From: an uncultured Methylococcaceae bacterium
GTDB lineage: Bacteria > Pseudomonadota > Gammaproteobacteria > Methylococcales > Methylomonadaceae
Direction: 5' to 3'
DNA: 35,502 nucleotides
NCBI GenBank assembly: GCA_903945375.1
Contig: CAJAVP010000013.1
Coordinates: forward strand, 1-35,502
A model generated the notes under the pieces. That model did no database searches. It saw only the letters and a program-made list of their open reading frames with translations, and was not told the origin of the DNA. The number at the start of each line of letters is the position of its first letter. The stretch's first letter is position 1. Both the position numbers and the translations under genes were made by a program. Below, piece by piece: positions 1-35,502 of the stretch.

Positions 1-182
1 CACCCTGTTTTCCACTCGGCGCTGGACGCCATTGAGTACGTACAAACTCTTCATCCAGCCACACCGTCACGTCGCCTCGCTGCACCAGTGCGCGATCATA
101 TTCAGGCCAGTTACTTGCCATTTACTTTTTGGCAGGCTTTCTTTGTTAGAAATGGCGTTTTTGATTCGGACTGACTGGTCAT
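1..182 (-). pseudogene. 5' end of an IS5-like transposase gene, frameshifted and cut by the window edge
   Basis: From an ATG at 121-119 the minus strand reads MASNWPEYDRALVQRG and then VTVWLDEEFV, which resembles the N-terminus of IS5/IS903-type transposases (NWxEYxxALVQRGxxTxW). A better-placed ATG at 182-180 opens MTSQSESKTPFLTKK in another frame and stops just where the NWPEY frame begins, so a one-base frameshift near 119-125 probably breaks the gene. The stretch near 230-250, read on the minus strand, is GACGTTGGTGCATAAACTC. This resembles an IS903-group terminal repeat and may mark the end of the element. The family assignment is by eye; the rest of the transposase lies outside the window. 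Confidence 0.55.
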
Positions 183-350
183 GATAATTCTCCGGTACGG
201 TTGCTTTTGGGCGATAGTTTATAGCATTTGAGAGTTTATGCACCAACGTCTAATGGCGTGGGTTTGTAATCGGAGAACTGTCAGAGTTTTTTGTGTCAGC
301 TTTAATTGGGCAGATGTGCTCCTTATAGCTTAGGTAAGTTGCCAATAGTC

Positions 351-375
351 GGAGTGCAGGCTTTGCCTGCACTCC
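351..375. repeat. Perfect palindromic repeat with 11-bp arms
   Basis: GGAGTGCAGGC, a TTT loop, then GCCTGCACTCC form a perfect hairpin. The same GGAGTGCA / TGCAC core recurs at the ends of a degenerate element at 33272-33347, which suggests a dispersed REP- or MITE-like family. There is no T tract, so it is not an obvious intrinsic terminator. Confidence 0.6.
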
Positions 376-466
376 AGCCGTACACAGTTGTCCAGTTCTT
401 GGAAGTAGGGGCAGATGATCTAGGGCAACAAAAGTTGAGTTGTATGCCTAATAATAAAATTTATGC

Positions 467-510
467 ATTGAGAGCCACGCCATAACAAACTGAGCAAGTG
501 AGCTCTCAAT
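467..510 (-). terminator. Hairpin behind the DUF1348 gene
   Basis: ATTGAGAGC (467-475) and GCTCTCAAT (502-510) are perfect 9-bp arms with a 26-base loop. On the minus strand the structure lies just after the stop of the 515-991 gene and is followed by an AT-rich run with several Ts. The large loop makes this a moderate call. Confidence 0.4.
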
Positions 511-514
511 TTTC

Positions 515-991
515 TCATAACCCCAATTCACTCAGCCCAGGATGATCATCGGGGCGTCGCCCTTGTGGCCATTGAAATTTACGTTCGCTTTCTAAAATGG
601 CTAGATCATTAATACTGGCATAACGTCGCTGCATCAAGCCATTCTCGGTAAATTCCCAGTTTTCATTGCCATAAGAGCGGAACCATTGTTGCTGATCGTT
701 ATGCCATTCATAGGCAAATCGTACAGCGATACGGTTGTCTGAAAACGCCCATAATTCTTTTATTAAGCGGTATTCCAGTTCCGTTGCCCATTTGTGTTTT
801 AAAAATTCGATAATTTGTGCGCGTCCAACGGGGAATTCTGCACGGTTGCGCCATTGACTATCGGGGGTGTAAACCAAAGCAACGCGCTCTGGATCGCGGC
901 TATTCCAGCCATCTTCAGCCATGCGAACTTTTTGTGTGGCCGTGTCTAAGTTAAACGGGGGTAAGGGTGGGCGAGCTTCTTGAGTAGACAT
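515..991 (-). CDS. NTF2-like protein of the DUF1348 family
   Basis: The 158-residue product matches the DUF1348 / NTF2-like fold family: an N-terminal helix with [17 protein letters not shown], then WRNRAEF, a [12 protein letters not shown] stretch, and a C-terminal [11 protein letters not shown] followed by a [12 protein letters not shown] tail typical of the family. The catalytic or ligand role of this family is not established. The start at 991 is preferred over an upstream ATG at 1033 because an AAGGA ribosome-binding site lies about eight bases before it and the family signature begins soon after. It is soluble, with no signal peptide. It stands alone, in the same direction as ubiX upstream (35-77 bases away depending on start), so the two could be co-transcribed. 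Confidence 0.85.
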
Positions 992-1068
992 TGTTATTTT
1001 CCTTGTAGTAGATAGATTCGGGCAAATACCCATGAGTCTGAATCGTTTTTGTGCGAAAGCTTGAAAGA

Positions 1069-1644
1069 TTACAATCCTTCCCAGGGAGTATATAACCCGC
1101 TGACATCCACTCCAAAAAAATCTAATACACGTCCGACGGTTTCATCAACCATTGCCGACATGGAATCGGATTTACTGTAAAACGCTGGCATTGGTGGAAA
1201 AATAATGCCGCCATTTTCGGTCACAGCAGCCATATTGCGGATATGCAATAAATTTAGTGGCGTTTCTCTGGGCATGACAACCAAGCGGCGGCGTTCTTTG
1301 AGTACGACATCTGCTGCGCGTGAAATGAGGTTGTCACCAAAACCATGTGCAACAGCGGCTAGGGTTTTCATGGAGCAGGGCGCAATGATCATGCCTTCGG
1401 TTTTAAAGCCGCCACTGGCGATACTGGAGGCAATATCTTTGATGCCGTGCGTGATATCAGCCAACGCATATAGCTCGTCTCTGCTCATATCTAATTCGTG
1501 TTTTAGGTTTAATACGCCGGCTGCTGAGATGATTAAATGCGTTTCCCAGATGGCTTGAGGCTGTAATATTTGTAACATTCTGACACCATAAATCGCGCCG
1601 GTGGCGCCGGTAATGGCAATGATCAAGCGTTTTTTAGATTTCAT
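1069..1644 (-). CDS. ubiX: Flavin prenyltransferase UbiX
   Basis: The 191-residue protein is full length for UbiX/Pad1. It joins dimethylallyl phosphate to reduced FMN to make the prenylated flavin cofactor of UbiD-type decarboxylases, which act in ubiquinone synthesis and in aromatic acid decarboxylation. Visible signatures are the N-terminal FMN-binding loop GATGAIYG (13-20), the segment [19 protein letters not shown] (78-96) with Ser91, and the [13 protein letters not shown] motif (118-130) that forms the phosphate and prenyl site. No ubiD is present in the window. The start ATG has only a weak Shine-Dalgarno. A flavin reductase gene lies 3 kb away but is not in the same operon. Confidence 0.95.
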
Positions 1645-1761
1645 TTTATGGACTTCGTGAGGGCGACAGCGGAGTGAATATTTAGGGTCGATTTGTCATT
1701 ATTATTGCCTGACAGAGTTTGTTCATTCTGATTTATACATCTGACTACTGACACGACTATA

Positions 1762-1947
1762 ATGATGATTTATCCTTTATCTTACCGATTATCGAAAATG
1801 CTAACGTTATTATTACTTACTTGTTTTCTGGTGTTTTTGTACACCACAGATAAATCAAATCAGCTAGTTATCGTTATCGTTGTCTTGTTGTTATTGGATT
1901 GGTTACAGGTGATGTACGAACTGTTTGCTGCATTGTTTGGATGGTAA
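1762..1947 (+). CDS. Small two-helix membrane protein, unknown function
   Basis: The product is 61 residues with two hydrophobic segments (about 13-28, rich in Leu/Phe, and 35-58, rich in Val/Leu/Ile), separated by the polar turn TTDKSNQ. I do not recognise a family. A TATAAT hexamer (1758-1763) overlaps the first ATG, so if that is the promoter -10 the transcript would begin near 1770 and translation would start at the second in-frame Met (1798), giving 49 residues. No good Shine-Dalgarno precedes either start. It sits between convergent and divergent neighbours, alone, and is followed by a hairpin. It could be a chance reading frame, but the clean two-helix pattern argues for a real small protein. 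Confidence 0.45.
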   Translation: MMIYPLSYRLSKMLTLLLLTCFLVFLYTTDKSNQLVIVIVVLLLLDWLQVMYELFAALFGW

Positions 1948-1980
1948 CTTCGCTCACAGCGCGTAGCCTGAGAGCGAAGT
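1947..1980. terminator. Hairpin between convergent genes
   Basis: ACTTCGCTC (1947-1955) and GAGCGAAGT (1972-1980) are perfect 9-bp arms around a 16-base loop. The hairpin lies between the small membrane protein on the plus strand and the stop of the NAD isocitrate dehydrogenase on the minus strand, so it may serve both. No strong T tract follows in either direction. Confidence 0.4.
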
Positions 1981-1987
1981 ATTTAGC

Positions 1988-3001
1988 TTATTCGGCTAAT
2001 GCGGCAACAATAGCATCGCCCATTTCTATGGTACCGGATTTGGAATTTGGATTTAAGTCTGGCGTAACCCATTGTCCTTCATTGACAACTTTTTCAACGG
2101 CCTTGACGATACGTGCGGCAGCTTCGGTTTCTCCAATATGAGTCAACATCATCGCGCCAGCCATGATAACGGCAGTTGGATTGGCTAGGTTTTTGCCGGT
2201 AATATCCGGCGCACTGCCATGTACAGCTTCAAATAAAGCGGCATCTTCACCGATATTTGCGCCTGGAATTAAGCCTAGACCACCCACTAAGCCAGCGGTT
2301 AAATCGGACAAAATATCACCAAACATATTGGTGCAAACGACCACATCAAATTGATTAGGGTTCATGACCATGTGCATACATGCCGCATCAATAATTTTTT
2401 CATCAAATTGGATGTCCGGATAACGCACAGCGGTTTCTCGCGCTACGTCTAAAAATAAGCCTTGCGTGTATTTTAAGATATTAGCCTTATGACAAACCGT
2501 CACTTTTTTGCGTTGATTGTCGCGGGCGTATTGAAAGGCATAGTCGATGATTTTTTGTGAAGCTGCGCGTGTGACAACAGCCAAACTTTCTGCGATGTCT
2601 TTTTTTGGGGTTAAGTAATGCTCAAGTCCAGCATATAGCCCTTCGGTATTTTCACGGACAATAACAATGTCTACGTCTTCAAAGCGCGTTTTGATACCAG
2701 GCCAGCTTTTGGCAGGGCGGACATTGGCATAAAGTTCATATTTTTGGCGTAAGGCAACGTTGATGCTTCTAAAACCTGTACCAACGACGGTGGTTAATGG
2801 GCCTTTGAACGCAATGCGGTTTTTATCAAAAGAGGCCATTGTTTCATCGGGCAGCGGGTTGCCAAATTTCTCAAAGGCCGATTGACCCGCAAACGCTTCT
2901 TCCCAAGTGATGTTAACGCCAGAGGCGTTGATGACTTTTACGGCTTCATCCATGATGGAAGGGCCAATGCCATCCCCTTTAATGAGTGTGATGGTATGCA
3001 T
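1988..3001 (-). CDS. NAD-dependent isocitrate dehydrogenase
   Basis: This 337-residue enzyme belongs to the isocitrate/isopropylmalate dehydrogenase family and is predicted to oxidise isocitrate to 2-oxoglutarate in the cytoplasm. It has the N-terminal GDGIGP, the substrate loop RSINVALR, whose S-x-N-x-x-x-R spacing fits isocitrate, RENTEGLYAG, HKANILK with the catalytic Lys, and metal-binding Asp residues around MFGDILSDL. The coenzyme loop reads HGSAPDI with Asp266-Ile267 where NADP enzymes have Lys-Tyr, so NAD specificity is expected. The short length matches bacterial NAD-IDHs close to isopropylmalate and homoisocitrate dehydrogenases. The start has a TAGGAG site. It is transcribed divergently from the NADP enzyme at 3208. 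Homoisocitrate or tartrate dehydrogenase activity is a less likely alternative. Confidence 0.88.
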   Translation of the reverse strand: MHTITLIKGDGIGPSIMDEAVKVINASGVNITWEEAFAGQSAFEKFGNPLPDETMASFDKNRIAFKGPLTTVVGTGFRSINVALRQKYELYANVRPAKSWPGIKTRFEDVDIVIVRENTEGLYAGLEHYLTPKKDIAESLAVVTRAASQKIIDYAFQYARDNQRKKVTVCHKANILKYTQGLFLDVARETAVRYPDIQFDEKIIDAACMHMVMNPNQFDVVVCTNMFGDILSDLTAGLVGGLGLIPGANIGEDAALFEAVHGSAPDITGKNLANPTAVIMAGAMMLTHIGETEAAARIVKAVEKVVNEGQWVTPDLNPNSKSGTIEMGDAIVAALAE

Positions 3002-3080
3002 GATGTGCTCCTAAAGTGTACTGTGTAATGGTTGATCACCCCTTTTTGCAAAGAGCGACGTTGTGTTAATCCTAAATTTA

Positions 3081-3119
3081 AACTGGATTATAGAGGGATA
3101 AGCAAGATTTTATCCAGTT
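3081..3119. promoter_or_regulatory. Inverted repeat in the divergent IDH promoter region
   Basis: AACTGGAT (3081-3088) and ATCCAGTT (3112-3119) are perfect 8-bp arms 23 bases apart, close to the middle of the 206-bp space between the two divergent isocitrate dehydrogenase genes. It could be an operator acting on one or both promoters. That role is inferred from position alone. Confidence 0.3.
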
Positions 3120-3132
3120 GGAAGCTTAAATA

Positions 3133-3160
3133 TTACAAATATTGCCGCATTTGTTATTAT
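3133..3160 (+). promoter_or_regulatory. Candidate sigma-70 promoter of icd
   Basis: TTACAA (3133-3138), a 16-base spacer and TATTAT (3155-3160) lie about 48 bases before the icd ATG. The match to consensus is fair, not strong. Confidence 0.35.
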
Positions 3161-3207
3161 GCTTGGCGATTGATGGTTTGCCCAATTAACCTAATATAGG
3201 AGTTGTC

Positions 3208-4500
3208 ATGTCTGATTTGATTCCACCGCCTAACGGCTGCCCCATAACGATGCAAAATGGTCGCTTGCTTGTTCCAAATAATCCCATTATCCCTTTTATT
3301 GAAGGCGATGGTACGGGGCCGGATATTTGGCGAGCAACGGTACGTGTACTGGATGCCGCTGTAGCGCACAGTTATCAAGGCCAACGTAAAATTCATTGGC
3401 TGGAAGTGTACGCTGGCGAGAAAGCGTATCGACTTTTTGATACTTGGTTGCCTGATGGCACTGTTAATGCTTGTAGACAGTACTTGGTGTCTATAAAAGG
3501 CCCTTTGACGACACCGATTGGCGGCGGTATTCGTTCTTTGAATGTTGCGTTAAGGCAAATGCTGGATATGTATGTCTGTTTGCGTCCAGTCAGATGGTTT
3601 AACGGTGTGCCCTCGCCAGTGAAACATCCTGAGTCTGTTGATATGGTTATTTTTCGTGAAAATACTGAAGATATTTATGCGGGTTTGGAATTTGCTCAGG
3701 GCAGTGCTGAAAATGCACGGTTTTTACAGTTATTGAAAGAGAATTTCCCCGCTCAATTCAGCAAAATTCGTTTTCCTGAGACATCTGGAATAGGGATTAA
3801 GCCGGTCTCTTCGGAAGGCACTGAGCGTTTAATGCGAGCAGCGATTGAATACGCTATTACGAATCAACGCAAAAGTGTGACGATTGTGCATAAAGGCAAC
3901 ATCATGAAATTCACTGAAGGGGCATTCCGTCAGTGGGCTTATGAGTTGGCTGAACGCGAATATGCCGAGCAAACCTATACATGGTTGCAGTGGGAGAAGA
4001 CCCGTGAGCAATTGGGTGAAGCAGCGGCTAATCTGGAGCAGGCGGCAGCTTTGGCAGCGGGTCGTATTTTGATTAAAGATGCGATTGCGGATATTGCTTT
4101 ACAGCAAGTTTTAACACGCCCAGATGATTTTGATGTGATTGCCACTCTCAATTTAAATGGCGATTATCTATCAGACGCCTTAGCCGCACAGGTGGGCGGG
4201 ATTGGCATTGCACCAGGCGGCAATATCAATTATCAAACGGGCACAGCCGTTTTTGAGGCGACGCATGGCACGGCACCTAAATATGCGGATTTAGATAAAG
4301 TTAATCCTGGATCATTAATCTTATCGGGTGAAATGATGCTGCGTTATATGGGCTGGACGGAAGCGGCGGATGCCATTATTCACGCTATGGATGCAGCTAT
4401 CGCGGCTAAACGAGTGACTTATGATTTTGCGAGGTTAATGGATTGTGCTACAGAAGTGAAATGCAGTGAATTCGCTGACGCACTAATCGCTCACTTATAG
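3208..4500 (+). CDS. icd: NADP-dependent isocitrate dehydrogenase
   Basis: The 430-residue protein is a full-length homodimeric-type isocitrate dehydrogenase of the Krebs cycle. Motifs are IEGDGTGPD near residue 31, [13 protein letters not shown] with the Ser that is phosphorylated in the E. coli enzyme, [13 protein letters not shown], the catalytic-Lys segment [18 protein letters not shown] for the metal, and the coenzyme loop [11 protein letters not shown] with Lys358-Tyr359, the pair that selects NADP. A helical insert around 255-285 (Glu/Ala rich) is longer than in isopropylmalate dehydrogenases and usual for this subfamily. A TAGGAG site precedes the ATG. It is divergent from the NAD enzyme, so the cell can make both NADH and NADPH at this step. 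Confidence 0.95.
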
Positions 4501-4590
4501 TGTTCTGTATCGATGATACAATAACAACACATTTAATCATTTAATAGGCCATAACAGCCTAAACTTAATTTACATCGGAAAAAAAATATC

Positions 4591-5079
4591 ATGACGGTTA
4601 GTGTGGATGATTTCAAAAATGCCCTGCGGCTTTGGGCCAGTGGTGTCTCAGTGGTCACAACGCATACGGAGAAATATGGTCTTCAAGGTATGACGGTGAG
4701 TGCTTTTAGTAGTGTTTCCGTTGATCCTCCACAAATATTAGTTTGTATTAATGAGCGTGCCGAGACGGGCGTAGGAATTATGGAAAGCGAGTTTTTTGCT
4801 GTTAATGTACTGAGTCAGCATCAACAAGCGGTTTCTAATCAATTTGCCGGTGGCAGTAGTCAAGCAGAACGTTTTGCTAATACGTCTTGGGAAAATGGCA
4901 GTACCGGTTTACCACTGCTAACAGAAAGCCTAATGTCTCTTGAATGTCGATTAGTCGATAAAGTGTTGGCTGGAACGCATTGGATTTTGATTGGCGAAGT
5001 GCTGCAATGTGTCTGTCGTACTGGCGATCCGCTATTGTATTATTCTGGAAATTATCGCCAGTTATCCGCTCTAAACTAA
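4591..5079 (+). CDS. Flavin reductase domain protein (HpaC/RutF-like)
   Basis: The 162-residue protein fits the flavin reductase-like FMN-binding split-barrel family. Signatures are FKNALRLWASGVSVVTT at the N-terminus, GMTVSAFSSVSVDPPQILVCIN (33-54), FAVNVLSQHQQ, and a C-terminal HWILIGEVL with the GDPLLYYSGNYRQL tail. Such proteins reduce FMN or FAD with NAD(P)H and supply the free reduced flavin to a partner monooxygenase or other flavoenzyme. No partner is adjacent. The gene lies 90 bp after icd and overlaps none of its neighbours. The Shine-Dalgarno is weak (CGGAAAA). Confidence 0.9.
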   Translation: MTVSVDDFKNALRLWASGVSVVTTHTEKYGLQGMTVSAFSSVSVDPPQILVCINERAETGVGIMESEFFAVNVLSQHQQAVSNQFAGGSSQAERFANTSWENGSTGLPLLTESLMSLECRLVDKVLAGTHWILIGEVLQCVCRTGDPLLYYSGNYRQLSALN

Positions 5080-5141
5080 GCGCAATTTTTATAATGAATG
5101 GTCAGGTTATTATGTTTAATCAATTAAAAGAGGTTAAGGTT

Positions 5142-7649
5142 ATGCCACATAGAATTTTTCAAAAGAGTCAACCTAAATCTCATATCACTATTCTTCCTGA
5201 CTTGGGCATGGAAGAGCAACATTTAACAGATGATTTTAAGCGTTATTATGGGCATCGCTTGGGACGTGACGAAAATTGTCGCTCACCACACTATGCTTAC
5301 GAGGCCCTATCTTTGGCAATTAGTGATCGATTAATCGAGCGTTGGAAAAAAACTTATCTGGCGTATAAAGCACAGGATTGCCGCCGCGCTTATTATTTAT
5401 CGATGGAATTTTTAATGGGGCGCACTCTGAGTAATGCCATGCTGAATTTAGGCATGAATAACTCGGTTGAAAAATCAATGTACAGTCTGGGGTTAGATCT
5501 GGAAGAATTGATTGAAAGTGAACCCGATGCAGGATTGGGTAACGGCGGTCTAGGTCGTTTGGCAGCTTGTTTTATTGATAGCTGCGCGACCTTACAGTTG
5601 CCGGTAACCGGTTATGGTTTACGTTATGAATACGGTATGTTTTCTCAAGATGTTGTGAATGGTGAGCAGGTTGAAAAACCCGATCATTGGCTACGCAACG
5701 GCAATATGTGGGAAATTGAACGCGCTGAATATACTCAACGCATTAAATTTGGTGGTCGCACCGAGATTCATACGGATGCTAATGGTCATAAAAAAGTGTG
5801 CTGGATTGATACCCATGATGTATTAGCTGTACCGTTTGATACGCCAATCCCAGGTTATCAAAATGGCACGGTCAATACCTTGCGTTTATGGAAAGCGGCG
5901 GCAACGGAAGAGTTTGATTTGCAAGAATTTAATGCGGGCGATTATGCTGAATCGGTTGCCGCAAAGAATACCGCTGAAAATATTACTATGGTTTTGTATC
6001 CGAATGATGCCAATGAAAACGGTAAAGCTCTGCGCCTGCGTCAACAGTATTTATTAACATCAGCGAGTTTGCAGGATGTGATTGATGGTTGGATAGGTCG
6101 GCATGGCAATGATTTTACCGAGTTTGCCGCCAAAAACTGCTTCCAATTGAATGATACTCATCCGAGTATCGCTATTGCTGAACTTATGCGCTTATTGGTT
6201 GATATTCATGGCTTGCCTTGGCATCAAGCGTGGCAAATTATTCGCGAAACCATGGCTTATACCAATCACACCTTGCTGCCAGAAGCATTGGAGCGTTGGT
6301 CGGTTAATCTGTTTAAACAGTTATTACCCAGAATTATGGAAATTATTTTTGAAATTAATGCCCATTTTTTGGCGGAAGTCTCTGCTCATTATCCCGGCGA
6401 TAAACAACGTCTGGCACGTATGTCTTTGATTGAAGAGGGCGCTGAACAACATGTCAGAATGGCTTATTTAGCGATTGTCGGTAGTTATTCAGTTAATGGC
6501 GTGGCTGAATTGCACTCTAAATTATTACAACAAGGCTTGTTCCGTGATTTTTATGAGTTGTGGCCTGCTAAGTTCAATAATAAAACCAATGGCGTTACGC
6601 CTCGCCGCTGGCTCGCTGCGTGTAATCCTGAATTGGCGGCGTTAATTACTGAGACAATTGGTGAGGGTTGGTTAACGGATTTGTCGCAACTGACGAAACT
6701 CAAGCCTTACGCTGAAAATAGTGCATTCCGTAAGCGTTGGTACGCGGTGCAGCAAAATGCCAAACAGCGTTTGATTGATTTCAAAAAGCTGGAATTGGAT
6801 GTGGATTTATCGGTAGATGCTTTGTTTGATGTGCAGGTAAAGCGTGTTCACGAATATAAACGTCAATTGCTCAACGTGCTGCATGTCATTCATTTGTATG
6901 ATCGTATTAAACGTGGTGATACGGAAAACTGGACAAAACGTTGTGTGCTAATTGGCGGCAAAGCAGCGCCTGGCTATTTTATGGCGAAGCGAATTATTAA
7001 ATTAATCAATAATGTTGCGAATGTCATTAATCATGATCCTGATGTCGGCGAAAAGCTGAAATTAATTTTTCTGCCCAATTACCGCGTATCAGCAATGGAA
7101 AAAATTTGTCCAGGTGCCGATCTGTCTGAGCAAATTTCCACAGCCGGTAAAGAAGCTTCTGGCACTGGCAATATGAAATTTATGATGAATGGCGCATTAA
7201 CTATCGGCACATTAGATGGCGCTAATATTGAAATTCGCGAGGAAGTTGGTGATGACAATTTCTTCTTATTTGGTCTGACCGAAGAACAGGTGGAAGATTT
7301 GCGTCACCATTATGATCCTGAGAGCATGATTAATCAGGATGAAGACTTACAGCGCGTGGTTAAACTGTTGGAGTGTGGGCATTTTAATCAATTTGAACCC
7401 GGTATTTTTGATCCAATTTTAGCTTCTATCAAAAGTCCTCATGATCCGTGGATGACCGTGGCAGATTTTCGTAGCTTTGTCGATACGCAAAAACGCGTCG
7501 AAGAAGCGTATCAAGATAAAGAACGTTGGACGAAAATGAGTATTTTAAACTGTGCAGGTAGTGGTAAGTTCTCAACAGATCGGACAATCGCTGAATACAA
7601 TGACGAGATTTGGAAGCTCGATCCCATCTACATCAATAAAACAGTCTAA
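5142..7649 (+). CDS. glgP: Glycogen/alpha-glucan phosphorylase
   Basis: The enzyme releases glucose-1-phosphate from glycogen or maltodextrin, using pyridoxal phosphate. The family is clear: SMEFLMGRTLSNAMLNLG, EPDAGLGNGGLGRLAACF, NDTHPSIAIAELMRLL, TNHTLLPEALE, NGVTPRRWL, VQVKRVHEYKRQLLN, and the cofactor site EASGTGNMKFM with the PLP lysine at about 679, almost the position in the rabbit muscle enzyme. The frame stays open upstream to 4980, inside the flavin reductase gene, but the ATG at 5142 is preferred: AAAGAGG lies eight bases before it, and the resulting 835 residues match the family. trmL begins two bases after its stop. Confidence 0.96.
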   Translation: MPHRIFQKSQPKSHITILPDLGMEEQHLTDDFKRYYGHRLGRDENCRSPHYAYEALSLAISDRLIERWKKTYLAYKAQDCRRAYYLSMEFLMGRTLSNAMLNLGMNNSVEKSMYSLGLDLEELIESEPDAGLGNGGLGRLAACFIDSCATLQLPVTGYGLRYEYGMFSQDVVNGEQVEKPDHWLRNGNMWEIERAEYTQRIKFGGRTEIHTDANGHKKVCWIDTHDVLAVPFDTPIPGYQNGTVNTLRLWKAAATEEFDLQEFNAGDYAESVAAKNTAENITMVLYPNDANENGKALRLRQQYLLTSASLQDVIDGWIGRHGNDFTEFAAKNCFQLNDTHPSIAIAELMRLLVDIHGLPWHQAWQIIRETMAYTNHTLLPEALERWSVNLFKQLLPRIMEIIFEINAHFLAEVSAHYPGDKQRLARMSLIEEGAEQHVRMAYLAIVGSYSVNGVAELHSKLLQQGLFRDFYELWPAKFNNKTNGVTPRRWLAACNPELAALITETIGEGWLTDLSQLTKLKPYAENSAFRKRWYAVQQNAKQRLIDFKKLELDVDLSVDALFDVQVKRVHEYKRQLLNVLHVIHLYDRIKRGDTENWTKRCVLIGGKAAPGYFMAKRIIKLINNVANVINHDPDVGEKLKLIFLPNYRVSAMEKICPGADLSEQISTAGKEASGTGNMKFMMNGALTIGTLDGANIEIREEVGDDNFFLFGLTEEQVEDLRHHYDPESMINQDEDLQRVVKLLECGHFNQFEPGIFDPILASIKSPHDPWMTVADFRSFVDTQKRVEEAYQDKERWTKMSILNCAGSGKFSTDRTIAEYNDEIWKLDPIYINKTV

Positions 7650-7651
7650 CA

Positions 7652-8122
7652 GTGCTACATATCGTTCTGTATGAGCCGGAGATTCCGGCAAATACGGGCA
7701 ATATTATTCGTTTGTGTGCCAATGCAGGAGCTCATCTTCATTTAATTAAGCCCTTAGGTTTTGTGATGGAGGATAAAAAGTTGCGCCGAGCCGGGCTTGA
7801 TTATCATGAATGGGTCGCTGTAAAAGAACATGAGTCGCTCACTGAATGTCTTGATGCTATTAAACCGCAGCGGTTGTTTGCTTTGACGACCAAAGGTAGG
7901 CGGATATTTAGTCAGGTGCGTTTCCAAGCGCAGGATGCGTTGTTGTTTGGCCCTGAAACTCGGGGCTTGCCTGCAACTGTACTCGCTAATGTAGGGGCTA
8001 AAAATTGTTTGTATGTACCTATGTGCGAAGAAAGCCGAAGTCTTAATCTTTCAAATACTGTGTCGATTGTGCTTTATGAGGCGTGGCGGCAATTGTCTTA
8101 TGACGGTGCATTAATAAAATAG
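7652..8122 (+). CDS. trmL: tRNA (cytidine/uridine-34-2'-O)-methyltransferase TrmL
   Basis: This 156-residue SPOUT-family enzyme methylates the ribose of the wobble base in tRNA-Leu species. It is close to the usual length. It opens with LHIVLYEPEIPANTGNIIR, carries the KPLGF and LRRAGLDYHEW segments, and ends with the knotted SAM site: LLFGPETRGLP, then MCEESRSLNLSNTVSIVLYE. The start is a GTG two bases after the glgP stop, with no clear Shine-Dalgarno of its own, so translational coupling to glgP is likely. Confidence 0.96.
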   Translation: MLHIVLYEPEIPANTGNIIRLCANAGAHLHLIKPLGFVMEDKKLRRAGLDYHEWVAVKEHESLTECLDAIKPQRLFALTTKGRRIFSQVRFQAQDALLFGPETRGLPATVLANVGAKNCLYVPMCEESRSLNLSNTVSIVLYEAWRQLSYDGALIK

Positions 8123-8163
8123 CAACAGTTAGCGCTCAAATTCGTACCCTTAAAAATATTAAC

Positions 8164-8188
8164 GGAGTCAAAACTCGTTTTTGACCCC
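8164..8188 (+). terminator. Hairpin after trmL
   Basis: GGAGTCAAAA (8164-8173) pairs with TTTTGACCCC (8179-8188) with one mismatch and a five-base loop, about 40 bases after the trmL stop. The tract after it is not T-rich, so termination is a moderate inference. Confidence 0.35.
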
Positions 8189-8269
8189 GATTAACTTAAT
8201 CAATATTCAAATAAACTTTAAAAATTTAAATACAAAATGTTATCCATTTTTTCACCGACAGGACTAGCT

Positions 8270-8890
8270 ATGAATTCAAGCGTTAAAATTTTGGTCGGTT
8301 GCCTTGCGTCAGGGTTAATCGCATGTGCTGGGGATGGCACTTCGCATCAGCTTGCTAATGAAAAACCTGTTGAAAATAATGCCGCATTAAGCAATAAGGA
8401 TTTACCTCCGCCAGCAAAACAAGAGCCACCTATGACAATGAGTAAAAACGGAACAACGCTTGCTCTGGTTCGAATGATGGACGGTGCGGTGTGTAAAAAT
8501 GACCAAGAAGGCGTAATGGGTACGTTTATGGTGTATGCCAATCCTGACGATATTGCCCGTATCAAGCGCGATAAAGGCAATAAAGTGTTTAGTGAATTTG
8601 AAACTAAAATAGAAGCTTTTTCAGAACGTGTGTTGCAGTTAGCGGTCGATAAAACGAATTTAGCGGCCGATCCTTTTGCTCTAGGCGAGGATGTGGCTCA
8701 ACAAAAACTAGCGCAGCAATTAGATACCAATTTTAGGCTTTCTGTATCTGAAGCGATTGCTGGTTTTGAAAAAGAAACGACGCTGACTATTGATGTCAGT
8801 CCGTTTCCGGCCTCATTTATATTTTACCAAAACGGCTGTAATGCACATTTGCCCGAATTAACAGATAACGATAACGCCAAAAGCAACTGA
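8270..8890 (+). CDS. Predicted lipoprotein, unknown function
   Basis: From the ATG at 8270 (AGGA site six bases upstream, preferred over an ATG at 8237) the product is 206 residues. It begins with a lipoprotein signal ending in the lipobox LIAC, Cys19, so it should be anchored in the membrane facing the periplasm. A low-complexity linker rich in Asn, Lys and Pro (about 25-55) leads to a folded domain of charged helices with VRMMDGAVCKNDQEG and VMGTFMVYANPDDIARIKR, and a C-terminal FPASFIFYQNGCNAHLPEL. I do not recognise the domain. Two further Cys (near 75 and 190) could form a disulfide. It stands between trmL and maeB with a space on each side. Confidence 0.75.
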   Translation: MNSSVKILVGCLASGLIACAGDGTSHQLANEKPVENNAALSNKDLPPPAKQEPPMTMSKNGTTLALVRMMDGAVCKNDQEGVMGTFMVYANPDDIARIKRDKGNKVFSEFETKIEAFSERVLQLAVDKTNLAADPFALGEDVAQQKLAQQLDTNFRLSVSEAIAGFEKETTLTIDVSPFPASFIFYQNGCNAHLPELTDNDNAKSN

Positions 8891-8966
8891 ATAAAGCCTT
8901 GAGTTGCGATAGTTCCTCTCGTTAAAAGGGACTGAATGATGACAGAATTTGTTAGGAAATACTTTT

Positions 8967-11282
8967 ATGACCCCTCCATTTGATCCCAAAGAAGAGCTGC
9001 GATTGCAATTAAGACGTGCCGCGTTGGAATACCATGAGTTTCCGACGCGCGGCAAAATCAGCGTGATGCCCACTAAGCAGTTATCTAATCAACGTGATTT
9101 AGCATTAGCCTATTCCCCGGGTGTTGCCGCTGCTTGCGATGAAATTGTTGCTAATCCGGCGAATGCAGCCAAATATACGGCTCGCGGTAATTTGGTGGCC
9201 GTTATTACTAACGGTACGGCAGTTTTGGGATTAGGTAATATTGGGCCATTAGCTGCAAAACCGGTGATGGAAGGGAAAGCGGTGTTGTTTAAAAAATTTG
9301 CGGGCATTGATGTTTTCGATATAGAAATTAATGAATCCGATCCTGACAAATTGTGTGACATTATCGCGGCATTAGAGCCTACATTTGGAGGGATTAATTT
9401 AGAAGATATCAAAGCCCCCGAATGTTTTTATATTGAGCGTAAATTGCGTGAGCGGATGAAAATTCCTGTTTTTCATGATGATCAGCATGGTACTGCCATT
9501 ATCGTCGGTGCTGCTCTTCTAAATGCCTTGAAAGTTGTCGAAAAATCTATTAAAACCAGTAGATTAGTGGTATCTGGAGCGGGGGCGGCGGCGCTGGCGT
9601 GTTTAGATTTATTAGTTGATTTAGGATTTCCGATTGAAAATATTTACGTGACTGATTTGGCAGGCGTCGTTTATCAAGGTCGCACCGAATTAATGGACGA
9701 AGATAAAATGCGATTTGCTCAGCCGACTGATGCAAGGGTATTAGCGGATATTATTGCCGGTGCAGATATCTTTTTGGGCTTATCAGCGGGCGGTGTATTA
9801 AAGCCAGAAATGGTCAGTCAGATGGCGGATAAGCCCATTATTATGGCATTGGCTAATCCTACGCCTGAGATTTTGCCTGAAGAGGTGAGGGCCGTTCGTG
9901 ACGATGCCGTGATTGCAACGGGACGTTCTGATTATCCTAATCAAGTTAATAACGTATTGTGTTTTCCGTATATTTTTAGAGGGGCGTTAGATTGCGGCGC
10001 AACAACAATAACCCGCGAAATGGAAATTGCCACCGTGTACGCACTCGCCAAATTAGCGCAAGCGGAGCAATCGGATGTCGCAACCAGTGCGTATGGTATT
10101 AGTCATCTTTTTTTTGGATCTAATTACTTGATTCCTTTGCCATTTGATCCTCGTTTAATGTGCCATATCGCACCGGCGGTTGCTAAAGCGGCCGAGCAAT
10201 CTGGCGTTGCCACGCAACCCATTCAAGATATGCAAGCCTATGTTGAGCGACTACAACAATTTGTTTATCACAGCGGCAGTTTTATGCAGCCCATTTTTCA
10301 TCATGCCAAAAAATCACCGCCAGATAATAAGCGAATTGTGTTTGCTGAAGGGGAAGATGAGCGGGTTTTACGCGCCGTACAAATTTTGGTTGATGAGAAC
10401 ATTGTCACACCCATTTTAATAGGTCGTCCGGCAGTGTTAATGCAACAGATTGAAAATTTAGGTTTACGCTTAGTGCCTGAGCAAGATTTTCAGTTGATTA
10501 ATCCTGATTATAATGAATTTTATCCCGAGTTTTGCCAAAGCTATTTGCACATGACTCAGCGCAAGGGCGTAACCGAGCATTATGCGAAGCTGGAAATGCG
10601 TCGTCGTTATACTTTACTAGGTGCCATGTTAATTGATAAGGGCCATGCGGATGGCATGATCTGCGGTACGTTCGGTACCCCTGTTTTGCATTTGCATTAT
10701 GTCGATCAAGTATTAGGTAAACGTGCCGGAGGCAATGTGTATGCAGCAATGAATTGTCTCGTATTACCGGACTGCCAACTTGCGTTGGTTGACACACATA
10801 TCAACGAAAACCCCAGTGCCACTGAGCTTGCAGAAATCACCCTCATGGCTGTAGAACAAATGCGTCATTTTGGATTAGTCCCTCGAGTTGCCTTATTATC
10901 ACATTCTAATTTTGGAACCAGTGATAGTGCCTCTGCCAAAAAAATGCGAGCAGCGTTAGCGATTCTCCGTGAGCAAGCTCCAGAGCTTGAAATTGATGGC
11001 GAAATGCACGGTGATGCGGCTTTAGACTTTGATATGTTGAAAACGATGATGCCTAATTCCTTGTTAAAAGGTCGGGCAAACTTACTGGTATTGCCGAATA
11101 TCGATGCTGCTAATATCGCTTATAACTTATTAAAAACAGCGGCAGGAAATGGTGTCGCAATTGGTCCAATACTATTGGGTTGTGCTAAACCCGTACATAT
11201 TTTGACGGCTTCAGCAACAGTGAGACGGATAGTCAATATGGCGGCTTTATGTGTTGTTGATAGCGTATCTTCAAATAACTAA
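8967..11282 (+). CDS. maeB: NADP-dependent malic enzyme (MaeB type, with phosphotransacetylase-like domain)
   Basis: The 771-residue protein has two parts. The malic enzyme (about 1-425) shows [48 protein letters not shown] and the nucleotide site [11 protein letters not shown]; it converts malate to pyruvate and CO2. The C-terminal part (about 435-771) resembles phosphate acetyltransferase, with [27 protein letters not shown] and [12 protein letters not shown], and in the E. coli enzyme has a regulatory role rather than transferase activity. The ATG at 8967 follows TTAGGAAA at good spacing; a TTG at 8949 in the same frame is less likely. It is transcribed alone and followed by a strong stem-loop. 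Confidence 0.95.
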
Positions 11283-11316
11283 ATTCGATCGTAACTGTTT
11301 AGCGCCATGCTGAGTT

Positions 11317-11347
11317 GATAGCCAAAGTTCTATTTGATTGGGCTATC
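11317..11347 (+). terminator. Stem-loop after maeB
   Basis: GATAGCC (11317-11323) and GGCTATC (11341-11347) form a perfect 7-bp stem, 35 bases after the maeB stop. It is followed by a second structure at 11362-11404, so the two may act together. Confidence 0.3.
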
Positions 11348-11361
11348 TGCCAGTCTCTTTT

Positions 11362-11417
11362 GGATGATTTAGTCGCTGGGCATCCATGCCCGATTAGGTC
11401 ATCCTATTAAATTTTTT
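11362..11417. terminator. Nested stem-loop between maeB and the convergent btuM
   Basis: GGATGA (11362-11367) pairs with TCATCC (11399-11404) around an inner GGGCA / TGCCC hairpin (11378-11391). TATTAAATTTTTT follows on the plus strand, giving a plausible intrinsic terminator for maeB. The tail overlaps the stop of the convergent btuM gene. Confidence 0.5.
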
Positions 11418-11991
11418 GGTGTTTTATCATTAACGCCAAAATTGTTTTGCCTAGCGTATTCAAGCCTAAACCTAAAAGTACATAAAATACCGCTGAACCC
11501 ACATAGAGTGGAAAATATTGTTTGACGGTGACGGCGTAATCTAACCAAGCCAGACTTTCATAACGTCCTGAAAATAAGAAGAAGCTACCGTTGGATACCA
11601 CAAATGCCAGCGTGGCTGCTAAGCTGCTTAAAACAAGAATAAGTCCTAGGTTACGCACGTTGCGTGCAGTTAAGTTCGCACAATAACAGCCAGTTAGCCA
11701 CATCACGCCATAAGTCAGCGTCAGAAAAACATACGCAGGTGAAATACACCAAGCACTCGTACCATTAGCAATGGCAAGATAGTCAATCACGCCCGCCAAG
11801 ATAAGCAAAAATCCGCCCATCATGGCTTTGGCGTAGAGATTGCCACGATAAAAGCCTGCAAAGAAAAATACCGCTAATGACGCATCTGGTAAATGTAAAA
11901 CATCCCCAAAATGATGGAAGCGCGTCATAACCATCAGCACTATCAAACCAATAGGCAAATAATCAAAAGATAAGGTTTGTTTATTAATCAT
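11407..11991 (-). CDS. btuM: BtuM-like solitary ECF-type cobalamin transporter
   Basis: The 194-residue protein is highly hydrophobic, with about six membrane segments, and is encoded directly after btuB (22 bp) behind the same cobalamin riboswitch. Its size, topology and context match BtuM, a solitary S component proposed to carry cobalamin over the inner membrane without the ECF energising module. BtuM from Thiobacillus denitrificans binds the cobalt through Cys80; here Cys82 lies in the motif NGTSAWCISPAY, almost the same position. The alignment was made by eye from memory of the family, so the symbol needs confirmation. The ATG at 11991 follows GGGAG at good spacing; an upstream in-frame ATG at 12069 lies inside btuB and is unlikely. 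Confidence 0.72.
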   Translation of the reverse strand: MINKQTLSFDYLPIGLIVLMVMTRFHHFGDVLHLPDASLAVFFFAGFYRGNLYAKAMMGGFLLILAGVIDYLAIANGTSAWCISPAYVFLTLTYGVMWLTGCYCANLTARNVRNLGLILVLSSLAATLAFVVSNGSFFLFSGRYESLAWLDYAVTVKQYFPLYVGSAVFYVLLGLGLNTLGKTILALMIKHQKI

Positions 11992-12013
11992 GTAAAGCTC
12001 CCGAAATTCAGGT

Positions 12014-13885
12014 TCAGTTATTGTAATGGATAGACACAAAGAAATTCCTATCCGGCGTATTATAAGCATTGACTGTTTGATAATGCTCGTTTAGTAAATT
12101 ATTTAGTTTGGCGCTGAGCATCCAGCTTTTATTAATATGCCAACCCGTGCGTAAATCAACGGTGACAAACCCGTGAAGATGAACCGGTGCGGTCGGATAA
12201 ACGCTAAAATCCTGGTCAGGTCGATCACCTTGCGCGAGTACATTTACGCCTAAATCAAAAGCGGCAAGGCTTCGAGACATATCAAATGACAAGGATTTGT
12301 CGGTACGCCGTTGCAAACGTTGACCGGTTTGTAAATCAATGGGTCTTAATAGATTTAAATTAAGTTTGTGATGCCAGCCCAGCCAATCGGTCGCAAACTG
12401 CATTTCTAGTCCTTCAATACGGGCTTTATTGATATTGACGGGAGGCCATCCGGAAATCAATTGTTCAATATCCGTATGATAGGCGCGTAGTTCCCAATGC
12501 CATTGACCATGATCACCGGCAAGCCCTACTTCATACGATTGAGATTCTTCCGGTTTTAGTTTTGGATTGCCTCCGCCATAACCCGTATCAGGCCAATACA
12601 GCTGGTTGAAAGTAGGTGCTTTAAACGCATTACCAAAACTGGCAAAGGGACTAATTCCAAAAACACTGTTGTAACGCCAGCCAAGACTACCTGTAACATA
12701 ATGACCAAATGCCTGGTTTTTATCCCAACGGACTGAGGCATTGACAACATGCGAGTCCAGAAAACGGCTTTGCAATTCGGTAAAAACACCGACATCATAA
12801 CGCGAAGGTTTACTATAACCGTCAAAGCCTGGATTAAACGGATCAAGATCGCTACTCTCTACTTCGTCGACACGATAATCCGAGCCAATAGTGAGTTGAT
12901 GAGCATCTGACAGATGGAGTTGGTTTAACCAGCTCGCATTCCAGCGTGTTGTATTATAAGCACTGTCAAAAATGCCGTTTGAGAAAAAAGTTTTTAACTC
13001 ATCCCGACTTTGCCCTAAACGAAGGGAACTATGCCATTGTTCCAGTACGTCAGTGCTTGCGACAAGGCCTACCACATGATTGTTAAACGCCGAGTTATCG
13101 CCGCCATAGCTGGTATCAAATTCATTTACCCCCTCGGTATGCATAAAAAATGCCTCCACTTCGGTACTATGACCAAAGCGATGTCCAGCACGGGCATTAA
13201 TTCCAGTATTTTGATAAGCATCTCGATCAGGATCACTATTTTGTTTGGTATTAAAGCCCTGCGAATCCAGATGAGACACTCCTAGGTTATACCAGCTATT
13301 ATGGAGACGACCGCTGACTGTTCCGGCGGTGTGTGCGGTATCGTAAGAGCCACCACCGGCATCGAGCGTAAATTGCGGTTTATCGGATTGACTGCCTTTA
13401 CGAGTAAAAATCTGGATAACACCACCAATCGCTTCTGAGCCGTATAAACTAGATTGTGGCCCTCTGATAATTTCCACGCGCTCGATTTGATCAATAGGAA
13501 TCAACTCAAAGGGAGTGATGCCTAAAGAGGCTGAGCCGACTTTAATGCCATCAATTAAAACGAGAACATGACCTGTTTCCGTGCCGCGCATAAATAGCCC
13601 AGTAGGCTGACCATAGCTACCACTTTGGACGATATCGATGCCCAACGTGCCTTTGAATAAATCTGGCAAGGTTTTGACTTGCGAATTTTCAATATCTTGA
13701 CGGGTATAAACGGTGGTTGCGGCAGTCAATTGGTTTTTAGGCGTTTCGGTTCGAGTGGCTGTGACCACAACACCGGGTATAGTAGTAATGTGATTGCCTG
13801 AAGTGTTTTGAGTGTTAAGTTCTTGTGCGTACAAATGTGAATGCACACCAACTAACAGTAATGAGCTTATAACGATTTTCTGCAT
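12014..13885 (-). CDS. btuB: TonB-dependent cobalamin receptor BtuB
   Basis: This 623-residue outer-membrane receptor has a signal peptide (1-20, ending HLYA), a TonB-box-like segment VVVTATRTETP, and the plug domain with GIDIVQSGSYGQPTGLFMRG, HVLVLIDGIKV and the IERVEIIRGPQSSLYGSEAIGGVIQIFT signature. The barrel ends with LNNLLNEHYQTVNAYNTPDRNFFVSIHYNN, aromatic-rich as expected. The start at 13885 has a GAGGA site; the frame runs upstream into the riboswitch leader, which is not coding. Vitamin B12 is the predicted ligand because a cobalamin riboswitch precedes it. Energy would come from a TonB-ExbBD complex such as the one at 20967-22819. Confidence 0.93.
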   Translation of the reverse strand: MQKIVISSLLLVGVHSHLYAQELNTQNTSGNHITTIPGVVVTATRTETPKNQLTAATTVYTRQDIENSQVKTLPDLFKGTLGIDIVQSGSYGQPTGLFMRGTETGHVLVLIDGIKVGSASLGITPFELIPIDQIERVEIIRGPQSSLYGSEAIGGVIQIFTRKGSQSDKPQFTLDAGGGSYDTAHTAGTVSGRLHNSWYNLGVSHLDSQGFNTKQNSDPDRDAYQNTGINARAGHRFGHSTEVEAFFMHTEGVNEFDTSYGGDNSAFNNHVVGLVASTDVLEQWHSSLRLGQSRDELKTFFSNGIFDSAYNTTRWNASWLNQLHLSDAHQLTIGSDYRVDEVESSDLDPFNPGFDGYSKPSRYDVGVFTELQSRFLDSHVVNASVRWDKNQAFGHYVTGSLGWRYNSVFGISPFASFGNAFKAPTFNQLYWPDTGYGGGNPKLKPEESQSYEVGLAGDHGQWHWELRAYHTDIEQLISGWPPVNINKARIEGLEMQFATDWLGWHHKLNLNLLRPIDLQTGQRLQRRTDKSLSFDMSRSLAAFDLGVNVLAQGDRPDQDFSVYPTAPVHLHGFVTVDLRTGWHINKSWMLSAKLNNLLNEHYQTVNAYNTPDRNFFVSIHYNN

Positions 13886-13925
13886 AATGTCCTCTGTGCG
13901 CCGCCCGCGCATAGATAATAGAAGT

Positions 13926-14008
13926 TGCAGCGGCAGACAAAACAAAAGCAGTCTCGGAGGCGAGCCAGAAACAGGTGCATTCATTTCGCAAAGCAGCCCG
14001 CCGCTGCA
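13926..14008 (-). promoter_or_regulatory. Possible riboswitch expression platform
   Basis: TGCAGCGGC (13926-13934) and GCCGCTGCA (14000-14008) are perfect 9-bp arms between the riboswitch aptamer and the btuB ribosome-binding site. A further short hairpin, TGCGC/GCGCA on the minus strand, sits right before the GAGGA site. These could switch translation on and off, but which pairing is ligand-dependent cannot be told by eye. Confidence 0.4.
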
Positions 14009-14014
14009 TCGAAT

Positions 14015-14205
14015 ACGCTTTGAGGCCGGTCTCCGGACTTGTAAGTGGCATTTGCCTAAACTATCACCTTCCCATGCCATGCACAGTGGTCTTTCGATAG
14101 TTTTTATACTTATTTACCGTTGCGGGGGCAGCGTCGGATTTGGATAAACCACACCGAACTTCCCGTTTAACCATTGGGTAAAACCCGCTGGAACCTTAAA
14201 GCAGG
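14015..14205 (-). ncRNA. Cobalamin riboswitch
   Basis: Read on the minus strand the leader has the conserved blocks in order: GCCCCCGCAACGGTAA (near 14118-14133), GACCACTGTGCATGGCATGG followed by GAAGG (near 14067-14092), and the 3' B12 box AGTCCGGAGACCGGCC (near 14023-14038). This is the classic AdoCbl/cobalamin aptamer. It lies about 140 bases before the btuB start and should repress btuB-btuM when cobalamin is plentiful. The 5' limit is approximate. Confidence 0.93.
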
Positions 14206-14377
14206 CGTCATTATAGGGCGTTATACTGATAAAGCAAACGAAAGCCTTTTTCAGTATCAATGCTAATTATGTAATAATATTTTTTAATCAATGTGTTACA
14301 TATAAAAATATAATCTCATTGTTGTCTGTTACAAACTGTCCCGCTTTACGTTGGCAGCCTGTAAGCTATCGTTGAGC

Positions 14378-17300
14378 TTATTCTTGTTGATTGTGATTTT
14401 GACCCAATAGCAAATAAATAGCAGGCACCACAAATAAGGTGAATAGCGTACCGATTGCTATACCGGTGGCGATGACTAAGCCCATATTAAAGCGTGAGAC
14501 AGCGCCTGCGCCGCTGGCTAATAAGAGCGGCAATACGCCTAAGACCATTGCGGCGGTGGTCATTAAAATCGGGCGTAGGCGGATGCTGGCAGCCGATTCG
14601 ATTGCCGCGCGTTTGCTGATGCCTTCTTTTTGTCGAATGTTGGCAAATTCAACAATCAAAATCCCGTGTTTACTGATTAAGCCCATTAAAGTGACTAAGC
14701 CGACTTCGGTGTAAATATTCAGGGTGGCGTTGCCAATGCCGAGGGCAATAAAAATCAAAGCACCGGCAATAGACATGGGGACGGAGACTAGAATAATGAG
14801 TGGATCTTTGAAGCTCTCAAACTGCGCGGCTAAGGCTAAATAAATGATGACCAGCGCGAATAAGAAGGTAAAGATAAAGCCACTGGATTCTTTGACCAAT
14901 TGCCGCGATTGTCCTGCGTAATCAATAGCATAACTGGGCGGTAATTGCTGCTTGGCAAGCGTTTGCAACGAGGCAATCGCGTCGCCTAAGGTAACGCCCG
15001 GAAAGGGTACGCCAGAAATGATGGCGGCATTGAGCTGTTGAAAGTGGTTGAGTGATTGAGGAACGGTTTTGGTGCTCAGTGTCGCTAGCGTTGATAACGG
15101 TATCATCGTGCCGTTTGCGGTGCGAATGGGGTAGTCTAATAATTGTTCGGCATTGAGTCGGAAACGTTGTTGTACCTGTGGGGTGACTTTATAAGATCGC
15201 CCCGATAGGCTGAAATAATTGACATAACCACCGCCCAGCATAGACGCTAACGAGGCACCAACATCTTCCATGCTTAAACCGAGTAAAGCAGCTTTGTCTC
15301 GATCGATGTCAATTTGCGATTGCGGCTGATCGTATTTTAGATCGCTATCTATAAAGACAAACATGCCAGATTTTTGCGCCGCTTGCATAAACTGTCTGGC
15401 AACGGTATTGAGTTGAGCAAAGGATTCGGTGGTACTGATGACAAATTGCACCGGTAAGCCACTGCTGCCCGGCAACGGTGGGGGCTGGAATGCCGCGACA
15501 CGAACACCGGCTATTTGGTTTAATTGTAACTGTAAGGCTTCTTGTAAGGCGGTGGCGTTTTGGGTGCGTTCATTCCACGGTTTTAATACCATACCTGCAA
15601 TCGATTGTCCGGGCATGTCGAGTTGAAACACATGATCCGTTTCAGGGTGTGCGGTAAATTTTTCAAAGACTTGGCGTGAATACAATAAGCGTTGTTGTAA
15701 TGTTGCATCGGGTGCGGCGGTCGAACTGGTAATAATAATGCCCTGATCTTCTTGTGGGGCGAGTTCGCTGTTGGAATAGCTATAAAGAAAATAAATGCTG
15801 ACCAAAATAATCACGGCAAACACGGCAGTGACAGGCAAATAATTGAGTGTGCTATGTAGCATTTTGGCATAACGTTGACTGATCCAGTCAAAGCTGCGAT
15901 CAATCAGGTTAATGAAAGCCTCTTCCCAATTAGCGCGGCTATGATGATGGGCTTTTAATAGTCGAGAGCTCATCATCGGTGATAAGGTAAGGGCAACGAC
16001 TGCGGAAACGGTCACTGCACCGACAACGGTGAAGGCAAATTCTGAAAATAACGCGCCCGTGAGTCCACCTTGAAAGCCAACCGGTACATAGACAGCGACT
16101 AAGACGATGGTCATGGCAATAATAGGGCTGGTTAATTCGCGTGCGGCTTGCATGGCGGCAGGAATGGGGTTCATTCCGTCTTCTAAATGGCGATTCACGT
16201 TTTCAACGATAATAATGGCATCATCGACGACTAAGCCAATTGACAGGACTAATGCTAATAAGGTTAGTAAGTTAATCGAAAAACCAAACATCAGCATCAA
16301 GGTAAACGTGCCGATCAAGGATAAGGGTATCGCGATAACCGGAATCAGCACAGAACGCCATGAGCCTAAAAACAAGAAGACAACCAAGGTGACAATCACT
16401 AAGGCTTCAATCAGCGTATGGATGACTTCATTAATGGAGCTATCGACAAATTTAGTCGAGTCGTAGACGATTTTGCCTTTAATACCTTCGGGAAGTTGCT
16501 CGGCGATGCTGGGAAACACGTCTCGCACTCGCGACATCACATCCAGTAAATTTGCGCCAGGTGCGATTTGCAAGCCGATATAAACCGCTTTATCACCATC
16601 AAACCCTACGCTGGATTCATAATCATCGGCTCCCAAAGTGACGTTAGCCACGTCTTTTAGGCGGATAATCGCGCCGTTTTGCTGTTTGATAATCAGATTT
16701 TCAAATTCTGGTACGGAATGCAGACCGGTTGAGGCGGTCAGGTTGACTTGTACCATCTGCCCTTTGGTTCGACCTAAACCGGCAATAAAATCATTTTTGG
16801 CTAAGGCAGCTTTAATATCTTGTGCGGTTAGTGCGTAGGCATTCAGTTTGTCAGGGTCTAGCCAAGCGCGTAGGGAAAAATATTTGCCCCCTAAAATTTC
16901 GGCGGTTTGAATACCGGCAACCGATTGTAATCGGGGCTGCACCGTGCGAATCAAATAGTCCGTAATGGCATTAGCGGCTAAGCGGTCGCTGGAAAAGCCG
17001 ATATACATGGCATCTAAGGTCTCGCCAATTTTTATGCTGATAGACGGCTGTTGAGATTCGGGTGGTAATTGGTTGATGATGGAATTGACTTTGGTATTAA
17101 TCTCGGTCAAGGCTTTGTTAGGATCGTAATTCAGTCGCAAATTCGCGGTGATGGTGCTAATGCTGCTTTGACTGATTGAGCTAATGTAATCAATACCATT
17201 GGCTTGGGAGATGATGTTTTCGAGAGGGGTGGTGATGAATCCGGCAATAATGTCCGGATCAGCACCGTAATATGCGGTAGTGACGGTCACAACGGCATTT

Positions 17301-17422
17301 TCAGTATGCGGATATTGCAGCACGGGCAACCCCATCAAGGCGCGTAATCCTAACACTAATAAAATTAGGCTGATAACGCTTGCTAGTACCGGTCTGCGAA
17401 TAAAAATATCTGTGAAGTTCAT
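14378..17422 (-). CDS. RND efflux permease, HAE1 family
   Basis: The 1014-residue inner-membrane pump begins with MNFTDIFIRRPVLASVISL and has the usual plan of twelve helices with two large periplasmic loops. Asp400-Asp401 in GLVVDDAIIIVENVNRHLEDG on helix 4 form the proton relay of drug-exporting HAE1 pumps; heavy-metal pumps differ here. The second half carries LISKHGILIVEFAN and RLRPILMTTAAMVLGVLPLL. It is the last gene of the operon tetR-OMF-MFP-RND and starts six bases after the adaptor stop. The complex would use the proton gradient to expel hydrophobic compounds. The substrate cannot be told from sequence. Confidence 0.95.
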   Translation of the reverse strand: MNFTDIFIRRPVLASVISLILLVLGLRALMGLPVLQYPHTENAVVTVTTAYYGADPDIIAGFITTPLENIISQANGIDYISSISQSSISTITANLRLNYDPNKALTEINTKVNSIINQLPPESQQPSISIKIGETLDAMYIGFSSDRLAANAITDYLIRTVQPRLQSVAGIQTAEILGGKYFSLRAWLDPDKLNAYALTAQDIKAALAKNDFIAGLGRTKGQMVQVNLTASTGLHSVPEFENLIIKQQNGAIIRLKDVANVTLGADDYESSVGFDGDKAVYIGLQIAPGANLLDVMSRVRDVFPSIAEQLPEGIKGKIVYDSTKFVDSSINEVIHTLIEALVIVTLVVFLFLGSWRSVLIPVIAIPLSLIGTFTLMLMFGFSINLLTLLALVLSIGLVVDDAIIIVENVNRHLEDGMNPIPAAMQAARELTSPIIAMTIVLVAVYVPVGFQGGLTGALFSEFAFTVVGAVTVSAVVALTLSPMMSSRLLKAHHHSRANWEEAFINLIDRSFDWISQRYAKMLHSTLNYLPVTAVFAVIILVSIYFLYSYSNSELAPQEDQGIIITSSTAAPDATLQQRLLYSRQVFEKFTAHPETDHVFQLDMPGQSIAGMVLKPWNERTQNATALQEALQLQLNQIAGVRVAAFQPPPLPGSSGLPVQFVISTTESFAQLNTVARQFMQAAQKSGMFVFIDSDLKYDQPQSQIDIDRDKAALLGLSMEDVGASLASMLGGGYVNYFSLSGRSYKVTPQVQQRFRLNAEQLLDYPIRTANGTMIPLSTLATLSTKTVPQSLNHFQQLNAAIISGVPFPGVTLGDAIASLQTLAKQQLPPSYAIDYAGQSRQLVKESSGFIFTFLFALVIIYLALAAQFESFKDPLIILVSVPMSIAGALIFIALGIGNATLNIYTEVGLVTLMGLISKHGILIVEFANIRQKEGISKRAAIESAASIRLRPILMTTAAMVLGVLPLLLASGAGAVSRFNMGLVIATGIAIGTLFTLFVVPAIYLLLGQNHNQQE

Positions 17423-17428
17423 CAGCGC

Positions 17429-18544
17429 TTAGTGGTCAATTGGTTGTGGAGCAGCATCATTGCTGGGTTGTACGGCATTGTCGATAAGCACGGGGGAGCC
17501 GTTATGTAGTTTGATTTGTCCTGAGGTGACAACCCAATCGCCTTCGTTGACCCCGCTAAGAATCGCGATTTGATCGCCGCGTGTTGCACCGGTTGTCACG
17601 AAAGATTGTTTGGCAATCTGTTTGTTAGGGTCGGTTTTATCGATCAGATAAACCGTTGAGCCAAACGAGTTGAAACTGATGACTGAGCGAGGCAGGGTGA
17701 TATAACGCTGCGGCTGATCGACTTGAATCGTCGTTGTCGCATACATGCCGGGCAATAACTGATGTTTGGGGTTATTCAGTGTCGCTCTGACCAAAATATT
17801 ACGGGTCTCTAAATCCACTTGGGGATTAATGACGCTAATTTCGCCAGTAAACACTTTTTTAGGATAGGCATCTGTTTGGACTTTGACGGCTTGACCGGTT
17901 TTGAGTGAGCTAATCGCTTGCTGAGGTAAAAAGAAATCCACATACAAGCTGTCCAGTGCTTGTAAGGTCGCAATACGGTTTCCGGCATTGAGAAATTGAC
18001 CGAGATCAACATGACGTATACCGAGTTGTCCTGTAAACGGAGCGCGTAGTGTTTTTTTATCGAGTAGGGCTTGTTGTTCAGCGACAGCGGCGAGCGCCAT
18101 GTCCAAATTGGCCTTGTCAGCATCTAACGTCTGTTTACTGATGGCGTTGGCTTTATATTGCCCTTCACTGCGTTGATAAGTGATTTGTGCCAGGCTAGCG
18201 GCGGCATTTAGCGATTTCAACTTGGCGTTATCGTTATCGGCTCGCAATTGTAGTAAGGGCGTATTTGCTGCAACTTGATCGCCTTGTTTGAAATAAATAG
18301 CAGAAACTAAACCCGACACCTCGGTACTGAGTTCAACCCCTTGAACGGCGTGTAATGTAGCGACTGCCTTGAGTTCGGCTTGCCATGCTTCGGTGCTCGC
18401 GGTGAGGGTTGAGACGGTTTGCGGAGGCTCACCTTGTGCTGTCATGAATTGTTTGATCATGCGCCCTTTAAATGCGATGAAACCAAAAACACCACCTAGC
18501 ACTAAGCTGACAGTGATGAGCATCATGAGCATACGCTTAATCAT
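17429..18544 (-). CDS. RND efflux periplasmic adaptor (membrane fusion protein)
   Basis: The 371-residue protein has an N-terminal membrane anchor (about 4-26), a biotinyl-lipoyl-like half (VELSTEVSGLVSAIYFKQGDQV), a short alpha-hairpin coiled coil (about 103-160), the matching second half with LRAPFTGQLGIRHVDLGQFLNAG, and a beta-barrel plus membrane-proximal domain (LLPGMYATTTIQV, VTTGATRGDQIAILSGVNEGDWVVTSG). It links the RND pump to the outer-membrane channel. The gene lies 54 bp after the channel gene and six before the pump. Confidence 0.94.
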   Translation of the reverse strand: MIKRMLMMLITVSLVLGGVFGFIAFKGRMIKQFMTAQGEPPQTVSTLTASTEAWQAELKAVATLHAVQGVELSTEVSGLVSAIYFKQGDQVAANTPLLQLRADNDNAKLKSLNAAASLAQITYQRSEGQYKANAISKQTLDADKANLDMALAAVAEQQALLDKKTLRAPFTGQLGIRHVDLGQFLNAGNRIATLQALDSLYVDFFLPQQAISSLKTGQAVKVQTDAYPKKVFTGEISVINPQVDLETRNILVRATLNNPKHQLLPGMYATTTIQVDQPQRYITLPRSVISFNSFGSTVYLIDKTDPNKQIAKQSFVTTGATRGDQIAILSGVNEGDWVVTSGQIKLHNGSPVLIDNAVQPSNDAAPQPIDH

Positions 18545-18598
18545 GGGTTTGTTTCCTGTTGGGGTTCAAATAACTGGGAGGGTTACAAAAGCTTGGGA

Positions 18599-20146
18599 TT
18601 AATCTTTCGCAGGTAATGAGGTTGGCAGTGGATTCGTCCAACAATCAAAAAAACGACACGGCACTTGCTGAGTTTTTTGGTTTGCTGTCAAAACCTCAGA
18701 CAAATTACCTCGTTGCCACCAACCGCCGCCCAAGGCTTGAAATAACGCGGCAGTATCTGCTAGGCGGGCGGCTTGGGCTTTTATGCGACCCATACGGGCT
18801 TGTTGGTAGTCACGTTGAGCATTGAGTAATGACACATAACTAACTGCGCCGATGTTAAATTGTGTTTGCGTTAGACTTAGACTTTCTTGTGCGGCTTGTA
18901 AGGCTGCGTCTTGGGTTTTCAATGCGTTTTCATCAAATTCCAGCGCACTTAAAGTGTCGGCAACATCCTGAAAGGCTTTTAATACCGTACTACGGTATTG
19001 TGCTGCGGCTTGTTCATAACTAGCGACAGCGGCTTGGCGTTTATGAGTAAAGTCGCCACCGTGGAAAACTGGCTGTAATAGATTTGCCGTCAGATTCCAA
19101 ATTTCACTACCGGGCATGAATAAACCGCTGGCTTGGGTAGCGATGCTGCCGACATTAGAGCTGATGGTAAAATCCGGAAACACACTGGCGGTAACTACGC
19201 CAATTTGGGCGCTCGCTGCATGAAGAGCGGCTTCTTGAGCGCGAATATCAGGGCGTTGCTCGACCAGTTTGGCGGGTAAACTGAGCGGTAGGGCATCAGG
19301 CAAACTTAATTCATCGAGATTAAATTGTGCGGCCAGATCGGTACTTGGAAACGTGCCAACTAAGGTCGTTAAACGATGCCGCGTTTGCGCGAGCGCTTGT
19401 TGCAAGGGTGGCAAATAGGTTCGTGTTTGCGCGAGCGTGGATTGTTGCGCTAATACCGCCGCTTTTGAGGTGCTACCTAAATCAAATTGCTGTTGGATAA
19501 CATTCAGTTGTTGCGCTTGGGCATCGATAATCTGTTCAGTTGCAGTGATTTGGGCACGTAGTGATGCTTCTTGTAAGGCGGTTGTAACGATATTGGCTGC
19601 AATTGTTAAAAACGCCGCTTCCAATTGAAAGCGTTGATAGTCCGCTTGTGCGGATAAGTTTTCAATTTGCCGACGTATCGCACCAAAGACATCCAAGGTA
19701 TAAGACACTTTGACGGAAGTGTTATAAAGACTAAACACTGATCCACCCATGCTGGGATTACCAAACTGAGCACCAGATATTTGCTGTCTGGTACTAAACG
19801 CACTGGCATCTAACGAAGGAAGCAACGAGCCTTTTTTAGCTTGTGCCAGCTCTTGTGCTTGGACTAAGGTGGCGTGTGCCGATTGTAAGTCTGGATTGTG
19901 TTTAATGGCTTGAGCAATCAATGCACTGAGCGGTTTTGAATGGTAGAGCGTCCACCATTGTCCGGGCAGTTCTTTACCCAAAACAAGTGCTTGTTCAGTC
20001 GCTTTGTTCTGACGGTAAGTGCTGACATTGGGTGGGTCGGGTCTTTTGAAGTCCGGCCCTAACGTACATGCACTGAGTGTTAAGCTAAGCAACAGACTGG
20101 TTATTATTATGCGGCTGGGAGGTGTTTTTGATTGACTTAGCATCAT
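18599..20146 (-). CDS. Outer-membrane efflux lipoprotein (OprM/NodT family)
   Basis: The 515-residue TolC-like channel starts with a lipoprotein signal ending in LSAC (Cys27), then LGPDFKRPDPP, the usual N-terminus of the NodT/OprM group. Two outer-membrane efflux repeats follow, each rich in Ala, Gln and Leu for the coiled-coil tunnel, with QQFDLGSTSKAAVLAQQ and QFNIGAVSYVSLLNAQRDYQQAR as the matching landmarks, and LPAKLVEQRPDIRAQEAAL between them. The C-terminal tail after GGGWW (about 40 residues) is longer than usual. Its ATG overlaps the tetR stop (ATGA), so the two genes are translationally coupled. Confidence 0.94.
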   Translation of the reverse strand: MMLSQSKTPPSRIIITSLLLSLTLSACTLGPDFKRPDPPNVSTYRQNKATEQALVLGKELPGQWWTLYHSKPLSALIAQAIKHNPDLQSAHATLVQAQELAQAKKGSLLPSLDASAFSTRQQISGAQFGNPSMGGSVFSLYNTSVKVSYTLDVFGAIRRQIENLSAQADYQRFQLEAAFLTIAANIVTTALQEASLRAQITATEQIIDAQAQQLNVIQQQFDLGSTSKAAVLAQQSTLAQTRTYLPPLQQALAQTRHRLTTLVGTFPSTDLAAQFNLDELSLPDALPLSLPAKLVEQRPDIRAQEAALHAASAQIGVVTASVFPDFTISSNVGSIATQASGLFMPGSEIWNLTANLLQPVFHGGDFTHKRQAAVASYEQAAAQYRSTVLKAFQDVADTLSALEFDENALKTQDAALQAAQESLSLTQTQFNIGAVSYVSLLNAQRDYQQARMGRIKAQAARLADTAALFQALGGGWWQRGNLSEVLTANQKTQQVPCRFFDCWTNPLPTSLPAKD

Positions 20147-20775
20147 TGAACATTGCCCCGTGATGTTAAACCATTCAATAGTAAGTGGGTAATATGCGCG
20201 GCAATCACATCCGTTCGATCATGCTCGGGTTTTCTGCCCGGAAAAAATTTGTTTAAGGGGCGGCATTTTACGGTGCTGTCCACGATAGCAATGATGGATG
20301 CGGAGACTAAGTGAGAATCTTGTTCGGGAGCAAGTTCTTCAGCTAATTGCATTAATAAATAAAATTGTTGCTTAAAAATACCTTGGGCTAAAAGATTCAT
20401 GCGTTCTGGGTTGGCTTCCATAATTTCTCTTTGCATCAGACAATGGAAATTGTGATCTTGTGTCATGACATCTAGCAGGGCGTGGACAAATCGAGCCAAT
20501 TTTTCTTCTGCCGAGCACTCTGCTTCCCAAACTTGGGCAAAGATTCGTTCTTTGCCTGAAAAGGCAAAGCGTATGGCTTCCAAATAGAGGGCGTTTTTAT
20601 CAGGAAAATAATGATAAATAGCGGCGACACTAAGATTAGCCGCCGTTGCCAACTGTCGCATGGATAAACCGGAGTAACCTTTTTCTGCAAACAGAATAAT
20701 GGCTTTGTTGAGTATAGTTTCTTTTGAGTTCAAAATGATAGCACCGACAGTACCTAACAAACGTTCGGGAGGCAT
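20143..20775 (-). CDS. TetR/AcrR-family regulator of the efflux operon
   Basis: The 210-residue protein has an N-terminal helix-turn-helix (about 33-63: GLSMRQLATAANLSVAAIYHYFPDK) and an all-helical ligand-binding C-terminal domain. As first gene of the operon it probably represses its own transcription and that of the pump, and is released by a pump substrate. The start is uncertain: ATG at 20775 gives a normal-length protein, while a TTG at 20802 would add nine residues; neither has a good Shine-Dalgarno. A palindrome 95-120 bases upstream (20870-20898) is a candidate operator. Confidence 0.92.
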   Translation of the reverse strand: MPPERLLGTVGAIILNSKETILNKAIILFAEKGYSGLSMRQLATAANLSVAAIYHYFPDKNALYLEAIRFAFSGKERIFAQVWEAECSAEEKLARFVHALLDVMTQDHNFHCLMQREIMEANPERMNLLAQGIFKQQFYLLMQLAEELAPEQDSHLVSASIIAIVDSTVKCRPLNKFFPGRKPEHDRTDVIAAHITHLLLNGLTSRGNVQ

Positions 20776-20818
20776 TGTATCAACAAGGTGGCTTTTCGAC
20801 AATCATTAAGTGCTTACG

Positions 20819-20837
20819 CAGCAACTCTCATTGTGGC
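20819..20837 (+). repeat. Copy of a dispersed 19-bp repeat
   Basis: CAGCAACTCTCATTGTGGC here matches CAGCAATTCTCATTATGGC at 33016-33034 at 17 of 19 bases, and a weaker copy lies at 30454-30472. All three are intergenic. Origin unknown; perhaps the end of a small mobile element. Confidence 0.4.
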
Positions 20838-20869
20838 CGCAGACATTCGTTCAACTGATTTAGGCATAG

Positions 20870-20898
20870 GGAATTTAAGTCACCTGAGCATAAATTCC
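20870..20898. promoter_or_regulatory. Candidate operator upstream of tetR
   Basis: GGAATTTA (20870-20877) and TAAATTCC (20891-20898) are perfect 8-bp arms with a 13-base centre, in the space between exbD and tetR. Length and symmetry suit a TetR dimer site, and no T tract points to a terminator. The role is inferred. Confidence 0.35.
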
Positions 20899-20966
20899 AG
20901 TATTTGCTGCCACCTACAGTATTAGTTGTTCAATGTATTTTGTACTCGTTACTTACCAACGTGTCG

Positions 20967-21377
20967 TTATTGCTCTTTGGTAATAAAAGCCAATTTGTTA
21001 ATCCCTGCTTTATGTGCTGCTGCCATCGTATCGGCTACTTTGCCATAAGGTACATTTTTATCCGCGTGAAATTGTACGATTATTTCCGTATCAGCCTGCA
21101 ATAAATCCTGCAAAGGCGAGGCTAGGTTTGCTAAGGTTTGCGGGGTGTCATTTAGAAAAATATTGCCTTGTGCATCAATGCTCAAGGTTGCAAAGTGCTT
21201 GTCTGGTGGAACATCTGTTTTTGTTGTTAGGGGTAACTCAACTTTTACCGCTTGCGCCAGCAAGGGTGCGGTCACAATAAAAACGACCAATAAGACCAAC
21301 ATCACGTCAACTAAAGGCGTGACATTGATTTCACTCATTGACCGTTGTGGCGTTGAGCCATTCATTTTAAGGCTCAT
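20967..21377 (-). CDS. exbD: ExbD: proton-channel subunit of the TonB energising complex
   Basis: The 136-residue protein has a single N-terminal membrane helix with the conserved proton-carrying Asp24 in NVTPLVDVMLVLLVVF, followed by a periplasmic domain ending in HADKNVPYGKVADTMAAAHKAGI, typical of the ExbD/TolR family. The adjacent tonB and exbB favour ExbD over TolR. Its ATG overlaps the exbB stop by four bases. It closes the five-gene operon that starts with the putative copper receptor. Confidence 0.94.
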   Translation of the reverse strand: MSLKMNGSTPQRSMSEINVTPLVDVMLVLLVVFIVTAPLLAQAVKVELPLTTKTDVPPDKHFATLSIDAQGNIFLNDTPQTLANLASPLQDLLQADTEIIVQFHADKNVPYGKVADTMAAAHKAGINKLAFITKEQ

Positions 21378-22045
21378 AATGCGTCCTCATCTTGGGTTTT
21401 AAAATCACTCATGACCGCTAATAATAAAAAGCTGGAGACAAAAGACTCAAAATCCACTTGGCATAATTTAATACGCCGTAAAAAGAAGTTGTAAGCCAAA
21501 ACCGCTGGGATCGCCGCAGCAATACCTATCGCTGTAGCGATTAATGCTTCACCAATAGGCCCTGCAACAACATCAATACTGGCTGATTTAGCGTGGCTGA
21601 TACTTTGTAAGGCGTGCATAATGCCCCAGACCGTACCAAATAAACCAACAAAGGGCGACGTACTGCCGATGCTGGCTAATAATGACAGCCCTTGCTCTAG
21701 TGTTTGATGTTCTTTGTTGATTTGCTGAACCATTGATCGTACTAAGATGGACTCAAGATAGCTACTTTCGTGTAGTCGTGAGGGCGCATTTTGGCGAATA
21801 GTGCGTAAAGTCTGATAACCAGCCTCGGCTATTCGGCTTAATGCACTGTGCGATGCTTCGATCTTCAGTGCAGTATATAAGGTATTGGTTGATAAAAACT
21901 GCTGAAAATAACGTCGATTATGATAATTAATACTCCACAGCAGCCATGATTTATACAAAATCAGTGCCCAAGTAATAGCAGAAAAACCAATCAACACCCA
22001 TAACGTTAGATGCACAATATGATTAGCTGAAGAAAGTTGTAGCAT
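21374..22045 (-). CDS. exbB: ExbB: MotA/TolQ/ExbB proton-channel protein
   Basis: The 223-residue inner-membrane protein has three helices (about 13-33, 123-150 and 163-190) and the family core GLSLLASIGSTSPFVGLFGTVWGIMHAL, then GPIGEALIATAIGIAAAIPAVLAYN. With ExbD it turns the proton gradient into movement of TonB. It starts 24 bases after the tonB stop with a good AAGGA site. Confidence 0.95.
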   Translation of the reverse strand: MLQLSSANHIVHLTLWVLIGFSAITWALILYKSWLLWSINYHNRRYFQQFLSTNTLYTALKIEASHSALSRIAEAGYQTLRTIRQNAPSRLHESSYLESILVRSMVQQINKEHQTLEQGLSLLASIGSTSPFVGLFGTVWGIMHALQSISHAKSASIDVVAGPIGEALIATAIGIAAAIPAVLAYNFFLRRIKLCQVDFESFVSSFLLLAVMSDFKTQDEDAL

Positions 22046-22069
22046 AATTAATCCTTAATACGGTTGTTT

Positions 22070-22819
22070 TTAATCCAGTTTAAAAGTTAATGTTTGGCGT
22101 GTCCGTTGCTCGACCGCCACACCATTCACCAGTTTTTGTTTAAACTTCCATTGCTTAATCGCAGAGAGTGCCGCCTCGTTAAAAATGTCACTGGGTTCTG
22201 CATTGACAATCGTCAGATTGGCGACATCACCATTCGGTTTAATGATAAATTCAACCGTAACCCGGCCTTCAATACCGCGTGTTAAGGCACGTTCTGGATA
22301 CTCAGGCGGAGTACGCTTTAATACCACCACGCCTATCGTTAATCCGTTACTATCCCTATCTGCATTTTCGTTGTGAGGCGGTTCAATGGGCTTTGGCTTA
22401 CTTACGTTTATTGTCGGTGCTGGAAGTGGTGCAGCGATAAACTCCGGTTTAGTAACAACAGGCGTATTGTTTTCAGGTACGGGTTGGCGAATTTTTGGCA
22501 CCGGCTTTAGGGCTGGCTTTGGCATCTTTACAATCGGCTTAGGTGTATCTTTTACTGGCTTTTTTTCAACGACTTCAGGTTTTGTTGGTACTGGCTTTTC
22601 TTGAACAGGAGGTTCTACGTGTTGAACTTCTGCCGGTCTTAGTGCAACCTCAATCCATTGTGAATTCACAATGGGCGCATCATAGACATCAATGGTTTGC
22701 CAAATAGTCCATACCCAGATATGAAAGCAAAAGGAAAATCCTCCCATCAACCAGAGCATTTGAATGGGACGTGATGCGGCTAATGTGCCGATGAAGCGGT
22801 TTACGTTTTTAGCCTGCAC
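22070..22819 (-). CDS. tonB: TonB energy transducer
   Basis: The 249-residue protein has an N-terminal membrane anchor (about 20-42, containing the SFCFHIWVW stretch with its His), a Pro/Lys/Val-rich periplasmic spacer (about 66-150), and the C-terminal TonB domain with PPEYPERALTRGIEGRVTVEF, NEAALSAIKQWKFKQ and a final TLTFKLD. It transmits energy from ExbB-ExbD to outer-membrane receptors. The likely start is a GTG at 22819 with a poor ribosome-binding site. The gene lies 50 bp after the secreted-protein gene, so it is probably a dedicated TonB for the receptor at 23661-25886, although it may also serve BtuB. Confidence 0.94.
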   Translation of the reverse strand: MQAKNVNRFIGTLAASRPIQMLWLMGGFSFCFHIWVWTIWQTIDVYDAPIVNSQWIEVALRPAEVQHVEPPVQEKPVPTKPEVVEKKPVKDTPKPIVKMPKPALKPVPKIRQPVPENNTPVVTKPEFIAAPLPAPTINVSKPKPIEPPHNENADRDSNGLTIGVVVLKRTPPEYPERALTRGIEGRVTVEFIIKPNGDVANLTIVNAEPSDIFNEAALSAIKQWKFKQKLVNGVAVEQRTRQTLTFKLD

Positions 22820-22869
22820 CGATCAAATTTTTCCGTGAGAAATCAGCATGAAGATATTCTGAGGTGCTA

Positions 22870-23628
22870 TCACTGACAACCTGCTGTATCTAGCCAGGTG
22901 GATAAATGTCCCCAATCTTGGATGCTTCCATCTACCCCTTGATAATAAACATGGCTATCAGCGGATGAAATTCCCAAAGACACCTGCGATTCGGGATAGT
23001 AGCGGTAAGACGCAAGAGGGCGTGGCTGTGAAATTACGCCGATAGAGGAAAATTCTGAGTACGTGTTTTCTGCCCAATCAAAAAAACACGTTGAACGAGC
23101 GACCTTGGATTTGCCTTTCGGTGTAATTTTTATCGATAACTTCCCATGTCCGCCTTCCATCGGGATGACCGGGTTATGCCAAGATAAATCATACATGCAT
23201 GTTTGCCCCATCAGAGCACCCGGCGTGCAATCCATATAAGCCAATTTATTCAGATTGGTCGCACCTAAGCTAGGATCTAGGGCATTAAAATTTATCGTGA
23301 CATAAGCATTGTTATTGATAGGCGGATCGGTGCGTATCGCTTTAGTATTCATTGCGTAGACACTCGCAGTGATGCCGCCATTACGGTCTTTTGTCCAAGT
23401 TAATTGTTTACTAAGCCAGACAATATCGCCCATTAACACATCGTCTAATATGCCTTGCAGGTTACTGATCTTCTTGGTTTTTACATCATACTTAAAGCTT
23501 CCAGTAAACGTGGTGTCATCTAAAAAAACGACCGAGACGTTGTAACTAACAGCCGCCGCTTGCGTTATCTGAATCGGTGTAACGATGCCGACGAATACCA
23601 GAGGTACTATCATTGTGGTAATTTTCAT
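22870..23628 (-). CDS. Secreted two-domain protein with Met/Cys/His cluster, unknown function
   Basis: The 252-residue product has a signal peptide (about 1-25, ending QAAA), then a beta-rich domain (about 27-175: VSYNVSVVFLDDTTFTGSF, NAYVTINFNALDPS). That domain contains a striking run of potential soft-metal ligands: Met132, Cys134, Met140, Cys144, Met145, His151, Met157, His161. A second small domain (181-252) starts CFFDWAENTYSEF, continues YRYYPESQVSLGISSADSHVYYQG and ends WLDTAGC, with Cys181 and Cys251 likely forming a disulfide. I recall this C-terminal module from secreted proteins of other proteobacteria but know no function for it. The gene lies 32 bp after the copper-receptor gene and before tonB, and has a strong AAGGA site. 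A periplasmic or extracellular copper-binding role is an inference. Confidence 0.85.
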   Translation of the reverse strand: MKITTMIVPLVFVGIVTPIQITQAAAVSYNVSVVFLDDTTFTGSFKYDVKTKKISNLQGILDDVLMGDIVWLSKQLTWTKDRNGGITASVYAMNTKAIRTDPPINNNAYVTINFNALDPSLGATNLNKLAYMDCTPGALMGQTCMYDLSWHNPVIPMEGGHGKLSIKITPKGKSKVARSTCFFDWAENTYSEFSSIGVISQPRPLASYRYYPESQVSLGISSADSHVYYQGVDGSIQDWGHLSTWLDTAGCQ

Positions 23629-23660
23629 TATGATTCCTTGTGTGTTGAGGGGCGATTAGG

Positions 23661-25886
23661 TTAATAAGTAACAGTTAAGCCAACATAAACGGATCGCCCT
23701 ATACCGGGTAAGTTTTGATTATTTAGTCGTGAGGAAACCAATGTCATGGCATTTTGATCGCCGATATAAGCACCGGATAACGGGTAATAATAGTTTTTAT
23801 CTAAGAGGTTATCGACACCGACATCTAAGCTGACGTGTTGCCATTGATAGCCCGTTTTAACATTCAACAGGATATACGCGGGTGTTCGCAATTCGTTGCG
23901 TAGTGCTTGAACATCGTCTTTCGCATCGACAAATTGCATTTCCAAGGCATTTTTCCAGCCCGTTAATTGGTGATCCAGACTCAGTTTTAGATTGAAAGGC
24001 ATCATGTGGTATAGATTTGAGCCATCAGTCCGTTGACCATTGACGTAACTCATAATGGAATGCGTGGAAAATTTCCCCCATCGTTGATCACTCATTAAGT
24101 CTGCGTTAGCGGTGACATCGACCCCCCAAAGCCTTGCATCGTGATTGGCAAATTGTAAGTAGTAAAAACCATTGTTCGGTTGCTTGCAGCTAGCGCAACG
24201 ATCGACATCAATAAAATGTTCTACATAGCTAAAATAAGGCGTCACTTTAATGCCCCACGCATCAGCTTTAGGGTCATAAAAATCTGCTGTAAAACTGAGG
24301 TTATGAGCGATTTCCGGTTTTAATCCCATATTGCCTACATAACCATTGCCGTCTCCAAACCAGCCGACCATTGTCATCATCATAGGACTTCTATCCCAAG
24401 GGTAAAGCTCATGCAATGAGGGCGCACGATTTTTGCGGGCATAACCAAAGTCATATTGACTGCCAGCCTGTGGGGTAAACTGCATCAATGCCGTCACATC
24501 AAAGGTATCAAAATCACGTTGATGATCTAAGGCATTAAACGCATTGGCTTGGATTAAACTGGGCGGTTGGCTATAAAGCTCAGGAAAACGATAATACAAT
24601 CTGGGCACAAAATTATTATAGCCTTGCACATTGCCCGTATCTGTCATTGTGTGGTCGTATCGCAGACCTAACATACTTTTCCACTTGGCCGACCAATTAA
24701 AATCCATTTCTGCAAACGTTCCCAGCCGGTCACGAGTCGCTCTATTGAGATTAAGAAAGGTATTGGGCCCCATCATGCTTAATCGCGTAGATGTTGGCGG
24801 CCAATAATCATTGATAAAGCTACTATGAAATTCGTTGCCAAAACGAAAGGTATGCCGCTTGCCAAAAGGTAAATCAGCTTGCAGCTTATAACCAAAGTTT
24901 CTACCTCGGGTTTCCATTGGCATTTCGACCCTAGCCCGCCTGTCTGCGCCATAGTTCATGGTGTGACTGGTGTTTTCGAGATACAGCTTACCGTCTAAAC
25001 TTCCCCAATCATAACGACCTTTATAATGGACATTGCCAAAAATACTGTCATTGTTGGTCAAATCCATACGCGCTGTTGGGAAGCCCTGAAAAGGAATGTG
25101 CTGTTGTCCGCCTTTGATTTCTAATAAGTGCGTATCGAATTTAAAGGCCAGTGATGCCGCGTGATTTTGATTTTCGTAGGCAGTTGATTGAATAAGGTTG
25201 TTGTTGCCGTCACGATAATTACGGCTTTGTGTATCGGAACCCGTGTAATCCAATCTAGCCTTGTCGCTAGCAATTCCGGCGGCAATACTGCCTCCAAACG
25301 CATCACCATTACTGCGATAAAAAGAGGATGCCTTGCCGGTAAGCAAATAATTATCTCCAGGTTTTGCAAAAATAGGCTCAGGCGATTGCACTGAAATCGT
25401 TCCGCCGATACTATCACCGCCCATACTGACGGGTGTAACCCCTTGTAAAATAATAATGTTACCAATATTAGAACGGTCGACATACGAAAGTGCGGGATTC
25501 ATGTGATTAGGGCAAATGGAATTAACCGTCATACCATTAACATCCACCTTAACCCGCGTATCATTTAGGCCGTGCAAAATGGGCAGCGACGACACACCAC
25601 CACCCGCCTGAAGACTAACCCCTGCAGTATCTTCCAATAATTTTGCGGTATCGGACACTTGTGCCTGCTTTGCTGTAATCTCTTTGGATACTATTTTTTC
25701 TTTGACTGAAATATCCGGTGTAAGCGGTTTCGCGGTGACGGTGTAATCTTCTAAAATCAGCGGCGCATCATTGGCTGGCTCGGTTGCATAAACCACTCGA
25801 CAAACCCCCAGCCCAAAGACTATTAGATAACGAAGCAGGATTCTGGTTGATTTTTTAATCAGGCGACTTAGTAACTGTTTTTGCAT
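23661..25886 (-). CDS. TonB-dependent receptor of the OprC/NosA copper type
   Basis: From the ATG at 25886 the protein has 741 residues: a signal peptide (ending near VVYA, residue 34), a TonB-box region (EDYTVTAKPLTP), a plug with LPILHGLNDTRVKVDVNGM and GGDSIGGTISVQSPEP, and a 22-strand barrel ending in GLTVTY. The copper signature of OprC is present in both halves: CxxxM as C125-PNH-M129 in SICPNHMNPALSYVD, and HxM as H308-T-M310 in NTSHTMNYGADRR. The spacing between the pairs (183) is close to that of OprC (C143/M147 and H323/M325). A GTG at 25970 would add 28 residues but spoil the signal peptide. It heads an operon with a secreted protein, tonB, exbB and exbD. Copper uptake is the prediction. 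Confidence 0.88.
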   Translation of the reverse strand: MQKQLLSRLIKKSTRILLRYLIVFGLGVCRVVYATEPANDAPLILEDYTVTAKPLTPDISVKEKIVSKEITAKQAQVSDTAKLLEDTAGVSLQAGGGVSSLPILHGLNDTRVKVDVNGMTVNSICPNHMNPALSYVDRSNIGNIIILQGVTPVSMGGDSIGGTISVQSPEPIFAKPGDNYLLTGKASSFYRSNGDAFGGSIAAGIASDKARLDYTGSDTQSRNYRDGNNNLIQSTAYENQNHAASLAFKFDTHLLEIKGGQQHIPFQGFPTARMDLTNNDSIFGNVHYKGRYDWGSLDGKLYLENTSHTMNYGADRRARVEMPMETRGRNFGYKLQADLPFGKRHTFRFGNEFHSSFINDYWPPTSTRLSMMGPNTFLNLNRATRDRLGTFAEMDFNWSAKWKSMLGLRYDHTMTDTGNVQGYNNFVPRLYYRFPELYSQPPSLIQANAFNALDHQRDFDTFDVTALMQFTPQAGSQYDFGYARKNRAPSLHELYPWDRSPMMMTMVGWFGDGNGYVGNMGLKPEIAHNLSFTADFYDPKADAWGIKVTPYFSYVEHFIDVDRCASCKQPNNGFYYLQFANHDARLWGVDVTANADLMSDQRWGKFSTHSIMSYVNGQRTDGSNLYHMMPFNLKLSLDHQLTGWKNALEMQFVDAKDDVQALRNELRTPAYILLNVKTGYQWQHVSLDVGVDNLLDKNYYYPLSGAYIGDQNAMTLVSSRLNNQNLPGIGRSVYVGLTVTY

Positions 25887-26233
25887 TAACCGCTGCAAGC
25901 AAACGCGCAAGCTAGGAAATCCAATAGAGAGCGCTCCGAAGTATAAAATGAAAAATATGTTATTGTTCACAGTGTGCTCTGAGTATTGATGTAGTAACAG
26001 GGGTCATTGTCTTGGCAATTAAGGCTAGGGAAATTTAAAAATGCTGAACTGATTATTCGTATGGTTTTTCTAGTGTTAAATGTCTCAGCAGGGTAGGGGG
26101 GGAATGGTTAAGTTAAAATGCTTAATGTTGTGTTGAGATTCATGCTAACAGCATTAAACGAAAATGATCCTAGTCTGTCAATAGACCCTCTTGTAAGTCA
26201 TTTAAGGTTAAGCAACAGAATAAAAACTCTAGT

Positions 26234-26251
26234 AGCATTATATATAATGCT
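26234..26251. promoter_or_regulatory. Perfect 18-bp palindrome
   Basis: AGCATTATATATAATGCT reads the same on both strands. It lies about 350 bp upstream of the receptor start and a similar distance from the plus-strand secreted-protein gene. It may be a dimeric regulator site; its AT-rich centre could also arise by chance. Confidence 0.35.
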
Positions 26252-26296
26252 TATTAATCAGGTTGTTAACAAAAAAAATAAAAACAAACCCAAAGG

Positions 26297-26342
26297 AAAT
26301 TGTGTCATTTAACACACTTTACTGAGTCATATGACACAATTT
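26297..26342. promoter_or_regulatory. Inverted repeat with perfect 12-bp arms
   Basis: AAATTGTGTCAT (26297-26308) and ATGACACAATTT (26331-26342) are perfect arms 22 bases apart. The right arm overlaps a compact palindrome GTCATATGAC (26326-26335) and the left arm is followed by TTAACACA, which pairs with its TGTG. There is no T tract, so an operator (perhaps two sites for a dimeric regulator) is more likely than a terminator. Position between the divergent copper operon and the secreted His-rich protein suggests shared control. Confidence 0.45.
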
Positions 26343-26603
26343 ACTAGAAGGCACTAACACATAAGATTCGTCGCCCTATTGTGATTCCATAAAAAATACG
26401 ACTCAACAACGGCAGTGCTTGCCTAAACTCGATTGTGATCTAACAAAAGGGGAGGGTTATATCTCGATTGCTCTGCTATCAGGACGCAATTCTTAGAGAT
26501 TTCATCAACTAATCGCTATAATTGGCAAGCGTAATTAACTCAATAGCGTCCTCAAGCAAAATCGTTTTTGATATCCTATAATTATTATAAAGAGGGAAAA
26601 CCA

Positions 26604-27014
26604 ATGAAAAATATGACATTACTTATCTTCGCCATTGTCTTAGTCAGTACATCGGCAATCGCAGCAGAACACCATAGTGGTCATGGTGGTGGCAATAGCG
26701 GCGGTGGCGGTACTAGCGGGCATTGTATGAAAGCACATTTAAGTAAATTTCAACCTGCTCACTTGGAAACGGTTGCACCAGAGGCGGAGTTTTCTTTTTT
26801 AGCGTCTAATATTCAAAAACCAGAGCAAGTTTCTGTCACGGTAAAAGGCATTCCAGTTGAACTCAGCAGTGAATTTAAAGACCCCAACTTCGTCGTTAAA
26901 GGTAAACTCCCTAGCAGCTTGGTCAATACTACGGCTAGAGTAAACATTAAAGTCAGTGCAAAAATGTCACACTGTGAAGCCGAGAATGGCTGGCTGTTAA
27001 AAATCACCGAATAA
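26604..27014 (+). CDS. Secreted His/Gly-rich small protein, unknown function
   Basis: The 136-residue product starts at an ATG with an AGAGGG site about eight bases upstream; an in-frame ATG at 26568 would spoil the signal peptide. A signal peptide (1-20, ending AIA) is followed by a flexible, metal-binding-looking tail: AEHHSGHGGG, GGGG and GHC, with His23, His24, His27, His40 and Cys41. A compact beta-rich domain follows (about 42-136: EAEFSFLASNIQKPEQVSVTVKGIPVEL, FVVKGKLP) with Cys124 near the end, which could pair with Cys41. I do not recognise the family. It is divergent from the copper-receptor operon and followed by a hairpin. A role in periplasmic metal binding is inferred. Confidence 0.8.
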   Translation: MKNMTLLIFAIVLVSTSAIAAEHHSGHGGGNSGGGGTSGHCMKAHLSKFQPAHLETVAPEAEFSFLASNIQKPEQVSVTVKGIPVELSSEFKDPNFVVKGKLPSSLVNTTARVNIKVSAKMSHCEAENGWLLKITE

Positions 27015-27033
27015 GCCTGAATTACAGTAGGTG

Positions 27034-27075
27034 CGTAGCGTGGGCAAGGTTGTTTTGCCCACTCTTTAATCTACG
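27034..27075 (+). terminator. Terminator after the His/Gly-rich protein gene
   Basis: GTGGGCAA (27040-27047) and TTGCCCAC (27055-27062) form a perfect 8-bp stem with a seven-base loop, followed by TCTTTAAT. Flanking CGTAG / CTACG may extend it, as in REP-like repeats. Confidence 0.55.
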
Positions 27076-27192
27076 TGACTTTCGACTTAATGAGAAGATG
27101 TTATTAGGAAACTTGCTCCGAATTTAGTGACAACAGCTTAATATTTAAATATTTTTAAACCCATTTGATCTGCAAAACTACTTGAGAGCATC

Positions 27193-27987
27193 ATGTCTGA
27201 CAACAATCCGAGTTTCAATTGTGTTGCCTACTGCCTCGCGCAAGGTTTTGATATTAGCGCATTGGCAAAATTAATTTCCGACTCAACGCTGATTCGAATT
27301 ATCAAAGGCGCGTTACTGATAGAAGACGATCATTCCTGGTCAGTCGTCTTTGCTTATGGTGCTGTGGTGGAATGGAATGTCAGTGTTGAACAGCAAAGCA
27401 AACTGCATCAATTACTGTTGCAACATGCTGAAAATCCACTTAGCACGATTGAAGAAGACCATTTTACATTTGCGCTCAATTGCCCAAGCACTCGCATCGT
27501 CGAAGATCATATCGAAATAGAATCGTCTGATCCCATTTTGTTGTTTGCGCTCTCTCAAGGTATGGCGCAATCCATCAAACTCGCCTCGTTTGAAACCCAC
27601 GCTATCACCACCATCAACAACACCCGTTATATTCCAAAATCCTTGGCTGAAAATGGCGCGATTAAACTGAGTCGCAACAAAATAGCCAAAATTCGCGGGC
27701 AATTGTTTCTGACCAAAAGCGATATTATCTTGAACTATGATTTACTGGATACCCCTGAGTTTTTTTGGGAATATCCTGAATATGAAAAATTTTATACGCT
27801 GGCGGCAAAGTACTTGGAAATCGCGCCTCGAACCGAGGTTATGTCAAAAAAGCTTGAGACCATTCACGAATTATTTGAAATGCTCGCGGATGAACAAAAG
27901 CATCGCCATTCATCCATCTTAGAATGGATTATCATCGTATTAATTACCTTTGAACTAGGCATGAGTATTTTTGGCAAAATATTCTAA
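27193..27987 (+). CDS. RMD1/DUF155-family membrane protein
   Basis: The 264-residue protein matches the RMD1/YagE (DUF155) family, known from yeast Rmd1 and Sif2-like mitochondrial proteins and common in bacteria without a settled function. Signatures are VVFAYGAVVEWNVS (51-64), FALSQGMAQSIKLASFE, IPKSLAENGAIKLSRNKIAKIRGQLFLTKSDI, LLDTPEFFWEYPEYEKFY, KYLEIAPRTEVM, and the HRHSSILEWIIIVLITFEL tail with one C-terminal membrane helix (about 245-262). The bulk faces the cytoplasm. The start has a GAGAG site. It is a single gene, convergent with tex. Confidence 0.92.
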   Translation: MSDNNPSFNCVAYCLAQGFDISALAKLISDSTLIRIIKGALLIEDDHSWSVVFAYGAVVEWNVSVEQQSKLHQLLLQHAENPLSTIEEDHFTFALNCPSTRIVEDHIEIESSDPILLFALSQGMAQSIKLASFETHAITTINNTRYIPKSLAENGAIKLSRNKIAKIRGQLFLTKSDIILNYDLLDTPEFFWEYPEYEKFYTLAAKYLEIAPRTEVMSKKLETIHELFEMLADEQKHRHSSILEWIIIVLITFELGMSIFGKIF

Positions 27988-27994
27988 GCAGGCT

Positions 27995-28050
27995 TCCCCT
28001 AAAATCACTTCAACGCTCCGGCTTCGCGTAGTGAACAGGTATTTAGGGGA
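27995..28050. terminator. Long nested hairpin between convergent genes
   Basis: TCCCCTAAA (27995-28003) and TTTAGGGGA (28042-28050) are perfect 9-bp arms, enclosing TCACT/AGTGA and ACGC/GCGT pairs. It lies between the stops of the RMD1-like gene and tex and could terminate both; its size also suits a small palindromic repeat element. Confidence 0.5.
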
Positions 28051-28078
28051 TGCTCTACCTCAGCATTACAACATTAGG

Positions 28079-30379
28079 TTATTTTTTCAATGCCTTAGCA
28101 AACGCATTGGCAAAAGCCGCATTCACTGGTGGGGCAGACGTTGATTTAGTCTGAGTGACCGCCTTAGCCTTAGTGTCAGACTGGCGTTTGGGTTTTGACT
28201 CCCCTAGCTCAGATTTATCTACATTGGTTTTCATCGATAAGGCAATACGTTTACGCTCAACATCGACTTCTAAAACTTTTACATTGACCATATCACCGGT
28301 TTTAACGGCTTCTCTGGGATCTTTAATAAACGTATCCGATAAATGCGAGATATGAATTAAGCCATCTTGATGGACGCCAATATCGACAAAAGCCCCAAAA
28401 TTAGCCACGTTTGTGACCACACCGGCAAGCTGCATTCCTGGCTCTAAATCGGTAATTTTTTCAATACCGGCTTTAAACTCCACACTTTTAAATTCCGGAC
28501 GAGGATCGCGTCCTGGTTTTTCCAGCTCTTGCAAAATATCCGTAACCGTCGGTAAGCCAAAATGCTCATTCGTAAACTGAGCAGGATTCAGCTTACGCAC
28601 AAAAGCCGCTTGCCCCATCAAATCGCGTATGGATTTACCCGTATTAGCAATAATCGCCTCTACAACCGGATAGGCTTCAGGATGCACTGCCGAAGCATCC
28701 AAGGGATTATCCCCATTCATAATACGTAAAAAGCCCGCAGCTTGTTCATAAGCCTTATCACCCAAACGCGGCACTTTTTTCAAGGCTTTGCGATTGGTAA
28801 AAGAGCCGTGTTCATTGCGATAAGCCACAATATTTTCGCTCACACTGGCCGTTAAACCCGAAACCCTTTTCAACAAAGACACTGAGGCCATATTGACATC
28901 AACGCCCACGGCATTAACGCAATCCTCAACCACTGCATCCAAACCACGCGCCAGTTGGACTTGATTAACATCGTGCTGATATTGCCCAACACCAATAGCC
29001 TTAGGTTCAATTTTAACCAGCTCGGCAAGTGGGTCTTGCAAGCGTCTAGCAATCGACACCGCACCGCGCAGAGACACGTCTAATTCTGGAAATTCTTTAG
29101 CGGCAAATTCCGAGGCGGAATACACCGAAGCACCTGCTTCTGACACGATTACTTTACTAAAACGCAATTCACTGTGTCGTTTTAAAACCTCAGCCACCAA
29201 TTGATCGGTTTCTCGTGATCCCGTGCCATTACCAATACTGACCAAATTCACTTGGAATCGCCCAATCAGCTTGGCCAGTACCGCAATCGACTCATCCCAT
29301 TGTTTGCGAGGCGGATGCGGATAGATCGTCTCAGTCGCCAGTAATTTACCGGTAGGATCGACAATCGCCAGTTTAACGCCGGTGCGAATACCTGGATCGA
29401 GTCCCATTGTGGTTTTTGCGCCCGCCGGCGCGGCAAGCAATAAATCACGTAAATTACTAGAGAAAACGCGGATAGCTTCTCGTTCAGCCGCCTCGCGCAA
29501 GCGTTGTTTTAAATCTAAATCAATGCGTGTAAATAATTTAATTTTCCAAGCAAAACGCGCCGTTTCTGCCAGCCAAGCATCGGCCGGTTTAGTGCCATCT
29601 GTCACGTTAAGTTGCTGAGCAACCCGTTGCGTACAACGCTCATGCCCTTCTTTTTCATCTGTAGCTGGCAATAAACCCAACGCCAATAAATCTTCATTGC
29701 GTCCACGCAATAAGGCTAAAGCACGATGCGAAGGAATTTTGTTTATCGCCTCACTGTACTCGAAATAATCTTTAAATTTCTCTGCTTGCGCTTCTTTACC
29801 AGTTTGTACGGTCGCCTGCAAGATGCCATTTTGCCAAACACGCTCCCGCAGCTCCGCCAACAACTCCGCCTGCTCAGAAAGATTCTCCATGATGATTTGC
29901 CTTGCGCCATCTAAGGCACTCGCACTATCGGCTATACCTTTCTCAACATCCACATAAGTTTGTGCGATTTGCTCAGGCATTAAGCTACGATCGGCTAATA
30001 AGGCCTCAGCTAATGGCCCAAGCCCCGCTTCACGGGCAATTTGTGCTTTAGTGCGTCGCTTGGGTTTATAGGGTAAATATAAATCTTCCAAGAGAGTTTT
30101 GGTTTCGGCAGCACGAATGGCGTACTCTAATTCCGGTGTCAATTTATCTTGCGCTTGAATGCTGTCCAAAATAGTTTTACGTCGCTCGTTAAGCTCGCGT
30201 AAATAACCCAAACGCTCTTCCAGCAAGCGCAATTGGCTATCATCAAGCCCACCAGTGACTTCTTTGCGATAACGGGCAATAAACGGGACTGTCGCACCTT
30301 CGTCCAATAACTGAACAGCGGCGCTGACTTGTTTGATGTGTACAGATAATTCGGTGGCAATACGGTCGATAACGTCCAT
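28079..30379 (-). CDS. tex: Tex: transcription accessory RNA-binding protein
   Basis: The 766-residue cytoplasmic protein is full length for Tex, homologous to eukaryotic Spt6. In order it has the N-terminal helical domain with [18 protein letters not shown], an RNase-H-like YqgF domain (about 325-450: [17 protein letters not shown]), helix-hairpin-helix repeats (about 500-560: [27 protein letters not shown]), and a C-terminal S1 RNA-binding domain (about 648-720: [29 protein letters not shown]). A Lys/Ser/Ala-rich tail follows. It stands alone. Confidence 0.97.
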
Positions 30380-30453
30380 TTTTTATTTATTTTGATTGGC
30401 TGTGGTAAAAAAGGGAGGCATTGTAACAGCACAAACGTATTTTTCAGGTCATT

Positions 30454-30472
30454 CAGCCCTTCTCATTATGAC
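30454..30472 (+). repeat. Weak copy of the dispersed 19-bp repeat
   Basis: CAGCCCTTCTCATTATGAC resembles the copies at 20819-20837 and 33016-33034. It lies between tex and the DUF1566 gene, where nothing else is seen. Confidence 0.25.
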
Positions 30473-30571
30473 ATTCAACGTAAATGTGGAGAGCAGACTA
30501 TCCGCACGTCATAACTTATTCACGCTATATAAGACAGGCGCGCGCATGGGAGGGTGGTTTTCACATTAAGC

Positions 30572-31150
30572 CTAAAAGGCTCGGATAGCCCGTACATAAC
30601 CCATATAAAATTTGCTGCCAAAATTGCCCTCCACCCCTTTTTTACCAAAACATTGATTCCACGCCAGGTACAAGCCGCCTTCAGTTGAGCTCCAATACCA
30701 GGCATCGGCAAAATTACCTATGTTAGTAAGCTCATTTGAAGCACCATGACCAATCGTTTGGTGCATCAATTGTAATTCATTTTTCGAAGGTAAATACCAA
30801 TCGTTATAATCACCAATTGTCAGATCTTGACAAACGCTGGCTGCATAATAACCTTTGCCGCTCTTTAAGATTATCTTCTTAGTATTACTTAGCCCCATAC
30901 CAAAAGAATCAGCTCGAATTGAAACATAAGTCCCGTTATACCATTGAATTTGATTGCTTTGGTCTTCAGGTGCAGCAATTAAGCCGTGTTTTCCAGTGTG
31001 ATCGACATAAAAAACCAAACCACCTTGGTAATAATCGCCGATTTTTATACTAGCGTTATGGTTCACAGAAAGGTGAGAATTGAAAGGATGAAATATTTTC
31101 GCTTTTATAATGTTAGGGTTAGTAAAATTCAAGTAAGGGTGAATTTTCAT
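30572..31150 (-). CDS. DUF1566 (Lcl C-terminal) domain protein
   Basis: Residues about 37-192 match DUF1566: IGDYYQGGLVFYVD, HGLIAAPEDQS, NGTYVSIRADSFGMGLSNT, AASVCQDL, DYNDWYLPSKNELQLMHQTIG, YWSSTEGG, the AWNQCFG segment and YVRAIRAF at the end. The domain is found in many secreted or surface proteins and in some phage and adhesin contexts; no activity is known. Here it is nearly the whole protein: only about 35 residues precede it, without a signal peptide. The Shine-Dalgarno is weak. It is isolated, next to tex and an IS remnant. Confidence 0.85.
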   Translation of the reverse strand: MKIHPYLNFTNPNIIKAKIFHPFNSHLSVNHNASIKIGDYYQGGLVFYVDHTGKHGLIAAPEDQSNQIQWYNGTYVSIRADSFGMGLSNTKKIILKSGKGYYAASVCQDLTIGDYNDWYLPSKNELQLMHQTIGHGASNELTNIGNFADAWYWSSTEGGLYLAWNQCFGKKGVEGNFGSKFYMGYVRAIRAF

Positions 31151-31589
31151 GATTTTTAACTCACAGAAGCTATTTTTTTTAGACAGTAGAGTAATGCTGG
31201 ATGAACAATACGCTATGTTCTGAATTTTCTTTATGGTTTAAATTGTACCGTAAAAAGTAAAAACATCAGAGATAAATTCTGCAAGTGCAGAAATTTTCAT
31301 AATAGCTGTAGACCTCCATCAACTTAATTCATGAATAGGGATTTCGATTCCCTAGAGCATAAAATACAGCATATGCTGCCAGCTATCGCTAACATGATTT
31401 TTTACTGATAAGAAATTTAAGGCTATAAAATCAACAAGTTAATGTTAGATGACGCATTTTTATTTCGAGGTAATGAGGTAATGACAGAATTCCCATTCTA
31501 TTGGGTAGCCATGAAAACAAGTGTGGAAACTCGACACTAAACAAACGGAGAGTGAGTCTAATCTGTAATTGGTCTTAAAATAGCCGTCT
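31151..31589. other. Gene-poor stretch before the IS1 remnant
   Basis: No convincing gene is seen. It holds a hairpin at 31274-31296 (TCTGCA/TGCAGA, followed by TTTT), a plausible plus-strand promoter (31401-31429) and, after it, very short reading frames at 31473 and 31481-31540 (19 residues). Confidence 0.4.
31401..31429 (+). promoter_or_regulatory. Candidate sigma-70 promoter
   Basis: TTTACT (31401-31406), 17 bases, and TATAAA (31424-31429). It points to the short frames and the IS1 remnant at 31590. Confidence 0.35.
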
Positions 31590-31761
31590 ATGACATTCTA
31601 TCAAGAAATTACCTGCCCGACTTGTGGCAGTAACACTATTATGAAATCGGGGCGTAGCGCGTTGGGAGTTCAACGATACCGCTGCCGGATCTGTGACTAA
31701 AACCATCATCCCCAGCTACCGTTATAAAGCCCTTGAGCCGGGTGTCAAGCCACAACGCTAA
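31590..31761 (+). pseudogene. Remnant of an IS1-family InsA-type transposase
   Basis: From the ATG at 31590 the frame reads MTFYQEITCPTCGSN, TIMKSGRSALGVQRYRCRIC and a stop. This is the zinc-finger N-terminus (CPTC...CRIC) of IS1-family InsA proteins. One base later the frame resumes as KTIIPSYRYKALEPGVK and then stops at 31761, so a frameshift and a deletion have destroyed it. Nothing of InsB or the DDE part remains. Confidence 0.7.
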
Positions 31762-31770
31762 GGTGCAATC

Positions 31771-31809
31771 CGTAGGACGCAATAGACTACGCTATCAATA
31801 CGCCCTACG
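31771..31809. repeat. REP-like palindromic repeat
   Basis: CGTAGG...CCTACG arms with inner ATAG/CTAT form an imperfect hairpin. The GTAGG-CGCAATAG wording resembles intergenic palindromic repeats common in proteobacteria. Confidence 0.4.
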
Positions 31810-31820
31810 CGACTAAAAGC

Positions 31821-31848
31821 TAAGGGAGCGTGTGACACACGCCCCTTA
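31821..31848 (-). terminator. Terminator of the phosphoesterase-like gene
   Basis: TAAGGG-A-GCGTGTG and CACACGC-CCCTTA pair over 13 bp with one bulged base and a two-base centre, 14 bases after the stop of the minus-strand gene at 31862; GCTTTTAG follows on that strand. Confidence 0.6.
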
Positions 31849-31861
31849 ACTCATCACCCAA

Positions 31862-32905
31862 TTAGTTACCAGGAACAATCATTGGCTCGAATGTAAATAC
31901 GTTTGCATTTTTTGAATTAACATTCACTTTAACCCAATGCACATTTGGGCTGCCAAATGTTTCTAAACGAGTAAAGTTTTTAATCATGTCTGCTTGCGTG
32001 TTTAAAGGCTTATCAACTTTATAGAAATGTGTGTCGCCATGTACTAAAACAACTTGACCAGCAAACGCATTTGTTTCCTCAGTTAATGCCGCTATGAAAG
32101 CATCATAACCCTCGTGTGAAGGTAAGCCGTCAACCACTGATGTTCTTTCGTTCACTGATTCAGTTTCTGGCAAATCAAACATAACATCAGCTTGGATCAC
32201 AATCATCAAACCTGGTGATTTACGTTCTTTCGCTAAGGCAAAAGTTTCACGTAAGAAGCTTATATTAGCCGCATCACGCGCTGCATATTCAGCATTTGCA
32301 GCTGCACAATCAGCTTCAGTACGTAAGGTTTTTGAACCTAAACATTCACCGTCGTTGATTTTATTATTGTTACTACCTGGAATGTTTAAGGTTAAAAATG
32401 CAACATTAGCCTTAAACCAACGTGAGTTTTCTGAGTAAAGACCTTTTGCAGGCCCTTGACGATCTAATTTTATTTTGCTTTGACCAAAGCTAAAATTGTC
32501 AGAAAACATCGTTTGGCGTAAATAATCAAGACGCTCTAACGGATTGTAACTACCGTTATTGGTACGATGACAATCAGTCCACTCGTTATCGCCTAACACA
32601 TAGACAGTCGGTGCTTTAACAGCATTGAACAAGGTAGTGGTTGAAGCCCCTAATTCTTCATCAGTACATAATGAGCTACCATCTTTTGTATCGCCATCAA
32701 ATATTGTAAACGCAAGTTTAGCCGCATTCATGCTATCAACTAAACGAGTCATTTTCTCGCCACCTTTCAAGCCATCATTGTTTTTTGCATAAGGCATATC
32801 GCCCCACAAACCAATAGAAAATGATGCCGCTGTTGCCAGCGAAGGAATGGCTAAACTGGCCATTAAGCCTAACGCCGCACAGCTAACTAATTTATTTTTG
32901 TTCAT
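31862..32905 (-). CDS. Secreted metallophosphoesterase-like protein
   Basis: The 347-residue protein has a signal peptide (1-26, ending ATA). The mature part carries the spaced metal-ligand motifs of calcineurin-like phosphoesterases: WGDMPY (34-39), FDGDTKDG (69-76), LGDNEWTDC (104-112) and, near the end, VHGDTHFY (288-295). The GD, GDT, GDNE and GDTH order fits a binuclear metal centre. The substrate is unknown; phosphate esters in the periplasm or outside are likely. Several Cys (80, 112 and two near 190-200) may form disulfides. An AGAGAG site precedes the start. It stands alone. Confidence 0.82.
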   Translation of the reverse strand: MNKNKLVSCAALGLMASLAIPSLATAASFSIGLWGDMPYAKNNDGLKGGEKMTRLVDSMNAAKLAFTIFDGDTKDGSSLCTDEELGASTTTLFNAVKAPTVYVLGDNEWTDCHRTNNGSYNPLERLDYLRQTMFSDNFSFGQSKIKLDRQGPAKGLYSENSRWFKANVAFLTLNIPGSNNNKINDGECLGSKTLRTEADCAAANAEYAARDAANISFLRETFALAKERKSPGLMIVIQADVMFDLPETESVNERTSVVDGLPSHEGYDAFIAALTEETNAFAGQVVLVHGDTHFYKVDKPLNTQADMIKNFTRLETFGSPNVHWVKVNVNSKNANVFTFEPMIVPGN

Positions 32906-33015
32906 TGCTACTCTCTTTTAAAAAATTTAGGTCATTGAGCATCACACTTTACTAAACCTTAATTACATTCTTATGAATAGAGCGCAATAACTTCTAGCTC
33001 CCCTAGGAGTCTGTC

Positions 33016-33034
33016 CAGCAATTCTCATTATGGC
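33016..33034 (+). repeat. Copy of the dispersed 19-bp repeat
   Basis: CAGCAATTCTCATTATGGC, 17 of 19 identical to 20819-20837. Confidence 0.4.
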
Positions 33035-33271
33035 AATCACAGTAAGCGGTAACACACATCCGGCGTATTACGCTATCCCATCCGCGTTGTCGATGTGTTG
33101 CTATCTGTCATACAATCATGTATTTTGCCTTTTTGAATAAGGCCACCCGCTGTATCTGTAACACGGTTTTGTGCAATTGTCCGTGCAGCCAATGACTTTC
33201 ATCGATGACGGTGGAAACCGTCAGCACCCTCTTGGCTCAACTCGAGTAACAGTCAACAACGCCTAGACGTG

Positions 33272-33347
33272 TGGAGTGCAAGCTCCGCCTAAAACGCCTA
33301 CTGTTGGTGCTTGCTCGTATTGACTTGCCGGCAGAGCCTGCACGCCT
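33272..33347. repeat. Small element with imperfect inverted ends
   Basis: TGGAGTGCAAGCTC (33272-33285) and GAGCCTGCACGCCT (33334-33347) are inverted copies at 11 of 14 bases. The ends share GGAGTGCA with the perfect palindrome at 351-375, so they may be one MITE-like family, here degenerate. Confidence 0.35.
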
Positions 33348-33466
33348 TATTTAGGATAGTAACTCCACTCCAATTATATTTTTCTGTTTTTCTCTCGGAC
33401 TCCAACAAAAGCTGACTGAATATTTACTTGTTAAACTCAGCCATACTCATTAATAGATAAACCCTT

Positions 33467-35502
33467 ATGAATCCAAAAACCCATAATCAAATCGTTAGTT
33501 TTATCTGGAGCGTTGCCGATGATGTACTCCGTGATGTTTTCGTAAGAGGCAAATACCGTGACATAATCCTGCCCTTCACCGTGTTAAGGCGTTTGGATGT
33601 TCTTTTAGTGCCAACTAAAGAAAAAGTGTTACAAACCAATGCTTTTTTAATCAGCCAACAGATTGATAACAAAGCCGGTTTGGCAGGTCAATCAGGTTAC
33701 AGTTTTTGGAACACGTCCAAATACACAATGGGCAATTCAAAAACGAATGCAGACCAACCAGAATTTTCCTACACATCCCTATTAGAGGATGCGGACAATA
33801 TAGACACCAACCTAGCAGCCTATCTTGATGCGTTTAGTCCCAATATTCAGGACATCATCAGCAAATTCAAATTACGCAATCAGTTGGAAACGCTCAAAGA
33901 AGCAGGACTAACGTATTTACTGATAGAAAAATTATGTAACCCTGAAATCAACCTAAGCCCCAATCAAGCCACCAACAGCAAAGGCGACATATTACCGCCC
34001 TTGACCAACTTAGGCATGGGCTATGTATTTGAAGAATTGATAAGAAAATTTAACGAAGACAATAATGAAGAAGCGGGCGAACATTTTACCCCGCGTGAAA
34101 TCATCAAATTAATGACTCATATCTTGTTCACCCCGGTAAAAGATCAAATAACCAAGGGTGCTCACCATATCTACGACCCTGCCTGTGGCAGTGGCGGGAT
34201 GCTCACCGAGGCAGAACATTACGCCCAAAAGCTAACAACAGGCAGCATTGCAGAATTCGCGCTCTATGGGCAAGAAGTCAACCCAGAAACCTACGCCATT
34301 TGCACCAGCGATATGTTGATTAAAGGCAAGAAAGCAGAAAACATTGTTTACGGCTCTACTTTGCAAAAAGATGGTTTTCCCGATAAACACTTCGATTTCA
34401 TGCTATCCAATCCTCCGTATGGCAAAACCTGGAAAATAGACGAAGAGGCGATTGTCACCGACCGAGGCAAAAAAGCGAGCCAACACATCAAAGACCCGCG
34501 CTTTCAAATCGGCTTGCCGTCCATATCCGACGGGCAATTGCTGTTCCTGATGAACATGGTCAGCAAAATGAAACACAACACCGAGCTAGGCAGCCGTATT
34601 GCCACTGTCCACAACGGTTCGGCGTTGTTTACTGGGGATGCCGGTGGCGGCGAAAGTGAAATACGCAAACACATCATAGAAAACGATTGGCTGGAATGTA
34701 TCATCGCCTTACCCAAAAATATATTTTATAACACAGGCATTCCCACTTATATTTGGATTGTATCCAATAAAAAAGCCGCCCACCGCAAAGGTAAAGTGCA
34801 ACTCATCAACGCCATAGAGGTGTATGAAAAATTGCGTAAAAATCTAGGGCAAAAAAACTGTGAAATGAAGCCCGCTCAAATTGATGCCATGACCCAGTTG
34901 TACATGGACTTTGTAGAAACGGACATCTCCAAAATCTACCCGAACAGCCATTTTGGTTACAACAAAATCACCGTTGAACGGCCGTTGCGTTTATCGGCAC
35001 AGTTTACCGCCGAAGCCATAGCCAGCTTGCGCTTTGACAAAAACCTCTCTGAAGAAATGGCATGGGCATACCGCCAATTGGGTGACGATCTTTATAAAAA
35101 CCTAACCCAATACCAAGACAAAATCGAAGCCCATCTCAATAAGCATGAGATCAAACTCAAGCCCGCCGACAAAAAGAAACTGTTCAGCGTCGAGCATTGG
35201 CAAAACAGCTTGGCCTTGATGCAAACCGCGCAAACCTTAGCGGAAAAAATGGGCAACCAGCCATTTAACGACTACAACCGCTTTTTGCCCTTACTGAACA
35301 AAACCATTAAAGATTTAACCCTAAACCTTGATGCCAAAGGGCTGAAAAGCATCCTAGATGCCATTACCTGGAAAAATGAAGACGCAGAACGGGTGATAAA
35401 GAAAACCCAAACAGACGGCACAATTCTCTACGAAGCCGACAGCGAATTGCGCGACACCGAAAACGTGCCGCTAGACCAAGACCTCCACACCTATTTTGAA
35501 CG
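33467..35502 (+). CDS. hsdM: Type I restriction-modification DNA methyltransferase subunit HsdM (cut by window end)
   Basis: The frame is open from ATG 33467 to the right edge (678 codons, no stop). It starts MNPKTHNQIVSFIWSVADD and has the HsdM N-terminal helical domain (LPFTVLRRLDVLL). The N6-adenine methylase core follows with GEHFTPREIIKLM, the SAM site DPACGSGGM (237-245) and the catalytic NPPYG (315-319), then a coiled C-terminal part. It transfers methyl groups to adenine in a bipartite site chosen by HsdS. The long C-terminal region is usual for the large HsdM type. hsdS and hsdR would be expected to the right, outside the window. The Shine-Dalgarno is poor. Flanking repeats suggest acquisition by transfer. 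Confidence 0.93.
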   Translation, partial: MNPKTHNQIVSFIWSVADDVLRDVFVRGKYRDIILPFTVLRRLDVLLVPTKEKVLQTNAFLISQQIDNKAGLAGQSGYSFWNTSKYTMGNSKTNADQPEFSYTSLLEDADNIDTNLAAYLDAFSPNIQDIISKFKLRNQLETLKEAGLTYLLIEKLCNPEINLSPNQATNSKGDILPPLTNLGMGYVFEELIRKFNEDNNEEAGEHFTPREIIKLMTHILFTPVKDQITKGAHHIYDPACGSGGMLTEAEHYAQKLTTGSIAEFALYGQEVNPETYAICTSDMLIKGKKAENIVYGSTLQKDGFPDKHFDFMLSNPPYGKTWKIDEEAIVTDRGKKASQHIKDPRFQIGLPSISDGQLLFLMNMVSKMKHNTELGSRIATVHNGSALFTGDAGGGESEIRKHIIENDWLECIIALPKNIFYNTGIPTYIWIVSNKKAAHRKGKVQLINAIEVYEKLRKNLGQKNCEMKPAQIDAMTQLYMDFVETDISKIYPNSHFGYNKITVERPLRLSAQFTAEAIASLRFDKNLSEEMAWAYRQLGDDLYKNLTQYQDKIEAHLNKHEIKLKPADKKKLFSVEHWQNSLALMQTAQTLAEKMGNQPFNDYNRFLPLLNKTIKDLTLNLDAKGLKSILDAITWKNEDAERVIKKTQTDGTILYEADSELRDTENVPLDQDLHTYFE

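Follow-up and report, generated by a model that had tools for sequence, protein, structure and literature searches.

The present analysis covers a window of 35,502 nucleotides from an uncultured Methylococcaceae bacterium, in which five consecutive minus-strand genes encode a receptor, an exported protein here called SecP, and TonB, ExbB and ExbD.

23661..25970, minus strand: OprC-like TonB-dependent receptor (Pfam, PDB profile search and invariant ligands)
22870..23628, minus strand: SecP, exported two-part protein (conserved residues and position 3' of the receptor)
22070..22819, minus strand: TonB (PF03544 / TonB_C, 3.6e-22)
21374..22045, minus strand: ExbB-type proton channel (MotA/TolQ/ExbB; PF01618 / MotA_ExbB, 1.1e-34)
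20967..21377, minus strand: ExbD/TolR (PF02472, 1.4e-29)
25971..26567, no strand assigned: upstream intergenic region, presumed promoter (ORF list and promoter scan)

Layout of the operon and its flanks

Read from the receptor through SecP, tonB and exbB to exbD, the genes are separated by 32, 50, 24 and -4 bases, and this order and spacing, proposed in the first-pass annotation, are upheld by both the ORF list and Pfam. The receptor may start at GTG 25970 or at an internal ATG at 25886, the latter being the end of the operon as first annotated. By Pfam, a TonB C-domain and homologues of ExbB and ExbD are encoded together as an energiser set, with TolQ/TolR models outscoring ExbB/ExbD models for the window's ExbB and ExbD and all of these scores below the equivalog cut-off. 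Among the eight window proteins scanned with Pfam there was no PepSY_TM gene. The upstream region holds no ORF of at least 80 aa, so that no CruR-type leader gene of that length was seen, and promoter and terminator scans gave matches not above shuffles. The flanking DUF155 and outer-membrane efflux genes were each matched in 18 of 20 same-genus genomes, own genome included; besides the own genome, G019 alone had both on one contig, some 400 kb from each other, so an empty insertion site could not be read.

The receptor and its OprC-type motifs

The receptor has both domains by which a TonB-dependent receptor is recognized, a barrel (TonB_dep_Rec_b-barrel, PF00593, 2.5e-29) and a plug (PF07715, 6.5e-12), each above cut-off. 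When the PDB was searched with the receptor family profile, OprC entries were the only ones at E<=1e-20 (best 7.5e-38), and in the profile alignment receptor CPNHM falls on OprC CPNRM, the M of which is residue 147 in chain 6fok, and HTM on HIM, column for column. The C-to-H spacing counted on that alignment is 183 residues in the window receptor and 180 in OprC. Residues C125, N127, M129, H308, M310, M322, M324, M506 and M629 are invariant in 63 of 63 receptor relatives, a set from which copies identical over the last 300 residues and receptors shorter than 640 residues had been dropped and beside which two low-scoring receptors were counted apart. The CxxxM and HxM ligands of OprC, reported at first pass at near-identical spacing, are thus aligned and present in every relative of this set.

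No curated model assigns the receptor to OprC: it scores 113.8 bits against the TIGR01778 copper-receptor cut-off of 472.45, and three receptor relatives score 142.8, 114.1 and 98.4. Its copper specificity would follow from the ligands together with the genomic context. An alternative explanation could be an operon for a haem or haemoprotein receptor in which the Met and Cys residues are structural, which would account for the higher scores of the haem-receptor models TIGR01785 and TIGR01786 (156.6 and 152.3); however, all three models stay far below their cut-offs and OprC alone was returned from the PDB at E<=1e-20. Nor does the RAPSLHELY stretch help this alternative, as its His, at a position that we take to be kept by haem receptors, is Tyr in many rows, with Met502 (59/63) and Met506 (63/63) nearby. 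Taken with the CorA- and CorB-like genes linked to receptors of the same clade, these observations make a haem receptor very improbable.

SecP and its linkage to one receptor clade

SecP, whose export was read by eye from its N-terminus, consists of an N-terminal domain with a conserved Met/Cys loop and a C-terminal Cys...Cys domain of about 75 aa. It had no Pfam match at E 0.1, one NCBIfam match at chance level, and best PDB sequence matches of E 0.24 (single sequence) and 0.6 (profile), both chance. The AlphaFold model has a mean pLDDT of 69.2, falling below 50 in the Cys/Met loop, and a Foldseek search of the PDB returned no match at E<=0.001, with low-probability propellers in its top rows. 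Membership of the CorA/MopE family was rejected on an hhalign probability of 2.8, obtained when the CorA set still included three rows in the wrong frame, and on the lack of a Pfam match. Among 12 homologues, M132, D133, C134, M140, C144, M145, Y146 and M157 are invariant and His152 is present in nine; the Met/Cys cluster described earlier is conserved.

Should SecP bind no metal and instead be a structural or docking protein of the surface, S-layer-like or capping the receptor, the receptor alone would handle copper. Consistent with this, the C-terminal domain occurs promiscuously among proteins of methanotrophs, relatives of the N-domain carry PEP-CTERM-like tails in its place, and a role as S-layer anchor was at one time suggested for CorA itself, as far as the available parts of two sources go (PMC11784148, PMC13274458). 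The tails were first judged by eye and ten proteins were then scanned: all ten end in a VP.P...-type tail, two (L007 and L159) passed the sorting-domain cut-off, five matched below it at their tails, and three (L018:13603-14256, L109 and L150) had no sorting-domain model match at the tail. Against a purely structural part, the stretch YMDC....LM...CMY is among the most conserved of the N-domain, and its D-C/M/C-M core persists in relatives with a different C-terminus. We regard the structural explanation as rather unlikely, and a Cu(I)-binding SecP, probably held at the surface, is favored by these residues.

One receptor clade (SH-aLRT 99) has 15 members; in 14 of them SecP follows directly 3' of the receptor, and the contig of the fifteenth ends there. 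Across 15 loci the spacing between receptor and SecP ranges from -26 to 161 bases. Outside the clade, no SecN-domain gene was seen in the neighborhood of 48 of 50 receptors. Eight of the tree loci (L088-L095) were taken in because they bear SecP. A receptor-only search also recovered the clade, with 11 loci carrying full-length or contig-cut SecP, and L088, L094 and L095 were reached through SecP only. The complete TonB-ExbB-ExbD set, by comparison, is near only two clade receptors (the window and L090) and three of the 50 others. Gene order across loci therefore bears out a conserved receptor-SecP pair and not the first-pass picture of a self-contained unit in its full five-gene arrangement; the energiser set is optional. 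SecP was not found in any of 19 same-genus genomes searched, thus the receptor-SecP unit is dispensable. Because several of the flanks are cut off after a few kilobases, absences of neighbors weigh less than presences. Ten receptor neighbors from Herbaspirillum, Hyphomicrobium and Azonexaceae loci included no copper family, and four of the ten matched nothing.

CorA and CorB relatives, and known copper systems

Of the 15 clade receptors, 10 have a CorB/SACCP-like di-haem gene nearby and eight a divergent relative of CorA/MopE. Among 50 other receptors each of the two was seen once only, at a second receptor belonging to a clade locus. Five clade receptors have no CorB-like gene in the available flank. 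Within the window no CorA or CorB gene is linked to the receptor; the same genome has a true CorA (PF18252) and CorB-like genes on other contigs, and a receptor relative in G126 is followed, 163 bases on, by a PF18252 CorA.

The CorA-like protein linked upstream (A2 family) aligned to CorA with an hhalign probability of 95.3 (E 2.3e-8, 14 sequences) and a score of 63.5, whereas none of 30 column shuffles exceeded 21.3; probability was 69.3 with six sequences and 43.5 with the uncleaned CorA set. To build the CorA set, ORFs were called by rule in 30 loci, of which 18 yielded one; the 14 shorter than 320 aa and the genome's own CorA were taken, and removal of three wrong-frame ORFs left 12. A fold search, resting on a low-confidence model and with no match below E 0.001, placed MopE 2vov and CorA 4bz4 at ranks 1, 3, 4 and 6 (best E 2e-3). 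By PDB sequence the A2 protein gave nothing at E 1 as a single sequence and 0.039 at best as a profile. PF18252 matched neither L041:4480-5526, the one clade-locus A2 member scanned, nor five PEP-CTERM-like relatives. Copper in CorA and MopE is bound by kynurenine (from Trp)-x-His and a distal His; in A2, W90-x-M92 and H146 are invariant in six of six, and three relatives that fall outside the clade have W-x-H. Homology and a low-confidence fold model thus place the linked A2 protein as a remote CorA/MopE relative.

Patterns detected are consistent with active Cu(I) import through an OprC-type receptor that surface copper proteins supply, a reading to which we give a probability of about 0.6. 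The outer-membrane receptor would bind Cu(I) at a Cys/Met/His site lined by further invariant Met residues, with the co-encoded TonB-ExbB-ExbD supplying proton-motive force, while SecP may concentrate copper at the receptor or hand it over, presumably under copper regulation. Because sister lineages encode receptor and SecP together with CorA/MopE-like and CorB/SACCP-like proteins, the pair probably serves as the uptake step of copper scavenging by CorA/CorB, and its position beside these genes suggests a way for scavenged copper into cells. More tentatively, at somewhat under even odds, the clade may be the outer-membrane entry gate of CorA/MopE, a protein-based counterpart of haemophore uptake in which a CorB-like di-haem enzyme would mature the CorA-like protein, this and SecP would pass Cu(I) straight in, and TonB-ExbBD would drive the receptor. 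Methanotrophs have a large copper demand for particulate methane monooxygenase, and a pmoA-type gene (PF02461 match) supports the methanotroph-type host assumed at first pass. With its physical linkage to relatives of CorA/CorB and to a new secreted protein, the receptor gene is a concrete candidate, by which the stated gap of how MopE copper enters the cell becomes directly testable, and the data suggest that receptors of the OprC type may receive copper from dedicated proteins and not only as free copper. No literature joining TonB, Methylobacter, copper limitation and transcriptome was found.

Of known systems, OprC of Pseudomonas aeruginosa (6FOK and others; TIGR01778) shares the receptor family and the CxxxM and HxM columns at near-identical spacing, whereas the window receptor is far below the TIGR01778 cut-off and has extra invariant Met, and its operon adds SecP and TonB-ExbBD. 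A cruR homologue precedes oprC in the part of PMC9426467 available, whereas upstream of the window operon no leader ORF of at least 80 aa was seen. CrtA (BfrG) of Bordetella pertussis is also a copper TonB-dependent transporter, some of its operons having TonB-ExbBD, but according to the accessible part of PMC12914433 it is without conserved Cys or Met, has a PepSY_TM partner and imports chelated Cu(II); in the window receptor and its relatives Cys and Met are invariant, and none of the eight window proteins scanned is a PepSY_TM protein. MbnT with MbnP/MbnH likewise sets a receptor beside a MauG-like enzyme and a partner protein, and is methanobactin-linked; the NCBIfam MbnP model matched neither SecP nor the one CorA-like protein scanned. 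It could be that the receptor imports a chelate (methanobactin-like, a foreign chalkophore or a metabolite complex) and not free or protein-delivered Cu(I), SecP being accessory. In the available parts of PMC12914433 and PMC3621798, MbnT and CrtA take up chelated copper as TonB-dependent receptors, and MbnP/MbnH pairs, compared with CorA/CorB, also occur near MbnT-like receptors (PMC3621798). Unlike in CrtA, Cys and several Met are invariant here in 63 of 63, and we consider chelate import unlikely compared with uptake of Cu(I) from surface proteins.

The copper-responding cluster CRC 1 of M. capsulatus Bath has a TonB receptor (MCA0440) and TonB-family genes among multihaem cytochromes and responds to copper limitation (PMC4831470). 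It is resembled by G054, in which a receptor relative lies beside TonB/ExbB/ExbD and a multihaem cluster; the G054 receptor is only distantly related, its equivalence to CRC 1 would follow from layout, no SecP was seen at this locus, and a two-haem neighbor matches CCP_MauG below cut-off only. Also comparable are CorA/CorB of Methylomicrobium album, described as a two-gene system in the part of PMC3912023 available, and MopE/SACCP of Methylococcus capsulatus. The sister loci hold a remote CorA/MopE relative and a CorB/SACCP-like enzyme, the former differing from CorA in not being called by PF18252, in having W-x-M for W-x-H and a C-terminal Cys domain, and in not being adjacent in the window. 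New here is the clade-wide linkage of the receptor-SecP pair to CorA-like and CorB-like genes.

The operon and its host

The five minus-strand genes that the first-pass annotation had set out with gaps of 32, 50, 24 and -4 bases were recovered by ORF calling at the same positions and with the same gaps, and the operon is a real and conserved observation. The receptor, TonB, ExbB and ExbD are each recognised by Pfam; for the 252-residue exported protein directly downstream of the receptor (SecP), Pfam gave nothing at E 0.1 and NCBIfam a chance match only.

23661-25970, minus: receptor
22870-23628, minus: SecP
22070-22819, minus: TonB
21374-22045, minus: ExbB
20967-21377, minus: ExbD
26568-27014, plus: divergent gene whose small product looks exported and begins with a His/Gly-rich stretch (HHSGHGGG...GHCMKAH); no family above cut-off; possible metal binder
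12014-14080, minus: second TonB-dependent receptor (PF00593, PF07715)
11407-12069, minus: 220-residue protein after that second receptor; no Pfam match at E 1e-4

A PF02461 (pmoA-type) gene in the assembly marks the host as a methanotroph type, and the window TonB is one among five TonB_C matches in this genome. SecP was absent from all 19 other same-genus genomes searched and the receptor from all 15 same-genus genomes listed in the receptor search, so the operon is an accessory unit that was either acquired or lost several times.

OprC-type copper ligands in the receptor

Searched singly against the PDB (phmmer, E 0.001), the receptor matched OprC entries only (best 2.5e-14), and a profile of 25 relatives matched OprC 6fok at E 7.5e-38, with OprC accounting for all six of the sequences found at E 1e-20. 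The OprC motifs had been described as lying at near-identical spacing, and profile alignment bore this out, placing CPNHM/CanhM on CPNRM of OprC and HTM on HIM, with a C-to-H spacing of 183 in the window receptor versus 180 in OprC. Ligands were counted in 65 non-redundant receptors of the fetched loci, 63 scoring above 550 bits and two low scorers being treated apart, with residues numbered from the ATG at 25886. C125, N127, M129, H308, M310, M322, M324, M506 and M629 were invariant in 63/63, while M372 was kept in 57 and M502 in 59; both low scorers had N127, M129, H308 and M310, one missing the Cys and both being without several of the remaining Met. The OprC copper ligands are thus a fixed feature of the receptor group, Herbaspirillum and Hyphomicrobium members included. 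The NCBIfam copper-receptor model scored the window receptor far below its cut-off (113.8 of 472.45) and was outscored by two haem-receptor models, both likewise below their own cut-offs. We read the receptor as a member of a distinct subfamily with an OprC-type site, not as OprC itself. A second, distant receptor upstream of CorA/CorB-like genes (L095:16150-18255, genome G186) keeps the C...M and H.M ligands and has lost the other methionines.

SecP, CorA-like and CorB-like genes around the receptor

Among 251 genomes of the order, the receptor was found in 81 (E 1e-100), CorB-like proteins in 127 (E 1e-60), PF18252 in 61 (57 over cut-off) and some match to the SecP profile in 46, mostly confined to the C-terminal domain. 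SecP was complete or nearly complete in 14 genomes, the window's own counted, and adjoined a receptor in 13 of these, the neighbouring stretch being masked in the other (G122); the receptor-SecP gap ranged from -26 to 161 bases over 15 loci measured. Twelve SecP sequences have in common an invariant stretch, YMDC....LM...CMY......P..PM.G (with an insertion in one row), in the N-terminal Met/Cys-loop domain, and a C-terminal domain, about 75 residues long, bounded by Cys181 and Cys251. On a maximum-likelihood tree of the 65 receptors (quick method, SH-aLRT support only; eight loci fetched through SecP), all 14 SecP-linked receptors formed one group with the L039 receptor, itself truncated by the contig end (support 99). 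SecP linkage changed twice on this tree versus a shuffled mean of 12.9.

Neighbours were counted within 8 kb, mid to mid, of the 15 receptors of this clade versus 50 others; since several loci have short flanks, absences weigh less than presences. The SecP N-terminal domain was near 14 clade receptors (the contig of the 15th ends) versus two others, a CorB-like gene near ten versus one and a CorA-like gene near eight versus one, the sole non-clade case for both being the second receptor of clade locus L095. TonB was near 4/15 versus 6/50. A complete five-gene import unit had been proposed, and all five genes do stand together in the window, but full TonB-ExbB-ExbD was near only 2/15 clade receptors (the window and L090) versus 3/50 others; the set is a variable addition.

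Gene clustering gave a recurrent order of an exported protein of 326–361 residues, a di-haem protein of 725–764 residues, receptor and SecP, with TonB-ExbB-ExbD once between di-haem gene and receptor. The di-haem protein matches PF03150 (CCP_MauG), as does its relative adjoining true CorA in the window's own genome, and TIGR04039 MbnH-type models below their cut-off; as these matches fit expectation for such an enzyme, it is taken as CorB/SACCP-like. PF18252 does not recognise the exported protein, and its likeness to CorA comes from comparing a 14-sequence profile with 12 CorA (212 columns, probability 95.3, E 2.3e-8; score 63.5, best of 30 column shuffles 21.3). A smaller set gave probability 69.3 (best of 20 shuffles 1.9) and an uncleaned set 43.5, and in a low-confidence AlphaFold model (pLDDT 54.3) MopE/CorA took fold ranks 1, 3, 4 and 6, none at E <0.001. 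The W-T-H position of CorA is W-G-M in 6/6 clade proteins and, in six relatives outside the clade, W-x-M in three and W-x-H in three; a later CorA histidine has a kept counterpart. PF18252-type CorA was near no clade receptor versus 1/50 others; in that one case, in G126, a CorA over the PF18252 cut-off follows a more distantly related receptor at 163 bases. The window's own genome has two PF18252 genes along with three CorB-like genes, a pair of the latter in tandem, on contigs C85 (L101) and C100 (L102); the C100 CorA matches 4BZ4 at 5.7e-32 and PF18252 at 4.6e-30, with a CorB-like gene directly after.

Copper import is the best reading of operon function, at a probability of about 0.6, given ligand conservation and linkage. 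That the receptor is given its copper by SecP or the CorA-like proteins would be a further step beyond import, and is put forward tentatively.

Several variants were seen. Upstream of receptor-SecP in G135 (L094:10945-13897) a 5-haem cytochrome and an F5/8-domain protein replace the CorA/CorB-like genes, and in G058 (L088:12823-16275) another ORF interrupts the CorB-like gene. The Cys...Cys domain (window 22870-23097, SecP ~178-252) also ends clade CorA-like proteins, has no Pfam or NCBIfam match, and is widespread in genomes of the order in many other proteins, often in multiple copies; it may be an undescribed methanotroph sorting or anchoring domain. At the same place relatives bear a PEP-CTERM-like tail, with 2/10 scanned proteins over a sorting-domain cut-off. 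Tailed relatives of the SecP N-terminal domain stand next to the receptor in L007, L018/L107 and L109; the receptors of L107 and L109 are the sister pair of the clade. The sorting-domain model placed only the L007 protein over cut-off, one of two L018 proteins at it (25.3/25.35), and did not match that of L109; the L007 protein also weakly matched the THxN PEP-CTERM family (38.3 of 85 bits). In other genomes (L154-L159), similarly tailed CorA-like proteins with a W-x-H or W-x-M copper motif lie beside CorB-like genes.

Comparison with published systems

In the accessible portions of openly licensed papers, no linkage of a receptor gene to CorA/CorB relatives was found, nor any account of SecP, which is no proof of absence. 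CorA/MopE is described there without a linked receptor (PMC6423226, PMC8262016, PMC11784148) and CorA is handled as part of a two-gene system (PMC3912023); the idea of copper entry tied to CorA/MopE is already in print, with no gene named in the text available. MbnP/MbnH pairs occur near MbnT-like receptors and have been likened to MopE/SACCP and CorA/CorB (PMC3621798), and OprC-type receptors and MbnPH-like genes were found behind CruR homologues (PMC9426467). CrtA as defined is without conserved Cys and Met, and some operons in that paper include TonB-ExbBD genes (PMC12914433). A receptor relative in G054 has the motifs CSNHM and HLM and adjoins TonB/ExbB/ExbD-type genes and a multihaem cluster, with 45 haem motifs in a 19.9 kb stretch (L160) and a nearby two-haem protein matching CCP_MauG below cut-off. 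By inference this locus is equated with copper-responding cluster CRC 1 of M. capsulatus (MCA0421-MCA0447), in which multihaem cytochromes and TonB-family proteins are reported (PMC4831470).
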